NCBI RefSeq assembly: GCF_003987355.1
Contig: NZ_PIPR01000002.1
Span: 186,001 to 250,000, forward strand
DNA from: Pseudidiomarina aestuarii
GTDB taxonomy: Bacteria; Pseudomonadota; Gammaproteobacteria; Enterobacterales; Alteromonadaceae
DNA length: 64,000 nucleotides
Direction: 5' to 3'
Shown in pieces: positions 1 to 64,000 of this stretch. Within the stretch, counting starts at the first letter, position 1. Every line of letters starts with the position of its first letter. Made by a program: the position numbers and the translations under genes. The notes below the pieces were generated by a model that was not told where the DNA came from, did not search any database, and worked only from the letters and a program-made list of their open reading frames with translations.

Positions 1-1559
1 ACCGCGAACGCAATTTGCTTGCTGAGCTCAGCAATAGACGTAATAGCTGGAAGTAAATGCTCACTTTCACCTTTTACTTTCGGTGACGCTTCAGCAAGTG
101 TTGAGCTTGCGGCAATTAACATGGCATCACTAATGGACCGAGCTTTGACTGCCAGCACGCCCAATCCGATACCCGGGAAGATATAGCTATTATTGCATTG
201 CGCAATCGGGAATTCGTGACCTTGGAATTTGACGGGATCAAAAGGACTCCCGGTGGCAACGATGGCTTGTCCTTCGGTCCACTCGATAATGTGTGCGGGG
301 TGCGCTTCAATTTGTCGTGACGGATTCGACAATGGGAAGATAATTGGCGCCGATGTATATTGATGCATGGCACGCACGACTTGTTCTGTAAATAGACCTG
401 GCTGCCCAGACACACCGATGAGAATGGTCGGTTGAGCGCAGTGCATGACGTCTAGCAAGGAAGGATAATCGCCACTATGTTCCCATTTTTCTAATGCTGC
501 TCGCGGCTGTGCCAACGCAGCTTGAAAGTCTCTGAGGCCTTCCATGCCCTCGGTCAGTAGCCCGAAGCGATCGACCATAAATACTTGCTGGCGTGCTTGC
601 TCGTCGGATATTCCCTCAGCAATCATTTGTTGGATGATTTGTTCAGCAATACCACATCCAGCGGAACCGGCTCCGACAAACGCCACTTTTTGCTGGCTCA
701 GTTGCACACCTTTAACCTTGCACGCAGCGAGCAAAGTGCCGACCGTAACAGCCGCGGTGCCTTGAATGTCATCGTTGAAGCAACAGAAGTCATCGCGATA
801 CTTGCGTAAAATTGGCATCGCATTCGGTTGCGCAAAATCCTCAAACTGAATCATTGCTTCGGGCCAACGTCGCCGGACTGCATGCATAAATTTCTCAATA
901 AACTCGTCATACTCTGCTTGTCCAATGCGCTTGTGCCGAGCACCCATATACATAGGGTCATTCAAAAGCTTTTCGTTATTGGTACCCACGTCTAAACAGA
1001 CTGGCAAGGTGTAAGCTGGGCTGATACCGCCACAAGCGGTATACAAACTCAGTTTACCAATAGGAATGCCCATGCCACCGATACCCTGATCACCTAGGCC
1101 CAAAATTCGCTCGCCGTCGGTCACGACGATGACTTTAACCTTACGTTTGGTCGCATTACGCAAAATATCATCGAGTTGGTCGCGTTCTTCATAAGAAATG
1201 AACAGTCCACGAGAACTGCGATAGATATCGGAAAACTGCTCGCAAGCATCACCCACCGTTGGCGTATAAATGATGGGCATCATTTCTTCGAGATGATTTT
1301 GTAACAAGCGATAGAACAAAGTTTCGTTGTTGTCTTGGATAGCACGCAGGTAAATATGTTTATTTAGCGCGGTATCAAAGCTGGAATATTGCAGGTAACA
1401 GCGTTTGACTTGTTCTTCGATAGTCTCATAGCGCGGTGGCAATAAACCCGTTAGATTAAAGGCAGCACGTTCTTCGCGAGTAAAAGCACTACCTTTGTTC
1501 AGTAAAGGTGTTTCTAACAGACTGGGGCCTGCATAAGGAATATACAGCGGATTCTTCAT
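1..1559 (-). CDS. maeA: NAD-dependent malic enzyme, 3' end cut by window edge
   Basis: Oxidatively decarboxylates L-malate to pyruvate with NAD reduction, in the cytoplasm. The frame read back from ATG at 1559 stays open to base 1, giving about 519 of the roughly 560 residues usual for this large malic enzyme class. Visible family marks are the YTPTVG segment near residue 98, the glycine-rich [17 protein letters not shown] stretch with its general-base lysine, the QFEDFA and FNDDIQGTA metal-binding segments, and the [12 protein letters not shown] nucleotide-binding loop. The missing part is the extreme C-terminus. It is divergent from the OsmC-type gene, sharing a 64 bp gap. NAD rather than NADP preference is inferred from class and not proved by the sequence. 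Confidence 0.93.
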
Positions 1560-1623
1560 GAATCATTCTCCTCGCGCTATAGTCAAAAGGGCAGCTATTA
1601 TGCCAAAAAATGAGGACTAAAAC

Positions 1624-2076
1624 ATGAGTAATCAGGCCACTGTCGTCAATCTCAAGTTGGTTGAAGGCTATAAATTTGAAGTTGATTTTGGTGATTTTGG
1701 GACTATCACAACCGATGAGCCTGAGCCGCTGGGCAGCGGTTCTGGGCCCAGTCCGAGTCAATTGCTTGCCGCGGCCGTAGCGAATTGTATGGCGGCCAGC
1801 TTAATGTTTGCGGTGCGCAAATATAAGGGGGATCCAGGTCAAATGCGTGCGCAAGTGACAGCCACTACCGATCGTGTTGATGGACGTTTGCGGGTGACGC
1901 ACTTAGATGTCGACTTACGCCTCGGTAATCCCGCTATCGAATTACCCCAATTAGATAAGATCTTGGCGCAATTTGAGGACTTTTGTGTGGTGACTCAAAG
2001 TGTCAGGCAGGGTATTGAAGTTACCGCGAAAGTGCATGACAGCACGGGCATGGGCGTTCGTTCAAGCACCAAATAA
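1624..2076 (+). CDS. OsmC/Ohr-family thiol peroxidase-like protein
   Basis: A 150-residue OsmC-fold protein. Members reduce organic hydroperoxides with a cysteine pair. Both cysteines are present: C55 in VANCMAAS and C121 in EDFCVVTQS, at the spacing usual for the family. ATG at 1624 is preceded by a GAGGA ribosome site with about 8 nt spacing. The 3' end overlaps the convergent oxygenase gene by 15 bp. A second, different OsmC-type protein lies at 36582-37001, so the genome has at least two. The substrate cannot be read from the sequence. Function is inferred from the family only. Confidence 0.85.
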   Translation: MSNQATVVNLKLVEGYKFEVDFGDFGTITTDEPEPLGSGSGPSPSQLLAAAVANCMAASLMFAVRKYKGDPGQMRAQVTATTDRVDGRLRVTHLDVDLRLGNPAIELPQLDKILAQFEDFCVVTQSVRQGIEVTAKVHDSTGMGVRSSTK

Positions 2077-2760
2077 TTGTTGACCAGAATTCATCAGAAT
2101 CCAACTGGTGAGGATGTATTTGTCATTGGATTCTGGCACGGTACCGCGGTGGGTGTGGGTAAAGTAGCCAGGAGCAATGACCATACGTCCTGTTTTTGGT
2201 TGAATACTGCGATTCTGATAATAAAAATCGGTCGTGCCACCGTGTTCCACATCATTCAAATAAAACATAAAGAGTAAGCTTCGATGCAACGCTTCGACGC
2301 TATTTTTCTCTGGATATACTTCACAGTGCCAATAATTGTAGTTGCCTTTGCCCTGCGGATACTTCTGCGCCTGAATGGGTCCCATGCGATAAAGAAACTG
2401 CATGTAGGCCTCTTCGTTACCGGCTGCGATGTCGTCAAAATTTTCATGCGTTAAAGCGGTCGGCTCGCCTGTTTGCGGATGTTTTATTTGTAGGGCCACG
2501 TGGGCAATGAGGGCAAAACGGTATTTGGTAAAATACTCCACAGCATGCTTTCGAGTCGCCGCTTGAATGACCGCAAGAGCATCTTGGTAATCGGGATGCT
2601 GATTGAGATACAAGTCTTCACTGACTTTTTTATTGGTATCTACACCACCGCCGGTGCGGCCCGCTGTAAGGTGTGGACTCGTGTCAAAACGCTGAATGAA
2701 TTCACGACAAAATTCAGCCGACAGCGCATCATCATAAACTTCAATAAAATCTACAGCCAC
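2062..2760 (-). CDS. 2OG-Fe(II) oxygenase, prolyl-4-hydroxylase-like
   Basis: A 232-residue protein of the 2-oxoglutarate/Fe(II) dioxygenase fold, probably hydroxylating a small molecule or protein side chain. The C-terminal half shows the double-stranded beta-helix signature: WHCEVYP, where an H-x-E pair stands where most relatives have H-x-D, then YLNDVEHGGTTDFY, and a distal histidine in YFTHTHRG. Use of glutamate as the acidic iron ligand is a reading of mine that an alignment should confirm. The start is GTG at 2760 with AGGA 7 nt upstream on the minus strand. Substrate is unknown. The gene is convergent with the OsmC-type gene. Confidence 0.72.
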   Translation of the reverse strand: MAVDFIEVYDDALSAEFCREFIQRFDTSPHLTAGRTGGGVDTNKKVSEDLYLNQHPDYQDALAVIQAATRKHAVEYFTKYRFALIAHVALQIKHPQTGEPTALTHENFDDIAAGNEEAYMQFLYRMGPIQAQKYPQGKGNYNYWHCEVYPEKNSVEALHRSLLFMFYLNDVEHGGTTDFYYQNRSIQPKTGRMVIAPGYFTHTHRGTVPESNDKYILTSWILMNSGQQLFGA

Positions 2761-2810
2761 AACATATCCTGAAACGAAGATAGATAGCCATACACTAGCT
2801 GATGTCGCTG

Positions 2811-2846
2811 CAAAAAAGAAGGCGCGGATTCGTGAGAAGCCGCGCC
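2811..2846 (-). terminator. Rho-independent terminator after the wHTH-receiver gene
   Basis: Read on the minus strand, stem GGCGCGG/CCGCGCC with a 12-nt loop is followed by TTCTTTTTT. It lies about 110 nt past the stop at 2958, just before the 2OG oxygenase start. A second, compound hairpin at 2921-2963 (8-bp outer stem CCGTGAAA/TTTCACGG, 6-bp inner stem GCACAT/ATGTGC) overlaps that stop codon itself. Confidence 0.75.
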
Positions 2847-2957
2847 CTTAAATTTGAATGTCTGTCATTTCAAATCAAATAAATAGCCATCCATGGCGAA
2901 GCCATCCGTGGTTCGCACATCCGTGAAACAAACTGCACATTGAGTATGTGCTGCTTT

Positions 2958-3869
2958 TCACGGTTTGTCTTTGAAACGATTTGAAGAATTTTGAAGCGGC
3001 ATATTCATGATGGTTTCAACGAGGGTATCGGGGTTGGTGGTAACGGCATAACCCCCTTTTTCAGCAAATAAGTGACGTTGCGCTTCGTTGGCAACTATAG
3101 TGTAGAGCACAAAAGGCGTGTCATCGCCTCTTGCTCGCATGGCATCGAGTAATCGCATACCTGCGAGCGGATCATCATGACGCCCCATATCTGAGATAAC
3201 GATGTCGTAGTTATACAATTCAAGCAGTGTTAATGCATCGTCAGTCGTCAACGCGCTGTAGACACCAAAAGCATGCGTTTCAAAGTAAGTAACTTCTCGT
3301 TCATTGTTGGATGGATTATCGTCCACCCACAAAATACGACCGACCACTTCAAGTGGCTCGCTGTATTTGATCACTCGAGGAGTATTGGCTTCAGTATGAA
3401 ATGCCGTCATGTAAATGGGTGCAGAAATGGCGGCAATTGCCAGCATAACGACTGTACTAATCCAGACTTTTTTGTTCTTGGCAGGCGTTGGCGTCGTCAC
3501 AGGTTGTGACGGCGTGACACTGTTATTGGGCTGATTCAACCTTTGCGCTAACTCCGGCGCGAGTCGATAACCACGCCCACGCAGCGTCTGAATAATCGCT
3601 AGATCATACTGGTGAGACTTAAAAAAGGTTCGGGCGTCTGCAACAAGACGCGACGCGGACCAAGTCGATACGACGGAGCCGTTCCACAGTGTCTCGAGTA
3701 ATTCCTTTTGACTGACTACTTCTGGATATTTCTGAATCAGTAGTATCATCAGTTTAATGATACGACTGTCGATCTGAAGCAATTTTCCCTGATAGTCGAT
3801 ACACAGTTGGTCGGAGTCGATCGTAAATCCATCAAATGTGTACTTCAACGGAGCCCCTAATTCAATCAA
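2958..3869 (-). CDS. Membrane winged-helix regulator with C-terminal receiver domain
   Basis: A 303-residue protein with an unusual order of parts. Residues 10-103 are an OmpR/ToxR-type winged helix (ending LRGRGYRLAPEL). A proline/threonine-rich linker follows at 112-130, then lysines at 131-134, one hydrophobic segment at about 135-157, and a response-regulator receiver fold at about 178-290. In the receiver the acidic pair D183/D184, the phospho-acceptor D227 (DIVISDMG) and T257 are kept, but the usual K of the KP motif is N279. ToxR/CadC proteins have the first two parts. The receiver after a membrane span is odd, because a cytoplasmic winged helix would place it in the periplasm. The start is uncertain: TTG at 3869 has no clear ribosome site, while TTG at codon 8 follows AGGGG. 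Confidence 0.78.
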   Translation of the reverse strand: MIELGAPLKYTFDGFTIDSDQLCIDYQGKLLQIDSRIIKLMILLIQKYPEVVSQKELLETLWNGSVVSTWSASRLVADARTFFKSHQYDLAIIQTLRGRGYRLAPELAQRLNQPNNSVTPSQPVTTPTPAKNKKVWISTVVMLAIAAISAPIYMTAFHTEANTPRVIKYSEPLEVVGRILWVDDNPSNNEREVTYFETHAFGVYSALTTDDALTLLELYNYDIVISDMGRHDDPLAGMRLLDAMRARGDDTPFVLYTIVANEAQRHLFAEKGGYAVTTNPDTLVETIMNMPLQNSSNRFKDKP

Positions 3870-3906
3870 TTAACCACTACTCGATTATGCCACGAGTAGT
3901 GGTTAA
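3870..3906. promoter_or_regulatory. Perfect 14-bp inverted repeat before the wHTH-receiver gene
   Basis: TTAACCACTACTCG at 3870-3883 and its exact complement at 3893-3906 flank a 9-nt spacer. It sits between the peroxiredoxin stop (3932) and the possible TTG start at 3869, with no U-run after it. It could be an operator for a dimeric regulator, an RNA hairpin masking the start, or a weak terminator for the peroxiredoxin gene. Confidence 0.6.
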
Positions 3907-3931
3907 TGCTAGGGCTTCGTATGAAATTTAA

Positions 3932-4564
3932 TCATTTATCGAGTTCAGTAATGCGCAAGTATGGCTTCAAAGTTGTCCAACCTTGAGGGAACTTTTTCTT
4001 GGCGTCTTCATCGCTGACGGTGGGGCGAATAATGACTGGATTACCCGGACGCCAATCTGCTGGACAAGCAACCTCTTGCTTATCGGTTGTTTGCAATGCA
4101 TCAATCACGCGCAAGATCTCGTCAAAATTGCGTCCGACGGTCATCGGATAGGTCATCATCAAACGGATCTTCATCGACGGGTCAATGATGAAAACTGAGC
4201 GCACCGTAGCCGTGACACTCTCATTCGGGTGAATCATGTCGTACAGCTGCGCAATTTTCAGTTCTTTGTCAGCCACAATTGGAAACTCCAGAACGGTGTT
4301 CTGAGTTTCGTTGACATCTTGAATCCAGCCTTTGTGTTGTTCAACCGTGTCGGTCGATAAGCCAAGTGGTTTGACATTACGTTTGGCAAATTCTGGAGCC
4401 AGTTGTGAGGTGCGCCCCATCTCGGTCGTGCAAACCGGCGTGTAGTCTGCCGGGTGGCTGAAAAAGAACACCCACGATCCCTGCGCCCAGTCGTGCAGCC
4501 GGATAGGGCCATTCGTGGTATCGATGGAAAAGTCAGGCGCGGTATCGCCAATACGCAGTGCCAT
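3932..4564 (-). CDS. Peroxiredoxin, 1-Cys (Prx6-type)
   Basis: Reduces hydrogen peroxide and organic peroxides in the cytoplasm. The protein is 210 residues from the ATG at 4564. The peroxidatic cysteine is C45 in the family motif HPADYTPVCTTE, and the late VACPADWRPGNPVI segment is typical of the Prx6/1-Cys group. The open frame runs 17 codons further upstream, but a strong AGGAGG at 4571-4576 with 6 nt spacing fixes the start at 4564, and family alignment begins there (ALRIGDTAPDF). Repeat copy A lies just upstream, so its promoter must lie inside or beyond that element. The gene stands between a regulator and a DNA-damage protein with no obvious operon partner. Confidence 0.92.
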   Translation of the reverse strand: MALRIGDTAPDFSIDTTNGPIRLHDWAQGSWVFFFSHPADYTPVCTTEMGRTSQLAPEFAKRNVKPLGLSTDTVEQHKGWIQDVNETQNTVLEFPIVADKELKIAQLYDMIHPNESVTATVRSVFIIDPSMKIRLMMTYPMTVGRNFDEILRVIDALQTTDKQEVACPADWRPGNPVIIRPTVSDEDAKKKFPQGWTTLKPYLRITELDK

Positions 4565-4592
4565 AATAAACCTCCTGAACATAAAAATCGTT

Positions 4593-4677
4593 AAAAGCGA
4601 ATAGTTACTGGCCACTCGACGAGCACAGATCTGTGTTTTCTAGTAACTAATATCTATCAGCCAGTAACCAATAGTTT
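4593..4677. repeat. Heptamer palindromic intergenic repeat, copy A
   Basis: First of five copies of one element. It opens with AAAAGCG at 4593-4599, has a short left arm (TTACTGG, CCACTCG), the perfect 12-bp palindrome CACAGATCTGTG at 4624-4635, then TTTTCTA and right-arm 7-mers GTAACTA, ATATCTA, TCAGCCA, GTAACCA. It lies about 42 bp past the YedK stop (4719) and 20 bp before the peroxiredoxin ribosome site. On the minus strand it ends CGCTTTT, so it may terminate the YedK transcript. Confidence 0.8.
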
Positions 4678-4681
4678 AGTT

Positions 4682-4697
4682 GACCACTTCGGTGGTC
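4682..4697. terminator. Short GACCAC/GTGGTC hairpin with TTCG loop
   Basis: A perfect 6-bp stem with a TTCG tetraloop lies 22 nt past the YedK stop on the minus strand. No U-run follows, so it is more likely an RNA-stabilising hairpin than a full terminator. Confidence 0.35.
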
Positions 4698-4718
4698 GTT
4701 AGTTTGATTTACGCTAAG

Positions 4719-5297
4719 TTATTCTGCTTGGCTCACCTGGATGGCCGCATCTGGGAGTGGTTGTAGTAACGGTCCTAACTGTTCGACAGCGCTGGTGAAC
4801 CAATAATTCATAGCGTCCACTAGGACAAAGAATGGCATGCGATGATGATACGCTGCGCAGGTTTCATTCGGTGCAATGGTCAAACTGACGAGTTCTGGAT
4901 GCTGTGGACCATGGAAGACGAGTCCTCCCATAAATAGAGGGCTGTTGTCCCTGCTTTCGAACAGATACTTCACTTTACGACCTTCTTCGGTTCGCCACTC
5001 GTAGTAACCTGAAACTGGAATCACACAACGTGATTGGGTAAAAGCACGCTTAAAGGTAGGCTTCACTGCCGCTGTTTCTACTTGGGCATTAATCAGAAGT
5101 TTTGTTGCCCAGGTTGGCTGAATACCCCAGCGTGTCGGTACTTGCTGGATTGACTCTGTCGTTTGATTCCACATCAATGTGTCAATGCGCTGAGTAGGGC
5201 GCAAGTCAGTATTATCCTGTGTTTTGAATTCGATACCCAACTGCTCGTCGAGATACGCAGTTAACGGCGCTGCGATCACATTCATGCGGCCACACAT
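4719..5297 (-). CDS. yedK: SRAP/HMCES-family abasic-site shielding protein (YedK-like)
   Basis: Family members form a stable thiazolidine link through the N-terminal cysteine to abasic sites in single-stranded DNA and so protect replication forks. At 192 residues the length is close to the family's roughly 200-230. C2 is exposed after Met removal (MCGRM), N70 is in INA, E100 is in GYYEW, and the late histidine is H151 in YHHRMP. Two deviations stand out: the Arg of the common INAR motif is Gln (Q72), and the Asp of HDRMP is His (H152). ATG at 5297 has GGAGGG 9 nt upstream. Whether it is SOS controlled is unknown, as I saw no LexA box. Confidence 0.88.
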   Translation of the reverse strand: MCGRMNVIAAPLTAYLDEQLGIEFKTQDNTDLRPTQRIDTLMWNQTTESIQQVPTRWGIQPTWATKLLINAQVETAAVKPTFKRAFTQSRCVIPVSGYYEWRTEEGRKVKYLFESRDNSPLFMGGLVFHGPQHPELVSLTIAPNETCAAYHHRMPFFVLVDAMNYWFTSAVEQLGPLLQPLPDAAIQVSQAE

Positions 5298-5420
5298 TTT
5301 TTTATTCCCTCCATTAGCTTGATGTTCATGTCTGGTTACATTTGTAAACGAACATCGCGAACACTTTTAAACAAAGTGAACTAGACTTTCTCTCAATTCA
5401 ACTCGGTTTGGGAGAAAACA

Positions 5421-7085
5421 ATGAAAATAACTTATTCAACCGGTCTATCGACGATTGCCCTCAGTACGCTTTTGTTATCATTTTCGGCACAGGCGGATAC
5501 CAGTGCTTACGATCAAGTTGTACGTTCAAGTTACCAGCAGAATCTGCCTGGTGCCGCTATTCATGTTTCGCGGGCAGGTGAGGCGGTATACGCCACCGCA
5601 GCAGGGATGGCAGATATGGAACTTGCCGTAGCTATGGAAAACGACCATATTTTTCGCTTAGCTTCGGTGACGAAACAATACACCGCTGCCGCGATTCTAA
5701 AGTTAGTCGATGAAGGCAAGCTCAGTTTGGACGACCAGGTTTCCAAATGGTGGCCCGATCTCGCATTTGGCGATGTTACCGTGCATCAATTACTCAACCA
5801 CACGTCGGGTATTGCTAGCTATACCAGTATTCCTGGTTATATGAGTGACACACGAATTCAGCGTGAGTTGACGACTGCCGAATTAATCGCAGTATTCGCC
5901 GAGCTTCCGCTTGATTTTGACCCCGGTTCTGAATGGCGCTACAACAATTCTGCATACGTCATGTTGGGGGCTATTATTGAAAAGGTTACTGCACAACCCT
6001 GGGATAGCTACATAGTCAATCGTTTGTTGAAGCCATTAGGAATCAACGATACTGCTTACTATCCAGATGCGAAAATCACGCCTCGCCGGATTCCGGGATA
6101 CCACAATAGTGAAGATGGACCTATCAATGCGCCGCACCTGAGTATGACTCAGCCGCATGCTGCAGGAGCCTTATCTGCAACAGCCGCTGATGTGGATAAA
6201 TGGCAGGTTGCACTGCATAGTGGCAAGGTCATTTCTGCTGCTAGTTACGAGAAAATGATCACACCAGAAGATATTGCTGATGATTACGGCTATGGCATTG
6301 CCGCGGGTAAGCTCCGTGGCTGGGATACGTTGTCACATGGTGGCGGTATTCATGGCTTTAGCACCTATGCACTGTGGTTGCCAGAGCAGGAAATATCTGT
6401 GGTGGTGCTGTCCAACATTGCCGGCGGTCCTGCTAGCCCAACCGATGTCGCCTTCCGACTTGCAGCGATAGCAGCGGGCAACACATTCCCAATTGAAAAA
6501 ACTCCAGTCGAAATGAGTTCAATGGAATTAGAAAAACTCGTGGGCACTTACCAAATCAATGAGGACACTAAGCGCACGCTGAAGCTGGAAGATGGTCGTT
6601 TGCTGAATCAGCGTCAAGGCGGCACGCAGTCAGTCGTTATTCCTGTAGGGAATGATCAGTTCGCTTTAGAAGGCTCCGCAGCATATTTTGAAGCGGTTCG
6701 AGATGAGAGCGGTAATGTTACTGGTGTTGACTTTTATCAGGTGAATAGTGCTGAAGCTGAACGTGCTGAGAAAGTTAGCAATGAAGTCGCGATGCGCAAT
6801 GTCAGTTCATTAACTGCGGAGCAACAGGAACGTCTGGTGGGTGAATATGAGCTGCAACCCGGCTTTGTCATTACCATTCGTCGCACTGATGCAGGTATGA
6901 CTGCCCAAGCAACGGGACAAAATGCATTCCCAGTGCAATCGGAGGGCGACAATGTTCTATTCAACGACCAGTTTGGTATCGAAATGGTATTTGACCTCAG
7001 CGCGGATGGACCTGCTCAAGAGCTGACTTTAAATCAAGGTGGTCGAGCGATGCCAGCACCGCGTTTACAACCAAAAGGCGAGTAA
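5421..7085 (+). CDS. Exported serine hydrolase, class C beta-lactamase/DD-peptidase fold
   Basis: A 554-residue secreted protein. A signal peptide ends near residue 25 (SFSAQA/DT). The catalytic set of the beta-lactamase-related family is complete: S82-V-T-K85, Y174-N-N176 and H306-G-G308 in place of KTG. The HGG variant is usual for esterase or peptidase members such as EstB and PBP4*-like proteins, so drug hydrolysis is unlikely. After about residue 345 there is a second beta-rich domain (LEKLVGTYQI) of the kind often following this fold. ATG at 5421 follows GGGAG. The 3' end overlaps the convergent DUF4010 gene by 21 bp. A small inverted repeat (CACTTT/AAAGTG, 5362-5378) lies in its promoter region. 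Confidence 0.85.
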   Translation: MKITYSTGLSTIALSTLLLSFSAQADTSAYDQVVRSSYQQNLPGAAIHVSRAGEAVYATAAGMADMELAVAMENDHIFRLASVTKQYTAAAILKLVDEGKLSLDDQVSKWWPDLAFGDVTVHQLLNHTSGIASYTSIPGYMSDTRIQRELTTAELIAVFAELPLDFDPGSEWRYNNSAYVMLGAIIEKVTAQPWDSYIVNRLLKPLGINDTAYYPDAKITPRRIPGYHNSEDGPINAPHLSMTQPHAAGALSATAADVDKWQVALHSGKVISAASYEKMITPEDIADDYGYGIAAGKLRGWDTLSHGGGIHGFSTYALWLPEQEISVVVLSNIAGGPASPTDVAFRLAAIAAGNTFPIEKTPVEMSSMELEKLVGTYQINEDTKRTLKLEDGRLLNQRQGGTQSVVIPVGNDQFALEGSAAYFEAVRDESGNVTGVDFYQVNSAEAERAEKVSNEVAMRNVSSLTAEQQERLVGEYELQPGFVITIRRTDAGMTAQATGQNAFPVQSEGDNVLFNDQFGIEMVFDLSADGPAQELTLNQGGRAMPAPRLQPKGE

Positions 7086-7919
7086 ACCGCTGCCTAGGGC
7101 GATGGCAAACACACTGAGAACTTGGTAAGCCAGCCGTCGACCCGCAATGAACCAAACAATTGCCGCCTTAACCAAAGTATTGGTAACGGCGGCAATCATA
7201 ATCGCCAAAACGGCGGATGATTCGCTAATGTCTGACAAAGCAAGCTGACTGACCGTGATAGTGATAGCGTCCACATCCGTAATGCCACTTAATGCAGCGA
7301 CGACAAATAGTCCTTGGTCACCAAATTGAGCCCGTCCCAGCTCCGTTGCAAGAATGATGACAATTAATAGCAAGGCAAATTGTAACGCTGGAACAAAATG
7401 AAATGGGTTATTGATCGGTAATTCTTGAGGCTGCAGTAATTTCGCTACGGGTTGTTTAACCAACCAAATCACACCGCTGTAACTGATCACCATCATTAAT
7501 AGAAGTGGAACCATCAGCGTCTCGACGAGTTTTGAGTTGATAACAGCAACTTCAATCAATATTCGAGGAAACATAGTGCCCGCGGCTAGTATGGTGCCAG
7601 CCGCTAGCGTGCTTGAGTAGGCAGGATGCTTTTTAGCGATTCGAGCAAAGCTTAAGGTCACCGCTGTTGACGAGGCGAGGCCGCCGAAAAAACCAGTCAT
7701 CAGCAGTCCGCGGGTGCTGCCAAGTAGACGCACTGCTACGTAACCGACCAGCGAAATACCCGTGATGAAGATGACAAATAGCCAAATTTGAAATGGGTTT
7801 ATGGCTTGATAGGGGCCAAAGCCTTGATTGGGCAGCAACCACAGCAAAGCGAGCGATGCCAGAGACATCAGTAGCGCTGAACGCCACTCGTTAACAATCG
7901 CAGCAAACTTGAAAGGCAT
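7065..7919 (-). CDS. DUF4010 membrane protein without the MgtC half
   Basis: A 284-residue polytopic membrane protein of about nine hydrophobic segments. It matches the C-terminal DUF4010 part of MgtC/SapB-type proteins (GYVAVRLLGSTRGLLMTGFFGG and SSTAVTLSFA). As I recall the family, most full-length members are about 420 residues with an N-terminal MgtC domain. Here the frame is closed by a stop at 7941-7943, which is the stop of the upstream gene, and the protein starts where the second half of relatives begins. It may be a stand-alone form or an N-terminally truncated gene. No strong ribosome site is visible before ATG 7919. Transport function is inferred and the substrate is unknown. Confidence 0.72.
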   Translation of the reverse strand: MPFKFAAIVNEWRSALLMSLASLALLWLLPNQGFGPYQAINPFQIWLFVIFITGISLVGYVAVRLLGSTRGLLMTGFFGGLASSTAVTLSFARIAKKHPAYSSTLAAGTILAAGTMFPRILIEVAVINSKLVETLMVPLLLMMVISYSGVIWLVKQPVAKLLQPQELPINNPFHFVPALQFALLLIVIILATELGRAQFGDQGLFVVAALSGITDVDAITITVSQLALSDISESSAVLAIMIAAVTNTLVKAAIVWFIAGRRLAYQVLSVFAIALGSGLLAFWL

Positions 7920-7940
7920 AGTAATTAACTCACGGGTGGT

Positions 7941-8549
7941 TTAATTTTCCCAGTTTACAATCATTTCGAATTCGCCGTCTGCATTGGGGACCAAATGCAC
8001 ATACGGTTGCTCAGAACGAAGTCCCGTTTCAACCAAAGCTCGGTGAGTTCGCATCACCATCGACATCATGTTCGTTGAGTCTGTATCCACAAAGAAGCGG
8101 CAGGACGTTTGTCGACATTCCAAATTGCGAAAATTATAATCACGCAGCATTTCGTGGGTAATAAAGAGATCATCAACTTGCTGCGTCAGTGCAGCGTCTT
8201 CTGGGCCGTCATCCGCAAAATCGGCAACCGGGTCACGCGCCTGATTCCATTCATCATCGAGGGGATGACTCGGTAATTCAGTTTGTTCAGATTTGAGACG
8301 TTTGCCTGATGCACGCAGATTCACAATCTCCGCCTCTAAGTCAGCAATGTCGGCTTTGATTTGATCGTACTCTTCCCGATAGGAAGTGCTTGATGCTGCT
8401 GCAATACTGGGCTCTATGTTGACTTCAACCTGAGTAGAGGACTGTGCCAAGGAATTGCTGGCTATTGATGCCTGCCAATTTTGATAACCAGCCAAAGCAA
8501 CGCACATGATGCCGATAACATGGAGACTGATTAGAAGATAACGATTCAT
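7941..8549 (-). CDS. Exported or membrane-anchored CX4C protein, function unknown
   Basis: I do not recognise this 202-residue protein by name. It has an N-terminal hydrophobic anchor (residues 4-22), a probable coiled coil at about 57-90 (EEYDQIKADIADLEAEIVNL) and a C-terminal domain containing C-x4-C in LECRQTSCRFFVD, then an amphipathic helix and a beta ending VNWEN. Its neighbour upstream has the same layout and motif, so the two look like diverged paralogues. ATG 8549 follows the upstream stop by 2 bp, implying translational coupling. The cysteine pair in a protein outside the cytoplasm suggests a disulfide, which is inference. Confidence 0.7.
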   Translation of the reverse strand: MNRYLLISLHVIGIMCVALAGYQNWQASIASNSLAQSSTQVEVNIEPSIAAASSTSYREEYDQIKADIADLEAEIVNLRASGKRLKSEQTELPSHPLDDEWNQARDPVADFADDGPEDAALTQQVDDLFITHEMLRDYNFRNLECRQTSCRFFVDTDSTNMMSMVMRTHRALVETGLRSEQPYVHLVPNADGEFEMIVNWEN

Positions 8550-8551
8550 GA

Positions 8552-9238
8552 TTAGTTATCCAAGCTGCGACCAAACGAAATATGCACTTCGCTGGAATCC
8601 TGTTTAGTGTGAAGCCAACGCTGCCTACCGGCGTTCGGTTGGTTCGACAAAGCATTTCTGAAGGCGTTCTCAATCCCTCTTTTTTGCGAATAATTATTGG
8701 TCCCGAAGTGGATATTACAGGTCATTTTAAGGCAACTGATCCGTTCAAAGGTTTCGGCAGCCTCTGGTTCAGCAAGCATCGCTGCGACTTCAGCCTGCTC
8801 AGCTTCAAAATCCCAGTCCGCGAAGCGGCTATCGGGTGCGTATAGTTCCGCGAACGTAGTGTCATACCCGAGCAGGTAGGGCATCGCTGATTTTGGTACT
8901 GCTTTACCCTGCGCAAGTTCATCTTGCAGTAACTCGCGCCTCTGGTCGTTGGTCATAGTCGTGAACGCTGCCACATCAATATTTGCATGCTCCGAACTCG
9001 CTTGTAGTTCGTCACGAACGCTTTTCAGTTCAGCGAGGAGCTCATAGAGCTGGGCGAGCGAATGACTGGAGTCAGTTGGGCGCAGCGGATTTTTTACAGA
9101 CTGCTCAGATGCGGACTCAAGCACTGGGTCGTTGGTTGCTGATACGGGTTGCTCTGACGGTTGGCTGGCAGCCGACCAGAGACCGAAGCTCAGCGCGATA
9201 TAGAAAATGAAGACTGCTGAATGTGCAAAGCGCGTCAT
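8552..9238 (-). CDS. Exported or membrane-anchored CX4C protein, paralogue of the next gene
   Basis: A protein of 228 residues from ATG 9238. The frame can be extended three codons to TTG 9247, but the AAGGAT site at 9249-9254 spaces properly (10 nt) only for 9238. It has an N-terminal signal or anchor (FAHSAVFIFYIALSFGLWSA), a polar linker, a helical segment at about 60-85, and a C-terminal domain with C-x4-C in ISCLKMTCNIHFGTN. The arrangement of anchor, helix and CX4C beta domain matches the downstream gene, and the two form a coupled pair. No function can be assigned. A periplasmic structural or sensory role is only a guess. Confidence 0.7.
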   Translation of the reverse strand: MTRFAHSAVFIFYIALSFGLWSAASQPSEQPVSATNDPVLESASEQSVKNPLRPTDSSHSLAQLYELLAELKSVRDELQASSEHANIDVAAFTTMTNDQRRELLQDELAQGKAVPKSAMPYLLGYDTTFAELYAPDSRFADWDFEAEQAEVAAMLAEPEAAETFERISCLKMTCNIHFGTNNYSQKRGIENAFRNALSNQPNAGRQRWLHTKQDSSEVHISFGRSLDN

Positions 9239-9404
9239 GTGCGGCAATATCCTTATTACTCAATGTATCGAGTTGTAAAGGTTGTGTTAATAGCACTCTA
9301 ACTGGTCTAAATAGACAGCGCAATACGTAGGTAATGGGACATTTGACAGGAAACCTGCACTCACGCATGCTGAGTGCAAATAACAAGAGGATGGAAGCCC
9401 CGAT

Positions 9405-10757
9405 ATGACCTACATGCACGACACCATCGAGCAGTTAAAGCAAACCAGTCCCGCTCAATCTGAATTTTATCAAGCCGTCGAAGAAGTTCTCGAATCCATT
9501 GAACCCCTCCTTGAAAGCAATCCACGTTACCGAGAACACGCGATCATCGAGCGTTTGGTCGAACCAGAACGGCAGATTATGTTCCGCGTGCCATGGTTAG
9601 ATGACAATGGCAAGATTCAAGTCAATAAAGGTTACCGAATAGAGTTCAACTCGGCTCTGGGTCCCTACAAAGGTGGCTTGCGGTTTCACAAGAGTGTAAA
9701 TGGCAGCATCGTAAAGTTTCTCGGTTTTGAGCAAATCTTTAAAAATGCACTGACAGGCTTGTCAATCGGCGGTGGTAAAGGTGGTTCAAACTTTGATCCC
9801 AAGGGCAAATCACAACAAGAAATCATGCGTTTTTGTCAGTCGTTTATGACGGAGCTCTATCGTCATATTGGCCCGACTACGGACGTTCCGGCCGGCGACA
9901 TCGGAGTGGGAACTCGCGAAATTGGTTATCTATTTGGACAATACAAACGTATCGTGAATCGGTTTGATGGCGTGTTGACCGGGAAAGGCTCATTGTGGGG
10001 CGGTTCGGAAGTGCGTACGCAAGCGACCGGTTACGGCGCGGTTTACTTTGCCAAATATATGATGGAAGACCGCGACTTTGAAATTAAAGGTAAGCGTTGT
10101 TTGGTCTCGGGCTCTGGTAATGTCGCCATCTACACCATGGAAAAGTTGATTGAACTCGGTGCCATTCCAGTTGCCTGCAGTGATTCCAGTGGCACCATTT
10201 ACCACAAAGATGGCATTGATTTAGATACCGTGAAAGAGCTGAAAGAGGCCGGTAGCGAGCGGCTCGAAAAGTATCTTGAGAAACACAGCAAAGCTGAATA
10301 CACACCGCGTGATGATTACCCCGATAATGGCGAGAAAATTTGGCGCTATGCCGCTGATTTAGCGTTTCCATGCGCGACCCAGAACGAGGTATCAAAAGAA
10401 GATGCTGAAGCGCTGGTTGAGAATGGCTGCAAAGGCGTGGTTGAAGGCGCCAATATGCCGTGTACGGCGGCAGCGGCAGATATTCTATTGGAATCTCGTA
10501 TTGCCTATGCGCCCGGGAAAGCGTCGAATGCGGGTGGCGTTGCAACGTCGCAGTTGGAGATGGCGCAGAATGCCAGTATGCAGCGCTGGACCTTTGAGGA
10601 GGTCGACGAAAAATTGAAGACCATCATGTGCCATATCTATCAAGCGTCGCGCGATGCAGCCGAGGAGTTTGGTGAGAAAAATAATCTTGTGGTTGGCGCG
10701 AACATAGCTGGTTTTCGTCGCGTTGCCGACGCTATGATTCAGCAAGGCGTCGTTTAG
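9405..10757 (+). CDS. gdhA: NADP-type glutamate dehydrogenase
   Basis: Interconverts 2-oxoglutarate plus ammonium and glutamate in the cytoplasm. The 450-residue length is that of the small hexameric class. Visible marks are GPYKGGLRFH, the KNALTGLSIGGGKGGSNFDPKGK segment holding the catalytic lysine region, PAGDIGVGTREIGYLFG, and the dinucleotide loop SGSGNVAIY. ATG 9405 is preceded by a GAGGATGG ribosome site. NADP use is inferred from close match to the E. coli GdhA type. Together with the ast operon at 32.8-36.6 kb it links arginine breakdown to glutamate metabolism. Confidence 0.95.
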   Translation: MTYMHDTIEQLKQTSPAQSEFYQAVEEVLESIEPLLESNPRYREHAIIERLVEPERQIMFRVPWLDDNGKIQVNKGYRIEFNSALGPYKGGLRFHKSVNGSIVKFLGFEQIFKNALTGLSIGGGKGGSNFDPKGKSQQEIMRFCQSFMTELYRHIGPTTDVPAGDIGVGTREIGYLFGQYKRIVNRFDGVLTGKGSLWGGSEVRTQATGYGAVYFAKYMMEDRDFEIKGKRCLVSGSGNVAIYTMEKLIELGAIPVACSDSSGTIYHKDGIDLDTVKELKEAGSERLEKYLEKHSKAEYTPRDDYPDNGEKIWRYAADLAFPCATQNEVSKEDAEALVENGCKGVVEGANMPCTAAAADILLESRIAYAPGKASNAGGVATSQLEMAQNASMQRWTFEEVDEKLKTIMCHIYQASRDAAEEFGEKNNLVVGANIAGFRRVADAMIQQGVV

Positions 10758-10769
10758 GTCACGTGAACG

Positions 10770-11774
10770 TTAAAAGTTCATAATAGTGCGATTTCGGCCC
10801 TGATGTTTAGCCTCGTAAAGCGCCTGATCAGCAGCAGCGACTGCTTGTTCTGGCGCTTGGTTGGGTTGCAAACTGGCGACACCAAAGCTCATTGTTGTGC
10901 GCTCATTTGGAAATAGCTTCAGCTCTGCTATTTGCTCGCGTAGCTGTTCACAAATAGCGAATGCCTCGGTGGTCGAGGTGTTCGGTAGAATAAGCATGAA
11001 CTCCTCACCGCCCCAGCGACCAACAAAATCTGATTCACGTACCTGCAAGCGCAACAACTGCGCAATGTGTTGTAGCACACGGTCACCTTGCAAATGTCCG
11101 AAACGGTCGTTGATCGTTTTAAAGTGATCAATGTCAGCGAGCACAACAGCGGCTTCATTAACTTTATCGTTTTCGGAACGAGTAAATTGCGACAGCGTTG
11201 CGTCCAGACTCAAGCGATTGGCGAGACCGGTCAATCTATCCGTATTCGACAACCGTTCCAGTTCATCATAGGCATCGGCACGAGACTTCTCGTAGTGTCG
11301 GAAAAGGAACCAATGGGCGGTGAAAACTTCGATAATATTCAACAAGCTACCCAGACCCATGGTCAGAGGCTGCGCGCGTGGCAGTTGATACGCCATGAAG
11401 CCAATAGTGTAGCCAAACACAATGGCGGTATACCAAGCGCCGACTTTGCGCCCGAGTAAAAAGAAGACAATCGGCGGAATTACAGTCACCCACAACACCG
11501 AGTAACTATTCCCGGTGACTAAGTGCATGAACATCATGACATTAAAGGTAATTGCTAAACACACGAGCCACGAGGAACGTCGTAATTGTCGATGGCGTTG
11601 GTGATAGACACCAATCAATACTGCTGCGGTTAGGCTGATGTAGTTGAAAGTTGCGAGTTCATAGGCTGCAAAAACAACCACATTGAGTGTGCCAATAACG
11701 AACGAAAACACGCCAATAATCCAAAGGACACTCATGACCAGAGTGTACTGGTGTCGATATGCGGTGCTGGCCAT
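10770..11774 (-). CDS. Membrane diguanylate cyclase (GGDEF)
   Basis: Makes cyclic di-GMP from two GTP. The first about 160 residues hold five or six hydrophobic segments, followed by a short linker helix and a GGDEF domain. The active-site motif is GGEEF at about 255-259, and an intact inhibitory RxxD site (RESD, 246-249) lies exactly five residues ahead, so product inhibition is expected. ATG 11774 has GGAG 8 nt upstream. The membrane part resembles no sensor domain that I recognise, so the signal is unknown. It is convergent with gdhA, with 12 bp between stops. Confidence 0.9.
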   Translation of the reverse strand: MASTAYRHQYTLVMSVLWIIGVFSFVIGTLNVVVFAAYELATFNYISLTAAVLIGVYHQRHRQLRRSSWLVCLAITFNVMMFMHLVTGNSYSVLWVTVIPPIVFFLLGRKVGAWYTAIVFGYTIGFMAYQLPRAQPLTMGLGSLLNIIEVFTAHWFLFRHYEKSRADAYDELERLSNTDRLTGLANRLSLDATLSQFTRSENDKVNEAAVVLADIDHFKTINDRFGHLQGDRVLQHIAQLLRLQVRESDFVGRWGGEEFMLILPNTSTTEAFAICEQLREQIAELKLFPNERTTMSFGVASLQPNQAPEQAVAAADQALYEAKHQGRNRTIMNF

Positions 11775-11962
11775 GTTGTTACTCCAATGTTTCCCGATAA
11801 CTTGTTATATGTCATTCGCTTAGGAATGGGAAGCCAACATTAAAATATTTGGTTACATAACCTTTACAATTAAAAGAGAGGAAATTGTGACCTTTTTCGC
11901 AGATCGAGCATCTATACTCATAACGACAGCTGTTTTGTTGTCTGCCGATTGGAGGCATGATT

Positions 11963-13468
11963 ATGCGACATCATACAAGTTTAAAACTGAGTGTCATTGC
12001 GCTGAGCTTGATGACAGTTACCGGTTGCACCTCTACGTATGCAGCCCGCAGCGAAGTGGTTCGCACCGAAACTATGCAGGTTGTGCGTGATGCGGCCTAT
12101 TACGAAAACGCTACGGTCGATGAACTGTTAGCACCGATTGCGTTGTACCCAGATGCGTTACTTTCTCACATTCTGATTGCGGCGACGTATCCATTGGAAG
12201 TGGTGCAAGCAGAGCGCTGGACGCAAGACTATGCGCACCTCGATGCGGACGCAGCATTAACAGCCGTGGAATCCCAGCCATGGGATCCCAGTGTGAAGGC
12301 ATTGGTTGCAACACCGGACGTCTTGAAACGAATGAGTGAGGATCTAGCGTGGACACAAGCCCTTGGCGAAGCCTTTTTAGCTGAAGAAGAAGCTGTGCTG
12401 GCGAGCATTCAGAGTCTGCGTCAGCAAGCTTACACAGCGGGTAATCTAGCCAGTGATGAACATATCAATGTGCAGCGCGAAGAAAAGACGATTGTGATTG
12501 AGACGGTTCGGCGTGAGGTGGTCTATGTGCCGTACTACGATAGCCGCTATGTTTACGGTGACTGGTGGTGGCGTAATCGTTCACCCGTTTACTGGCACTA
12601 CCCTGCGCTTCATGTGAGTGTGGGGTCTGGCATCTATTGGGGCATTAACTATCACGTTCCAAGTGCTTTCTATTTTAGTTCTTTCTACTGGCCTCAACGC
12701 TATGTTGTGGTCCATCACCATCATTACCACAAACCGAAGCAGCGTTATCCAGAGCGTCGGCAAATTGTTCAGGATGGACGTCGTTGGCAACATGAACCCG
12801 AGCATCGTCGTGGGGTGAAGTTTAAGCGTCGCGATCTGCAGTGGGATGGACCTAAGCGTCATGTGGTCGAACGTCGTGATCCAGCAGAGAATCGTACTGC
12901 AGCGCGTCGTAAGTTATCGACTGCACCTACTGTAACCGAGAATCCTGGTAAACGGTTGCCAACGCGTGATACTCGCGTAGCGGATGACCGCTTGCGTCAA
13001 GATGTGTTTGATATCACGGAACAGCCAGTTCGGACACAACGTCCAGCGGTACGTACACCGGAAGATGTCAGAACGCGTTTGGCGCAGAAGCCGACCATTA
13101 CTGAACAGCCTACGCGTGTGCGGCCTCAGGTGAGTACGCCATTGCCGAAGCAGCAACCGCTGTTTAAGCAGACACCGCAGCCTCGTATCGCTGAGCCTGC
13201 AGTGCAGCCGCGCGTGCGCAGCAGTCAGCCGGTGCTGAGACAACAACCAACTCTGCCACCGGCAGTCTCTCAACCGCGGGTGTCGCAACCAAGCTACTCA
13301 CGGCCTGCGGTTTCTCAACCACGAGTCTCGCAACCGGCTATTTCACAGCCGCGGGTTTCACAGCCGCGTGTTTCACAGCCGCGTATTTCACAGCCGAGTG
13401 TGCAGCCTGTGCAGCCAGTGTCGCGGCCAGCGGTGCGCTCCTCACGGCCGCAGCAAGAAATCGAATAG
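11963..13468 (+). CDS. DUF3300 lipoprotein with RVSQP-repeat tail
   Basis: A protein of 501 residues. The frame also offers ATG 11957, but the GGAGG at 11951-11955 would be 1 nt away. ATG 11963 is 7 nt away and begins a lipoprotein signal with lipobox VTGC. The DUF3300 region (DELLAPIALYPDALLSHILIAATYP) covers about residues 35-150. It is followed by a tyrosine/tryptophan/histidine-rich stretch, a basic region, and a tail after about residue 430 made of the five-residue unit RVSQP and variants. Family function is not known to me, and cell-envelope location is inferred. The tail is encoded by 15-bp tandem repeats. Confidence 0.82.
   Translation: MRHHTSLKLSVIALSLMTVTGCTSTYAARSEVVRTETMQVVRDAAYYENATVDELLAPIALYPDALLSHILIAATYPLEVVQAERWTQDYAHLDADAALTAVESQPWDPSVKALVATPDVLKRMSEDLAWTQALGEAFLAEEEAVLASIQSLRQQAYTAGNLASDEHINVQREEKTIVIETVRREVVYVPYYDSRYVYGDWWWRNRSPVYWHYPALHVSVGSGIYWGINYHVPSAFYFSSFYWPQRYVVVHHHHYHKPKQRYPERRQIVQDGRRWQHEPEHRRGVKFKRRDLQWDGPKRHVVERRDPAENRTAARRKLSTAPTVTENPGKRLPTRDTRVADDRLRQDVFDITEQPVRTQRPAVRTPEDVRTRLAQKPTITEQPTRVRPQVSTPLPKQQPLFKQTPQPRIAEPAVQPRVRSSQPVLRQQPTLPPAVSQPRVSQPSYSRPAVSQPRVSQPAISQPRVSQPRVSQPRISQPSVQPVQPVSRPAVRSSRPQQEIE
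13341..13400 (+). repeat. 15-bp coding tandem repeat in the DUF3300 gene
   Basis: Four head-to-tail units of TTTCACAGCCGCGKR type occupy 13341-13355, 13356-13370, 13371-13385 and 13386-13400. They are less conserved further upstream from about 13267. Each unit encodes one RVSQP-like pentapeptide in frame, so copy-number change would alter tail length without a frameshift. Confidence 0.85.
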
Positions 13469-13487
13469 TTGTGAATCGATAGGCAAT

Positions 13488-13524
13488 AAAAAACCCGGCG
13501 CAGTGTTCACTGGCCGGGTCTTTT
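13488..13524. terminator. Bidirectional rho-independent terminator
   Basis: An A-run, stem ACCCGGC (13493-13499) with GCCGGGT (13513-13519), then CTTTT. It lies between the convergent DUF3300 gene (stop 13468) and the M16 protease gene (stop 13537), and fits both directions. Confidence 0.8.
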
Positions 13525-13536
13525 GATGGGTAAAGA

Positions 13537-16431
13537 TTATTGCTTCGCCATCTCCGCATGGAACTTCGCAAGAGACTCGACAACTTGCTGGTTTGGTAAC
13601 TCAGCAAACGGCTGCTCGAGAAACTTAGTACCACGCATCTGAACAGAGATACGAGCCGCGTCCGGATTCAACATGGTTTGTTGATAGAAGGACTTAATAT
13701 CCTCTAACGTCACGGCCTCGACCGCTGCAATCAGCTGCTGCTTGCTATCAAAATCGAAACGCTCACGATACCAGTCATTGATCAACGGAGACACTTCTTC
13801 AGACATGTTCTTCGGTGGCTCTTTCAGCGACACCAAAGCACTGGCTTTCAACTGCTCGAACTCTTCTTGAGTGAGTGCATTTAAGCGCTCTTCATACTCA
13901 CCTTTAAACGCGTCGAAGCGTGCTTGCATGGTCGCAACGTCATTGACTGGGGTTTGAATGTACATCGCAAAACCAGTGTACTCATCAATGGCTGTTGCAG
14001 TACCTCCGACAGCGTAGGCAAGTTGCTCTTCGGTACGTAACTTATCGAATGCGATGTTGCTGAAGTGCGCTGATAACACGTTACCCGCTGCTTGCGTTGC
14101 AAAACCTGGCTCCGGATGCACATGGACGTCAATCATACCAACGTCAGCTACATCAATATTCTCCTGCCAGACAATGCGTTGCTTCTCAGCTGGCGCGATA
14201 AAACGAGCACGGTCGTAGTTAGTCGATTGACGTTCGGCTGGCAATGCAGCATCAACAACAGTCACGACGTTCTCGAGATCAGAGAGGGCATAGTTACCAA
14301 ATGCGAATACCCGAATGTGGTTATTGCTCAACTGTTCGTTGGCAAACGCAGTCAGATCAGCAGGCTTCAGTGATTCCGCAGTCGCAATCAATTGCTCAGT
14401 GTTGAAGTTACCTTCACGAATGAGCTTGTTGTATGCCCCAAAGGCCTGATAGAACGGAAATTGTTTACCTTGGTTACGTAAGCCGCGAACAAAGCGGTCG
14501 ACGGCGTTAGCAAAGCTCTGCTCGTCAGCCTCGACAACGAGGTTTGCGATTGCTTCTTGCAGTAACACCGGCTGTTTGTCGGTAAAGCCAGACACACGTA
14601 AGGTCACGCCGCTACCGGTATTGAAGTTGAACTGCATACCCGCAACCGAAGCTTCAGTGCGCAATGCGCTTTGCTCTAGGTTAAATAGGTCACGCCAGAT
14701 GTCCAGCAACACGGCCGCTTTGACATCTTCTTGAGCGCGACCATTGTTCATCGCAATTTCAATAATGCCGCGTGGCTGATCAGCAAATAGCTGACTCGGA
14801 TAGTGCCATACCGTCATGCCTTCAGACTCCAGCACGATTTCTGGTTTGGCTTGTTCTTTCGCTTCAACCAAAGCAAAGTTTTCTGGCATCAAGCGATTTA
14901 CTGTTGGCAAATTAAACGCTAATTGGCCTTCTTGACCCCAACTCGCCATCTCTTCGGCACTGATATCGACAACTTGATATTTACCGTCATAGAAATGAAG
15001 TTCACTGTCACTTGGCTCTTGTTTACTTACATACCAAACGCGTAGACGTTCAGGTGTGAGCTGGTCCAATACAGCATTGATTGCTTGCGCATCAAAAGCT
15101 TCATAAACATATGGAGCAGCGATAGCGTAATTGGCAGGCACGTTCTGCATAGATTCAGCCAAATTCGACACGTAGCTGAACTGGTTGCCTTTTTCTAAGA
15201 ACTGAAAACGGTTGTTGAGGCTGGTTTTGATTTCCGCAAAGTATTTCTCATCAACGCCTTCAGCACGAATTTTATCAATGTATTGCATAATCGAAGCAAT
15301 CATCATTTCGCGCTGTTGCATACCGGCATCAGTGAGCTCCAGCATAATGTTTAAAGTGCCGTAGTTACCGTAATCGGTTGGTGACGCATAAGCATTCAGA
15401 CTCGAGATTAGTCCCATGGCTTTCAACGTATGGGATGGCGTACCTTCCATTTCAGAACCAATCAAGTAGGTAATGAACTCGTTCGGTTTCACGCGGAACT
15501 GGTCGCTATTGTCTTCAATGATAAACTCTAAGCGAACTTGTTTGACGTCTTCGTTCGGTACGTAGTGAATGCGTTTGCCACCCACTTGCTCAAAATCTAA
15601 CTGAGTTGTTACGGTTGGATCTTCAATGTTCTTGTTTTCAATGGCGCTAAAGTGCTTTTCCGCCAAAGCTTCGAGTTCGTCTAATGAACGGTTACTGATC
15701 ATGGCCGCCTTCATAATATTGGCGGAGTAATAGCGATTATAAAAATCAACCGTTTCAGTATGCAGATTGCTATTTTCTTTATCGCCCAGTGACTCAAGGT
15801 TACCAATTAAGAAGCGATTTGCAGGGTGGTCACCAAGCAATCCACGAGCCAAATTGTATTGACCAAAGAAGTCCATTTCACGTCGCATAGACCATTCGGC
15901 ATTGACCGCATTTTTCTCTTTTTCAGTGTATTCAGGATAAAGCTTTGGCGCTTTAAAGAAATCGGAGAAACGATCTAAGGCTTCGTCATAGGCATTGTTG
16001 TTCAAGCTGAACATGTAGTTGGTGATATCCAGCCAAGTGTAGGCATTCTGGCTACCACCGTTGGCAGTCATAAACTCGCCATATTCATTGGAGTCAGGGT
16101 ATTTCTCAGTACCCAAGAACAGCATATGTTCTAAGTAGTGAGCCATACCTTGCTGAGTCATTGGGTCATGCAGAAGACCGACGCTGACGCTCAAAGATGC
16201 TGCAGACTTTTCCGTTGACGGATCAGAAATCAACATCACCTCTAAACCGTTATCAAGCATTAAAGTGCGATAAGCACGATCATCGTTTGGGCTTTTCAGT
16301 ACTTGAGTTGCCGCTTGTTGCTGAGCTGTTTGCTCAGATGCAGCATTAGTTTGTTCATTGCTGGGGCGGCTATCACAACCGGTCAGCAATAGTGCAGTAG
16401 CAACTGCACTGAGTAAAAAGAAGTTTTTCAT
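13537..16431 (-). CDS. M16 zinc metalloprotease, pitrilysin/insulysin-like lipoprotein
   Basis: A 964-residue protease of the inverted-zincin family that degrades peptides, with four homologous domains of about 230 residues. The zinc motif is H98-Y-L-E101-H102 (MAHYLEHMLF), with the third ligand region in NAEWSMRRE further along. A signal peptide with lipobox LLTGC (C19) indicates a lipoprotein, unlike soluble periplasmic E. coli pitrilysin, so membrane anchoring is inferred. Length fits protease III (about 960). The ATG at 16431 follows AAGAGC. It probably takes part in peptide use together with the DPP-IV and oligopeptidase A genes nearby. I leave the symbol empty because orthology to ptrA is not certain. 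Confidence 0.9.
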   Translation of the reverse strand: MKNFFLLSAVATALLLTGCDSRPSNEQTNAASEQTAQQQAATQVLKSPNDDRAYRTLMLDNGLEVMLISDPSTEKSAASLSVSVGLLHDPMTQQGMAHYLEHMLFLGTEKYPDSNEYGEFMTANGGSQNAYTWLDITNYMFSLNNNAYDEALDRFSDFFKAPKLYPEYTEKEKNAVNAEWSMRREMDFFGQYNLARGLLGDHPANRFLIGNLESLGDKENSNLHTETVDFYNRYYSANIMKAAMISNRSLDELEALAEKHFSAIENKNIEDPTVTTQLDFEQVGGKRIHYVPNEDVKQVRLEFIIEDNSDQFRVKPNEFITYLIGSEMEGTPSHTLKAMGLISSLNAYASPTDYGNYGTLNIMLELTDAGMQQREMMIASIMQYIDKIRAEGVDEKYFAEIKTSLNNRFQFLEKGNQFSYVSNLAESMQNVPANYAIAAPYVYEAFDAQAINAVLDQLTPERLRVWYVSKQEPSDSELHFYDGKYQVVDISAEEMASWGQEGQLAFNLPTVNRLMPENFALVEAKEQAKPEIVLESEGMTVWHYPSQLFADQPRGIIEIAMNNGRAQEDVKAAVLLDIWRDLFNLEQSALRTEASVAGMQFNFNTGSGVTLRVSGFTDKQPVLLQEAIANLVVEADEQSFANAVDRFVRGLRNQGKQFPFYQAFGAYNKLIREGNFNTEQLIATAESLKPADLTAFANEQLSNNHIRVFAFGNYALSDLENVVTVVDAALPAERQSTNYDRARFIAPAEKQRIVWQENIDVADVGMIDVHVHPEPGFATQAAGNVLSAHFSNIAFDKLRTEEQLAYAVGGTATAIDEYTGFAMYIQTPVNDVATMQARFDAFKGEYEERLNALTQEEFEQLKASALVSLKEPPKNMSEEVSPLINDWYRERFDFDSKQQLIAAVEAVTLEDIKSFYQQTMLNPDAARISVQMRGTKFLEQPFAELPNQQVVESLAKFHAEMAKQ

Positions 16432-16590
16432 GATTTGTTGCTCTTATACCTTGATGTTCAGAAATTCGAATTGCTGAAGATAAATCCTTCGTATCATAGT
16501 GGTTAATGCGCCCAACATCTTTAAACACGACAAATTACTTTGTAACAAAGTATCAACTATTGTAAATCCATTAAAAATATGGGTTTATAT

Positions 16591-16607
16591 AAAGATAGTA
16601 AATCTTT
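16591..16607. promoter_or_regulatory. AAAGAT/ATCTTT inverted repeat before the MarR gene
   Basis: AAAGAT (16591-16596) and ATCTTT (16602-16607) flank a 5-nt spacer, and a third AAAGAT half-site follows at 16613-16618. The cluster ends about 10 nt before the ATG at 16629. An AT-rich palindrome at this place fits autoregulation by the MarR-type product, which is inference. Confidence 0.45.
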
Positions 16608-16628
16608 TTGTAAAGATATGAGGTCGTC

Positions 16629-17129
16629 ATGGCAGAGGCAAAGATTAGTTCACGTATGGCAGTGAGTACGATGCTCGAACAATGGCGTCAGCAACGCCCC
16701 GAATTACCGATTTTAGAAGCGGGGCTGGTGGGCGTATTACTGCGAGTCGGCAAACGGCTTGAGCAGATTGGTCTCGAGTCCCTCAAACCGTTTCAACTGG
16801 GCTGGTCTGAACATGACTTGCTGGCAGCGCTACGCCGCCGTGGTCCTCCTTATGCAGCAACACCCGGTGAATTGTTGGACGAGCTGTTTATCACATCAGG
16901 AGCTCTCACCGCTTGCACCAATCGATTGATTGACCGCGGTTTGGTGTTTCGAGCGAAAAGTAAGAAAGACAGCCGCTCTCGCATCATCGCACTGACTAAG
17001 GATGGCTTTCACTTTATTGATAAAGTGACGACCGAGCGATTTCAATTGTGTGAAGAGCTTATGTCGGTTTATTCAAAGGAAGATAAGAGCAAGCTGTTTG
17101 ATCTAGCGGAGCAGTTCTTAAAATCCTAG
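16629..17129 (+). CDS. MarR-family transcriptional regulator
   Basis: A 166-residue dimeric winged-helix regulator. The helix-turn-helix is in ATPGELLDELFITSGALTACTNRLIDRGLV (about 77-106), followed by the wing RAKSKKDSRSRIIALT typical of MarR. ATG at 16629 is used, as the AT-rich leader with AAAGAT half-sites runs right up to it and GAGG lies 7 nt ahead. It is transcribed away from the M16 protease gene across a 197 bp gap, so it could control itself, that protease, or distant targets. No ligand-binding residues can be assigned. Confidence 0.85.
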   Translation: MAEAKISSRMAVSTMLEQWRQQRPELPILEAGLVGVLLRVGKRLEQIGLESLKPFQLGWSEHDLLAALRRRGPPYAATPGELLDELFITSGALTACTNRLIDRGLVFRAKSKKDSRSRIIALTKDGFHFIDKVTTERFQLCEELMSVYSKEDKSKLFDLAEQFLKS

Positions 17130-17148
17130 CTTTTCATGTTAAAAATAT

Positions 17149-17177
17149 TTGACATCACTAAAAAGAGAATCTAACCT
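17149..17177 (+). promoter_or_regulatory. Sigma-70 promoter of the membrane protein-XRE pair
   Basis: TTGACA at 17149-17154, 17-nt spacer, TAACCT at 17172-17177. The -35 is perfect and the -10 is weak, which suits a repressed or activated promoter. Confidence 0.5.
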
Positions 17178-17180
17178 GCC

Positions 17181-17202
17181 AATGTTAAACAAACTTAACA
17201 TT
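17181..17202. promoter_or_regulatory. Perfect 8-bp inverted repeat, likely operator
   Basis: AATGTTAA (17181-17188) and TTAACATT (17195-17202) flank 6 nt. It lies just after the -10 and before the ATG at 17213, where a bound repressor would block transcription. The XRE protein encoded second in this operon is the obvious candidate to bind it. Confidence 0.6.
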
Positions 17203-17212
17203 GAGGTGAGTT

Positions 17213-17629
17213 ATGAGCTTTTCCGAAAAATCGGCGTGGGTAATGTTTCTCGTTTTGGCGGTGATTGGTGGCGGTTTTATTATTGATGTGGTTCAGGTGT
17301 CACTGGCGATTGGTGCCATCGCTCCACCCATGATGATCATCAAGTTTGTAGTGAGCATGATTTTTATTAGTATCGTCGCGCAGGTCGCCTTGGCGATAAC
17401 ATCGTCGCGCGATGCCAGTCGACCCAAAGATGAGCGTGAGCGCTCTATTTCGCTGTGGTCGTCAGCTAAGGCAAGCTTTGTATTTGCCTTTGGTGTAATT
17501 ACGAGTTTGGGGCATTTTTTGTATTACGGTGACGGTAATCTGTTGTTCTACATGGTGTTAGCATCTCTGATTATTAGCCAGCTCCTTGAGTACGTGCTAC
17601 AAATCATCGCGTTTCGTCGGGGTATTTAG
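17213..17629 (+). CDS. Four-helix membrane protein paired with an XRE regulator
   Basis: A 138-residue protein with four hydrophobic segments at about 8-30, 36-58, 80-100 and 107-130, and a charged loop SSRDASRPKDERERS between the second and third. I cannot name it securely. Membrane proteins of this size followed by a small XRE regulator are a common bacterial pairing (DUF2178-type). GAGGTGA just ahead of ATG 17213 is a good ribosome site. The stop is 2 bp before the regulator's start, so the two are co-translated. The product is likely to sense or modulate something at the membrane, which is a guess. Confidence 0.72.
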   Translation: MSFSEKSAWVMFLVLAVIGGGFIIDVVQVSLAIGAIAPPMMIIKFVVSMIFISIVAQVALAITSSRDASRPKDERERSISLWSSAKASFVFAFGVITSLGHFLYYGDGNLLFYMVLASLIISQLLEYVLQIIAFRRGI

Positions 17630-17631
17630 CG

Positions 17632-17871
17632 ATGGCGACATTACCCATCACGAATTGCGTGCGTGAGCTGCGTCAACAACATGGCGACATGACGCAGGCC
17701 GATTTAGGTGATGCCGTTGGCGTGACGAGACAAACGATTGCGGCCATCGAGCAACGGCGTTACTCACCGTCACTCGAGGTTGCTTTTCGAATTGCGCGAG
17801 TGTTCAACCAGCCTTTGGAAGTTGTATTTCAGTTCGAGTCGGACGCGGAAACTGCCGGTTCCCATAACTGA
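17632..17871 (+). CDS. Small XRE/Cro-type repressor
   Basis: A 79-residue DNA-binding protein that is nearly all HTH domain: MTQADLGDAVGVTRQTIAAIEQRRYSP, helix-turn-helix at about 20-45, then SLEVAFRIARVFNQPLEVVFQFE, the ending typical of stand-alone regulators that accompany small membrane proteins. ATG 17632 follows the upstream stop by 2 bp. The last 43 bp overlap the convergent exported VOC gene (17829-18266). It probably binds the palindrome at 17181-17202 to control its own operon. Confidence 0.85.
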   Translation: MATLPITNCVRELRQQHGDMTQADLGDAVGVTRQTIAAIEQRRYSPSLEVAFRIARVFNQPLEVVFQFESDAETAGSHN

Positions 17872-18266
17872 ATTGGATTTCCCTCGGGGTCGGCAAGTCG
17901 AGCGAAGCGGCCATTAGGATAAACTTCGCTCTCAACCTCGACTTCAATGTCAGCTGCACGCAACTGAGCCACCATCGCATCAAGATCGCGAACTCGGAAA
18001 TTGATCATCCACTGTTGGTCGTCAGCACCAAAGTATTTGGTTTTCTGATTAAACACGCCATAGACAGTAGGTCCGGCGGTCTGTTGCCACGGTTCTTCCT
18101 CGTACGTGGTTGGGGTTTGTTTAACACCGAGGTGTTCCTCATACCAAGCAGCGAGCTGCGCCGGATTCTCGGATTTAAAAAAGAACCCGCCAATTCCTTC
18201 TACTCTCTCTTTCGCAATAAGTGCTGAACTCGCCAGTAGAATAGTGATCATCAAAACTAGTCGCAT
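17829..18266 (-). CDS. Exported VOC/glyoxalase-fold protein
   Basis: A 145-residue protein. From residue about 23 it is a single vicinal-oxygen-chelate module (GIGGFFFKSENPAQLAAWYEEHLGV, later DPEGNPIQLWEP with the late glutamate metal ligand). Its N-terminus MRLVLMITILLASSALIAKE reads as a cleavable signal peptide, whereas most proteins of this small group are cytosolic at about 120 residues. The activity (glyoxalase, dioxygenase or resistance) cannot be told. ATG 18266 is the only start giving the signal. Repeat copy B begins 13 bp upstream. The C-terminus overlaps the XRE gene. Confidence 0.75.
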   Translation of the reverse strand: MRLVLMITILLASSALIAKERVEGIGGFFFKSENPAQLAAWYEEHLGVKQTPTTYEEEPWQQTAGPTVYGVFNQKTKYFGADDQQWMINFRVRDLDAMVAQLRAADIEVEVESEVYPNGRFARLADPEGNPIQLWEPAVSASDSN

Positions 18267-18278
18267 GAGTGCCTCGTA

Positions 18279-18384
18279 AACGTTACTAGCTAGTAGCTAC
18301 TAGTTACTAGAAAAGCATGGATCTGTGTTTTCTAATATCTAGTAGCCAGTAGCCAGTAGCCAGTAGCCAGTAGCCAGTAGCTAG
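18279..18384. repeat. Heptamer palindromic intergenic repeat, copy B (expanded arm)
   Basis: The longest copy. The left arm has four 7-mers from 18283 (TTACTAG, CTAGTAG, CTACTAG, TTACTAG), then AAAAGC, a centre with GATCTGTG, TTTTCTA, and a right arm whose AGTAGCC unit is repeated five times exactly (18341-18375) plus a sixth, AGTAGCT. Its right edge supplies the TAG stop of the GPP34 gene (18381-18383, minus strand). Confidence 0.88.
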
Positions 18385-19067
18385 GTTGTTGTTACCGTAA
18401 TCGCCGGCATGATGGCCGCCATCATGACTGCTACCTGAATACCTTCAATCACTTCTTTCGTGATTTTACCTATCCCCTCGCCATTTGCGATAGCGTCAAT
18501 CTTTTCTTTGTTAGCCTTTAACTCAGCTTTGCTAAACACTTGAGGTAGCAAATGTGCTGCGCGAGCCAGTGACAAAGTCACCACAATACGCGGATCAATC
18601 TCTATTGGTTTGTCGAGGACCAAGCGGCGTAACTCATGTCGCAATTGTTGCTCTGGTTCAGGATTCAGTTCTGGATAGATACGTCGAGTGAAGAGCCATA
18701 GTATCTGCTCCTCTTCCGCTTTGAGAATATTGTCAGCGGCCAAAGTCTTTGCGACCTTGTGATTCAAATCTTTGATTCCGGCAAGTTTCGATACCCAGTC
18801 GCGCAGCGTGGCTTGACGCTTGGCGTTATGGATCTTATCCAGCGCTTCATCCAAAATGACATCGCCTGTCGGAGAAGCGTCAATGACTTTTACTTTTGCC
18901 TTTTTGGGTTTCTCGGCTGTTGGGTCTACTTGAATCCTTTCCAGCATGAGTAGTTCGGTCAACAGTGCTGAGGCCACAGCATAGCCAACAAAGCTCGCAT
19001 TCATGGTGCCTTTTTCTTCACACAACGCTAGTAATATGAGTGCTTGATAAATTTTTAAGTCGCCCAT
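18381..19067 (-). CDS. GPP34 (Golgi phosphoprotein 3-like) protein
   Basis: A 228-residue protein of the GPP34 family, whose eukaryotic members bind phosphatidylinositol-4-phosphate on Golgi membranes. Bacterial homologues are poorly understood. Visible family traits are the N-terminal LKIYQALILLALCEEKGT, the helical core with RDWVSKLAG, LWLFTRRIYPELNPEPEQQLRHELRRLV, and the AHLLPQVFSKAELKANKEKIDAIANGE ending. ATG 19067 has GGAG upstream. The stop codon and last residues abut repeat copy B, so the present C-terminus (ITVTTT) may have been set by arrival of the repeat. Phospholipid binding in this organism is inference. Confidence 0.8.
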   Translation of the reverse strand: MGDLKIYQALILLALCEEKGTMNASFVGYAVASALLTELLMLERIQVDPTAEKPKKAKVKVIDASPTGDVILDEALDKIHNAKRQATLRDWVSKLAGIKDLNHKVAKTLAADNILKAEEEQILWLFTRRIYPELNPEPEQQLRHELRRLVLDKPIEIDPRIVVTLSLARAAHLLPQVFSKAELKANKEKIDAIANGEGIGKITKEVIEGIQVAVMMAAIMPAITVTTT

Positions 19068-19182
19068 GAATTCTCCACGTATCTTGTTACAGTTAAGTTC
19101 AGGATTACCCGCTGGTCAGCCTAGGTCAAGAAAGGTAATGTAACGGAATCTATCGACCCAACTAAATAATGAGAAGCAGCAC

Positions 19183-19722
19183 GTGAATATTGGACCTTCT
19201 GAGCGGTTAAGTTACGCTTTTATGGGAGCGGAGGACGCCAGCTTTATGCTGGATATAGATAGCGACCCTTTAGTGATGCAATTTATCAACGGTGGTCGTT
19301 GTTCAACGCAAGAAGATATTGAACAAGTGATTTTGCCGCGGTTGTACTCTTATCGAAATAGCTCACGCGGTTGGGGGATGTGGCGGCTTATTGAGAGCAG
19401 TAGTGGTGAGTCAATTGGGATGGTGCTAGCGCGCCCCATGCATTTTTTCAGCGACCATCCAGATGAAACCGATATTGAATTGGGCTGGCGCTTGCGTCGC
19501 AGTGCTTGGGGCAAGGGTTATGCGACCGAGGCTGCACAACACTTGATGCGAGCGTTACAACAGCATGATCCAGCTATTCGAGCCTTTACCGCGATTGTAT
19601 TTGAAGCCAATGTGGGTTCAATCAATGTCATGCAGAAGCTGGGGATGCAATTTGTGAAGAAGGCGGTGCATCCTGATCCACTAGGCGACCATGAGGTGGT
19701 GTTTTACCAATGTCAGCGATAA
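19183..19722 (+). CDS. GNAT N-acetyltransferase, RimJ/RimL-like
   Basis: A 179-residue acetyl-CoA-dependent acetyltransferase. The acetyl-CoA loop is RRSAWGKGYATEAAQ (about residues 105-119), followed by FEANVGSINVMQKLGMQFV, the usual ending of this Acetyltransf_3 group. Initiation is at GTG 19183, with a weak GAGAAG site ahead; no ATG gives the conserved start. The substrate may be a protein N-terminus or a small amine and cannot be told. The end overlaps the Tag-like gene by 13 bp, implying co-transcription. Confidence 0.82.
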   Translation: MNIGPSERLSYAFMGAEDASFMLDIDSDPLVMQFINGGRCSTQEDIEQVILPRLYSYRNSSRGWGMWRLIESSSGESIGMVLARPMHFFSDHPDETDIELGWRLRRSAWGKGYATEAAQHLMRALQQHDPAIRAFTAIVFEANVGSINVMQKLGMQFVKKAVHPDPLGDHEVVFYQCQR

Positions 19723-20390
19723 AGTTTTCTTATTTCTATGAGCGAGCGATGGCTCGACAGGGCAGCGAGTCAGCGCTGCGCGAACGCTTGCCAAAACCTG
19801 CATCCCGCGAGCAGCTGTTGGGCTTGGATGACCGCCAAGTTTTGGCGGAAATGACGCGTTGCATCTTTCGCGCGGGTTTCGCATGGCGGGTGATTGAGAA
19901 TAAATGGTCAGGTTTTGAGGCAGCTTTCGCGGGATTTTTCCCGCCATATTGGCAGCAAGTGCCGCCAGAACGTTTGGACGAGTTAGCGCGCGACGAGCGC
20001 ATTGTGCGCAATCCCCAGAAAATAGCGACTGTTCCAGTAAATGCACGCATGATTGTCGAGGTTGCGGAGCAGCACGGTTCATTTGGAGCTTTCCTTGCCG
20101 ATTGGCCTGCGGATGATCAAGCAGGCCTGCAAGTGTATCTGAAGAAATATGGTTCACGGCTGGGAGGTACCGCAGCGCAACACGTGCTCAGGCGGCTGGG
20201 GTGGGATGGCTATATTTATACGCCCGACACGCTGACGGCATTACGTAACCATAAATTGTTAGATGCGAGCGAGTTCAGTAAACGTGGTATGCAGCAAATT
20301 CAAACCACATTTAATGAGTGGCAGACCGAGACTGGCCTGCCGTATTGTCAGCTATCGCGCATCCTGTCCATGACTTTGGATGCGCGATAA
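19710..20390 (+). CDS. DNA-3-methyladenine glycosylase I-like protein
   Basis: A 226-residue protein matching the adenine-glycosylase (Tag) fold: EMTRCIFRAGFAWRVIENKW (about 46-65) corresponds to the Tag segment with GLSW, and IVRNPQKIATVPVNARMI to the Tag segment with RHRGKIQAIIGNA. Tag excises 3-methyladenine from DNA. The N-terminal cysteine and C-terminal HxxxC zinc ligands of E. coli Tag are not seen, so this belongs to a divergent branch and its base specificity is open. ATG 19710 lies inside the GNAT gene end. Start and family are moderately sure, substrate is not. Confidence 0.75.
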   Translation: MSAIKFSYFYERAMARQGSESALRERLPKPASREQLLGLDDRQVLAEMTRCIFRAGFAWRVIENKWSGFEAAFAGFFPPYWQQVPPERLDELARDERIVRNPQKIATVPVNARMIVEVAEQHGSFGAFLADWPADDQAGLQVYLKKYGSRLGGTAAQHVLRRLGWDGYIYTPDTLTALRNHKLLDASEFSKRGMQQIQTTFNEWQTETGLPYCQLSRILSMTLDAR

Positions 20391-20393
20391 GGG

Positions 20394-21749
20394 TTATCTT
20401 AGCGTCACGAATTCCTCAGCTGAGGTGGGGTGTAATGCAATGGTGGCATCAAAATCTGCCTTGGTCGCGCCCATTTTCATGGCAACCGCAAAGCCTTGCA
20501 GAATTTCGTCCATTCCTTCGCCGATACCATGGAGACCGATGACGCGTTCGTCAGGGCCACAACAAATCAACTTAAACGTGCTGAGCGCACGATGCGGCGT
20601 AATCGCGTTATACATAGCTGCAAACTGTGAGCGATACACTTTGATCTCCTGGTCATCGTGACAGGCTCGTGCTTGGTCTTCGGTCATGCCGATAGTCCCA
20701 ATGGGCGGGTGACTGAACACAATCGTAGGGATCAGCGAAAAGTCCATTTTGGCGTCGGCCATATCTTTGTTAAAAAGCCGTTCTGCGAGCAATCGACCTG
20801 CTTTAATGGCAACCGGTGTGAGTTGCGCAGCACCAGTGATATCGCCAACTGCATAGATCCCCTTGACGTTGGTGTTTTGATACTCATCGACGGGGATGAG
20901 GCCATTCTCGCCGACTTCTACACCGGCTGCCTCAAGGTTAATTTTATCAGTCGCCGGGACTCGGCCGATAGCCCAAATCAGGCAATCAACGTCAGTGAAC
21001 TGTTGGCCATCTTTACAAGTAATGGTGAGCAGACCTGCTGAGTTTTTCTCAACTTTTTCGACGTCGCAATGGGTATGCAATTGATGCCCATCTTGGTCCA
21101 TGCGCTGTAACAAGGCATCAGTAATGTCATTGTCGAATTGGCGTAAAGGACGGTCGTGACGCACGAGTAAATGGGTATCAGTGCCCAAAGCATGCAATAC
21201 CCCGGCGATTTCGACAGCAATATAACCCGCGCCCACAACTACAGCTTTCTTGGGTTGCTCTTGCAGAGCAAAAAAGCCATCCGAGTCGATACCGAAGTCT
21301 GCCCCAGGTACATCAGGAATGAGCGGTCGCCCCCCTGTAGCTATGGTGATGTGATCAGCCGTGATATGTTCGCCATTGACTTCAACTGTGTTGGCGTCGA
21401 CAAAGCGAGCGAATCCTTCAATGTAGTCCACACCATTACTGGAAAATCCGCGCTGATAGCCGCCATGAATACGCTCAATATAAGCTTCGCGATGTTTGAC
21501 TAGGGTTGCCCAATCAAAGCCGTCTTGGGTCAGATGAAAACCATAGGCTTCCGCGTATTTCAGTGCTTCCGCAATGTGCGCGCCATACCACATTACTTTT
21601 TTCGGGACACAACCCACATTGACACAAGTACCGCCAACCGCTTTCGCCTCAATCACAGCTGCTTTCGCACCGCGAATGGCTGCCCGGTTTGCAGATGCGA
21701 TACCGCCGCTGCCGGCGCCAATGGCAAGATAGTCGAAATGACGTGTCAT
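20394..21749 (-). CDS. gorA: Glutathione-disulfide reductase
   Basis: Reduces oxidised glutathione with NADPH, in the cytoplasm. At 451 residues it has the standard length. Domain order is FAD (AIGAGSGGIASANRA), redox disulfide C42-VNVG-C47, NADPH fold (GAGYIAVEIAGVL), second FAD segment (IYAVGDITG) and dimer interface with active-site H440/E445 (HPTSAEE). The frame extends 39 codons upstream, but AGGAG at about 21758-21762 and the match to GorA starts fix ATG 21749. Divergent from the YgjP-type gene. It would act with the peroxiredoxin and OsmC-type proteins in thiol defence. Confidence 0.95.
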   Translation of the reverse strand: MTRHFDYLAIGAGSGGIASANRAAIRGAKAAVIEAKAVGGTCVNVGCVPKKVMWYGAHIAEALKYAEAYGFHLTQDGFDWATLVKHREAYIERIHGGYQRGFSSNGVDYIEGFARFVDANTVEVNGEHITADHITIATGGRPLIPDVPGADFGIDSDGFFALQEQPKKAVVVGAGYIAVEIAGVLHALGTDTHLLVRHDRPLRQFDNDITDALLQRMDQDGHQLHTHCDVEKVEKNSAGLLTITCKDGQQFTDVDCLIWAIGRVPATDKINLEAAGVEVGENGLIPVDEYQNTNVKGIYAVGDITGAAQLTPVAIKAGRLLAERLFNKDMADAKMDFSLIPTIVFSHPPIGTIGMTEDQARACHDDQEIKVYRSQFAAMYNAITPHRALSTFKLICCGPDERVIGLHGIGEGMDEILQGFAVAMKMGATKADFDATIALHPTSAEEFVTLR

Positions 21750-21859
21750 GTAGTGTACTCCTGTAATCACTGAATCCGATTGTGGTAAAGTCGGCAATGA
21801 TCGCCCATTTCTCGACAGCGTGCAACGCAACCTGAGTGAACACTGAGAACAAAGAGTCG

Positions 21860-22561
21860 ATGACACTAATCTATCAAATCAATCGCAGCCGCAAACGCCG
21901 CTCTGTTGCTATCAAAGTGAAGCAGGGCGAGGTGCGAGTGGACGCCCCGTGGTATGTCACAGACAGTCGTATTCACGCTGTGGTGGAGCAGAAACGTGAG
22001 TGGATTGAGAAGCACCTTTACCGTCAGCAACAACAGCTGCAAGCGTTGACTCGGCGACTTTGGCAAGCGGGTGAAGAAATTCGTTGGTTGGGTGAGCCGT
22101 TGCTGTTGAAGGTGCAAACAGGCAGCAAGGGGCAGTGCGAGCGCCATGAACAGCAGTTATTGGTGACCGTTCCGCAGCGCGTGAAGCAGCAAAGTGCGTA
22201 TATTGAGAAGCACGTGAAAGCTTGGTTCAAACAACATGCACTGCAATGGTTAGATGCATTTTTTGCGCAGTGGAGCCATGCTGAGCTGCAGCCCAAAAGT
22301 TGGGCACTGGCTGACTTTTCCAGCAAATGGGGACATTGTTCGGTAAAGGGGGAACTCAAATTCACGTGGAAGTTGTGGCTAGCCCCAGAATCAGTCGTGC
22401 GCTCGGTTGTGCTGCACGAACTCGCACACCTGCGCGAGTTCAATCACAGCAAAGCCTTCTGGCAAGAGGTCGCGGCTATCGACCCGGACTATCAGGTGTC
22501 TGAGCGCTGGCTCAAACAGCACGGCAGCACCACCCTAGCTCCCAACTACCTCAGCTACTAG
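21860..22561 (+). CDS. ygjP: YgjP/SprT-like zinc-dependent protein
   Basis: A 233-residue member of the YgjP (DUF45, M48-like) family. The zinc motif is HELAH in SVVLHELAHLREFNHSKAFW, with a third ligand later. The core has FSSKWGHCSVKGELKFTWKLWLAP, the family signature. The frame opens at GTG 21836, but ATG 21860 (TLIYQINRSRKRRSVAI) fits relatives better; the start is not certain. The last codons (LSY, stop TAG at 22559-22561) are written by repeat copy C, so the native C-terminus may have been replaced. Peptidase activity is inferred from the fold. Confidence 0.85.
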   Translation: MTLIYQINRSRKRRSVAIKVKQGEVRVDAPWYVTDSRIHAVVEQKREWIEKHLYRQQQQLQALTRRLWQAGEEIRWLGEPLLLKVQTGSKGQCERHEQQLLVTVPQRVKQQSAYIEKHVKAWFKQHALQWLDAFFAQWSHAELQPKSWALADFSSKWGHCSVKGELKFTWKLWLAPESVVRSVVLHELAHLREFNHSKAFWQEVAAIDPDYQVSERWLKQHGSTTLAPNYLSY

Positions 22562-22637
22562 CTATTAGCTTCTAGTTACTAGAAAAGCGCAGATCTGTGT
22601 TTTCTAGTAGCCAGTAACCAATAACCAGTCACGCTTT
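22555..22637. repeat. Heptamer palindromic intergenic repeat, copy C
   Basis: It fills the whole gap between convergent genes: left-arm units CTACTAG, CTATTAG, CTTCTAG, TTACTAG, then AAAAGC, centre GCAGATCTGTG, TTTTCTA, right-arm units GTAGCCA, GTAACCA, ATAACCA, and CACGCTTTT. It supplies the stop of the YgjP-type gene and touches the stop of the DPP-IV gene at 22637-22639. It probably works as the terminator between them. Confidence 0.85.
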
Positions 22638-24916
22638 TAAAGATTTTCGGCGAGGAAGTCGACCATCATGGTGCGCAGATGATACGTCGTGCCTTCGCCT
22701 TCGCGAATACCATGCGTTCGATTCGGATAGGCGAAGAACTCAAACTGCTTTCCGTGCTTAATTAGCTCGTTGACTAACCGTTCGCTGCCCTGAAAATGAA
22801 CATTGTCGTCGGCGGTTCCATGTACTAGCAACAAATCACCTTGCAGGTTCTTAGCATGCGTAATCGCGGATGTTTCGCGGTAACTGTCTGCATCTTCAGG
22901 CAGTAAGCCAGAGTAACGTTCTTGGTAAATCGTGTCGTACAAAGTCAAATCAGGTACCGGTGCTAACGCCATGCCGACATGGAACGATTCTGGATAACGG
23001 AATAAGGCATTCAGCGTTTGCGAGCCGCCGCCGCTGTGGCCCCAAATACCTACGCGATCTGCGTCGATAAATGACCAACGTTCGAGCATTTCTTGTAACG
23101 CATCGTTTTGGTCACGCACCGTTACCACGCCAAGCTGCTTATAAATCGAACGGCGCCATTCATAGCCACGCGGTGAACGCGTACCGCGGTTATCAATGGA
23201 AGCCACTAAGTAACCTTGCTGAGTTAGGTACTGATGGAACATAAAGCGCTCGCCACCCCAACTGTTGCTGACCGTTTGCCCCCAAGGTTCGCCGTACACA
23301 TAAAACAGAATCGGATACTGCTTTGCCGGGTCAAAATCTGCAGGCTTCATTAAGAAGCCATCTAGCGCCAGACCATCTTGTGCAGTCACTTGGAAGAACT
23401 CGAATTGTGCTTGTTCCAACGCATCGAAATTGGCCTGGACGTCTGCGTTGTCTTTGATGACTCGAATCGAGCGGTGATCGGGTAGGGTGATCATATCGAC
23501 CACAGGTACTTGCGAAACCGCCGAGTATGTATGCACTGCGTACGCTGCATCGGCAGAGAGCTGGTAACTATGCGTGCCGGGTTGATTCGGTGTGAGGCGC
23601 TCGAGTTTGCCACTGCCATCGAGGCTGGCGCGGAATAAGTAACGCTCCAACGGCGTGTCCGGAGATGCTATGAAGTAGACCCAACCTTGATCTTCATTGA
23701 TCTGCAAAACGTCGATAACATCCCAGTTCCCGCGAGTAATGGCGGTCACACGACCGTTATCCGGTTGTACTCGGTACAGATGCCGCCAACCACTGCGCTC
23801 ACTCAACCATGTAAAGGCTGCGCCTGAGTTGATGAATTTCGGATCATCAACGTAGTCAGCCCAACTTTCCGTCGTTTCGCGAATGACTTCACGCACGCTG
23901 CCATTATCCGCATCGGCGATGAATGCTACGTTCACCGCTTGTGAGCGTGTGAGTTGTTGAATCAGCAACTGGTCACTATTACCGGCCCATTGCATCCGCA
24001 CCAAATAATGCTGACGAGGATCGCCAGGAACCTTCATCCACGTTGTCGCGCCGCCATTGGCAGGAATGACGCCAATACGCATGGCGGCATTCGTCTCTCC
24101 AACTTTCGGATACGGAAACTGCTTGAGGGTGGGATACAAGGTATCGGTATTGTTGATCATGGTGAACAACGGAGTGCCTTCGGTATCCAGCTGCCAGTAG
24201 GCAATCGACTGGCCATCTGGAGACCAGCGGAAGCCATCACGTAAGAAGAATTCCTCTTCATTTACCCAATCAAAAGTTCCGTTCACAATGGTGTCGTTGC
24301 CATCTTTGGTGATTTGGGTGATGCGTGATGTCGCTAGGTCTTCAACATAGATATTGTTCTTCATCACATAAGCGACGCGTTCACCTTGAGGATCAAACTT
24401 CGCGAACTGCAGTGTCGATGCATCGGCACTACCGCCCAGTTTCTGCAGGCGTTTGCTGGCGCGGTCGAAAACCCAATAATCACCCAATGTATGGGTCCGC
24501 CAAGACCGTTTGGTATTGGTGAAAATCAGAAGTTTTTGACCGTCGTCTGACCATGAGTAATCAGCAACCGCTAACGGTGCTTCGGTTGCGGTCGGGCGCA
24601 GTTGGTCCGCAGTGATCAAAACAGTGCGCTGTTGCGTTTCAGGATGATACCGAACGAGATCGTCGCCGGCGCCGGAATCCGAAAGTTCCAACGTGGTGTA
24701 GCCGCTGCCGTCAGCAAGCCAACGCGTTGGTGGAACGCCACCCGCACTAAAATCACTGGTTTGATAAAGTCGCTCTAGCGTCAGAGCTGGTTCACTATCT
24801 GCAGTTTTCACTGGGGCAGGATCGGAAGCCTGCGGCAAAGCGCTACAACCAGCGAGTAGAAATAAGGTGGCCGCACTCGATACGATGAGTTTGGTGTAAG
24901 ATAGTGGCGTCGACAT
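22637..24916 (-). CDS. Dipeptidyl peptidase IV-family serine protease, lipoprotein
   Basis: Removes N-terminal dipeptides, probably in the periplasm or at the outer membrane. In 759 residues there is a lipoprotein signal with lipobox LLAGC, a beta-propeller (about 60-500) and a C-terminal alpha/beta-hydrolase. The catalytic serine is S628 in WGHSGGG, the aspartate is in HGTADDNVHF (about 703), and the histidine is H735 in NRTHGI. Length and motif fit S9B peptidases. The ATG at 24916 follows a weak GGAAACGGA site. It is divergent from prlC, separated by 102 bp, and the two make a natural extracellular/cytosolic peptide-degradation pair, which is inference. Confidence 0.92.
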   Translation of the reverse strand: MSTPLSYTKLIVSSAATLFLLAGCSALPQASDPAPVKTADSEPALTLERLYQTSDFSAGGVPPTRWLADGSGYTTLELSDSGAGDDLVRYHPETQQRTVLITADQLRPTATEAPLAVADYSWSDDGQKLLIFTNTKRSWRTHTLGDYWVFDRASKRLQKLGGSADASTLQFAKFDPQGERVAYVMKNNIYVEDLATSRITQITKDGNDTIVNGTFDWVNEEEFFLRDGFRWSPDGQSIAYWQLDTEGTPLFTMINNTDTLYPTLKQFPYPKVGETNAAMRIGVIPANGGATTWMKVPGDPRQHYLVRMQWAGNSDQLLIQQLTRSQAVNVAFIADADNGSVREVIRETTESWADYVDDPKFINSGAAFTWLSERSGWRHLYRVQPDNGRVTAITRGNWDVIDVLQINEDQGWVYFIASPDTPLERYLFRASLDGSGKLERLTPNQPGTHSYQLSADAAYAVHTYSAVSQVPVVDMITLPDHRSIRVIKDNADVQANFDALEQAQFEFFQVTAQDGLALDGFLMKPADFDPAKQYPILFYVYGEPWGQTVSNSWGGERFMFHQYLTQQGYLVASIDNRGTRSPRGYEWRRSIYKQLGVVTVRDQNDALQEMLERWSFIDADRVGIWGHSGGGSQTLNALFRYPESFHVGMALAPVPDLTLYDTIYQERYSGLLPEDADSYRETSAITHAKNLQGDLLLVHGTADDNVHFQGSERLVNELIKHGKQFEFFAYPNRTHGIREGEGTTYHLRTMMVDFLAENL

Positions 24917-25018
24917 AGATCCGTTTCCTTGAACTGGAGTTGATATCTGGGGTAGAAGCCCTCAGATCCATCTGCATTAGCACAAAATCAGTTCACGCAT
25001 TATTCAAGAGGATGTCCA

Positions 25019-27067
25019 ATGAGTCAAAACCCTTTGCTCAATGATTACCACTTACCACCGTTTCAGTCGATTCGGCCTGAACACATCAAGCCTGCCATTG
25101 AAGCACGCATTGCGGCGTGTAAACAGGTTATTGAGCAAGTCGTGGCAACGCCCTCACCAAGTTGGGAAACCGTCATGGCGCCCCTTGAGCACGTTGACGA
25201 TTTGCTAGAGCGAAGCTGGTCACCGATATCACATTTAAATGCTGTGGTGAGTTCGCCAGAGCTGCGTGAAGCACATGATGCGTGTCTGCCCTTGTTATCC
25301 GACTATGGAACGTTTGTTGGACAGCATGAAGGTCTTTATCGAACGATTCGGACTTTGCACGAGCAACCAAGTTTTACCGAGTTGAGTGAAGCTCAGCAAA
25401 AAGTGATTGTGGATACATTGCGTGATTTTGAATTGAGTGGTGTGGCGCTGCCGCAAGAGCAGAAGCAACGTTATGCAGAAATCTCGTCGCGGTTGGCTGA
25501 TTTGTCTTCGCAATTTAGTAATCATGTGTTGGATGCTACCGACGGTTGGCATTGTCTCGTTACCGATGAATCGCACTTGGCTGGACTGCCAGATAGTGCA
25601 ATTGAATCAGCCGCTGCACTGGCGCGTGAACATGACCAACAAGGCTGGCGCTTTGGTCTCGACATCCCCAGCTATTTGCCGGTGATGATGTACGCCGATC
25701 ACCAACCACTGCGCGAGAAAATGTACGTAGCCTTTACCACTCGAGCATCGGACCAAGGTCCGCAAGCCGGACAGTTTGATAACTCTGAGATCATGGCAGA
25801 AACCTTGGCACTGCGCCATGAGTTAGCAGTATTGCTCGGTTTCAATAACTATGCGGAGTTATCACTCGCGACTAAAATGGCGGAATCCCCGCAGCAAGTT
25901 GAAGATTTTCTCAGTGACCTAGCGGCAAAATCCTTACCCCAGGCGCAGCGAGACTATCAGGATGTCGTTGACTTCGCTCGGCAACAGTTTGGTGTCGATA
26001 GCATTGAGGCATGGGATGTTGCTTACTACAGTGAGAAGCTGAAGCAGCAAGAATACGCCATTTCGGATGAGCAACTGCGTCCGTACTTCCCCGAGAATCA
26101 AGTCATCAAGGGGTTGTTCCATGTCGTCGAGTCACTGTTCAGCGTAAGCATTACCGAACAGCCGAGAGAAGATATCTGGCATCAGAATGTCCGCTATTTC
26201 GTAATTTCTGATCAGGATGGCTCACCGCGCGGCTCGTTTTTCCTTGATTTATACGCGCGTTCCGGCAAGCGTGGCGGGGCTTGGATGGCTGAATGTGCTG
26301 TCCGTCGCATCACCGCTACCAACCAAGTTCAACTGCCTGTGGCGTATCTCACCTGTAACTTCAATAAGCCGGTGGGTGGTAAACCAGCGCTATTTACCCA
26401 TGATGAAGTGCTGACACTATTTCATGAGTTCGGACACGGCCTGCACCACATGTTGACTCGCGTCGATGTGGCTGGGGTGTCTGGTATTAATGGTGTGGCT
26501 TGGGACGCTGTTGAACTGCCGTCACAGTTTCTTGAAAATTGGTGTTGGGAACCGGAAGCGTTGCAGACGATTTCAGGCCACTACGAAACCGGTGAACCCT
26601 TGCCGCAAGATTTACTCAACAATATGTTAGCCGCGCGGAACTTCCAATCGGCTATGCAGATGGTGCGACAACTCGAATTCAGTTTGTTCGACTTGCGTAT
26701 TCACCGTGATTTCGATCCGAGTCAAGGTGGCGCTCAGATTCAAGCTATCTTGGATCAAACACGCCGTGAGGTTGCAGTGCGTCAGCCGCCTGAGTACAAC
26801 CGCTTTCAACATGGCTTTGGACATATCTTTGCTGGTGGTTATGCTGCTGGTTACTACAGCTACAAATGGGCTGAAGTGCTGTCTGCCGATGCGTTTGCAC
26901 GCTTTGAAGAAGAGGGTATTTTCAACGCAGCTACCGGACGCGATTTCCTTGAAGCGATATTAGAGCGCGGTGGCTCAAAGGATGCGATGGAGTTGTTCAA
27001 AGCTTTTCGTGGTCGTGAACCACAAGTCGATGCGCTACTGCGACATTCGGGAATTGCCGCGCGTTAA
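25019..27067 (+). CDS. prlC: Oligopeptidase A
   Basis: An M3-family zinc metallopeptidase of 682 residues that clears signal peptides and other oligopeptides in the cytoplasm. The zinc site HEFGHGLHHML lies at about residues 468-478. N-terminal NPLLNDYHLPPFQSIRPEHIKPAIE is the typical PrlC start, and YNRFQHGFGHIFAGGYAAGYYSYKWAEVL is the substrate-binding region. ATG 25019 has AGAGGA upstream. In E. coli prlC is followed by rlmJ, which is not the case here, as rlmJ is at 37010. Confidence 0.95.
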   Translation: MSQNPLLNDYHLPPFQSIRPEHIKPAIEARIAACKQVIEQVVATPSPSWETVMAPLEHVDDLLERSWSPISHLNAVVSSPELREAHDACLPLLSDYGTFVGQHEGLYRTIRTLHEQPSFTELSEAQQKVIVDTLRDFELSGVALPQEQKQRYAEISSRLADLSSQFSNHVLDATDGWHCLVTDESHLAGLPDSAIESAAALAREHDQQGWRFGLDIPSYLPVMMYADHQPLREKMYVAFTTRASDQGPQAGQFDNSEIMAETLALRHELAVLLGFNNYAELSLATKMAESPQQVEDFLSDLAAKSLPQAQRDYQDVVDFARQQFGVDSIEAWDVAYYSEKLKQQEYAISDEQLRPYFPENQVIKGLFHVVESLFSVSITEQPREDIWHQNVRYFVISDQDGSPRGSFFLDLYARSGKRGGAWMAECAVRRITATNQVQLPVAYLTCNFNKPVGGKPALFTHDEVLTLFHEFGHGLHHMLTRVDVAGVSGINGVAWDAVELPSQFLENWCWEPEALQTISGHYETGEPLPQDLLNNMLAARNFQSAMQMVRQLEFSLFDLRIHRDFDPSQGGAQIQAILDQTRREVAVRQPPEYNRFQHGFGHIFAGGYAAGYYSYKWAEVLSADAFARFEEEGIFNAATGRDFLEAILERGGSKDAMELFKAFRGREPQVDALLRHSGIAAR

Positions 27068-27074
27068 TGATTCA

Positions 27075-27115
27075 GTGGGTGTTACCTAGCTTCGTGCTTA
27101 AGCGGGTAGCACCCA
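27075..27115. terminator. Hairpin between prlC and the DUF2970 gene
   Basis: GTGGGTGTTACC (27075-27086) pairs with GGTAGCACCCA (27105-27115) with one G-T wobble. It spans the convergent gap and the last codons of the DUF2970 gene. There is no U-run, so rho-independent termination is doubtful. Confidence 0.4.
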
Positions 27116-27289
27116 GTTCACGATTAAGAGTAATGAGACGACGAACAGAATAATAAAAATGATACCGACCGTGATGTAAACGGCGGGGTTACCATTGGTA
27201 AAGTCACGTTGACGATTTTGTTCGGTTTGGACACCAAATAAGGCAGCGAGCACGCTCAATAAAATACTGAGAGGGCCTGGCTTACTCAT
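27098..27289 (-). CDS. DUF2970 small membrane protein
   Basis: A 63-residue protein with an N-terminal amphipathic segment LSILLSVLAALFGVQTEQNRQRDF and one transmembrane helix at about 38-60. The FGVQ...RDF pattern and length match DUF2970, a family of unknown function. It is 21 bp downstream of the 99-residue gene and likely shares its transcript. Confidence 0.75.
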   Translation of the reverse strand: MSKPGPLSILLSVLAALFGVQTEQNRQRDFTNGNPAVYITVGIIFIILFVVSLLLIVNWVLPA

Positions 27290-27310
27290 TCAGTACTTAC
27301 TCATTAATAA

Positions 27311-27610
27311 CTAGCGAACTTTCTTCGGAGCGAAATCGCGTTTGGTTTCAGAATTGCCAAACAGTAATTCGAATAAGTCGAGGAAGTGAAATTGTGTTGA
27401 ACGGCTTTGTCCCGAGAACCAACTTTTCCAAGTGACTTCTTTTTCGAGAGCTGTGCATTCTTCGTAGGCTTGCTTTTGCTCGGTGTTTTTCAACAGCTCA
27501 TCGCATTGCTGCGTGACATTATTGGCGCGGGCTTGCCACGACGGAGACAGCATCGACCCCAGCAGGATCATGCCGCAAACCACCAATATTGACGCTAAAC
27601 GTGAAGTCAT
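27311..27610 (-). CDS. Exported small protein, function unknown
   Basis: A 99-residue protein with a clear signal peptide (LASILVVCGMILLGSML...ARA/NN). The mature part of about 70 residues has two cysteines (QQCDELL and YEECTALE) that could form a disulfide. It ends in a basic tail, DFAPKKVR. I do not recognise the family. ATG 27610 is the only start giving the signal. It precedes the DUF2970 gene and diverges from rpe. Confidence 0.62.
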   Translation of the reverse strand: MTSRLASILVVCGMILLGSMLSPSWQARANNVTQQCDELLKNTEQKQAYEECTALEKEVTWKSWFSGQSRSTQFHFLDLFELLFGNSETKRDFAPKKVR

Positions 27611-27648
27611 TGAAATAACCTTGTTTAATAATTGCTCATAATGTAGCA

Positions 27649-27688
27649 GGCAAATGCCTATTTTGCCAAGTATCTTGGCGTATTTTTT
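27649..27688 (+). promoter_or_regulatory. Alternative hairpins with U-run upstream of rpe
   Basis: GCCAAG-TAT-CTTGGC (27665-27679) followed by GTATTTTTTT looks like a rho-independent terminator on the + strand. An earlier hairpin, GGCAAA (27649-27654) with TTTGCC (27662-27667), would use part of the same left arm, so the two exclude each other. This may be an attenuator for rpe, or only a terminator for antisense read-through from prlC. I could not place a promoter ahead of it with confidence. Confidence 0.4.
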
Positions 27689-27792
27689 TGACTGCCAAGC
27701 GCGTTATCCTCTGGTACACTATGGCGCATGAATAAACACAGCCGGCCCTTGCCCACAGCCCGCGTGGCTGAGGCAAGTATGAGGATACTAAA

Positions 27793-28476
27793 GTGACTGA
27801 TTTTTTAATCGCCCCCTCCATTTTATCTGCAGACTTTGCGCGACTTGGCGCAGAAGTTGATGCTGTCTTAGAGGCTGGTGCTGATGTCGTCCATTTTGAT
27901 GTTATGGATAATCACTTTGTTCCGAATCTGACGATAGGTCCTATGGTGTGCTCGGCTCTACGCAAGTACGGTGTTACCGCGCCTATCGATGTGCATTTAA
28001 TGGTACAACCCGTCGATCGTATTATCGGTGATTTTGCGGAAGCGGGGGCGTCGATCATTACTTTTCATCCAGAGGCTTCAACACATATTGACCGGTCGTT
28101 GGAATTGATTCGTGCTGCAGGGTGCCAATCTGGGCTAGTGTTTAATCCGGCAACGCCGTTGCATTACCTCGATTACGTCATGGATAAAGTGGACGTCATA
28201 TTGTTGATGTCAGTCAACCCAGGTTTTGGTGGGCAACAGTTTATTCCAACCACCCTCGATAAACTTAAAGAAGCACGGCAGCGCATCACCGCGAGCGGTC
28301 GCCCCATTCGATTAGAAATTGATGGTGGCATTAAGGTGGATAATATTGCCTCTGTGGCAGCCGCTGGAGCAGATATGTTTGTTGCAGGTTCAGCTATTTT
28401 TAATCAGTCAGACTATCGAACTGTTATCGAGGCAATGCGCGCCGAACTTGCCACAGTTACAAAATCATCTAATTAA
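27793..28476 (+). CDS. rpe: Ribulose-phosphate 3-epimerase
   Basis: Interconverts ribulose-5-phosphate and xylulose-5-phosphate in the pentose phosphate pathway. It is a 227-residue TIM barrel with [13 protein letters not shown] at the N-terminus, the metal and catalytic segments [12 protein letters not shown] and [16 protein letters not shown], and LEIDGGI near the C-terminus. Initiation is at GTG 27793, with GAGGA at 27781-27785. A 22-codon frame from ATG 27728 ends in TGA overlapping this GTG and may couple its translation. trpS follows after 23 bp, as in the rpe-gph-trpS order of E. coli but without gph. Confidence 0.95.
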
Positions 28477-28499
28477 TTTTTTCATTCAGGAAGTCAATC

Positions 28500-29504
28500 A
28501 TGTCTAAACCCATTGTTCTCAGTGGCTGTCAGCCATCCGGTCAATTGTCCATCGGTAACTATATCGGTGCACTACGCCAGTGGGTGAAAATGCAGAGTAC
28601 TCATGATTGCCTCTTCATGCTGGTCGACCTTCACGCGATCACCGTCCGTCAAGAGCCAGAGCAATTGCGCAATGCTACCCTCGACGGTCTCGCCTTGTAT
28701 ATGGCATGTGGCTTGGATCCAGAGCAGAGCACTATCTTCGTGCAGTCGCATGTTCCACAGCACGCCGAGCTAGCTTGGATCTTGAATTGTTATACGCAAA
28801 TGGGTGAATTGAATCGGATGACTCAGTTCAAAGACAAGTCTGACCGTCATGCCCATAACGTCAATGCTGGCTTGTTTACCTATCCTGCACTCATGGCTGC
28901 CGATATTCTGTTATATCAAGCGAATGAAGTACCCGTGGGTAACGACCAAAAGCAGCATCTTGAATTGACTCGTGATGTTGCGACGCGCTTTAACAATATT
29001 TATGGCGACATATTTACCGTACCCGAGCCGTTTATTCCTGAGGTGGGTGCGCGTGTGATGAGCTTGCAAGATCCGACGAAAAAAATGTCCAAGTCTGACG
29101 ATAATGAAAATAACTACATTGGTTTGTTAGAAGATCCGAAGAAGATAACCAAAAAATTGAAGCGGGCTGTCACGGATTCCGATGAGCAGGCACGCATCTA
29201 TTTTGATACTGAAGAAAAACCAGGTGTCTCTAACTTACTGTCGATTTTGTCAGCAGCTACTGGGACTTCCATTGCCGACTTAGTTCCGCAATACGAAGAC
29301 AAAATGTACGGTCATTTGAAAACCGATACGGCCGCAGCAGTTGTGGCAATGTTGGAGCCAATTCAACAGCGTTACCAAGAGTATCGGAATAACTTAGATT
29401 ATTTGCAGCAGGTAATGAGAAAAGGTGCCGATGCTGCGTCGGAACGAGCAGCGCAGACGTTACGGCAGGTCTATGACGCAGTCGGTTTTGTGCCGCGCCC
29501 ATAA
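28500..29504 (+). CDS. trpS: Tryptophan-tRNA ligase
   Basis: Class I aminoacyl-tRNA synthetase of 334 residues. The HIGH-type motif appears as SIGNY (residues about 17-21 in [18 protein letters not shown]) and the KMSKS motif as KKMSKSDDN near 195-203. [20 protein letters not shown] is typical of bacterial TrpRS. GGAAG lies ahead of ATG 28500. Probably in one transcript with rpe. I see no tryptophan-rich leader. Confidence 0.96.
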
Positions 29505-29610
29505 GGCCTTCAGAGCACATAAATAAGTGTTCGCTTCGAAAAATCTTTATGCTATTTTGCTTATATAAAATGTCATATATCGACGTACTTCTATCATGAA
29601 GGCTTGGTGA

Positions 29611-31860
29611 ATGAGTGAATCGGATTCGAGCATGGCGGAGAACCGCCGGTTAGCAGCATTACGTGCAACTAAATTGCTCGATACGCCCAACGAAGCGCGG
29701 TTTGATCGCTGGGTTCAATTAGCGCGCCAAACATTTGATGTTCCCATCGCGCTGGTTTCATTCGTCGATGCTGATAGACAGTGGTTCAAGGCAAAAAGTG
29801 GCTTAAGCGTGCAGGAAACTCCGCGTAGTCTGTCGTTTTGTAGTCATGCTATTCAGCAGCGCGATATCATGGTGGTCGAAGACGCCACGCAAGATGCGCG
29901 TTTCAAAGATAATCGGTTTGTACATGATGACCCCGGTATTCGTTTTTACGCCGGTGCTCCGCTGCAAACGCCAAACGGCGAGCAAGTCGGAACCTTGTGC
30001 ATTCTCGATACCCGAGTGCGACAGCTTACAGAGAGCCAACTCACTACGCTCCGGGCACTCGGTGATGCTGTGCAAGCAGAAATGAACTTGCGTGCGTACC
30101 AAAGTGCTGCCGAAGACCTCATTCAACAACAATCTGAAACCAGCGAGACCAATCAGCGACTGCAGGAGCGCGAACAGCGACTTTCCTCTATTTATGATTT
30201 GGCTCCGGTTGGCATATCGATTTGCAATGCTGACGGACAGTTAATCGAAGCAAACCATGCAGCTGAGGCAATTCTTAATCAAAGCATGGAAGCGTTGACG
30301 CATCGCCAAATTGATGACCCAGATTGGCGGATCTTCGATGAACGTGGCTTCATTCTTGCTCCGCAAGATTTTGCTTCATCACGGGCGTTACGGGAACGGC
30401 GTCCGGTCACCAACCAAATCATGAAGTTAGAGCAGGGTGCTTATTCGGTATGGTTGTCAGTCAGCGCATCACCGTTGCCAGACGGCGGTGCGATTATTGT
30501 TTATTCGGATATCTCTGACTTAAAGCAGCAACAAGATCGCATTCGTTATTTAGCCGCGCACGACCAATTGACTGGGCTCTGCAATCGCTCTGAATTTATG
30601 CATGAGCTCGACGGACGAATTGCGGTAGCGAGAAACACGGACCAAACGTTGTCTGTGATCACTTTCGATATTAATCACTTCAAAGAAATCAATGAGTCCG
30701 CTGGACACGCCATAGGCGACCAATTATTGCTGGAAGTTGCGAAGCGTCTGCAGCGACATGTGCGTAGCCGTGATTTGATAGCGCGAATTGGTGGTGATGA
30801 ATTTGCGATTATCACTTTCCATCATGAAGCCGAAATTGAGGCGTTGATTGAGCGATTGTTGGCGCAACTGAGTCAGGCCTATGAAATTCAGTCCGCTGAA
30901 TTTCGTATCAACATTAGTGCTGGTGTGGCAACCTTACCGCGGCACTCCGACAGTGCTGATGTGTTGCTGCGCCGCGCGGATATGGCGATGTTCCATGCGA
31001 AGACTATGGATCTCCCGTACTGCCGCTATCACGAAGCATTGAATAACTTTTATTTACGTCGAATTGCCCTAGTGGAAGGTTTGGAGTATGCCATCCGCAC
31101 GTCAGCATTACGGACCTACTTACAGCCGCAGTTGAACATTCAAACGGGTCAGTTAGTTGGCGCAGAAGTATTGTTGCGTTGGCAAGATCCTGATTTTGGT
31201 TGGGTTAGTCCGGCTGAGTTTATTCCTCTTGCCGAAGAGCGCGGTTTGATATGTCGCATCACGCAATATGTGATTCGAAACGTGCTGCAACAACTGCAGA
31301 TCTGGCGTGAAGAAGGTCTGGAAATGTGCGGTCGGGTTGGCATCAACATCTCTATTCGCGACCTAGAGCAACCGCAGTTTGTCGAAGAATTACTGGAGCA
31401 AGTAGCGACGTCGGGTTGTCATCCGAAACAACTCGAGTTGGAGATAACCGAAACCGCTTTTATGCGCGATCCTGAGGTGGCACTGGCAACCCTAACCAAG
31501 CTCCACGAAGCAGGTTTTTCACTAGCAATTGATGACTTCGGCATCGGCCACTCCGTATTGAATTACTTAAAACAAATTCAAGCCGATGTGCTCAAAATCG
31601 ACATCAGCTTCACGCGTGAATTACTGACCAGCGCTGCTGATAAAGCAATAATTCAGACCATTATCGCTACTGCGAATATTTTTGGGATGAAGACTTTAGC
31701 TGAGGGTGTTGAATCTGCGGAGCAAGCGCAAGAACTTCGCCGCTTGGGTTGTGATTACGCGCAAGGTTATTGGTATGGTGAGCCGCAACCTATCGCTGAT
31801 TTCGAAGCGAACTGGTTGCGTGATGGCCGCGCCGCTGGTTGCGAGACTTCTAACTCGTAA
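29611..31860 (+). CDS. GAF-PAS-GGDEF-EAL cyclic di-GMP protein
   Basis: A 749-residue, apparently cytoplasmic sensor protein. A GAF domain (about 25-160, with FCSHAI and FYAGAPL) is followed by a short coiled coil (165-185), PAS (190-305), GGDEF (315-475) and EAL (490-735). The cyclase motif RIGGDEF is intact and the RxxD inhibitory site RSRD sits five residues ahead. The phosphodiesterase motif reads EVL rather than EAL, but the later catalytic segments (IDDFGIGHS, LKIDISF) look complete. Either or both activities may be live. No membrane segment is seen. It stands alone between trpS and pabA. Confidence 0.92.
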   Translation: MSESDSSMAENRRLAALRATKLLDTPNEARFDRWVQLARQTFDVPIALVSFVDADRQWFKAKSGLSVQETPRSLSFCSHAIQQRDIMVVEDATQDARFKDNRFVHDDPGIRFYAGAPLQTPNGEQVGTLCILDTRVRQLTESQLTTLRALGDAVQAEMNLRAYQSAAEDLIQQQSETSETNQRLQEREQRLSSIYDLAPVGISICNADGQLIEANHAAEAILNQSMEALTHRQIDDPDWRIFDERGFILAPQDFASSRALRERRPVTNQIMKLEQGAYSVWLSVSASPLPDGGAIIVYSDISDLKQQQDRIRYLAAHDQLTGLCNRSEFMHELDGRIAVARNTDQTLSVITFDINHFKEINESAGHAIGDQLLLEVAKRLQRHVRSRDLIARIGGDEFAIITFHHEAEIEALIERLLAQLSQAYEIQSAEFRINISAGVATLPRHSDSADVLLRRADMAMFHAKTMDLPYCRYHEALNNFYLRRIALVEGLEYAIRTSALRTYLQPQLNIQTGQLVGAEVLLRWQDPDFGWVSPAEFIPLAEERGLICRITQYVIRNVLQQLQIWREEGLEMCGRVGINISIRDLEQPQFVEELLEQVATSGCHPKQLELEITETAFMRDPEVALATLTKLHEAGFSLAIDDFGIGHSVLNYLKQIQADVLKIDISFTRELLTSAADKAIIQTIIATANIFGMKTLAEGVESAEQAQELRRLGCDYAQGYWYGEPQPIADFEANWLRDGRAAGCETSNS

Positions 31861-31927
31861 GCTTAGCAACGACACGCCAATCAATGCTAGGATGCGGCGA
31901 TTCCAGTCGATACGTTAGAGTAAATTT

Positions 31928-32527
31928 ATGTTGCTGATGATCGATAATTACGACTCTTTCACACACAACGTCGTACGTTATTTCCGTGAGCTGAAAGCGG
32001 AAGTCAAAGTTATTCGTAACGACGAACTGACACTAGCAGGAATCGAGGAGCTTCCGCTCAGCGGTATCGTCATTTCACCGGGTCCGTGTACGCCCAATGA
32101 AGCCGGTATTTCACTCGCAGTCATTGAACACTTTGCTGGGAAACTTCCTATTCTGGGGGTATGTCTTGGGCATCAAGCCATTGGCCAAGTTTTTGGCGCC
32201 AAAGTGGTGCGAGCAAACGCAGTCATGCATGGTAAAACGTCGAGTGTCGAGCACACTCAAACAGGCCTGTTTCACAATCTACCGAATCCTTTCACAGTCG
32301 CTCGCTACCATTCACTGCTGTTAGCCAGCGACAGTATTCCCGATACTTTGGTCGTTGATGCTTGGACTACTGCAAGCTCAGGTGAACGCGAAGTGATGGC
32401 GATACGGCATCGCGATCTACCCATCTGGGGCGTCCAGTATCATCCTGAAGCCATCCAAACCGAGCATGGCCACCAACTACTAGCCAACTGGCTCAACCTC
32501 AAAGCGAAAAGCGTTACTAGCTATTAG
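31928..32527 (+). CDS. pabA: Aminodeoxychorismate/anthranilate synthase glutaminase subunit
   Basis: Provides ammonia from glutamine to chorismate-using synthases for folate (PabA) or tryptophan (TrpG). A 199-residue class I glutaminase with nucleophile Cys in [11 protein letters not shown] and the His/Glu pair in [12 protein letters not shown]. In E. coli pabA lies beside argD; here the argD/astC gene follows, which favours pabA, and one protein may serve both pathways. The final residues SVTSY and the TAG stop are encoded by repeat copy D, so the C-terminus is a few residues longer or different from relatives. Confidence 0.9.
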
Positions 32528-32601
32528 CTACTCGTTACTAGAAGAGCGCAGATCTGTGTTTTCGAGTAACCAGTAGCTAATAGCCAATAGCGCTCTTTTT
32601 T
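32507..32601. repeat. Heptamer palindromic intergenic repeat, copy D (best preserved)
   Basis: AAAAGCG (32507-32513), left-arm 7-mers TTACTAG, CTATTAG, CTACTCG, TTACTAG (32514-32541), AAGAGC, centre GCAGATCTGTG, TTTTCGA, right-arm 7-mers GTAACCA, GTAGCTA, ATAGCCA, then ATAGCGCTCTTTTTT. A-tract, stem and T-tract give a rho-independent terminator shape for pabA. The pabA stop TAG lies in the second left unit. A separate small 7-bp tandem (ACTATTC twice, 32610-32623) follows. Confidence 0.88.
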
Positions 32602-32767
32602 AACTGTTAACTATTCACTATTCACTGGCTTTTCCGCATATTCATGCAGCCCTTGTGCAAAACCAACTAACTCCCCGTGATAGCTTGATTTTTCTACGCT
32701 GTAGCGACGACAGCGAGCAAAAAATCTGCGATAATAGACGCACTTTTAAAGCCGAATTCATCTTTGA

Positions 32768-34006
<1,239 letters not shown>

Positions 34007-34034
34007 GCTAGCCCAGCGCTAGCGGAGACACATT

Positions 34035-36562
<2,528 letters not shown>

Positions 36563-36581
36563 TCGAACGAGGGAAATGACG

Positions 36582-37001
36582 ATGGCAGCAGCAATGCATG
36601 CGCAAGTGAAATGGATACAAGGCATGGAGTTTTCCGCAGAGTCGGGCTCTGGCCATACCGTGCGAATGGATGGTGATAAAGCTACTGCTGCGAGTCCAAT
36701 GGAGCTGGTGCTCATGGCTGCTGGTGGCTGCTCATCTGTTGATGTGGTGTCGATACTCGAAAAAACTCGTCAGCAAGTGACGGCTGTGCGCTGTGACGTG
36801 GATGGCAAGCGTGCCGATGCTACGCCTGCAGTGTTCACAGATATTCATTTGCACTTTGTGGTGACCGGCACGGATATTGCCGAGAAGCATGTGGAGCGAG
36901 CGGTGCAATTGAGTGCAGAGAAATATTGCTCGGTCGCGAAAATGTTGGAAGTTTCAGTCAATGTGACGCATAGCTTCAGTATTGAAGCGGCAACTGAGTA
37001 A
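36582..37001 (+). CDS. OsmC-family protein, YhfA-like
   Basis: A 139-residue OsmC-fold protein with the cysteine pair C50 (AAGGCSSVD) and C116 (SAEKYCSVAK). MKWIQGMEF-type N-terminus and SPMELVLMAAGGCSSVDVVSILEK match the YhfA branch of unknown function. ATG 36576 would be 2-3 nt from the GAGGGA site, so ATG 36582 is preferred. It follows astD by 19 bp and precedes rlmJ by 8 bp, so it is likely in the ast transcript, though no metabolic link is evident. Confidence 0.83.
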   Translation: MAAAMHAQVKWIQGMEFSAESGSGHTVRMDGDKATAASPMELVLMAAGGCSSVDVVSILEKTRQQVTAVRCDVDGKRADATPAVFTDIHLHFVVTGTDIAEKHVERAVQLSAEKYCSVAKMLEVSVNVTHSFSIEAATE

Positions 37002-37009
37002 CGGGCTCT

Positions 37010-37852
37010 ATGAACTATCGCCATAGCTATCATGCAGGCAACTTTGCTGATGTTTTGAAACATGCGTTGCAATGGGTGTGTTTAGACTACTTGACGCAAA
37101 AGGATAAACCGATGTTTGTGTTGGATACCCACGCAGGCATCGGTATGTATGATTTGACCGGAGAGCAAGCTCAGAAAACTGCAGAGTGGGAACAAGGTAT
37201 TGGCCGCTTGCTACAAGCGTCTCAGGTGCCCGAAGCGTTAGCAGGTTATGTTGCCGCAGTGCGCTCATTAAATGACGGTGATAGCATGCGCTGGTACCCC
37301 GGCTCACCATGGCTCACACAAGCACATTTGCGCGAGCAAGATCAACTGACATTGTCTGAATTGCACCCGTTGGATGCGATGGAACTTGCGGTCAACTTTC
37401 GCCGTCAGCGTCAGGTCAAAGTGCTGCAGCAAGAAAATGGTTACGCAGCAATGAAGGCGCTGTTACCACCCCCGCAAAAGCGCGGAATGGTATTGATTGA
37501 CCCACCCTTTGAGCAACGTGATGAGTTCGACCAAGTCATCAATGCCTTGCAAGCGGCACTGAAGCGCTGGAGTACGGGTACCTACGCAGTGTGGTATCCC
37601 ATCAAAGATCCGCTCACCATCGGCGAGTTTCATCAACGCGTCTTAGCGTTGCCACAAGCTGACAAAGTGTATGCGGTTGATTTACTGATCCGTGAGCCGC
37701 TCGACAACACCAAGCTGAATGGGTGCGGCATGCTGTTTATCAATCCTCCGTACGGACTGACCCAACAAGCCCCGGCTTTACTTGAGTTCCTGCGTCCATT
37801 GTTAGCTCAGGACCGCGGCGCTCAAGCACAAACCCAATGGCTAACTGACTAA
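37010..37852 (+). CDS. rlmJ: 23S rRNA (adenine-2030-N6)-methyltransferase
   Basis: Methylates A2030 in 23S rRNA with S-adenosylmethionine. It is 280 residues, the RlmJ length. NYRHSYHAGNFADVLKHA is the family N-terminus, LDTHAGIGMYDL the SAM loop, and IDPPFEQRDEF the DPP(F/Y) catalytic motif. GCGMLFINPPYGL is near the end. Overlaps nothing; it ends one base before repeat copy E. Probably the last gene of the ast transcript, terminated by that repeat. Confidence 0.95.
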   Translation: MNYRHSYHAGNFADVLKHALQWVCLDYLTQKDKPMFVLDTHAGIGMYDLTGEQAQKTAEWEQGIGRLLQASQVPEALAGYVAAVRSLNDGDSMRWYPGSPWLTQAHLREQDQLTLSELHPLDAMELAVNFRRQRQVKVLQQENGYAAMKALLPPPQKRGMVLIDPPFEQRDEFDQVINALQAALKRWSTGTYAVWYPIKDPLTIGEFHQRVLALPQADKVYAVDLLIREPLDNTKLNGCGMLFINPPYGLTQQAPALLEFLRPLLAQDRGAQAQTQWLTD

Positions 37853-37941
37853 AAGCGTTATTGGTGACTAGCTACTGGCTATTCGCAGAGCGAGATCTGT
37901 CTTTTCTAGTATCAAGTAGCCAATAGCTATTCGCATTTTTT
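37851..37941. repeat. Heptamer palindromic intergenic repeat, copy E
   Basis: It occupies the entire gap between convergent rlmJ (stop 37850-37852) and prkB (stop 37940-37942). AAAAGCG, left units TTATTGG, TGACTAG, CTACTGG, CTATTCG, then CAGAGC, centre GAGATCTGTC, TTTTCTA, right units GTATCAA, GTAGCCA, ATAGCTA and TTCGCATTTTTT. The A-tract and T-tract make it look like a bidirectional terminator. Confidence 0.85.
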
Positions 37942-38833
37942 AGCGGCAGATCCAGTCGAGTTCGCCGCCGTGACGCTTTTTCGACATCAGATCGTCAATC
38001 AGCGGTGCCAGGATCAGTTCCATCGCAAACACCATTTTTCCACCCGGTACGACTAGCGTATTCATGCGCGACATGAATGAACCATCAATCATCTGCAAGT
38101 AATACGGGAAGTCGACGTGGCGCATGCCGCGGAAGCGAATAACTACGAAGCTCTCGTCTAATGAAGGAATATCTTTCGCGCTAAATGGGTTTGAGGTATC
38201 CACGGTTGGAACACGCTGAAAGTTTATGTGTGTACGTGAGAATTGCGGAACAATATGGTGAATATAGTCTTCCATACTGCGCACGATGCTTTGCGTCACG
38301 GCTTCGCGGGAGTGACCGCGTTCCGAAGTATCGCGCATCAACTTTTGAATCCACTCTAAGTTGACGATCGGCACCATGCCAATTAATAAGTCGACATATT
38401 GTGCAACGTCATAGTCGTCGCCCGTTACTCCGCCATGTAAGCCTTCATAGAAGAGTAAATCGGTATCGCTGGGTAAGTCTTCCCAGGGGGTAAATGTACC
38501 CGGCATCTGATGGTATGGAACGGCATCATCAAAGTTATGCAAGTAACGGCGTGTTTGACCCATGCCGGTTTCGCTGTACTCGCGGAATAAGGATTCCAGT
38601 CGATTAAAGTTATTTGCTTCCGGACCAAAATAACTAATGTGCTTGCCTTGCTCTTGAGCTTTCCGAATCGCCAATTCCATTTCTGGACGCGAATACCGAT
38701 GAAAGCTGTCACCCTCAACGAATGCAGCGTGCAAATTTTGCGTGCGAAAAATGTGTCGCAGTGCCTGACTGGTCGTCGTTGTACCTGCTCCAGATGAGCC
38801 TGTAACAGCGATGATTGGATGTGTTTGCGACAT
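37940..38833 (-). CDS. prkB: Phosphoribulokinase-family kinase
   Basis: A 297-residue P-loop kinase of the PRK/uridine kinase fold. The Walker A motif is GSSGAGTTTTSQAL at residues 12-25, and a FVEGDSFHRY segment follows. It matches the non-Calvin PrkB of enterics, whose physiological substrate is not settled; no RuBisCO genes are seen. The stop lies in the T-tract of repeat copy E. Divergently placed neighbours slyX and fkpA are also as in enteric chromosomes. Confidence 0.9.
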   Translation of the reverse strand: MSQTHPIIAVTGSSGAGTTTTSQALRHIFRTQNLHAAFVEGDSFHRYSRPEMELAIRKAQEQGKHISYFGPEANNFNRLESLFREYSETGMGQTRRYLHNFDDAVPYHQMPGTFTPWEDLPSDTDLLFYEGLHGGVTGDDYDVAQYVDLLIGMVPIVNLEWIQKLMRDTSERGHSREAVTQSIVRSMEDYIHHIVPQFSRTHINFQRVPTVDTSNPFSAKDIPSLDESFVVIRFRGMRHVDFPYYLQMIDGSFMSRMNTLVVPGGKMVFAMELILAPLIDDLMSKKRHGGELDWICR

Positions 38834-38883
38834 GAATCCTCCGAAAAGTGGACTACATGTTATACGGGCTCAGTCGCTTTTGA

Positions 38884-39123
38884 TCAATAGTGGGGTGGAA
38901 TCTCCGCGGCAGGGTCTTGTGGGTCATCATTACCACGTTCTTGAATTTGCTGAAATTTATCTATCAGCAATGCCATTTTACGCTGCAACATTTGCAACTC
39001 ATCGTTGTGACTGGTGACAAGTTGATTCAATGAGGCAATTTCATCCTCTTGAAACGCTAACTGACTTTCCAGTTGTGTAAGTCTCTCGTTAAACTCGTCT
39101 TCTTTTTGAGCTGCCATAGGCAA
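38884..39123 (-). CDS. slyX: SlyX-family protein
   Basis: A 79-residue, almost wholly coiled-coil protein (NERLTQLESQLAFQEDEIASLNQLV) ending in the proline-rich PPHY tail of the SlyX family. Function is unknown. It lies next to fkpA on the opposite strand, as in E. coli, which supports the name. Confidence 0.9.
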   Translation of the reverse strand: MPMAAQKEDEFNERLTQLESQLAFQEDEIASLNQLVTSHNDELQMLQRKMALLIDKFQQIQERGNDDPQDPAAEIPPHY

Positions 39124-39203
39124 ACACCCTTCTTTATGTGTAGTATAGTGACCGCAGCGAATTACAACCTACTCTCATACAGAATTCAATGATGGAGATG
39201 TAC

Positions 39204-39992
39204 ATGAAGCAATTAGTAAAGCCATTTGTTCTGACTGCTTTAGCAGTGGCAATTGTTGGCTGTAGTAAACCAGAACCTTATCCAGTTAGCGAAGTAGAAC
39301 CGACCGAAGAGCGTGACCGCATGGCTTATGCGTTGGGTTCGTCTGTAGGAACTTTTGTCGCGACTAATTTAACGAACCAAGAAGAAGCTGAATTTGTTTT
39401 AGATCGTCAGTTGGTTATTGCAGGTTTTGTCGACTCATTGAAAGCTGAATCAAAAATCAGCCAAGAAGATGCCGAAGCGCTGTTGACGCAAATGCAAGAA
39501 ATGGTTGTCGAGCAACGTCAGCAAGTGATTGGCGGCAAAGCGCAAGCCGAAGGCGAAGCCTACCTTGCTGAAAACGCGAAAAAAGAAGGCGTGATGGTCA
39601 CTGAATCAGGCCTGCAATATGAAGTCATCAGTGCTGCGCCAGACGATGCTCCAAAGCCAGTAGCAACCGACATTGTCGAAGTTCACTACGAAGGCACGCT
39701 GATTGATGGCGAAGTATTTGATAGCTCATTCGAGCGCGGCGAACCTGCTGTTTTCCCACTGAATCGTGTGATTGCGGGCTGGACCGAGGGCGTTCAGTTG
39801 ATGGGTGTTGGCTCCAAATATCGCTTCGTTATCCCAGCGAACTTAGCTTATGGTGAGCGTGAAGTTGGTGGTGGCATGATTCCACCAAACTCAACACTCA
39901 TTTTTGAAGTTGAGTTGTTAGACATTGTTGAGCAAGAAGAAGCTGAAATGCCAGCTGCCGAAGTTCAACCGGAAGAATCTACTGGTAACTAA
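39204..39992 (+). CDS. fkpA: FKBP-type peptidyl-prolyl isomerase, lipoprotein form of FkpA
   Basis: A 262-residue periplasmic folding catalyst and chaperone. An N-terminal helical dimerisation domain (about 30-130) is followed by an FKBP domain (about 140-245: VHYEGTLIDGEVFDSSFERGEPAVFPL, GVGSKYRFVIPANLAYG). The frame offers four ATGs in a row (39189, 39192, 39198, 39204). GGAG at 39194-39197 suits only the last. From that start the signal ends in IVGC, a lipobox, so this copy is probably membrane-attached, unlike soluble E. coli FkpA. It ends in an acidic tail. Confidence 0.92.
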   Translation: MKQLVKPFVLTALAVAIVGCSKPEPYPVSEVEPTEERDRMAYALGSSVGTFVATNLTNQEEAEFVLDRQLVIAGFVDSLKAESKISQEDAEALLTQMQEMVVEQRQQVIGGKAQAEGEAYLAENAKKEGVMVTESGLQYEVISAAPDDAPKPVATDIVEVHYEGTLIDGEVFDSSFERGEPAVFPLNRVIAGWTEGVQLMGVGSKYRFVIPANLAYGEREVGGGMIPPNSTLIFEVELLDIVEQEEAEMPAAEVQPEESTGN

Positions 39993-40010
39993 ACGGTTAC
40001 CCGGAAACAA

Positions 40011-40040
40011 AAAAACCAGCTCGTTTGAGCTGGTTTTTTT
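40011..40040. terminator. Bidirectional rho-independent terminator, fkpA/rsd
   Basis: AACCAGCTC (40014-40022), GTTT loop, GAGCTGGTT (40027-40035), flanked by an A-run and a T-run to 40040. It serves fkpA on the + strand and rsd (stop 40056) on the minus strand. Confidence 0.9.
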
Positions 40041-40055
40041 ATCAGTTTTGTAGTG

Positions 40056-40547
40056 CTATTGCGATTCGTTAACCACGACCAGTAACTCATGCTGATCGAG
40101 AGCCGCTAGTAAGCGATCTTCAAACTCCATGCGTAGCTCTAACGCTTCGCCCAGCGATGACAATTCACGATCAAAATTCTTTAGGTCGGACCGTTCATCG
40201 CGTTCGCTGTATCGATCATTAAAGTCGAGCGCTATTTCTGTCGTGTCGCTAATTAATGGAAATAGTTCGTTAGCAATGTCACGCGTACTTTGCGGTGCTT
40301 TATCGGTCGACTCAATAATGTGGTCATAGATCTCAAAGTGTCCGGCAGAAATGTAATCCATAAGCATGCTGCAAAAATTGCGCACGTCTGCTAACGCGGG
40401 CAGCGCCTGACTTTCCCGCTCGTATGGCGGTAAGCCGGCTAGCTTGAAGTATTCAATTAGCAAGTCTTGACGTGCATGCAGCCAGGTGTCGATAGATTTA
40501 TGAGCACCACCCCAGCGCTGCTTTGCTTGCTCGTTCCTTTCTAGCAT
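40056..40547 (-). CDS. rsd: Regulator of sigma D (anti-sigma-70)
   Basis: A 163-residue all-helical protein that binds sigma-70 region 4 and favours alternative sigma factors in stationary phase. NEQAKQRWGGAHKSIDTWLHARQDLLIEYFKL matches the Rsd/AlgQ N-terminus. GGAGAA stands before ATG 40547. It is divergent from nudC-hemE, an order shared with E. coli, which supports the identification. Confidence 0.92.
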   Translation of the reverse strand: MLERNEQAKQRWGGAHKSIDTWLHARQDLLIEYFKLAGLPPYERESQALPALADVRNFCSMLMDYISAGHFEIYDHIIESTDKAPQSTRDIANELFPLISDTTEIALDFNDRYSERDERSDLKNFDRELSSLGEALELRMEFEDRLLAALDQHELLVVVNESQ

Positions 40548-40658
40548 TCGATTCTCCTGTCAGAACATAGTGTTCAACATACTGATGATGCTAAGCTACC
40601 GTCAACCGTTTTCGCTCAGAATAATCGTAAAAGAGCATATACCTGTGAGTCGAATCAG

Positions 40659-41489
40659 ATGAATAAACCGTATCAACGGCCAGCTGCCGACGAACCCGCA
40701 TGGTGGTTCATAGTGGCAGGCGGCGAGATCATTCTCGAACGAGGCGAATCACTGCCTCCACACGGCATCTTGAATCAAATTCCGATGCCGGATCTCAGCG
40801 ACTATAAAGTGGTCTACCTTGGCGAACTTCGTGAGCGCAACTGTTATTTGATTCTGGCTGACTATGGCGATACGCAATTTGCGGAGTTGGGGGAGTTCGG
40901 GAACGTGCGCGAGATACTGCTGCAAGGTGATGAAGAGTTATTTGCAGTAGCGGCTCGAGCCAAGCAATTTACCGAGTTTCTCCTGACCCATAGATTTTGC
41001 GGCCGCTGTGGAACCCGTATGCAGGCTGTTGATTGGGAGTTAGCGATGCATTGTCATAGTTGCCAGCATCGTTGCTACCCGCGCATTTCACCCTGCATTA
41101 TCGTTGCGATTCGCAAAGGCAACCAAGTACTTCTCGCTCGCGGCAAGCGTCATCCCGAGGGATTGTTTTCAGTTCTCGCAGGTTTTGTCGAATCGGGTGA
41201 AACGCTCGAGCAGACGCTCGCTCGAGAAGTGATGGAGGAGGCGGGCGTAGAAATCAAAAACATCGAATACATTTCTAGTCAGTCGTGGCCCTTTCCACAT
41301 TCGTTGATGATCGGATTTATAGCGGAGTGGGAAGCGGGTGAAATCCACCTCGATCCATTCGAATTGGAAGAAGGAGATTGGTTTCCGATTGATGCGTTGC
41401 CGCGGGTGCCACCGCAAGGAACCATCGCCTATAAGTTAATCGATTCCCTTAAACGGAAAATTGAGCAGGAAACCACCGGCGAAGATTGA
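40659..41489 (+). CDS. nudC: NADH pyrophosphatase / NAD-decapping Nudix hydrolase
   Basis: Cleaves NADH and removes NAD caps from RNA. In 276 residues it has a central four-cysteine zinc module (FCGRCGTRMQ...HCHSCQHRCYPRISP), a complete Nudix box GFVESGETLEQTLAREVMEEAGV (about 177-199), and the diagnostic SQSWPFPHSLM just after it (SQPWPFP in most relatives, so P to S here). Directly upstream of hemE with 39 bp between, as in enterics. Confidence 0.95.
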   Translation: MNKPYQRPAADEPAWWFIVAGGEIILERGESLPPHGILNQIPMPDLSDYKVVYLGELRERNCYLILADYGDTQFAELGEFGNVREILLQGDEELFAVAARAKQFTEFLLTHRFCGRCGTRMQAVDWELAMHCHSCQHRCYPRISPCIIVAIRKGNQVLLARGKRHPEGLFSVLAGFVESGETLEQTLAREVMEEAGVEIKNIEYISSQSWPFPHSLMIGFIAEWEAGEIHLDPFELEEGDWFPIDALPRVPPQGTIAYKLIDSLKRKIEQETTGED

Positions 41490-41528
41490 TAGAATGCGCG
41501 CCATTCAGCGACGAGACGAGATGTGAGC

Positions 41529-42605
41529 ATGAGCTTGAGCAAACCAGCCCTACAAAATGATGTCTATCTACGCGCTTTGATGCGTGAGCCGACCGAACGC
41601 ACGCCGATTTGGATGATGCGCCAGGCTGGACGTTATTTGCCAGAATATAAAGCTACTCGAGCGCATGCAGGCGACTTTATGAGCCTGTGTAAGAACGCAG
41701 AATTGGCTTGTGAAGTGACCATGCAACCGCTACGCCGCTTCCCTTTAGACGCCGCCATTCTGTTTTCAGATATCTTAACGATCCCCGATGCGATGGGGTT
41801 AGGTTTGTATTTTGAAGCAGGTGAAGGCCCGCGTTTCGAGCGACCGCTGCGTGATCACCGTGCCGTTGAAAGCTTGGGTATTCCAGACCCAGAACAAGAG
41901 CTGCGCTACGTCACGGATGCCGTGCGTACCATTCGCCACGAACTGGGCGGTAAAGTGCCGCTGATTGGCTTTTCAGGTAGTCCTTGGACTCTCGCTACTT
42001 ACATGGTTGAGGGCGGTAGTACGAAGAACTTTAGTGTCGTGAAAAAGATGCTGTTTGCCGAGCCGCAAACCATGCATTTATTGCTCGATAAGCTCGCCGA
42101 TTCAGTCATTCTGTACTTGAATGCGCAAATTGCGGCAGGTGCGCAAGCAGTCATGGTATTTGATACTTGGGGTGGCGTGCTCAGTCCACGCGATTATCGC
42201 GAGTTTAGCCTAGCCTATATGAAGAAAATTGTGGCCGGTTTAACTCGACATGCCGATGGTCGTGCGGTACCGGTTACTTTGTTTACTAAAGGCGGTGGTG
42301 CTTGGTTGGCAGATATGGCTGCCTCTGGCTGTGATGCGCTGGGTGTCGATTGGACCACCGATATGGGCATCGCGCGGCAGTTGGTTCAAGACCAAGTAGC
42401 GCTGCAAGGCAACATGGATCCGAGCGTGTTATACGCATCACCACAACGTATTGAAGAGGAAGTAGCGACCATCCTTGCGAGCTATGGGCAAGGACATGGT
42501 CATGTCTTTAACTTGGGGCATGGAATTCATCCCGAAGTAAACCCTGATCATGCGGGCGCATTTATTGAAGCAGTCCACAAATTGAGCCCTGCCTACCACC
42601 GTTGA
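41529..42605 (+). CDS. hemE: Uroporphyrinogen decarboxylase
   Basis: Converts uroporphyrinogen III to coproporphyrinogen III in haem synthesis. 358 residues. [25 protein letters not shown] at the N-terminus holds the substrate-binding arginines, [15 protein letters not shown] the key aspartate, and [19 protein letters not shown] the late histidine loop. The frame also opens at GTG 41523, two codons earlier. Spacing from GAG (41517-41519) slightly favours ATG 41529. Co-transcribed with nudC. A GC-rich hairpin with no U-run follows at about 42625-42650. Confidence 0.95.
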
Positions 42606-42673
42606 TCCTTATTTGCGGTAAACCCCGTTTAATGAGCGTTAAGCGGGGCTGCCGTTGGTGCATGCTGCGTTAC

Positions 42674-42690
42674 AATAAACCTAGTTTATT
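42674..42690. promoter_or_regulatory. AATAAAC/GTTTATT inverted repeat before the RND operon
   Basis: A perfect 7-bp inverted repeat with a 3-nt spacer lies 37 bp before the adaptor start at 42727. Its size and place suit an operator for a TetR- or MarR-type repressor. No regulator gene adjoins the operon. Confidence 0.45.
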
Positions 42691-42726
42691 CTCACCCAAG
42701 CCCACAGCGCAGTAACCGAGGATTAT

Positions 42727-43782
42727 ATGTCGAAACGGAACCTCTTCAATCCAGTGACTATTTTTGCCGTCGTCATTGCAGCGGCAGCAGCCTATTTGCT
42801 TTTGATTCACGAACCAGCGATTGAAGAAGAACGTCCGCAACAAGCAGTTCCCGTGCGGGCCCAAGCCGTTCAAATGAGTGAGTATCGCGATACCATCGAA
42901 GCTTTAGGTACCGCGCAAGCAAATGAATCCATTGTGGTAACGGCTCAAGCACAAGATATCGTCACAGCCGTTTTTTTTGACGACGGTGATGTGGTTGAGG
43001 CTGGTCAGCGGCTAGTCGAGTTGGACTCTCGGGAGGAAACTGCGCGAGTTCAAGAACTTAAGTTTCGGCTTGCTGAAGCGAATCGTCAGTACCAACGGTT
43101 ATTAGACTTATCGCGTTCAAATGCAGCTTCACAGCAGCAGCTTGAAACGCAAGACGTGGTGGTGAAAGAGACGATTGCGGCCCTTGAAGTGGCCGAAACG
43201 CAGTTGGCGCAGAAGCGCATTACAGCGCCTTTCGGTGGCCGGCTTGGTATTCGTAATGTCAGCGTGGGCTCGCTGGTATCACCCGGACAAGAAATCACCA
43301 CGCTGGATGACATCACTCCAATCAAATTAGATTTTAATGTCCCCGAACTGTTCTTTGCCAGCCTGCAAATTGGTCAAACAGTCGCTGCGCGCAGCGGCGC
43401 CTATCCTGGCGAAGAGTTCATCGGTGAAATCCGCGGCATTGATTCTCGAGTTGATCCATTGACCCGCTCAATTTTAGTTCGGGCATTGATTCCGAATGAA
43501 GCCATTAAATTACGACCCGGTATGCTTCTGCGCGTAAGCCTACTGCGCAGTGTTGACGAAACCATTATCGTCCCCGAAAAAGCTATCGTTCCGATGCAAG
43601 ATCGTCACTATGTATACGTCATCGAGGATGACAATACCGTTACGCAAACTGAGGTCACGATTGGTCGTCGGAAGCCCGGTATTGTTGAGGTGTTAGGCGG
43701 TATTGAACCCGGCCAACAAATCGTCACAGAGGGAATTGTGCGGCTACGCGACGGCGTTTCTGTAATCGTGCGGGAGGGCTAA
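42727..43782 (+). CDS. RND efflux periplasmic adaptor (membrane fusion protein)
   Basis: A 351-residue HlyD/AcrA-type protein linking an inner-membrane RND pump to an outer-membrane channel. It has an N-terminal anchor helix (VTIFAVVIAAAAAYLLLI), a lipoyl half (VVTAQAQDIVTAVFFDDGDVVEAGQRL), an alpha-hairpin (about 90-150), the second lipoyl half (ITAPFGGRLGIRNVSVGSLV), a beta-barrel and a membrane-proximal end. No lipobox. It is 3 bp upstream of the pump gene. The short hairpin is the kind seen in adaptors of small-molecule pumps. Substrate unknown. Confidence 0.92.
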   Translation: MSKRNLFNPVTIFAVVIAAAAAYLLLIHEPAIEEERPQQAVPVRAQAVQMSEYRDTIEALGTAQANESIVVTAQAQDIVTAVFFDDGDVVEAGQRLVELDSREETARVQELKFRLAEANRQYQRLLDLSRSNAASQQQLETQDVVVKETIAALEVAETQLAQKRITAPFGGRLGIRNVSVGSLVSPGQEITTLDDITPIKLDFNVPELFFASLQIGQTVAARSGAYPGEEFIGEIRGIDSRVDPLTRSILVRALIPNEAIKLRPGMLLRVSLLRSVDETIIVPEKAIVPMQDRHYVYVIEDDNTVTQTEVTIGRRKPGIVEVLGGIEPGQQIVTEGIVRLRDGVSVIVREG

Positions 43783-43785
43783 GTT

Positions 43786-46700
43786 ATGTTTCTCTCAGAT
43801 GTTTCGGTAAAACGCCCAGTCTTCGCTTCAGTCGTCAATATTCTGCTGATTGTATTCGGTATCGTCTGTTTTACGATGCTGCCATTGCGTGAATATCCCG
43901 ATATTGATCCCCCCGTAGTGTCGATTGATACCGACTACAATGGCGCTTCGGCGGAAATTGTTGAAACGCAAATTACGCAAATTATTGAAGACCGCATCAG
44001 TGGTATCGAAGGGATCAAAAATATTAATTCGAGCAGTCGCAACGGTCGTTCGAGTATTAATATCGAGTTCACCCTGAATCGCGATATCGACGCTGCAGCG
44101 AATGACGTTCGTGATCGCGTGTCACGAGTTCTCGATAACCTTCCTGAGCAAGTCGATCCGCCTGAAGTTTCCAAGGCCAACTCCGACGAAAGTACTGTCG
44201 TGTGGTACAACCTGCGTAGTGAGAGTATGACCGTACTGGAGCTGACCGATTATGCCGATCGTTACATTGTCGACCGCCTCTCCGTTGTAGACGGTGTGGC
44301 ACGGGTTAACCTCGGCGGTGAGCGGCGGTATGCCATGCGGATTTGGCTCGACCGTGACGCCATGGCAGCGCGCAACATCACCGTGACTGACGTCGAAAAT
44401 AAACTCCGTTCAGAGAACGTGGAATTACCTGCCGGTGAGGTCGAGTCGGTTGACCGCGAGTTCTCCGTTCGAGTGGCGCGAACCTACTTAACACCGAACG
44501 ACTTCCGGCGACTCAGTATCGCACGCGGTGACACTGGACAACTCGTTCGTCTCGGTGAAATAGCGCGCGTTGAAATGGACGCTGAAAACGATAAAACCGA
44601 TTTCCGGGGTAACGGTATCAACATGATTGGTATCGGCATTATCAAGCAATCGAAAGCGAATACGCTCGATGTTGTTGAGAATGTGCAGAACGCGATTGGC
44701 TTAATTGAAGAAACGTTACCAGAAACCATGTTTATCGTGCCGAGTTATGACTCGTCGATATTCATCAAAGGCTCCATTGATGAGGTCTACAACACACTCG
44801 GAATCGCCATTGCCCTCGTTGTTGTGGTGATCTATCTATTCCTCGGTAATGTTCGGGCTACGTTGATTCCGACGCTCACGGTACCGGTCGCTATTATTGC
44901 ATCCTACATCGCTTTGTTTGCCATGGGTTTCTCGATCAATTTACTGACGCTGCTCGCGTTAGTACTTGCCATTGGTCTGGTGGTCGATGACTCCATCGTG
45001 GTCTTGGAAAACATCTATCGACGTGTTGAAGAGGGTGAGCCGCCGTTACTTGCTGCCTATCGCGGCGCCCGCGAAGTTGGTTTTGCCGTTGTAGCAACCA
45101 CCTTGGTGTTGATATCGGTATTTGTCCCGCTAGCGTTTTTGGATGGTAATATCGGCCAGCTCTTTACTGAGTTTGCGCTGGCCATTGCGGCTGCTGTGTT
45201 CTTCTCCAGTATTGCAGCGCTAACCTTATCGCCAATGCTCAGTTCGAAAATATTGAAGAAACGTGAGCGCTCGAGTGCGTTGGGTCGCAGCATTGATCGC
45301 GTGTTCAAATGGGTCGAATCTGGCTACGTCCGTGTGCTGAAGCGTACGTTGGCATTTCCGAGTATGGCGGTTTTGCTCATTGTTGCTGCCAGTGCGCTAT
45401 CGTTCGGCTTGGTCAAACTCATTCCACAAGAGTTTGTACCACCAGAAGATCGCGGCACCTTCTTTGTGATGGTGCGTGGTGCTGAAGGCTCAAGTTTTGA
45501 ATCGAACTCCGCTCACATGAGTGAGATCGAACAAATCTTACTGCCCTATATCGACGAAGGGAAAATTGACCGTTTAATTATCCGAGCTCCAGGTTGGGGT
45601 GATTCTGCCGGTATGGCGATTGTTGGAGCAGTACCTTTTGATCAGCGTGATTGGTCGACGTTCGACTTAATGGATGAAGTATCTAAGAAGCTGAATGATG
45701 TGACCGGTGTCCGCGCCTTTGGCTTTATGCGCAGCGGTATTAGCGGTGGTAATGGTCGCCCGGTGCAGTTTGTGCTGCAAGGAAACACCTACGAGCAGCT
45801 CGCAGCTTATCGAGATGTCGTTATCGAGGAAGCCAGTAAAAATCCAAATCTGCTCGATTTAGACAGTGATTTCAAACAAACTTTACCGCAGTTGTTAATT
45901 CGAATTGACCAAGAACGCGCGTCGGACTTAGGCGTGTCAGTGGGTGACATCGGGCGTACACTCGAAACGATGTTAGGTCAGCGACGAGCAACCACCTATT
46001 TGGATCGCGGTGAAGAGTACGATGTCATTTTGGAGGGTGAACGCTCGGATTATCGTAGCCCGGGTGCTATCGATAACATCTACGTGCGCTCACAAGCCAC
46101 GCAAGAACTCATCCCTCTATCCAACCTCGTCACTATTGAAGAACAGGCAACCTCGGCTCGTTTGAACCGCTACAACCGCATGCGCAGCATTACCATTGAA
46201 GCCAATTTGGCTGAGGGATATCCAATTGGCGAGGCGCTGGCTTACTTGGAGAATATCGTTGCGGAGAAGCTTCCTGATGATGTTTCTATTGACTACAAAG
46301 GTGAGTCACAACTTTACAAAGAGAGTGGCAGCTCGGTTATCTTCGTCTTTATTCTAGCCCTGTTGATTGCTTATTTGGTGCTCGCCGCACAGTTTGAAAG
46401 CTTTATTCATCCGTTAGTCATTATGTTGATGGTGCCATTGGCTTTTCTGGGAGCCGTGATTGGTCTGTATGTATTTGATCAAAGTCTCAATATTTACAGC
46501 CAAATTGGTATCGTCATGTTGATTGGCTTAGCGGCGAAGAACGGCATTCTGATTGTCGAGTTTGCGAATCAGTTACGTGACCAAGGTGTTGATTTCGATG
46601 ACGCATTGGTACGTGCAGCTCAGCAACGTCTACGCCCTATCATTATGACTGCGTTTACCACTCTAATGAGTGCAATGCCGTTGATTTTAGGCAGTGGTCC

Positions 46701-46875
46701 TGGCGCTGAGAGTCGCATGGTCATCGGCTTAGTGATTTTCTGTGGCGTAGCATTGTCGGCGTTCTTGACGATTTTTGTCATTCCGTCTCTGTACTCACTG
46801 CTGGCGCGGAACACCGGTTCACCAGAACAACTCGCCCAAGAGTTAGCAGAGCTCGAACTTAAACATCCGAAATAG
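43786..46875 (+). CDS. RND multidrug efflux permease (HAE1-type)
   Basis: A 1029-residue proton-driven inner-membrane transporter with 12 transmembrane helices and two large periplasmic loops. N-terminal FLSDVSVKRPVFASVVNILLIVFG is typical. The proton-relay aspartate pair lies in helix 4 (AIGLVVDDSIVVLENIYRR). Late GIVMLIGLAAKNGILIVEFANQLRDQG corresponds to the helix 10 region with its lysine. It pairs with the adaptor. No outer-membrane factor follows, so a TolC-like channel elsewhere must be used. It is convergent with ugpQ, 5 bp between stops. Confidence 0.94.
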   Translation: MFLSDVSVKRPVFASVVNILLIVFGIVCFTMLPLREYPDIDPPVVSIDTDYNGASAEIVETQITQIIEDRISGIEGIKNINSSSRNGRSSINIEFTLNRDIDAAANDVRDRVSRVLDNLPEQVDPPEVSKANSDESTVVWYNLRSESMTVLELTDYADRYIVDRLSVVDGVARVNLGGERRYAMRIWLDRDAMAARNITVTDVENKLRSENVELPAGEVESVDREFSVRVARTYLTPNDFRRLSIARGDTGQLVRLGEIARVEMDAENDKTDFRGNGINMIGIGIIKQSKANTLDVVENVQNAIGLIEETLPETMFIVPSYDSSIFIKGSIDEVYNTLGIAIALVVVVIYLFLGNVRATLIPTLTVPVAIIASYIALFAMGFSINLLTLLALVLAIGLVVDDSIVVLENIYRRVEEGEPPLLAAYRGAREVGFAVVATTLVLISVFVPLAFLDGNIGQLFTEFALAIAAAVFFSSIAALTLSPMLSSKILKKRERSSALGRSIDRVFKWVESGYVRVLKRTLAFPSMAVLLIVAASALSFGLVKLIPQEFVPPEDRGTFFVMVRGAEGSSFESNSAHMSEIEQILLPYIDEGKIDRLIIRAPGWGDSAGMAIVGAVPFDQRDWSTFDLMDEVSKKLNDVTGVRAFGFMRSGISGGNGRPVQFVLQGNTYEQLAAYRDVVIEEASKNPNLLDLDSDFKQTLPQLLIRIDQERASDLGVSVGDIGRTLETMLGQRRATTYLDRGEEYDVILEGERSDYRSPGAIDNIYVRSQATQELIPLSNLVTIEEQATSARLNRYNRMRSITIEANLAEGYPIGEALAYLENIVAEKLPDDVSIDYKGESQLYKESGSSVIFVFILALLIAYLVLAAQFESFIHPLVIMLMVPLAFLGAVIGLYVFDQSLNIYSQIGIVMLIGLAAKNGILIVEFANQLRDQGVDFDDALVRAAQQRLRPIIMTAFTTLMSAMPLILGSGPGAESRMVIGLVIFCGVALSAFLTIFVIPSLYSLLARNTGSPEQLAQELAELELKHPK

Positions 46876-46880
46876 CTTCT

Positions 46881-46919
46881 TTACCCGTCGCGCAGGCTTT
46901 CATGCCGTGCGACGGGTAA
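46881..46919. terminator. 11-bp hairpin overlapping the ugpQ stop
   Basis: TTACCCGTCGC (46881-46891) and its perfect complement GCGACGGGTAA (46909-46919) form an 11-bp stem that begins at the ugpQ stop codon and includes its last codons. It lies between convergent genes. No U-run follows on either strand, so it may act by RNA stabilisation or with Rho. Confidence 0.5.
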
Positions 46920-47609
46920 TTGCTCCAGAATATTGCGAGCAAGCCGCGGATGATTGGTAAAAATCCCGTCCACGCCCATCGCCTTTAAATCACGGATATC
47001 GTCTGGTTCGTCTACTGTAAACACCCACACCAACAAGCCTCGGGCATGCGCATCGGCGACAAATTCTGGCGTCACAAAATCAACATCAATATGGACCGAA
47101 TAGGCATCGAGTTCGCTGGCAAAACGAGCATAGGTTAGCGGGCAGGCGGTGGTGAGTGCACCGATACGTTGCTCAGGATGATCTTGTTTGAGTTGACGCA
47201 GCCAATGATGATTAAAACTTGAGACAATGAGCTGCTCGGGTTGGAAGTTGTAGTTTGCTATCGCATGACGCAAATGCTTCGTGAGTCCACGCGCTATGTC
47301 CGCACCTTTCAACTCGACGTTAACCGTACAGCGGCCATTAATAAACTCAAGTGCTTCGCTAAGTGTCGGTATGCGCTGCTGACTGAACACTTTCATCTGT
47401 TTGAGTTCCGCCAACGAGCAGTCCAGAAGACGCCCGGGATTGGCGGTCAATCGTTGGAGATAGCGGTCATGGAAGACAATCCAGTCGTCTTGGATTGGGA
47501 ATACGTCAATTTCGATGCCATCGGCTTGCGCATCCAATGCTCGGCTGAACGCCGCCAGTGTATTTTCTGGCGCTTCAAAGCTGGCACCGCGATGCGCGAC
47601 GATAAACAT
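46881..47609 (-). CDS. ugpQ: Glycerophosphodiester phosphodiesterase, cytosolic type
   Basis: Hydrolyses deacylated phospholipid diesters to glycerol-3-phosphate and an alcohol. 242 residues with no signal peptide, so UgpQ-like rather than periplasmic GlpQ. AHRGASFEAPENTLAAFSRAL holds the catalytic HRG and the PENT element, EIDVFPIQDDWIVFHD the metal ligands, and VFTVDEPDDIRDLKAMGVDGIFTNHP the barrel end. ATG 47609 directly abuts the psd stop (TAA ATG), so the two are coupled in a lipid-turnover set. Confidence 0.92.
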   Translation of the reverse strand: MFIVAHRGASFEAPENTLAAFSRALDAQADGIEIDVFPIQDDWIVFHDRYLQRLTANPGRLLDCSLAELKQMKVFSQQRIPTLSEALEFINGRCTVNVELKGADIARGLTKHLRHAIANYNFQPEQLIVSSFNHHWLRQLKQDHPEQRIGALTTACPLTYARFASELDAYSVHIDVDFVTPEFVADAHARGLLVWVFTVDEPDDIRDLKAMGVDGIFTNHPRLARNILEQLPVARHESLRDG

Positions 47610-48485
47610 TTAATCGTCAGACTCACGCTTACCGAGGATGCCACCCATGCGAGTCACCGTACCAGGTTCGAGATCTTCAGCAAAATCGATCGTGTCCTCA
47701 GGGAAGAGCAAGACAACGGTGGAGCCGAGTTTAAAGTGGCCCATTTCTTCGCCTTTGCGCAGTTTAATGGCTTGGTCACCACTCGCTGGATAGTCCCAAC
47801 TATGCACATTGGGGCCTGTCGGCGGTGTGACAGTTCCAGCCCATACGGTGCCAATACTAGCAACGATGGTGGCACCGACCAACACCATGGCAAACTTGCC
47901 AAAATCGGCTTCAAAAATCGCGACTACCCGTTCATTCCGAGCAAATAAATTGGGCACGTTGGCAACAGTGAGCGGATTCACTGAGAATAGATCTCCGGGC
48001 ACATAAATCATTTTCCGTAACACGCCATCACAGGGCATGTGCAGGCGGTGATAGTCTTTCGGTGCCAAATAAATTGTGGCAAAGTCACCATCACGGAAAG
48101 CGTGACCATCGCGCACATCGCCACCGAGTAATTCGGTCAAGCTGTAGTCGTGTCCCTTGGCCTGAAAGATACGACCCTCCTCAATTTCACCCAGTTGGCT
48201 GACAGAGCCATCAACGGGGTGCGCAAATTGATCATCTGCGGCAGCTTCAAGTGGACGCAGTTCGGGCTTGAGATAGCGCGTAAAAAACTCATTAAAAGTA
48301 CTGTATTCACGCGGACTTTCGTACACAGCCTCAGACATGTCGATGCGATACTGTTTAATAAACCAACGAATAAACAGTTGGGTAAACCAGCCAGCTCGGG
48401 CGGCAGCAAATTTGCCCACCAGCCGGGACAATAAATGCTTTGGTGTCGCATACTGCAACTGGATTTTAAACTTATCCCAATTCAC
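47610..48485 (-). CDS. psd: Phosphatidylserine decarboxylase proenzyme
   Basis: Makes phosphatidylethanolamine from phosphatidylserine at the inner membrane. 291 residues. Self-cleavage occurs in LGST, with S255 becoming the pyruvoyl group of the small subunit. [18 protein letters not shown] and the [12 protein letters not shown] segment with its conserved histidines are present. Initiation is GTG 48485, overlapping the rsgA stop (GTGA), with AGGTGA upstream inside rsgA. The order rsgA-psd matches enterics. Confidence 0.95.
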
Positions 48486-49543
48486 GTTTTATCACCTCGA
48501 GATGTAGCTCGACTCGGCTTTTTCAGCGTCATCGATTCAATAATACGATGGAAATTGTACAGCCGTGCTTCGGCAAGTTCACCTGTTGCAGCAGCTTCTT
48601 GTAACGCACAGCCTGGATCATCCAAGTGCTTACAATCACGAAACTTACATAACCCTAAGAATGGGCGAAAATCGACAAAACACCAAGCGACTCGCTCGGG
48701 TTCTAAATGCCAGAGTGCGAATTCGCGAATACCGGGAGAGTCGATCAAAACGCCCCCTTGCGGTAATACATAGCGTGTAGCAACCGTGGTGGTGTGTTGA
48801 CCAAGCCCAGAGTTTTCGGAAATGACGTTCACTTCGGCATCGATGTTTGGCAACAGTGCATTCACCAACGATGACTTGCCGACACCAGATTGCCCGACCA
48901 CAATAGACACTTGATTGCGTAATAACTGATGTAAATCAGCCATGCCCTGTTGAGCTTTGGCACTAACCTGCAGTACGCGATAACCGATCCGTTTATAGAG
49001 AGCTAACGCTTCGGTGATGTGCTCCAGCAATTCGGGCTCAATGTCAGCCAATAAGTCGGCTTTGTTCAGCACAATGACCGGCTCGATATCGATGTCTTCG
49101 CAAGCCACTAAATAGCGATCAATGATTTGCGTCGAGAACGCGGGTAACACGCTGGTGACGACGAGAATCTGATCAATATTGGCAGCCACGGGCTTAACGC
49201 CATCATAGTAGTCCGGCCGACTCAGCAAAGAACGGCGCGGTTGTACCGCTTCAATCACGGCAGCAACGCTATCTTCAGCTTGCTGATCGAGGCGACGCCA
49301 GACCACTTCGTCGCCACAGACGAGGGATTCAACGGTGCGGCGAATGTGACAGCGTACCGTCTCACCCGATTCACTCGCGATAATGGCTTGTTGACCAAAA
49401 CGACTAATCACTACCCCAGCTTCAGCCGAACCTGTGGTAGCATCCACTACATCACGTTCCAACTCTGCTTGGTGCAGTCGTTTGGTTTGATTGGCGCGCA
49501 CGCGGCGCAGTTGCCCTTTATTTAAACGTCGCTGTTTGGTCAC
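48482..49543 (-). CDS. rsgA: Small ribosomal subunit biogenesis GTPase
   Basis: Circularly permuted GTPase acting in late 30S assembly, 353 residues. Order is an OB-fold (about 60-110), then G4 (VLNKADLL), G1 ([10 protein letters not shown]) and G3 (IDSPGIREF), then a zinc knuckle ([14 protein letters not shown]). N-terminal [22 protein letters not shown] is basic, as in relatives. The start is GTG 49543 with no strong ribosome site. It is divergent from orn and heads the rsgA-psd-ugpQ operon. Confidence 0.95.
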
Positions 49544-49664
49544 TCGAAATCACATAGTTGCAATAAAAGCGGTCATTAACACTGGATCGGATCATACATT
49601 ATTCAGCACAATAGCGCCTGAACTTAATTGTAACGGCTCGAACGATAACTGAAAGGAATTTACT

Positions 49665-50219
49665 ATGGCTGCAAGCGCCGAACGCCTCATTTGGATCGAT
49701 TTGGAAATGACTGGCTTAGATCCAGATCATGATCACATTATCGAAATAGCCACTATCATTACCGATTTCGATTTGACTGTGTTGGCGGAAGGTCCAGTGC
49801 GAGCCGTATATCAACCGCAAGCCCATTTGGATAAGATGGATGACTGGAATGTGCGCACACACACCGCTTCAGGGTTGGTACAACGCGTCCAGTCGAGCCA
49901 ACTGAACGATGCAGCAGCAGAGCAAGAGACGTTAGCGTTTTTAGCCCAGTGGTGCACGCCGGGAAGTTCACCCATGTGTGGCAACAGTATTTGCCAAGAC
50001 CGGCGCTTTTTGGCTCGCTACATGCCAGAACTAGAGCGTTTCTTTCATTATCGTAATTTAGACGTCAGTACTGTGAAGCAGTTAGCGAAATACTGGGCAC
50101 CAGAAATAGCCGCGGGAGTTCAAAAGCAGGGCGCGCATACGGCACTTGCCGATATCCGCGAGTCTATTGAGGAGTTGCGTTACTACCGCGCCCACTTTTT
50201 CAGCACTCAGGCGCAATAA
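49665..50219 (+). CDS. orn: Oligoribonuclease
   Basis: A 3'-5' exoribonuclease that finishes RNA decay by degrading very short oligonucleotides, including the pGpG left from cyclic di-GMP breakdown. 184 residues of the DEDDh fold: D12 and E14 in [10 protein letters not shown], the [18 protein letters not shown] segment, and [14 protein letters not shown] with the catalytic histidine and last aspartate. AAAGGAA precedes ATG 49665. The tRNA-Gly pair follows, an arrangement also seen near orn in E. coli. Confidence 0.96.
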
Positions 50220-50232
50220 CGATAAAAAGCGG

Positions 50233-50260
50233 TTGCAAAGCCCACTGAATTCAGTAAAAT
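50233..50260 (+). promoter_or_regulatory. Promoter of the tRNA-Gly pair
   Basis: TTGCAA at 50233-50238, 16-nt spacer, TAAAAT at 50255-50260, then a C-rich stretch TCGCCTCCG that resembles the GC-rich discriminator of stringently controlled stable-RNA promoters. The first tRNA begins 36 bp later. Confidence 0.6.
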
Positions 50261-50295
50261 TCGCCTCCGTTGCATAAAGTGACAGCGAAATGAAT

Positions 50296-50371
50296 GCGAG
50301 AATAGCTCAGCTGGTAGAGCACAACCTTGCCAAGGTTGGGGTCGCGAGTTCGAATCTCGTTTCTCGCTCCA
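50296..50371 (+). tRNA. glyV: tRNA-Gly (anticodon GCC), copy 1
   Basis: A complete 76-nt cloverleaf with encoded CCA. The acceptor stem GCGAGAA pairs with TTCTCGC, the D arm is GCTC/GAGC, the anticodon stem CAACC/GGTTG holds loop TTGCCAA (anticodon GCC), and the T arm has TTCGAAT. The symbol follows E. coli usage and is only indicative. Confidence 0.97.
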
Positions 50372-50393
50372 ATTTCGTCCTCATGTAAGCACT

Positions 50394-50469
50394 GCGAGAA
50401 TAGCTCAGCTGGTAGAGCACAACCTTGCCAAGGTTGGGGTCGCGAGTTCGAATCTCGTTTCTCGCTCCA
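50394..50469 (+). tRNA. glyX: tRNA-Gly (anticodon GCC), copy 2
   Basis: Identical over all 76 nt to the first copy, after a 22-nt spacer, so both are on one precursor. CCA is encoded. The symbol follows E. coli usage and is only indicative. Confidence 0.97.
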
Positions 50470-50476
50470 AATACCG

Positions 50477-50510
50477 AAACCCTGACAGCGTTTAGCTCTC
50501 AGGGTTTTTT
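50477..50510 (+). terminator. Terminator of the tRNA-Gly operon
   Basis: AAACCCTGA (50477-50485) pairs with TCAGGGTTT (50499-50507), followed by T to 50510. The stop codon of the convergent CNNM/CBS gene (50492-50494) lies in the loop, so the hairpin doubles as that gene's 3' end. Confidence 0.85.
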
Positions 50511-51526
50511 GTTGGCTCGGGTTTGAGACGCTTGCCCCACCGCTGTTGCGCATAGCGACGCAGACTTGGAATGGTGTCGGTCTCATCCATAATGGGTTGG
50601 CCCAGAATGGTTTCGATGATGTCTTCTAAGGTCAGTAAACCTAACCAGCTGCCGTGCTCATCATAAACCACCGCCATATGTTGACGGCTTTGCAAGAACT
50701 GCGTCATCACCGTCTCGACATCCACATACTCAGAAACCACTTCGATAGGTCGAGTCAATTCAGAAACCTGCTTGTCAGATTCGCTCTCTAACGCTTCATT
50801 CCGAAGAATCAGACCATGGGGCTCTTCATCTGCATCAATGACCGGAAAACGCGAATAAGGCAGCGATTTAACGCGATACAAAAACTCGCTAATGGTCTCG
50901 TCAGGACGAACCGATTCACAGACGGTTCGCGGTGTCATCACGTCGCGCACCCGAATAGTATGCAAATCCAGAATATTGCTAATCACACGGCGTTCATCAG
51001 CGTCAATAATGTCTTGTTCATTGCCGAGAGTAGCCAACGCTTTAATTTCTGAGCGCACATCGATGTCGGGCTCTCCGCCACCAATTTGCTTGGTTAATTT
51101 ATCGGATAACCAAATAAAAGGTCGCAGCGAGAGAATCATGAAGTTCAGAATGGCAGGTAAGAATGGCGCTAAACTGCGCCAGAACTTCGCACCGATGGTT
51201 TTTGGGACGATTTCTGACAGTACTAAAATAAGAATCGTCATGACCGCAGAGGCAATGGCGAGATAGCCATCGCCAAATACGACACCAACTTGCGCGCCAA
51301 CACCTGCGGCACCCGCCGTGTGGGCAACAGTATTCAATGTCAAGATTGCCGCTAAGGGACGGTCAATATTGCTCTTCAGTGCTTGTAGGCGTTGGTGTAA
51401 GCGCGGGCGTTCAGACTTGAGCTGGGCAATATAACTCGGTGTGATGGAGAGCAATGCCGCTTCCAAAATGGAACAAATAAACGATACACCGATAGCAATA
51501 ACAGCAAAAACGATCAGCAAAAACAT
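50492..51526 (-). CDS. CNNM/CBS-domain membrane protein (CorB/HlyC-CorC type)
   Basis: A 344-residue inner-membrane protein. A CNNM domain with about four hydrophobic segments (1-150; ILTLNTVAHTAGAAGVGAQ and SEIVPKTIGAKFW) is followed by two CBS motifs (about 190-310: VRDVMTPRTVCES, RFPVIDADEEPHGLI, MAVVYDEHGSWLGLLTLEDIIE). The usual C-terminal CorC_HlyC domain is absent, as the protein ends soon after the CBS pair. Relatives take part in magnesium handling, and a transport role here is inferred. Confidence 0.88.
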   Translation of the reverse strand: MFLLIVFAVIAIGVSFICSILEAALLSITPSYIAQLKSERPRLHQRLQALKSNIDRPLAAILTLNTVAHTAGAAGVGAQVGVVFGDGYLAIASAVMTILILVLSEIVPKTIGAKFWRSLAPFLPAILNFMILSLRPFIWLSDKLTKQIGGGEPDIDVRSEIKALATLGNEQDIIDADERRVISNILDLHTIRVRDVMTPRTVCESVRPDETISEFLYRVKSLPYSRFPVIDADEEPHGLILRNEALESESDKQVSELTRPIEVVSEYVDVETVMTQFLQSRQHMAVVYDEHGSWLGLLTLEDIIETILGQPIMDETDTIPSLRRYAQQRWGKRLKPEPTKNPES

Positions 51527-51587
51527 GAATGAACTCAGTAACGAATGAGCCGCTAGTATATGCGAGTGATGGGGTTCGCGCTAGCGC

Positions 51588-51959
51588 TTACATCTCCTTG
51601 AGCATCGCCCAAAAGATCCACAGCCAACCCACAATAAAACAGACTCCACCAACCGGAGTTATTGGACCGAAAAAGCGCCATCCAGTTAACGCTAACAAAT
51701 AGAGACTGCCCGAGAATAGGATGATACCAGCGAGTAAAATCCAGCCGCCTGTACGCAAGCCAGTCGCGTTTGGATAAGGCACCATTAACGCAGCAACCAA
51801 TAACAGCCCCAAAGCATGGTAAATTTGATACTGAACACCAGTTTGATAGACCGCCAGCATATCGGCACTGAGTCGCTCCTTGAGACCATGCGAGCCGAAT
51901 GCCCCTAAAATCACACCGAGCGCCATTGTGATAGCACCCAACATGGCAAATAATTTCAT
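51588..51959 (-). CDS. DUF423 membrane protein, YgdD-like
   Basis: A 123-residue protein with four hydrophobic segments. LGAFGSHGLKERLSADMLAVYQTGVQYQIYHALGLL is the DUF423 hallmark. The open frame extends 21 polar codons upstream to 52022, but the first segment of the family begins at MKLFAMLGAI, so ATG 51959 is used. Function unknown. It is divergent from maoP. Confidence 0.88.
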   Translation of the reverse strand: MKLFAMLGAITMALGVILGAFGSHGLKERLSADMLAVYQTGVQYQIYHALGLLLVAALMVPYPNATGLRTGGWILLAGIILFSGSLYLLALTGWRFFGPITPVGGVCFIVGWLWIFWAMLKEM

Positions 51960-52054
51960 GATTTGCTTCAACCTATGTGTTGCTTGATTCCTACTTGCCA
52001 CTCTACTTGATCGGGCTAGCATTCGACCAGCACCGTAAAAAAAATAAAAATATA

Positions 52055-52083
52055 TTGACAGCCGTTCATTTCACCTCTATATC
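52055..52083 (+). promoter_or_regulatory. Strong sigma-70 promoter of maoP
   Basis: TTGACA at 52055-52060, exactly 17 nt, TATATC at 52078-52083, with an AT-rich UP-like stretch just upstream (52036-52054). The predicted start near 52090 leaves a leader of about 67 nt. Confidence 0.7.
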
Positions 52084-52156
52084 GTCACTGACAATTGCAG
52101 TTCGGCATTTGCACCATGTTTTCCTTGATATTGTTGGTCGAAAGGAAGGGCACACC

Positions 52157-52528
52157 ATGACATCTATGACCCGTGATCAAATTATGAAAAAGCCGTTTAA
52201 CGACTTCAAACATTACCCGTATGGCTTTGCCCGCTCGGGAGATTTTTCAATTCGCGAAAGCGATTTACTGGCTAAACATGGCAGCCTGATTTCTGCATTG
52301 ATGAGCGGTGAACTTGAACCGCAATCAGCTGAAGAGCAATCATTGCTTGCTGTCGCTCGTGGCGAAAAAGCAGCCGACTCACCGGTCGAGCGTGCGTGGT
52401 CCAAATATCAGGCGCGCATTAACCGTCCGAAAGTGGGCAGTATGTATGGCCGCAGCCGCTATACCGATGACGCTTTCGAAATCAGCGGCGGTGGCAGCGA
52501 CGATGACGACCTGGTCGTCGAAGATTAA
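52157..52528 (+). CDS. maoP: MaoP-like macrodomain Ori protein (DUF413)
   Basis: A 123-residue protein. In E. coli MaoP, with its site maoS, organises the Ori macrodomain of the chromosome. FNDFKHYPYGFARSGDFSIRESDLLAKHG and VERAWSKYQARINRPK are the DUF413 signatures. The tail is very acidic (DDDDLVVED). The frame extends 60 codons upstream to 51977, but AAGGAAGGG at 52142-52150 fixes ATG 52157. Chromosome function here is by homology only. Confidence 0.88.
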   Translation: MTSMTRDQIMKKPFNDFKHYPYGFARSGDFSIRESDLLAKHGSLISALMSGELEPQSAEEQSLLAVARGEKAADSPVERAWSKYQARINRPKVGSMYGRSRYTDDAFEISGGGSDDDDLVVED

Positions 52529-52594
52529 TCAGCTTTCCTAAACCGTTTCGAAGAGCTCGTGTTTGCCTCGGCAGCACGGGCTTTTTTGTTCCTG

Positions 52595-54409
52595 TTATTG
52601 GGTTTCAGTGGCGCTGGTAGTCTGACTGGGCTCTGGAATGAGCCAGAACTCGCAATGATCGTGCTGCTTCGCTCCTTTTTTAGCGAGCGAAGCCAGCGCG
52701 GCCACATCGTCATGTGATTGGCACTGATTTGGGTCAACCGCCGCGACGCCAATGGCGAGAGCTAGCAACGGAAAACGCTTTTGGGTGCCATCGCGATCGG
52801 TACCTAATATACAGCCCTCGGTGAGGTCTTGTGGTCGATAGAATTGGCCGATATTTTCCTTAAAGGCCTCCAACACCTCATTTAACAGTGCACGCCAATT
52901 CGAATCATTCGAGAAAATTGCGACAAAATCATCGCCACCGATGTGTCCGACAAAGGTACCGCTTCCTGTAAGTATTTTCTGTAATAAATGTCCCAGCCAC
53001 TGCAAAATCCGGTCGCCTTCGCCGTATCCATAAAGGTCATTGTATGGCTTGAAATTATTCAAATCGAAATAAGCGACGTAGAAGCTCTGATGTTGTTGCA
53101 AGCGACGGTCGATTTCACGATAGATAGGTACATTGCCGGGCAGCAGCGTCAGCGGGTTCGCATACCGTGCATTCTGGATTTTCACTTCAGTAATTTGGCG
53201 CAGAACATTCCTCACTGAGGCGGTGCCGACAAAGCGCTTATCTTGGGTGATCAGAATTTGTCGGTGAATCTCAAGAGCTTCATCTTCGGTCATCAATTGA
53301 CTAACTTCCTCGATAGGTGTGGTTGCATCAACAATCAGAGGATTTCGTTCCATAATATGGTGAACCGGTTTGCTAGCATACAGCGCGCGCCCGTAGGAGC
53401 TGCTGAATATTTCGAGTACTTGCTCACGACGTACGCCTCCCAAAACACGATCGCCTTCAACCACTGGCAAAGATAGAAGCTCTTTATTTCGACTAAAGTA
53501 TTCCAGCACTTGCACACAGGGGACCTGCGGCGCAATAGTGGGAACCGATTCAAGCAGCTCTCCAATGGTGCCACTACGACTGGGCGTTGGCGTTTGCTCG
53601 AGCGCAGTATTGGTTAATTGCGTGGCTGGGTTCGCTTGGGGTAAGCCGAGGAAATAGCCTTGTGCAAGGGGAATCCCCATACGTTGTAATTCGCGCAGTT
53701 CGTCGGCACGTTCGACGCCTTCCGCAATAATCGTTGCACCCAAAGAACGAGCCAATTGCGTAATACTTTTGACGAACTCACGCTTACGCGGTTGCTGATC
53801 AATACGGTCGATAAAATGCCGATCAATCTTGATATAGTCTGGTTCCAATTCTGCCCATAACGTCAAACCCGAATACGCCGAACCCAGATCATCTAAAGCA
53901 ATTTTAAAACCCGCTTGCTGGTAGCGATGTACCACGCGTTTGAGCTCATCTGGTGAAGAAACGGGATGTTGCTCCGACAGTTCAATCACAATTCGGGTTG
54001 GATCAATACCCGCCGTTTTTGCAGCTGTCAACGTACATCCTTGTGGATAATTAGCTGCGGTGAGGGTATTCGGATTTGCGTTGAGGAAAAGTAGCCCCGG
54101 GAGTTCCAACCGAGCAAACTGCTGCAGCGCAATTTCTCGACAAAGTACTTCGAGCTCCGCTTCACGACCACTTTTTTTCGCAACATCAAAGAGCGCAAGT
54201 GGACGATGTAGCGGATGACCTTCCGGTCCCCGGATCAGCGCTTCATAGCCGACAATTGGACCTTGGTCGATATCGACGATGGGTTGAAACACCGCTGTTA
54301 ATGACGCATTCTCAAGTAACAGTTCCAGAGCCGCTTCAAGCCGGTCCGTAGTATGTTGTATGGCACTAACAGATCTATGTAATTGCTGCTCAGGAAGGTA
54401 TAAGGTCAT
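52595..54409 (-). CDS. EAL-CBS-GGDEF cyclic di-GMP protein, degenerate cyclase
   Basis: A protein of about 604 residues. It begins with an EAL domain (GYEALIRGPEG, LDDLGSAYSGL, YIKIDRHFID), goes on to a CBS pair (about 265-395: LPVVEGDRVLGGVRREQ and LITQDKRFVGTASVRNV), and ends in a GGDEF-type domain with GGDDF in place of GGDEF. EAL-first order with CBS between is a known but less common layout. EAL looks active, while the cyclase may be inactive or a GTP sensor. The frame opens at GTG 54445 near a TATATAGT stretch. ATG 54409 is chosen, though neither has a clear ribosome site. Confidence 0.87.
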   Translation of the reverse strand: MTLYLPEQQLHRSVSAIQHTTDRLEAALELLLENASLTAVFQPIVDIDQGPIVGYEALIRGPEGHPLHRPLALFDVAKKSGREAELEVLCREIALQQFARLELPGLLFLNANPNTLTAANYPQGCTLTAAKTAGIDPTRIVIELSEQHPVSSPDELKRVVHRYQQAGFKIALDDLGSAYSGLTLWAELEPDYIKIDRHFIDRIDQQPRKREFVKSITQLARSLGATIIAEGVERADELRELQRMGIPLAQGYFLGLPQANPATQLTNTALEQTPTPSRSGTIGELLESVPTIAPQVPCVQVLEYFSRNKELLSLPVVEGDRVLGGVRREQVLEIFSSSYGRALYASKPVHHIMERNPLIVDATTPIEEVSQLMTEDEALEIHRQILITQDKRFVGTASVRNVLRQITEVKIQNARYANPLTLLPGNVPIYREIDRRLQQHQSFYVAYFDLNNFKPYNDLYGYGEGDRILQWLGHLLQKILTGSGTFVGHIGGDDFVAIFSNDSNWRALLNEVLEAFKENIGQFYRPQDLTEGCILGTDRDGTQKRFPLLALAIGVAAVDPNQCQSHDDVAALASLAKKGAKQHDHCEFWLIPEPSQTTSATETQ

Positions 54410-54485
54410 CGGCTGTCTGTGGGCAGAAATGAAGCTCAATACCACCGACTATATACCGCTATTATGAACCATTCATGACAGCCAG

Positions 54486-54520
54486 CTCCGTTCAACTAGC
54501 GTGGTGCTCGTTGAACGGAG
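54486..54520. terminator. 11-bp hairpin after purD
   Basis: CTCCGTTCAAC (54486-54496) and GTTGAACGGAG (54510-54520) are perfectly complementary, 14 nt past the purD stop on the minus strand. No U-run follows. Confidence 0.5.
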
Positions 54521-54533
54521 TGGGGGGACGGAG

Positions 54534-55814
54534 TTATTCGCGGGCGATAGCTCGGTGGGCGATATCAGTGCGGTAGTAGACATCATTCCAATGGATGTTG
54601 GCTAGGCGCTGGTAGGCCGCTTGTTGGGCCTGAGTGACGCTATCGCCGATAGCGGTGACGCAGAGTACGCGGCCACCATTGGTGACCACCTCGCCTTGTT
54701 CATTGAGTTGGGTGCCGGCGTGAAAGACTTTGGTGGTCGCATCGTCGCCGGCTAGACCGGAAATGACATCGCCTTTGCGATAGTTATCAGGATAACCACC
54801 CGCAGCCATAACGACTCCGACGGTTGCACGCGGGTCAAAATCGATGTGGTGTTCGGCCAATTGCTCCTGACAGGCTGCCAAGCACAACTCCACTAAGTCA
54901 GACTGTAGTCGCCACATGATTGGCTGTGTTTCGGGGTCGCCGAAGCGGCAGTTGTATTCCAGTACTTTTGCGGTACCGTCGGGTGCAATCATCAAACCGG
55001 CATACAAAAAGCCGGTGTAGGGATGACCTTCAGCAGCCATACCTTCCACGGTCGGTTGAATGACGTGATCCATAACCCAGTTGTGAACTTCTGGCGTGAC
55101 CACAGGTGCTGGTGAATAAGCGCCCATACCACCGGTATTCGGACCTTTGTCGCCGTTATCACGCGCTTTATGATCTTGGCTTGAGGCAAACGGGAGTGCT
55201 GTTTTGCCGTCAACCATGACGATGAAGCTGGCTTCTTCACCCACCAAAAACTCTTCAATAACCACGCGACTGCCGGCGGCACCGAAGCGGTTCCCTTCCA
55301 GCATGTCATCAATAGCGGCGAAGGCTTCTGCTTGGTCTTGCGCAATGATCACACCTTTACCAGCGGCAAGGCCGTCAGCCTTGATCACAATAGGTGTACC
55401 TTGTGCCTCAACATAAGCTTTCGCCGCGGCAATATCGGTGAAGGTTTGGTAGGCGGCTGTTGGGATCTGATGGCGTGCTAAGAAATCTTTGCTAAACGCC
55501 TTTGACCCCTCCAGTTGAGCGGCACCTTGGGTTGGCCCAAAAATAGTCAAGCCAGCGGCGCGAAACTTATCGACAACACCCAGCACTAAGGGAGCTTCAG
55601 GACCCACAATGGTGAGTCCTATCGCTTCTTGCTGAGCAAAGGCGAGGAGTTCGTCGACTGCCTCAGCCCCGATGGCGATGTTAGCTAATTTCGGCTCATT
55701 TGCTGTGCCGGCATTGCCGGGTGCAACAAAAACCTGTTCAACGAGCGGCGACTGTGCCGCTTTCCATGCTAATGCATGTTCGCGACCGCCGCCGCCAATA
55801 ACCAATACCTTCAT
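54534..55814 (-). CDS. purD: Phosphoribosylamine-glycine ligase
   Basis: ATP-grasp ligase making GAR in purine synthesis, 426 residues. MKVLVIGGGGREHALAWKAAQSP is the PurD N-terminus. IKADGLAAGKGVIIAQ, EEFLVGEEASFIVMVDGK, SQDHKARDNGDKGPNTGGMGAYSPAPV and EYNCRFGDPETQPIM follow in order. In many gammaproteobacteria purH and purD are adjacent. Here a methyltransferase gene sits between, 8 bp upstream of the purD start. Confidence 0.96.
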   Translation of the reverse strand: MKVLVIGGGGREHALAWKAAQSPLVEQVFVAPGNAGTANEPKLANIAIGAEAVDELLAFAQQEAIGLTIVGPEAPLVLGVVDKFRAAGLTIFGPTQGAAQLEGSKAFSKDFLARHQIPTAAYQTFTDIAAAKAYVEAQGTPIVIKADGLAAGKGVIIAQDQAEAFAAIDDMLEGNRFGAAGSRVVIEEFLVGEEASFIVMVDGKTALPFASSQDHKARDNGDKGPNTGGMGAYSPAPVVTPEVHNWVMDHVIQPTVEGMAAEGHPYTGFLYAGLMIAPDGTAKVLEYNCRFGDPETQPIMWRLQSDLVELCLAACQEQLAEHHIDFDPRATVGVVMAAGGYPDNYRKGDVISGLAGDDATTKVFHAGTQLNEQGEVVTNGGRVLCVTAIGDSVTQAQQAAYQRLANIHWNDVYYRTDIAHRAIARE

Positions 55815-55822
55815 GCCTATTG

Positions 55823-56731
55823 TTACTCTTGAGTTGTGGTTGGTTTCATAAATTTCAGTGTGAATCGGTCACTTTCACCAATAGCCAGAAATTTCTCACG
55901 GTCTTCGTCACCAAGACGCAAGCTTGGTGGCAATGTCCAGACACCGCGCGGATGATCTGCCGTATCCATTTCATTAGCATTAATTGGGCTACTGCCGACC
56001 AATTCAAAGCCCGCGGCTTCTGCCATGGCAATCGCAACGCTTTCTTTCATGTAGCCAGAGCTCGACATTTCTTCATCTGGACGATCTTCTGGCAAACGGT
56101 GGTCAACAACACCTAGCACACCGCCCGGTTTCAAAGCCGTATAGAAAGTCGCAAACGCCGTTTGCAGACCTTCTTCACCTGCAGCCATATACCAGTTGTG
56201 CAAGTTGCGGAAGGTCAACACCATATCGGCTGAACCAGCTGGTGCCACTTCGGTCACGGCGTTGGCATTGAATTCGGTCATGACGATTGCTGAAAACGCA
56301 TCATCTGAGGCGATCCGTTCGGCAAAGGCAGTGCGTGAACGATTGAAGTAATCGCTGCTGCTATCCGCAGGGAAATGCGCTGCGTAAAGCATACCCTGGT
56401 CTTTAAGATACGGTGCCAGAATTTCTGTATACCAACCGCCACCTGGCCAAATCTCAACGACTGTCATGTCGGGTTCGAGGCCGAAAAACTCTAAGGTTTC
56501 GACCGGATGCCGAAAAGCATCGCGAGCTTTGTTGCTGTCTGAGCGCAATTCGCTCGCTACAACGTCAGCTAAGGTTAGGCCAGCCGTTTCGGTCATCATT
56601 TCTTCTTGCATCGCTTGCTCTTCAACAGCGGCTGTTGGCTCTTGCGGAGCTTCGGTCTGTTGGGGAGCTTCGCTGCAAGCAGCAGCAAGCGCGGATATAG
56701 CAAAAACACTGGATAATGCGAATTTGTTCAT
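55823..56731 (-). CDS. Exported class I methyltransferase-like lipoprotein
   Basis: A 302-residue protein. ATG 56731 follows GAGGA; the frame runs 8 codons further but with no site. MNKFALSSVFAISALAAACSEAP is a lipoprotein signal with lipobox AAAC. After a glutamine/glutamate/proline-rich linker comes a Rossmann methyltransferase domain (about 65-260): VVEIWPGGGWYTEILAPYL is the SAM loop, and FRNLHNWYMAAGEE and LKPGGVLGVVDHR follow. It matches the COG4798 type of predicted methyltransferases that carry export signals. Whether SAM is available outside the cytoplasm is unclear, so the domain may do something else. It sits between purH and purD. Confidence 0.78.
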   Translation of the reverse strand: MNKFALSSVFAISALAAACSEAPQQTEAPQEPTAAVEEQAMQEEMMTETAGLTLADVVASELRSDSNKARDAFRHPVETLEFFGLEPDMTVVEIWPGGGWYTEILAPYLKDQGMLYAAHFPADSSSDYFNRSRTAFAERIASDDAFSAIVMTEFNANAVTEVAPAGSADMVLTFRNLHNWYMAAGEEGLQTAFATFYTALKPGGVLGVVDHRLPEDRPDEEMSSSGYMKESVAIAMAEAAGFELVGSSPINANEMDTADHPRGVWTLPPSLRLGDEDREKFLAIGESDRFTLKFMKPTTTQE

Positions 56732-56793
56732 GGTCAGTTCCTCATTGCAAAGCATGTAAGGGCAATCTGTTGTACCACATAACCAACAAGTTT

Positions 56794-58362
56794 TTAGTGT
56801 TTAAAATGACGCATTCCGGTAAATACCATGGCAATTCCATGTTCATTCGCGGCGGCAATAATCTCGTCGTCGCGAATGGACCCGCCGGGTTGAATGATGG
56901 CAGAAATTCCCGCTGCAGCGGCAGCATCAATACCATCACGAAACGGGAAAAAGGCATCCGATGCCATTACCGATCCCGCTACTTCTAAGTTCTCATCAGC
57001 CGCTTTAATGCCAGCAATTTTGGCACTATACACACGGCTCATTTGGCCTGCACCGACGCCAATGGTCATGCCGTCTCGGGCATACACAATAGCATTCGAC
57101 TTCACAAATTTTGCTACTTTCCAGCAAAACAGAAGGTCTTGAAGCTGCTCAGCCGTCGGTTGCACTGTTGTCACAACTTTCAAATCAGCTGCGGTAATTT
57201 GGCCTTGATCACTGTCTTGAACCAGCAAGCCACCGTTAACACGCTTGTAGTCATACGTGGCTGGACGCTCAGACGACCACTCACCGCACTCCAATAACCG
57301 CACATTGGTTTTCGCAGCAACGGCGGCACGGGCGTCAGCACTAACCCGCGGAGCAATAATCACTTCAACAAATTGCTGCTCAACGATGGCACGCGCAGTA
57401 TCACCATCCAATTCGCGGTTAAACGCGATAATACCGCCGAACGCTGAGGTCGGGTCGGTTTTGAAAGCGCGTTGATAGGCAGCTAGACAGTTATCCCCGA
57501 TGGCAACACCACATGGGTTGGCATGTTTCACGATCACACACGCAGGCTGTTCAAACGACTTCACACACTCCAAGGCAGCGTCGGTGTCAGCAATGTTATT
57601 GAACGACAGCGCTTTGCCTTGTAATTGCTGTGCTGTGGCAACAGACGCCTCAGCGGGCTTCGCTTCAGTGTAAAAAGCGGCACTTTGATGGCTGTTTTCG
57701 CCGTAGCGCAAGTCTTGCTTCTTCTCGAGCTGAATATTAAAGGTGCGTGGGAATGGACTCTCTTGACCCGGCAAACGCGCGCCAAAGTATTGCGCAATCA
57801 TACCGTCGTATTGTGCAGTATGCTCGAACGCTCGAATGGCAAGGTCAAAGCGCGTGTCAAAAGTCAGGCTATTGGCGTTTGCATCCATTTCTGTCAGCAC
57901 GCGGTCATAGTCACTGGCATTGACCACAATAGTGACATCGCGGTGATTTTTGGCTGCCGCTCGAACCATCGTGGGGCCACCGATATCAATATTTTCGACC
58001 GCATCTTCATGGGTACAGTCTGGGGCTGCGACAGTTTCAGCAAACGGATACAGATTCACCACGACCATATCAATTGGAGCGATATCTTGCTCGGCCATAA
58101 CAGCCTCATCAACACCACGACGCGCCAGAATGCCACCGTGAATTTTAGGATGCAGCGTTTTCACCCGGCCATTCATGATTTCCACTTGGCCGGTGTGTTC
58201 AGACACATCGGTAACCGCTATAGCATGTTCACGCAGAAGTTTGGCAGTGCCACCGGTTGAGAGAATATGTACGCCTCGAGCAACCAGGGCCTTGGCAAAA
58301 TCGACAATACCAGTTTTGTCAGAAACGCTAATCAGTGCGCGTTGAATCGGTCGTTGGTCCAT
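56794..58362 (-). CDS. purH: AICAR transformylase / IMP cyclohydrolase
   Basis: Last two steps of IMP synthesis in one 522-residue protein. The N-terminal MGS-like cyclohydrolase ([36 protein letters not shown]) is followed by the transformylase, with the catalytic K-H in [10 protein letters not shown] and the ending [31 protein letters not shown]. No PurR-type operator was recognised upstream (58363-58411). Confidence 0.97.
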
Positions 58363-58411
58363 GAAAAATCACCGTCTGTTAAAAGCAATAAGAGTGTAGT
58401 TGACTGGAGCA

Positions 58412-58444
58412 CAAAAGAAAAAAGAGCACACAGGTGCTCTTTTT
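58412..58444 (-). terminator. Rho-independent terminator after fis
   Basis: On the minus strand, GAGCAC/GTGCTC with a 4-nt loop is preceded by an A-run and followed by TTTTTTCTTTT. It starts about 10 nt past the fis stop (58454) and precedes purH. Confidence 0.9.
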
Positions 58445-58453
58445 CAAGGGGCA

Positions 58454-58747
58454 TTAATTCATGCCGTATTTTTTCAGCTTCTTGCGCAACGTGCCGCGAT
58501 TGATACCGAGCATGGTCGCTGCCCGCGTTTGATTGCCGCGAGTGTAGGTCATGACCTCTTCGAGCAATGGAGCTTCTACTTCCGCCAAAACCAACTCATA
58601 CAACTCTTCAGGATCGTGACCATCTAAAGCTTTCAGAAACTTATTGATGGCTTGTTTCACGGAATCACGCAGAGGCTTAGGCTGTGCGTTGTTACCTAAA
58701 GTGGTAAATGGAGAAACCGTGTCACGATTCGTATTTTGATCAAACAT
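58454..58747 (-). CDS. fis: DNA-binding protein Fis
   Basis: A nucleoid protein and global regulator of rRNA, tRNA and recombination, 97 residues (98 in E. coli). The C-terminal [32 protein letters not shown] is nearly invariant in the family, and the beta-hairpin arm is in [24 protein letters not shown]. 18 bp downstream of dusB, the usual dusB-fis operon. Confidence 0.97.
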
Positions 58748-58765
58748 AGGTGCGCTCTATCTCTT

Positions 58766-59731
58766 CTAGTTTCCAAATGTAAAAAAATTCGCCAAGGCAT
58801 CGAGTTGCTCTTGCGGGTCCTCGATACCCATAAAGTGCTGACGAAACGCTTGCGCAGGCTGCTGTTCTTGCAAATACCAGCCCACATGCTTACGAGCAAT
58901 TCGGGTTCCCATAAAATCACCGTAGTGCTGATGTAATCGGTGTACATGACGTAACACCACATCACTCACTTCACTCGGTGCTGGCGGAGCCACTTTCTTG
59001 CCCGTCGCTAAATAAGTCGCAATCTCCCGAAATAACCACGGATTGCCTTGTGCGCCGCGGCCAATCATAACCGCGTCTGCACCAGTGTAATCGAGGACTT
59101 CACGGGCACGTTCTGGTGTCGTAATGTCACCGTTTGCGACAACCGGAATCGACACCGCGCGTTTAATCGCTTTGATGGTGTCGTACTCCGCATTGCCCTT
59201 GTACATGCATGCTCGTGTCCGACCATGCACGGCCAGCGATTGAATTCCAGCCTGTTCAGCCAGTTGCGCAATCGCTACGCCATTGCGATGCTCAGGATCC
59301 CAGCCCGTTCGTATCTTTAACGTCACCGGTACCGCAACTGCATTGACCACGGCATGCAGAATTTCTTCTACCAACTCTGGGTATTGCAGCAGGGCAGATC
59401 CTGCCATCTTCTTATTCACCTTTTTTGCTGGGCAACCCATATTGATATCGATGATCTGCGCGCCATGCTCGACATTGTGTTGCGCGGCGGCAGCCATTAA
59501 TTCAGGTTCACAACCAGCAATTTGCACCGCTTTTATACCGGGTTCATCCGCGTGGCCCATCCGCGCCATCGATTTGCGGGTATTCCAGACGCGCGGATTG
59601 CTCGAAAGCATTTCGGATACAGTTAGTCCAGCTCCCAACTCTTGGCATAACTGCCGAAAGGGAAGGTCCGTCACACCTGCCATAGGTGCGAGTATTACTG
59701 GATTATCTAATTGATAAGGTCCGATCCGCAT
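58766..59731 (-). CDS. dusB: tRNA-dihydrouridine synthase B
   Basis: FMN enzyme reducing uridine in the tRNA D-loop, 321 residues. [19 protein letters not shown] at the N-terminus, the catalytic cysteine in [20 protein letters not shown], a [10 protein letters not shown]-like lysine/histidine segment ([12 protein letters not shown]) and the phosphate-binding [12 protein letters not shown] are all present. Upstream partner of fis. Confidence 0.96.
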
Positions 59732-59763
59732 CGGTTAAAAACTGTGCAACTCAAGGGTGGGAA

Positions 59764-59792
59764 ATTTTAGGGAATTTGTGCGCAAATGAAAA
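59764..59792 (-). promoter_or_regulatory. Probable dusB-fis promoter
   Basis: On the minus strand TTTTCA (59792-59787), 17 nt, TAAAAT (59769-59764), predicting a start near 59757, 25 nt before the dusB ATG. It partly overlaps the prmA terminator region. Confidence 0.4.
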
Positions 59793-59823
59793 GGCTGGAA
59801 TTTGTACAAATCCCAGCTTTTTT
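59791..59823. terminator. Palindromic terminator between prmA and dusB
   Basis: A 24-bp palindrome with one mismatch (59794-59817, ends GCTGG and CCAGC, centre TTTGTACAAA), with A-run before and T-run after. It fits as the prmA-operon terminator on the minus strand (CTTTTCATTT after the stem). Confidence 0.7.
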
Positions 59824-59863
59824 GCACTTTTTTGACTTGACAAAAGCGTTCTGTGATTAGGCT

Positions 59864-60748
59864 CTAAGCGTTGTTATGGCGTGCATGCAGCATCGCCCAC
59901 TCGGCACTCATTTGGGTTGGGCTGAAAGTAAAGCTCGGCGCATAAGCAGCTTGAACCGCACTTACTTGACGCTCGAGGATACCCGACATCACCAAGTCAC
60001 CCTGTGGACCTACATAGGCACTGATCACACTGGAAAGATCTTGCAGTGGCCCGGCTAACACGTTGGCTAACACAATATCGGCTGGTAATTCAGGTTGTTG
60101 ACTCGGCAAGTACACTTCCAGTCGATCCGCCACGCCGTTGCGCTCAGCATTGTCGCGACTCGCAATTAAGGCTTGTTGGTCGATATCGATACCAATGGCG
60201 CGCTCTGCACCGAGTAGCAATGCCGCGATAGCGAGAATGCCCGAACCACAGCCAAAATCGACGACCGTCTTACCCGTTAAGTCTTGTCCGTCTAACCAGG
60301 TTAAACAAAGTGCAGTGGTTGGGTGCGTGCCAGTTCCAAACGCCATACCGGGGTCGAGTAAAATATTAACCGCCTCGGGGTCAGGGATCTCGCGCCAACT
60401 TGGACATACCCATAAGCGCTCACCGAAACGGATTGGATGAAAGTTATCCATCCATTCGCGTTCCCAATCTTTGTCTTCCAGCCCATCGGTTTTGTAATCA
60501 AGGCCATCGGAAAAGTGGGGGCTTGCCTGCAATGCAGCAATGACCGGCTTCAAGTCTGCCTCGGCATCAAAAAGTCCGGTGATCAGCGTTTCATGCCAAT
60601 ACACCGCTTCGCCGCGAGGGGGTTCAAAGATCGGATTGTCTTGGGCATCACGAAAGGTCACCGCAACAGCGCCTTGCTCTTCAAGCAGCTCCCCAATGTG
60701 CGGAGCTGCCTGTTCAGAGCCGGCTACGGTAAGTTGAATCCATGGCAT
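59864..60748 (-). CDS. prmA: Ribosomal protein L11 methyltransferase
   Basis: Trimethylates ribosomal protein L11 with SAM, 294 residues. [35 protein letters not shown] is the substrate-recognition N-domain. [40 protein letters not shown] and [12 protein letters not shown] mark the catalytic domain. It follows accC by 5 bp, so it belongs to the acc transcript. Confidence 0.96.
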
Positions 60749-60753
60749 AGGCG

Positions 60754-62103
60754 TTAGTGACCGCCCATGCCTAGTTTCTTCTCGAGATAGTGGATATTGG
60801 TGCCACCGTGCTGGAAGTTCTCATCGGCCATAATGTCCTTTTGTAGCGGGACATTGGTCTTGATACCTTCGATGATGAGTTCGCTCAATGCGTTACGCAT
60901 GCGCGCAATCGCCACATCACGATTCTCACCGTAAGTAATGAGCTTACCAATCATCGAGTCGTAGTTTGGTGGCACTTTGTAGTCTGCATACACATGCGAG
61001 TCCCAGCGCACCCCTAAACCACCTGGTGAGTGGAAACGAGTAATTAAGCCAGGAGAAGGAACGAAGGTATTTGGATCTTCGGCATTAATCCGACATTCCA
61101 CAGCATGGCCACGTATCACCACATCTTCTTGTGAAATGGACAATGGACGCCCCGCAGCAATGCGCAGCTGCTCTTTGATTAAGTCTATGCCGGTGACCAT
61201 TTCGGTGACTGGATGCTCGACCTGAATCCGCGTGTTCATTTCAATGAAATAGAACTCACCGTTCTCGTACAAGAATTCAAAGGTACCGGCACCACGATAG
61301 TTGATTTCGATACAAGCTTTGGCACAGCGCTCGCCAATATACTTGCGCATTTCAGGCGTGATACCTGGTGCTGGTGCTTCTTCTACAACCTTCTGGTGAC
61401 GGCGTTGCATGGAGCAATCACGCTCGCCCAGATACACTGCGTTACCTTGGCCATCTGCGAGTACTTGAATCTCAATATGGCGTGGGTTTTCGAGGAACTT
61501 TTCCATGTAGACCATCGGGTTGCCGAAGGCCGCGCCTGCTTCAGCTTTGGTCATGCTGATCGAGCTCAGGAGTTCCTCTTCCTTGCGCACGACGCGCATC
61601 CCACGACCACCGCCACCACCGGCTGCTTTAACGATAATCGGATAGCCAATACGTTTGGCTATTTTCTTATTCTTCTCGTCATCGTCATCCAGTTCACCAC
61701 CAGAGCCAGGCACACAAGGAACACCTGCCTTTTTCATCGCTTCAATGGCTGAGACCTTATCGCCCATCAACCGGATAACATCAGCGGTTGGACCGACAAA
61801 AATAAAGCCAGAGTTCTCCACTTGCTCGGCAAAATCGGCATTTTCAGCCAAAAAACCGTAGCCAGGGTGAATCGCCGCTGCATCGGTAATTTCTGCCGCG
61901 CTAATAATGCGAGGTATATTGAGATAACTATCCGTTGCTGGCGCATTGCCGATACAAATCGACTCATCTGCCAACAACACGTGTTTTAAATTTCTATCAA
62001 CCGTCGAATGCACCGCAACTGTTTTGATGCCCAGTTCTTTACACGCTCGTAGAACGCGTAATGCGATTTCACCGCGGTTGGCAATGACAACCTTATCTAA
62101 CAT
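60754..62103 (-). CDS. accC: Acetyl-CoA carboxylase biotin carboxylase subunit
   Basis: Carboxylates the biotin of AccB with ATP and bicarbonate, first step of fatty acid synthesis. 449 residues, the E. coli length. The ATP-grasp glycine loop is [14 protein letters not shown], and [17 protein letters not shown] holds metal and catalytic residues. 23 bp after accB. Confidence 0.98.
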
Positions 62104-62126
62104 GATAATGTCCTGATCGCGTGGGT

Positions 62127-62585
62127 TTATTCGATGATAAACAGGGGTTGGTCAAATTCGACCGGTTCGCCGTTTTCAACCATGATTTGCTTCACGACGC
62201 CGCCTTTATCGGCTTCGATTTGGTTCATCATCTTCATCGCTTCAACAATACACAAGGTATCGCCTGCTTTGACTTGCTGACCGACGGTCACGAAGTCGGG
62301 TGAGCCTGGTGCTGGCGCTGCATAGAAGGTACCCACCATAGGCGAGCGCATTACGTGGCCGCTAATTTCTGGTTCGGCAACCGGCGCACTGGCAGCTGGT
62401 GCTGGCGCTGCTGCTGGAGCAGGTGCGTGTTGCGGAGCTGGCATTTGGTAGTGCATTGGCATAGCCTGCTGTGCACTTGAGCCGCGATGAATGCGCACTG
62501 ACTCTTCACCTTCGGTGATTTCCAGTTCGGCAATACCAGACTCTTCAACGAGTTCGATCAACTTTTTAATTTTACGAATATCCAT
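62127..62585 (-). CDS. accB: Acetyl-CoA carboxylase biotin carboxyl carrier protein
   Basis: Carries the biotin for AccC and the carboxyltransferase, 152 residues. An N-terminal helix domain is followed by an alanine/proline-rich linker (about 45-70) and the biotinyl domain, with the modified lysine K118 in VEAMKMMNQ and the PMVGTFY thumb region. AccB is autoregulatory in E. coli. Upstream gap of 26 bp to aroQ. Confidence 0.98.
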
Positions 62586-62611
62586 GATCTTGTGTGACCC
62601 CAGTGTTGAGA

Positions 62612-63073
62612 TTAATCGTGTAATTGTTGCTGCGCAGCAGTCAGCGCCAATTCATAACCTTGAGCGCCCAAGCCACAAATGACTCCAACGGCTATATCAG
62701 CGAGGTATGAATGGCGACGAAAAGCTTCGCGAGCGTGAATATTGGATAGGTGTACTTCAATGAACGGAATCGCGACGCCAGCGAGGGCGTCTCGCAGTGC
62801 AATGCTGGTGTGCGTGTATGCACCCGGATTGATAACAATGAAGTCGACGCCTTGTTGTTGTGCCTCGTGAACCCAATCAATTAATTGATGTTCAGCGTTG
62901 CTTTGGCGACAGTTCAGTTCAAAACCAAACTGCTGAGCTTGTTGTTGCAGCTTCGCTTCAATAGTTGCAAGCGTTGCGGAACCATAGACTTCTGGTTCTC
63001 GGGTTCCCAATAGGTTTAGGTTTGGCCCATTGAGCAACAGAATTCGATGTTTTTTCGGCGTAGTTGACGTCAT
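62612..63073 (-). CDS. aroQ: Type II 3-dehydroquinate dehydratase
   Basis: Third step of the shikimate pathway, 153 residues. [21 protein letters not shown] carries the catalytic arginine and tyrosine, [16 protein letters not shown] the asparagine, and [17 protein letters not shown] the histidine and arginine. aroQ-accB-accC is a frequent order in this group of bacteria. Confidence 0.97.
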
Positions 63074-63155
63074 TATGCTGCGATCTTCTTCGAAAATTTC
63101 GATTACGTTGCAAACTGCTTATTTAGTGTCCGCTTTAGGCACTTAGTTCACAGGT

Positions 63156-63194
63156 GATTTTTCATTATAGTGAAAAATCGCAGTTACGCAGCAA
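63156..63194 (-). promoter_or_regulatory. Putative aroQ-acc promoter inside a perfect inverted repeat
   Basis: On the minus strand TTGCTG (63194-63189), 19 nt, TATAAT (63169-63164). The -10 lies in the middle of a perfect 9-bp inverted repeat (GATTTTTCA at 63156-63164, TGAAAAATC at 63171-63179). The repeat could be an operator controlling aroQ-accB-accC-prmA. It could also help end dsbD transcription. The leader would be about 85 nt. Confidence 0.5.
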
Positions 63195-63207
63195 AATACT
63201 GGTCTTA

Positions 63208-64000
63208 TCAGCGCTTTTCGCAGCAATTTTCGATGTGCTGTAGAAAATCATCGGCAGGCATAAAGCCTGTGACGCGCGATCCCGGAATTTCCTCACCATC
63301 GTAAAAGAATAAGATAGTGGGTAGGCCGAGTACGCGATACTTCTGCCAAATTGCTTGATTGGTCGCATTGTTGGCGGTGACATCGGCTTGCAAGATGCGC
63401 ATCTCATCAAACATGACTTGCACGTTCTCGTCACCGAAGGTTTCACGTTCAAACTCTTTACAGGCAACACACCAGTCCGCATACAAATCGAGCATCACAA
63501 CCTGGTCGCCGGCAGAGGCGAGCTCAGCTTCAATACTGGCTACGGAATCAACCGCAACAAAATCGGCTTGATGGTAGGTAGTCGGCCAAAAATAGTGTTG
63601 TAAAGCAATTCCAAGCACAATCCAGATGATAGCGAAGACATGTGCTGCATTGCGTTTGAGTTCGCGGTAACCACTGACAATGAGATAGATAGCCGCCACA
63701 TTAATGAAAGCTACCCACAACCAACCAGCCACTTCATAGCTCAGTAGGCGTTCGACAAACAGCAGGGCAACACCCAACAAGATAACACCAAAGATCCGTT
63801 TAATAGTGTTCATCCAAGCACCGGCTTTCGGCAACAGTTTGCCGCCTGACACGCCAAAGATAATCAGCGGAATGCCCATACCTATGCTGAGCGCGTAGAG
63901 AACTGCGCCACCTATAGTGATATCACCGGTTTGAGCAATGAAGAGTAAAATGCCCGACAACGGTGCCGTGGTGCAGGGTGAGGCAATCAATCCTGAGAGT
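63208..64000 (-). CDS. dsbD: Thiol:disulfide interchange protein DsbD, C-terminal part
   Basis: Moves electrons across the inner membrane to periplasmic thiol proteins. Only about 264 C-terminal residues are in the window; the frame is open to base 64000 and the apparent start at 63990 is an internal TTG codon. ASPCTTAPLSGILLFIAQ holds the second membrane-domain cysteine. About five membrane segments follow, then the gamma thioredoxin domain with DLYADWCVACKEFE (CxxC) and VLGLPTILFFYDGEE. The N-terminal alpha domain and first membrane cysteine are outside the window. Confidence 0.93.
   Translation of the reverse strand, partial: LSGLIASPCTTAPLSGILLFIAQTGDITIGGAVLYALSIGMGIPLIIFGVSGGKLLPKAGAWMNTIKRIFGVILLGVALLFVERLLSYEVAGWLWVAFINVAAIYLIVSGYRELKRNAAHVFAIIWIVLGIALQHYFWPTTYHQADFVAVDSVASIEAELASAGDQVVMLDLYADWCVACKEFERETFGDENVQVMFDEMRILQADVTANNATNQAIWQKYRVLGLPTILFFYDGEEIPGSRVTGFMPADDFLQHIENCCEKR

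Follow-up and report, generated by a model that had tools for sequence, protein, structure and literature searches.

A 39-bp palindrome carrying an extended −10 motif ahead of a winged-helix–receiver regulator gene in Pseudidiomarina aestuarii: a candidate operator

Introduction

The DNA-binding domains of CadC are reported to sit head-to-head on the motif TTAxxxxT (PMC5430869). Titles cited in the same paper have the winged helices of PhoB and OmpR on direct or tandem repeats, and a title cited in PMC8517210 describes the same for the OmpR-class protein ToxR. Membrane regulators with two-component domains, response_reg included, are called 'hybrid' in a 2023 survey (PMC10269533). In E. coli, 3'-to-5' exonucleases reportedly process the ends left by Rho termination (PMC7815308).

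Here we describe a palindrome that lies between a 1-Cys peroxiredoxin gene (prx) and a gene for a membrane-anchored winged-helix regulator in Pseudidiomarina aestuarii. The window analysed is a stretch of 64,000 nucleotides (assembly GCF_003987355.1, contig NZ_PIPR01000002.1, positions 186,001 to 250,000), and coordinates are those of the window. The main features are as follows.

3932..4564, minus strand: 1-Cys peroxiredoxin gene (prx), the upstream gene; its stop codon (3934–3932) lies 24 nt before the repeat
3893..3907, minus strand: 5' arm of the inverted repeat on the coding strand, ATTAACCACTACTCG, perfect pairing
3884..3892, minus strand: loop, TGGCATAAT on the coding strand and ATTATGCCA on the plus strand, with TG at 3892–3891 and CATAAT at 3889–3884
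3869..3883, minus strand: 3' arm of the inverted repeat, CGAGTAGTGGTTAAT, perfect pairing
3854..3858, minus strand: likely Shine-Dalgarno sequence (SD) of the regulator gene, AGGGG, ahead of TTG 3848
2958..3848, minus strand: regulator gene, winged helix–transmembrane helix–receiver; likely start TTG 3848–3846

Results

Geometry and rarity of the inverted repeat

The arms of the repeat are 15 bp long and fully matched and enclose a loop of 9 nt, which gives a palindrome of 39 bp. A sequence-only reading of this DNA had described a perfect 14-bp inverted repeat at 3870–3906; perfection and place were right, but each arm is one pair longer, at 15 bp. By length, the repeat ranks first among all perfect repeats in the window with arms of at least 11 bp and loops of 0–30 nt. 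First-order Markov versions of the window (N = 40) yielded 0.65 repeats per 64 kb with arms of at least 10 bp and loops of 3–15 nt, and none with arms of at least 12 bp at the same loop lengths, so the 15-bp repeat is not a product of chance. A 364-kb sample of the genome, made up of the window and a further 300 kb, contained 33 perfect repeats with arms of at least 10 bp and loops of 3–15 nt. Three repeats in this sample have 15-bp arms, the palindrome at 3869–3907 included, and the other two, located in the further 300 kb, are both T-tailed. A search of positions 2700–4800 against Rfam returned five matches (E 0.59–5), all under the gathering scores and none covering the repeat. An integron attC site was considered and set aside: the palindrome is too short and has no match to GTTRRRY.

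Start codon of the regulator gene

The regulator combines an OmpR/CadC-type winged helix (Pfam Trans_reg_C, PF00486, residues 25–96) with a hydrophobic helix at residues 128–146 (one transmembrane helix) and a C-terminal receiver domain at residues 172–264. The list of open reading frames places its start at TTG 3869, a codon that the inverted repeat abuts and whose T is shared by the 15th pair. In alignment, the first residue of all eight orthologs compared falls on TTG 3848 (L081 has two extra residues); this alignment omitted L079 and L082 of the ten orthologs then known, and nine others were found later. Of 18 orthologs, 17 have just one possible start at the position where the alignment begins or ahead of it, and the other (L114) has a second one three codons earlier. 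L082, which is outside the 18, has the aligned start plus a possible start five codons earlier. The seven extra residues implied by TTG 3869 occur in none of the 18. With the ortholog starts at TTG 3848 and AGGGG before that codon, the repeat therefore most likely ends 20 nt before the start, and the earlier statement that it touches the start codon gives way to the alignment of ortholog N-termini with TTG 3848–3846. Judged from these alignments, the start codon is most likely TTG 3848 instead of TTG 3869, and the repeat would then not cover the SD of the regulator gene.

An extended −10 motif forms the loop

Read along the coding strand, the loop consists of precisely TGGCATAAT, that is, TG, one base and CATAAT, an extended −10 that faces the regulator gene and matches the −10 consensus TATAAT at five of six positions. 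Motifs of this extended class occur 103 times in 728,000 strand-positions of the genome, so that 0.012 would be expected in the 83-nt intergenic gap, where TGGCATAAT is the sole occurrence. Across the 147 nt that precede the regulator start, no other −10 has five of six matches (A at position 2, T at position 6), and four weaker ones have four of six. Among 227 perfect repeats in the 364-kb sample (arms of at least 7 bp, loops of 6–14 nt), only the palindrome at 3869–3907 has an extended −10 in its loop, and a plain five-of-six −10 lies within the loop of five, this one counted among them; the motif was noticed first and tested afterwards, so these statistics are weaker than the figures suggest. 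The best-placed partner is the following.

3907..3912, minus strand: −35 candidate CTAGCA, three of six matches, spacer 17

A simple promoter scan that requires a −35 made no call at TGGCATAAT. By sequence match, a putative promoter lies within the palindrome and is oriented toward the regulator gene, with a −35 that is weak at three of six.

Distribution of the regulator and scans for further copies

The regulator gene was found in none of 25 other genomes of the genus (three of them only 77–88% complete), where the best matches were winged-helix matches with E of 1.1e-6 or worse. Of 295 genomes drawn from the family, 9 carry it (E up to 1e-25), as do 13 of 394 drawn from the order (E up to 1e-40), the own genome included in both counts; the two samples overlap, and 19 ortholog genes were collected in all. 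These are 36–44% identical to the regulator, hence distant relatives, and at this distance no similar palindrome stands upstream of any of the 19. Perfect repeats with arms of at least 10 bp and loops of 3–20 nt were absent from the 150 nt upstream of 18 orthologs, the longest arm being 9 bp. The nineteenth, L082, has an 11-bp repeat lying 127 nt upstream, which comes with nine T in a row and is most likely the preceding gene's terminator. When the arm was compared with the upstream DNA of 10 orthologs, one match was of a quality reached by 5% of shuffles and the others were ordinary.

Scans for other copies gave a similar picture. The 14-nt arm, at one mismatch or fewer, has no genomic site beyond its own; at up to three mismatches it has seven sites in the window compared to 3.65 expected, and since 6 of 100 shuffles reached seven, it is not clearly enriched. 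Paired 10-bp arms with up to three mismatches in 20 matched the own site alone in the own genome, so no regulon is visible. The same scan found one site each in two other genomes of the genus (G008 and G018) with identical matched letters; the G008 site, the one of the two inspected, is inside a coding frame. The 10-bp arms with loops of 3–20 nt matched four times in 257 Gb of genome contigs, in four unrelated organisms, and ~4.2 chance matches are expected there with 20 bases fixed and the loop free to take 18 lengths. Viral contigs held no exact match to the 14-bp arms around a 9-base loop, and 101 bases compared by blastn (E 1) with plasmids and phages gave no match. The copy scans thus point neither to a mobile repeat nor to a regulon site.

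The regulator family and its neighbourhood

The family set consists of window 2958–3848 together with L002, L003, L076–L083 and L107–L115. Its best sequence match in the PDB is the CadC winged helix (5ju7). By hydropathy, a hydrophobic 19-residue segment (128–146 here) is present in nine of nine aligned members, and the charge pattern suggests that the receiver domain lies in the periplasm. The acid pair D176–D177, the phospho-acceptor D220 and T250 are invariant in the same number of aligned members (9/9). The lysine usual near the end of a receiver domain is not conserved in the family (by eye), and the receiver of this family may therefore not be phosphorylated.

The gene order on the minus strand is SRAP protein (4719–5297), 1-Cys peroxiredoxin, repeat, regulator and 2OG-Fe(II) oxygenase (2062–2760). 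In 12 of the 19 orthologs (L002, L003, L076–L079, L082, L083, L107, L110, L111 and L113) the next codirectional reading frame is lipoprotein-like (cysteine box by eye), several with PKD-like stretches. Since the next gene here is the 2OG-Fe(II) oxygenase gene, the regulator appears to stand apart from the partner it usually has; a search of the own genome for a PKD-type partner gene gave one match, below the curated cut-off. In two genomes of the genus (L033 and L034), peroxiredoxin is followed by a hydrolase-like gene (identified by eye) and then by 2OG-Fe(II) oxygenase, so that the regulator here stands where the hydrolase-like gene sits. At L039 the hydrolase-like gene also follows peroxiredoxin, and something other than the oxygenase gene comes next.

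Predicted folding of the leader RNA

The sequence-only reading had proposed that an RNA stem hides the initiation region. In its most specific form, which we regard as very doubtful, the hairpin in prx read-through RNA would set AGCCCU against AGGGG and hide the start, and translated mRNA would come solely from the proximal promoter. The partner segment is the following.

3911..3916, minus strand: AGCCCT, predicted partner of the SD region in read-through RNA (fold; no stronger than with shuffled flanks)

In the read-through RNA, the final four bases of the SD were predicted to be 5–15% unpaired, and individual SD bases 21–86% unpaired in a transcript starting at 3876–3878, as such control would have it. 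Against it, the start codon is predicted to be mostly paired in either RNA, whether from read-through or from the proximal promoter. Moreover, 21% of 300 shuffled 5' flanks hid the SD equally well or better, so the outer AGCCCU–SD pairing is not significant, and the palindrome is kept in none of the 19 orthologs. Pairing of the SD and start is predicted for the full-length RNA, but shuffled flanks often do as well, and the likely start lies outside the stem itself.

A dispersed heptamer-armed element

The genome also contains a dispersed, nearly palindromic element, in which left-hand arrays of approximately TTACTAG or CTATTAG, a core near AAGAGCGCAGATCTGTGTTTTC and reverse-complement heptamers on the right follow one another; the number of heptamers differs per locus (arms by eye). 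The copies in the window are listed here.

~4596–4680: dispersed heptamer element
18277–18383: dispersed heptamer element
22553–22625: dispersed heptamer element
32510–32590: dispersed heptamer element
near 37850–37940: degenerate dispersed heptamer element

The core GCAGATCTGTGTTTT has 15 matches in the own genome at one mismatch or fewer. Two of the 14 cores found in arrays lie in a cluster, in which the left side is made up of the right-hand array of a preceding copy (by eye). Within the 25 other genomes of the genus the core matched just three times, singly in G004, G005 and G023 and without heptamer arms.

The palindrome had been suggested to be a worn copy of this element, which of all the readings considered here is the hardest to credit. 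One unit in each arm, CTACTCG, fits the heptamer pattern YTAYTMG, which occurs at 4.1e-4 per strand-base (~0.007 expected per 15-nt arm on both strands), and a genuine element stands only 0.7 kb away (~4596–4680). Set against these are the 26 occurrences of CTACTCG in the 364 kb sampled, the lack of clear enrichment of the arm at up to three mismatches (seven compared to 3.65 expected) and the structure of the palindrome itself. Its arms are perfect rather than diverged, each carries a single CTACTCG in place of at least two tandem heptamers, and what lies between them is not a GCAGATCTGTGTTTT-type core but a loop reading ATTATGCCA on the plus strand, whereas 14 of the 15 genomic core matches lie in heptamer arrays, 12 of them with several units on both sides (by eye). 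CCACTCG units paired 7 apart were not found in the window. With neither a second unit nor a core, and an arm that is unique at one mismatch or fewer, the suggestion of a worn copy is not supported.

Discussion

We favour, tentatively and short of calling it probable, the reading of the palindrome as a DNA operator around the promoter of the regulator gene, an ordinary on/off control site. The observed basis is the repeat, its place and a loop that equals the motif; promoter use and protein binding are what we infer, as is a binder that is possibly the gene's own product. RNA polymerase would recognise the loop as its extended −10, TGGCATAAT, and transcription would begin inside the 3' arm, at about 3876–3878, some 29 nt before TTG 3848. 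A dimeric regulator bound to both arms would lie over the start site and over the spacer between −10 and −35, and the gene would be repressed, possibly by its own product (autoregulation). An operator on the DNA had been proposed before, and the extended −10 in the loop, facing the regulator gene, strengthens that proposal, but the absence of the palindrome from all 19 orthologs, distant as these are, speaks against it. The head-to-head arrangement reported for CadC makes a palindromic site possible for this class. The arms miss TTAxxxxT, TTAACCAC ending in C (by eye), and a plus-strand match to that motif, TTAATGCT at 3903–3910, overlaps the outer end without a mirror partner, where chance matches are common (by eye). 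The direct or tandem sites of other OmpR-class winged helices count against a palindromic operator. A usual operator needs fewer than fifteen perfect pairs, and arms of such length better fit an RNA stem. If the operator reading is true, the palindrome offers a ready target site for membrane-anchored winged-helix regulators with a receiver beyond the transmembrane helix; if it is false, this is one more intergenic palindrome of the ordinary kind.

The explanation that comes closest, although we think it unlikely to be the right one, places the function at the 3' end of the prx mRNA, where a U-poor stem-loop would insulate both genes through weak termination or by blocking 3'-to-5' exonucleases after Rho-dependent or processed ends. 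The stem-loop stands 24 nt past the prx stop, and its stem energy is −21.2 kcal/mol, the region outfolding 200 of 200 shuffles (z −4.87). Peroxiredoxin is encoded in 25 of 26 genomes of the genus (own included), and 11 of the 24 other prx genes of the genus have a U-tailed hairpin 13–34 nt after the stop (U-tails judged by eye; L044, one of the 11, read by eye), but the remaining 13 lack such a hairpin and run into a near codirectional reading frame. Among the ten perfect repeats with arms of at least 12 bp in the 364-kb sample, eight are terminator-like under a rule that asks, on one strand or the other, for at least 5 T among 8 positions close to the end of the stem, two of these barely reaching five; the two that fail are the palindrome at 3869–3907 and one inside a reading frame. 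The repeat thus occupies the usual terminator place yet has no U-tail. At most 4 T in 8 are found on either side, which confirms the earlier remark that there is no U-run and argues against an intrinsic terminator, and the loop of 9 contrasts with loops of 4–6 in the eight T-tailed repeats. A terminator scan did not call the palindrome, which says little because the scan stops at loops of 8. The operator and the prx 3'-end hairpin do not exclude each other. We consider it very improbable, all the same, that both roles are combined to the full, with a DNA operator round the −10 and an RNA hairpin that ends or protects prx mRNA and also hides the ribosome site of the regulator; in that case the regulator would be made from its own promoter only and not from prx read-through transcripts.

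The palindrome may also serve no function, a near-palindrome having been perfected by template-switch repair in replication or a neutral insertion having been retained. Its absence ahead of all 19 orthologs examined, the lack of a second copy in the own genome and the chance-level result of the 257-Gb scan (4 compared to 4.2) are what this explanation would lead one to expect. We nevertheless hold it to be improbable: a 15-bp perfect repeat is not produced by chance alone, and this one is placed precisely between two genes, its loop filled by a −10 motif. We rank the operator first, followed in order by the hairpin at the prx 3' end, absence of function, control of translation and, last, a relic of the heptamer element.

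Compared with intrinsic (Rho-independent) terminators, the palindrome at 3869–3907 shares the stable, perfect, GC-containing stem (−21.2 kcal/mol) placed 24 nt past a stop codon, and differs in having no U-rich tract and a loop of 9. Known promoter-overlapping operators of (self-regulated) transcription factor genes likewise consist of an inverted repeat over the −10 directly before the gene of a DNA-binding regulator; relative to these, the arms here are unusually long and perfect (15 bp), the spacer is 9 bp and a second genomic copy is missing. The encoded regulator resembles the membrane-anchored OmpR-class proteins of the CadC/ToxR type in its N-terminal winged helix, its one transmembrane helix and the net positive charge before that helix. 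Unlike them, it carries a C-terminal receiver domain, which by this topology would be periplasmic.

Follow-up and report, generated by a model that had tools for sequence, protein, structure and literature searches.

What is the palindrome with a 7-bp period that recurs between genes of Pseudidiomarina aestuarii, and how does a sequence that encodes no protein come to lie at so many sites? The window analysed here is a stretch of 64,000 nucleotides of this genome (G000:C5:186001-250000; the whole genome, G000, comprises 2.64 Mb). On balance, the element is probably a dispersed, genus-wide intergenic hairpin that is copied by recombination and, at the ends of genes, either is tolerated or serves as a stem for RNA processing, a mechanism that we infer from the comparisons below.

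Architecture of the five window copies

Five copies are found at the positions where a preliminary description, made from the letters of the window, had placed them. They share one plan and are intergenic. The copies and the parts of copy 4 are as follows, in window positions, with matches of the covariance model in contig positions.

4593..4677, + strand: copy 1, from sequence; covariance model match C5:190591-190668
18279..18384, + strand: copy 2, from sequence; covariance model match C5:204283-204360
22555..22637, + strand: copy 3, from sequence and flanking genes; covariance model match C5:208555
32507..32601, + strand: copy 4, from sequence and folding; covariance model match C5:218514-218591
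32507-32513, + strand: outer AAAAGCG of copy 4, from sequence
32514-32541, + strand: left heptads of copy 4, TTACTAG CTATTAG CTACTCG TTACTAG, from sequence
32542-32563, + strand: centre of copy 4, AAGAGCGC-AGATCT-GTGTTTTC, from sequence
32564-32591, + strand: right heptads of copy 4, followed by the T run/outer part up to 32601
37851..37941, + strand: copy 5, from sequence, folding and flanking genes; covariance model match C5:223858

Copy 1 is set between two minus-strand genes, of SRAP type upstream (4719-5297) and of peroxiredoxin type downstream (3932-4615), and displays the centre CACAGATCTGTGTTTTC with an exact core at 4627-4640. Copy 2 also has minus-strand genes on both sides and combines four left heptads, a right run made mostly of CAGTAGC and the centre GGATCT. 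Copies 3 and 5 occupy convergent gaps, the former flanked by a YgjP-like and a DPP-IV-like peptidase gene and the latter by an rlmJ-like gene and a gene of the PRK/uridine-kinase family. The period of 7 bp in both arms and the variable number of units, described from the window copies, extend to 67 distinct elements read at loci of the genome, with 2-20 heptads on the left and 2-11 on the right. GATC lies in the centre of 41 of these elements, and the number of heptads in the left arm correlates with that in the right (r = 0.57, n = 67).

The finer consensus of the preliminary description holds in part. The outer AAAAGCG is exact in three of the five window copies and inexact in the others, the right CGCTTTTT stands as a loose consensus, with no such sequence seen at 4593 or 18279, and the centre CACAGATCTGTG is exact in the 4593 copy and in no other window copy. 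Because the two sides of the centre differ (AARAGCGC-AGATCT-GTGTTTTC), each copy has an orientation. Copy 4 folds into a single long stem on either strand (-44.1 kcal/mol on the plus and -45.7 kcal/mol on the minus strand; z -6.4 and -7.1). Folding is weaker in copies 1 and 2 (z -2.7 and -3.2, one strand each), copy 3 (z -2.2 and -4.7) and copy 5 (z -1.5 and -2.1).

Copies 3 and 4 start within the ends of open reading frames, where the TAG of the first heptad is the stop codon of 21836-22561 (YgjP-like) and of 31928-32527 (class-I glutamine amidotransferase). Since a heptad of the element supplies the upstream stop codon, insertion has probably altered the C-terminus of the upstream gene product. 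The TAG stops that come from the element lie at 22555-22561 and 32514-32527. For the protein encoded at 31928-32527, the nearest named relative comes from Pseudidiomarina aquimaris (69% identity). The match to the glutamine-amidotransferase proteins of relatives mostly ends at about residue 190 of 199. Behind copy 4, the run GTTAACTATTCACTATTCACTGG at 32605-32630 has a period of 7 too, and GTTAACTATTCA from this run is found again in the same gap of three further genomes (G003, G018 and G024).

Copy number in the genome

The element is dispersed, palindromic, intergenic and non-coding, as had been proposed from the window. Allowing up to two mismatches, a longer core, GATCTGTGTTTTCNAGTARC, is found 42 times across the genome and its reversed control not once (0), while the 14-base core AGATCTGTGTTTTC has 59 genome-wide matches against 8 for the reversed pattern. 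Three consecutive heptads with up to one mismatch match 457 times against 0 in the control. At the scale of the genome, chance is thereby excluded. In the window alone, the 14-mer at three mismatches does not exceed chance (7 found, mean 6.2); the evidence is therefore the whole architecture together with the genome-wide count. A covariance model was trained on 26 copies, of which the window supplied three (18279, 22555 and 32507). It gives at E <=1e-5 at least 140 two-strand matches, which merge into at least 76 places, among the 150 of 981 candidates that were scored. Within the window, the model at this threshold recovers exactly the five copies; the last 26 kb, where none had been seen before, yield no match. 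The preliminary description had expected many further copies and had named fewer than about ten as the result that would speak against it; the profile scan of the genome and the core count place the number far above that limit. No window copy matches an Rfam family at the gathering score, which agrees with the earlier failure to recognise a named family. An element with another centre, CAAAGCCAAA, lies close to two contig starts (L215, G000:C7:1-800; L216, G000:C1:1-800), in L216 immediately after a terminator-like hairpin, possibly the end of an rRNA operon.

Genomic placement

With genes called by a simple ORF rule, 37 core copies fall into 20 co-directional, 15 convergent and 2 divergent gaps, compared with 32 co-directional, 13 convergent and 13 divergent neighbouring gene pairs in the window. 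Core copies are rare in divergent gaps (divergent vs rest, Fisher P 0.023), also when they are counted as 32 distinct gaps (19, 11 and 2; some copies share a gap; P 0.042). Of the 35 copies flanked by a stop codon, 26 have their core at most 66 nt away from it; in co-directional gaps, the core is closer to the upstream stop than to the downstream start in 16 of 20.

A location in convergent gaps and close to the 3' ends of genes would suit bidirectional intrinsic terminators whose arms have grown long, and in some copies, such as that at 32507, the frame AAAAGCG...CGCTTTT gives T runs behind the stem on both strands. However, the T run is missing in the 4593 and 18279 copies, the dialect of G010 mostly terminates in CGnnTTTGnnTTT, and separate G+C-rich terminators adjoin elements (L023, L028 and the rpsO-pnp slots). 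A terminator scan of 22000-38500 found 15 against 17.8 expected, one inside copy 5 and none at the end of an element. With the scan at chance level, T runs lacking in some copies and terminators adjacent, intrinsic termination was rejected as a general account and is an unlikely origin of the element.

Distribution and dialects within the genus

Across 25 genomes of the same genus, the AGATCT core has two weak matches in total, and the AGATCT-centred subfamily is private to P. aestuarii within the genus genomes searched. Single 2-mismatch core matches in G029 and G039 were taken as chance, the control matching in G044, G046 and G050. A long core pattern gave no match in a scan of named genomes, among which the window genome may be absent. 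The comparison of orthologous gaps that the preliminary description had suggested does yield gaps without the element: by eye, a heptad array is held by 0 of 30 (copies 3, 4 and 5 in ten relatives). The genes flanking copies 1 and 2 were not found together in 30-40 kb stretches of ten relatives. Because the orthologous gaps of the relatives are empty (30/30), the subfamily either expanded in P. aestuarii or was lost elsewhere, expansion being the simpler reading.

The hairpin plan has a wider distribution. Scoring no more than 135 candidates per genome, the covariance model of P. aestuarii copies has matches in 13 of the 20 other genomes of the genus and in 0 of 14 same-order genomes. A second model, built from 12 species and run with stricter filters and 40 candidates scored per genome, matches in 3 of 118 genomes of the family, which represent 1 of 52 genera; all three (G000, G022 and G018) belong to the same genus, and G013 has no match although it belongs there as well. 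The hairpin plan is genus-wide and, among the genomes searched, confined to the genus. It consists of inverted arrays of degenerate heptads, nTryTnG on the left and its complement on the right, mostly with 3-4 units per arm, a centre of ~7-45 nt and a frequent frame AAARGCG...CGCTTTT. The heptads form dialects, with TTATTGG/TTATTAG in G003, CTATTAG in G014, CTATTTG/CTGTTCG in G008, TTACTCG in G012 and ATATTAG/CTATTGG in G010, G011, G017 and G019. The centre end GTGTTTTC is common to the G000 copies and many G010 copies, and some centres contain a further hairpin, terminator-like in L211 and a GTAG REP at L287:12809. At L214 (G011:C9:852700-853300), two tRNA copies with identical 3' sequence each have a heptad hairpin behind them; in the window, 50296-50466 holds a tandem pair of tRNA genes with equal scores.

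A species-private burst of a non-coding element could also be produced by a MITE of a DDE-type insertion sequence, but neither a terminal inverted repeat apart from the arms nor, at the five window copies, a target-site duplication was noticed by eye. Moreover, copy 4 has no match in phages and plasmids, of which the plasmids were searched with this one copy, and the core pattern has none in viral contigs. A MITE is a highly improbable origin, and a phage, plasmid or viral origin was rejected on the same searches.

Relation to REP elements and RAYT transposases

A RAYT-type or other transposase had been named as the mover to look for. In a REP/REPIN-type system, a single-stranded palindrome would have been moved by a RAYT (TnpA-REP) transposase that has since been lost from G000. 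Small intergenic palindromes in species-specific families are typical of REPs in the portions of the literature consulted (PMC3733652, PMC8266576), where, together with PMC3116915, they share with the heptad elements a high copy number and a frequent position downstream of genes. GTAG is present within many right-arm heptads, and a Y1_Tnp match occurs in 17 of 20 other genus genomes. In contrast, G000 is without a Y1_Tnp match yet has the most matches of 21 genus genomes to the model, which was built from G000 copies. Y1_Tnp occurs without a model match in G006, G007, G013, G015 and G020, and G005 displays the reverse. The second Y1_Tnp gene in G011 and G019 (one each read) is flanked by GTAGCCCGGCG repeats, a classical GTAG REP. 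The stems, built from 7-bp units, typically with 3-4 heptads per arm plus the centre, far exceed the 5-13 bp given for GTAG families in the source portions seen, and there is no unpaired GTAG-type head, since GTAG sits inside the paired heptads. The presence of the element does not track Y1_Tnp across the genus; this mismatch and the flanks of the Y1_Tnp genes in G011 and G019 led to rejection of RAYT as the mover, and a REP/REPIN-type origin is quite unlikely.

Compensatory change in the stem

Over 21 rows that represent 12 species, the share of paired cells is 87.8%, against 80.6 +/- 0.9 in shuffled rows (0/500), and both sides have changed in 13 of 28 pairs. This result is biased toward pairing because the filter demanded paired arms: 17 of the rows derive from 31 loci, 7 of which failed the paired-arms filter (14 of 21 identical) while 7 of the 24 that passed were omitted by choice, and the remaining four rows are G000 copies. 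The rpsO-pnp slot offers a single orthologous gap in 26 genus genomes, with rows that were not filtered for pairing. The downstream gene is presumably pnp, as the start of its translated protein resembles Pnp, and S15-leader matches upstream of the slot, which fall outside the element, back the rpsO-pnp naming. By eye, a heptad hairpin stands behind the terminator in 18 of 26 genomes, none is present in 7, including G000, and G006 is ambiguous. Pairing reaches 93.3% of cells against 82.9 +/- 1.3 shuffled (0/500) in 16 of the 18 genomes, the test omitting the two longest (G003 and G004) and using a structure predicted from the same alignment; 28 double-changed cells are spread over 7 of 19 pairs. 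The stem shows compensatory change at this orthologous slot. The slot hairpin is not essential, since G000 and six other genus genomes are without an element there. Two Rfam matches at the slot fall short of their thresholds, SraG with 28 of 50 bits and sok with 24.1 of 59, and were discounted. In E. coli, RNase III cleaves a hairpin 5' of pnp according to the part of PMC5371410 consulted, and by this analogy an RNA role at the rpsO-pnp site is plausible.

Within P. aestuarii, no covariation is seen between the arms. Among 26 oriented core copies of G000, 81.8% of cells are paired vs 83.5 +/- 0.5 in shuffled arms, 499 of 500 shuffles being equal to or above the observed value. Among the 67 unoriented elements the pairing deficit is weak (P 0.25, 0.20 and 0.024 at 2, 3 and 4 heptads). 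An active avoidance of complementarity by G000 arms, strong on 26-29 oriented copies and weak on 67, is not claimed. Taken as one set, the elements of G010, G011, G017 and G019 show marginal positive covariation (P 0.29 for three heptads in 24 elements and 0.04 for four heptads in 29 elements).

A G000 without compensatory signal would be expected if the elements were neutral heptamer satellites, whose arms arise and spread via replication slippage and template switching in quasi-palindromes and have no RNA role. Long runs of up to 20 heptads per arm and tandem arm duplications at L200 and L256 point in the same direction, and template switching could yield complementary arms without selection. 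However, slippage does not account for a common centre at dozens of separate sites. The rpsO-pnp hairpin, present in 18/26 genomes with changes on both sides, and the under-representation of divergent gaps also speak against neutral satellites, which are a doubtful explanation of the family.

Swapped slots between close species

The close species G011, G017 and G019 were compared in regions selected around the best G019 matches, a hairpin being defined by a folding z <= -3.5. In 34 gaps of G019 and G011, a hairpin is present in both species in 13, in G019 only in 3, in G011 only in 3 and in neither in 15 (Fisher P 0.0002). Eleven of the 15 hairpin-free gaps are 92-100% identical and the other four 16-78%, and 7 of the 13 gaps with a hairpin in both species are 31-66% identical. 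The corresponding numbers for 16 gaps of G019 and G017 are 6 with a hairpin in both, 3 in G019 only, 0 in G017 only and 7 in neither. The hairpins belong to a dialect A, with TATTRG heptads, or a dialect B, with TTATTCG and CTGTTCG. The 11 dialect-A slots of G019 hold in G011 a B hairpin in eight cases and an A hairpin, a GTAG REP and no hairpin in one case each; the overlap of A and B slots by chance has P 0.003. In the clearest cases the replaced stretch spans roughly the whole interval between stop and start codons, ribosome-binding site included.

The odd species out is G011 at L287:9531, L288:10187 and L288:17468, G019 at L288:18941 and G017 at L287:12809. Thus, a single split of the tree cannot explain all swaps. 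At L287:12809, the B hairpin starts as an A hairpin and switches in heptad phase, and this chimera fits recombination between arms. One slot has a hairpin in G019 and G017 and none in G011, with ~110 nt differing, ribosome-binding site included; gain and loss have the same appearance there. In an unselected 200 kb of G019 and G011 with 64 gaps, a hairpin is found in both species in 11, in G019 only in 5, in G011 only in 2 and in neither in 46; the three dialect-A slots of this sample are all A in G011 too, with 0 swaps. Dialect swapping is real in places, within the selected regions, and the second, unselected sample contains no swap. At L293:8554-8661 a heptad hairpin of G019 has as its counterpart, in the same slot of G011 (L296), a cluster of GTAG REP-like repeats.

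Comparison with known intergenic repeats

The closest known kind, as far as the parts of the source consulted extend, is represented by the GGGAATC convergent heptamer arrays of Xanthomonas, which have the same plan in other letters. In X. campestris and X. axonopodis, heptamer repeats GGGAATC / (GGGANTN)n of unknown function form 70 (Xcc) and 75 (Xac) convergent pairs, four units being commonest, and the arrays are intergenic, on average 28 nt behind the upstream gene, and scarce in divergent gaps (PMC4692102, in part). They mostly lie between the same gene pairs in the two species, with strong variation in length and sequence, according to the same portion of that paper. Degenerate tandem heptads, two convergent arrays per intergenic gap and a position near the upstream stop are likewise found here. 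In contrast, the unit is nTryTnG and not G-rich, unlike a GGGAATC unit with quadruplex potential, and the Pseudidiomarina family has a conserved centre, the AAARGCG/CGCTTTT frame, genus-wide dialects, compensatory change and exchanged slots. The family is therefore classed with the known convergent heptamer arrays, from which it differs in these features and in its letters.

Similarly, ERIC, YPAL and NEMIS form long single stem-loops in intergenic DNA, and Yersinia ERIC is said to regulate its neighbours through RNA folding (PMC2267715, in the part consulted); their arms differ from the tandem heptads described here, and no sequence relation to them is shown. The TAACTGA repeats of Beggiatoaceae, cyanobacteria and Bacteroidetes are intergenic heptamer arrays as well, but they are direct repeats, of which that genome has 169 sets beside a single indirect repeat, and most of them closely precede a start codon, in the portion of PMC4679880 seen. 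Microdiversity loci have short intergenic stretches, E. coli palindromic units included, that are swapped between fixed flanks; those reported in the part of PMC2884548 consulted lie within species and have mixed content, whereas here a hairpin replaces a hairpin of the same plan. Both convergent heptamer arrays and the in-place exchange of short intergenic segments are already on record in the source portions seen (PMC4692102, PMC2884548). Among the items listed in the literature searched, outside of which most subscription journals lie, none describes such elements in Pseudidiomarina or Idiomarina.

A proposed recombination-copied hairpin at gene ends

In the proposed mechanism, the element would be transcribed with the upstream gene and would place a stem of ~30-45 bp in the RNA, at its 3' end or between cistrons. 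There the stem may be tolerated or may act in RNA processing or stability, of the RNase III type. The element would need no transposase of its own to spread; like hairpins would recombine or be copied into one another, at times ousting the resident hairpin of a slot, and the arms would grow and shrink through 7-bp slippage. We infer the copying by recombination between like hairpins; a transposase scan for Y1_Tnp and inspection by eye for duplications found no mover, transposition intermediate or target duplication. A further, tentative possibility is that conserved slots keep an RNA stem while its letters are rewritten in each species, whole hairpins being replaced in place by those of another dialect through recombination of the 7-bp-phased arms. 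Such replacement, if true, would amount to transposase-free spread and homogenisation of a short element, with a cis-acting RNA-processing role at sites like rpsO-pnp.

How short non-coding repeats spread and become homogeneous in a bacterial genome without a transposase is an open question. The heptad acts as a built-in ruler which, with species dialects and orthologous slots in close species, makes copying, replacement and loss readable at each slot. Should the stems be RNase III sites, the genus has spread an mRNA-processing signal across the ends of dozens of genes; neutral stems would provide a clean example of concerted evolution in dispersed hairpins. Long homogeneous one-arm arrays of CTACTGG are also present, at G000:C1:1093179-1093255 (within L379) and in L005, and are candidates for length variation from strain to strain.
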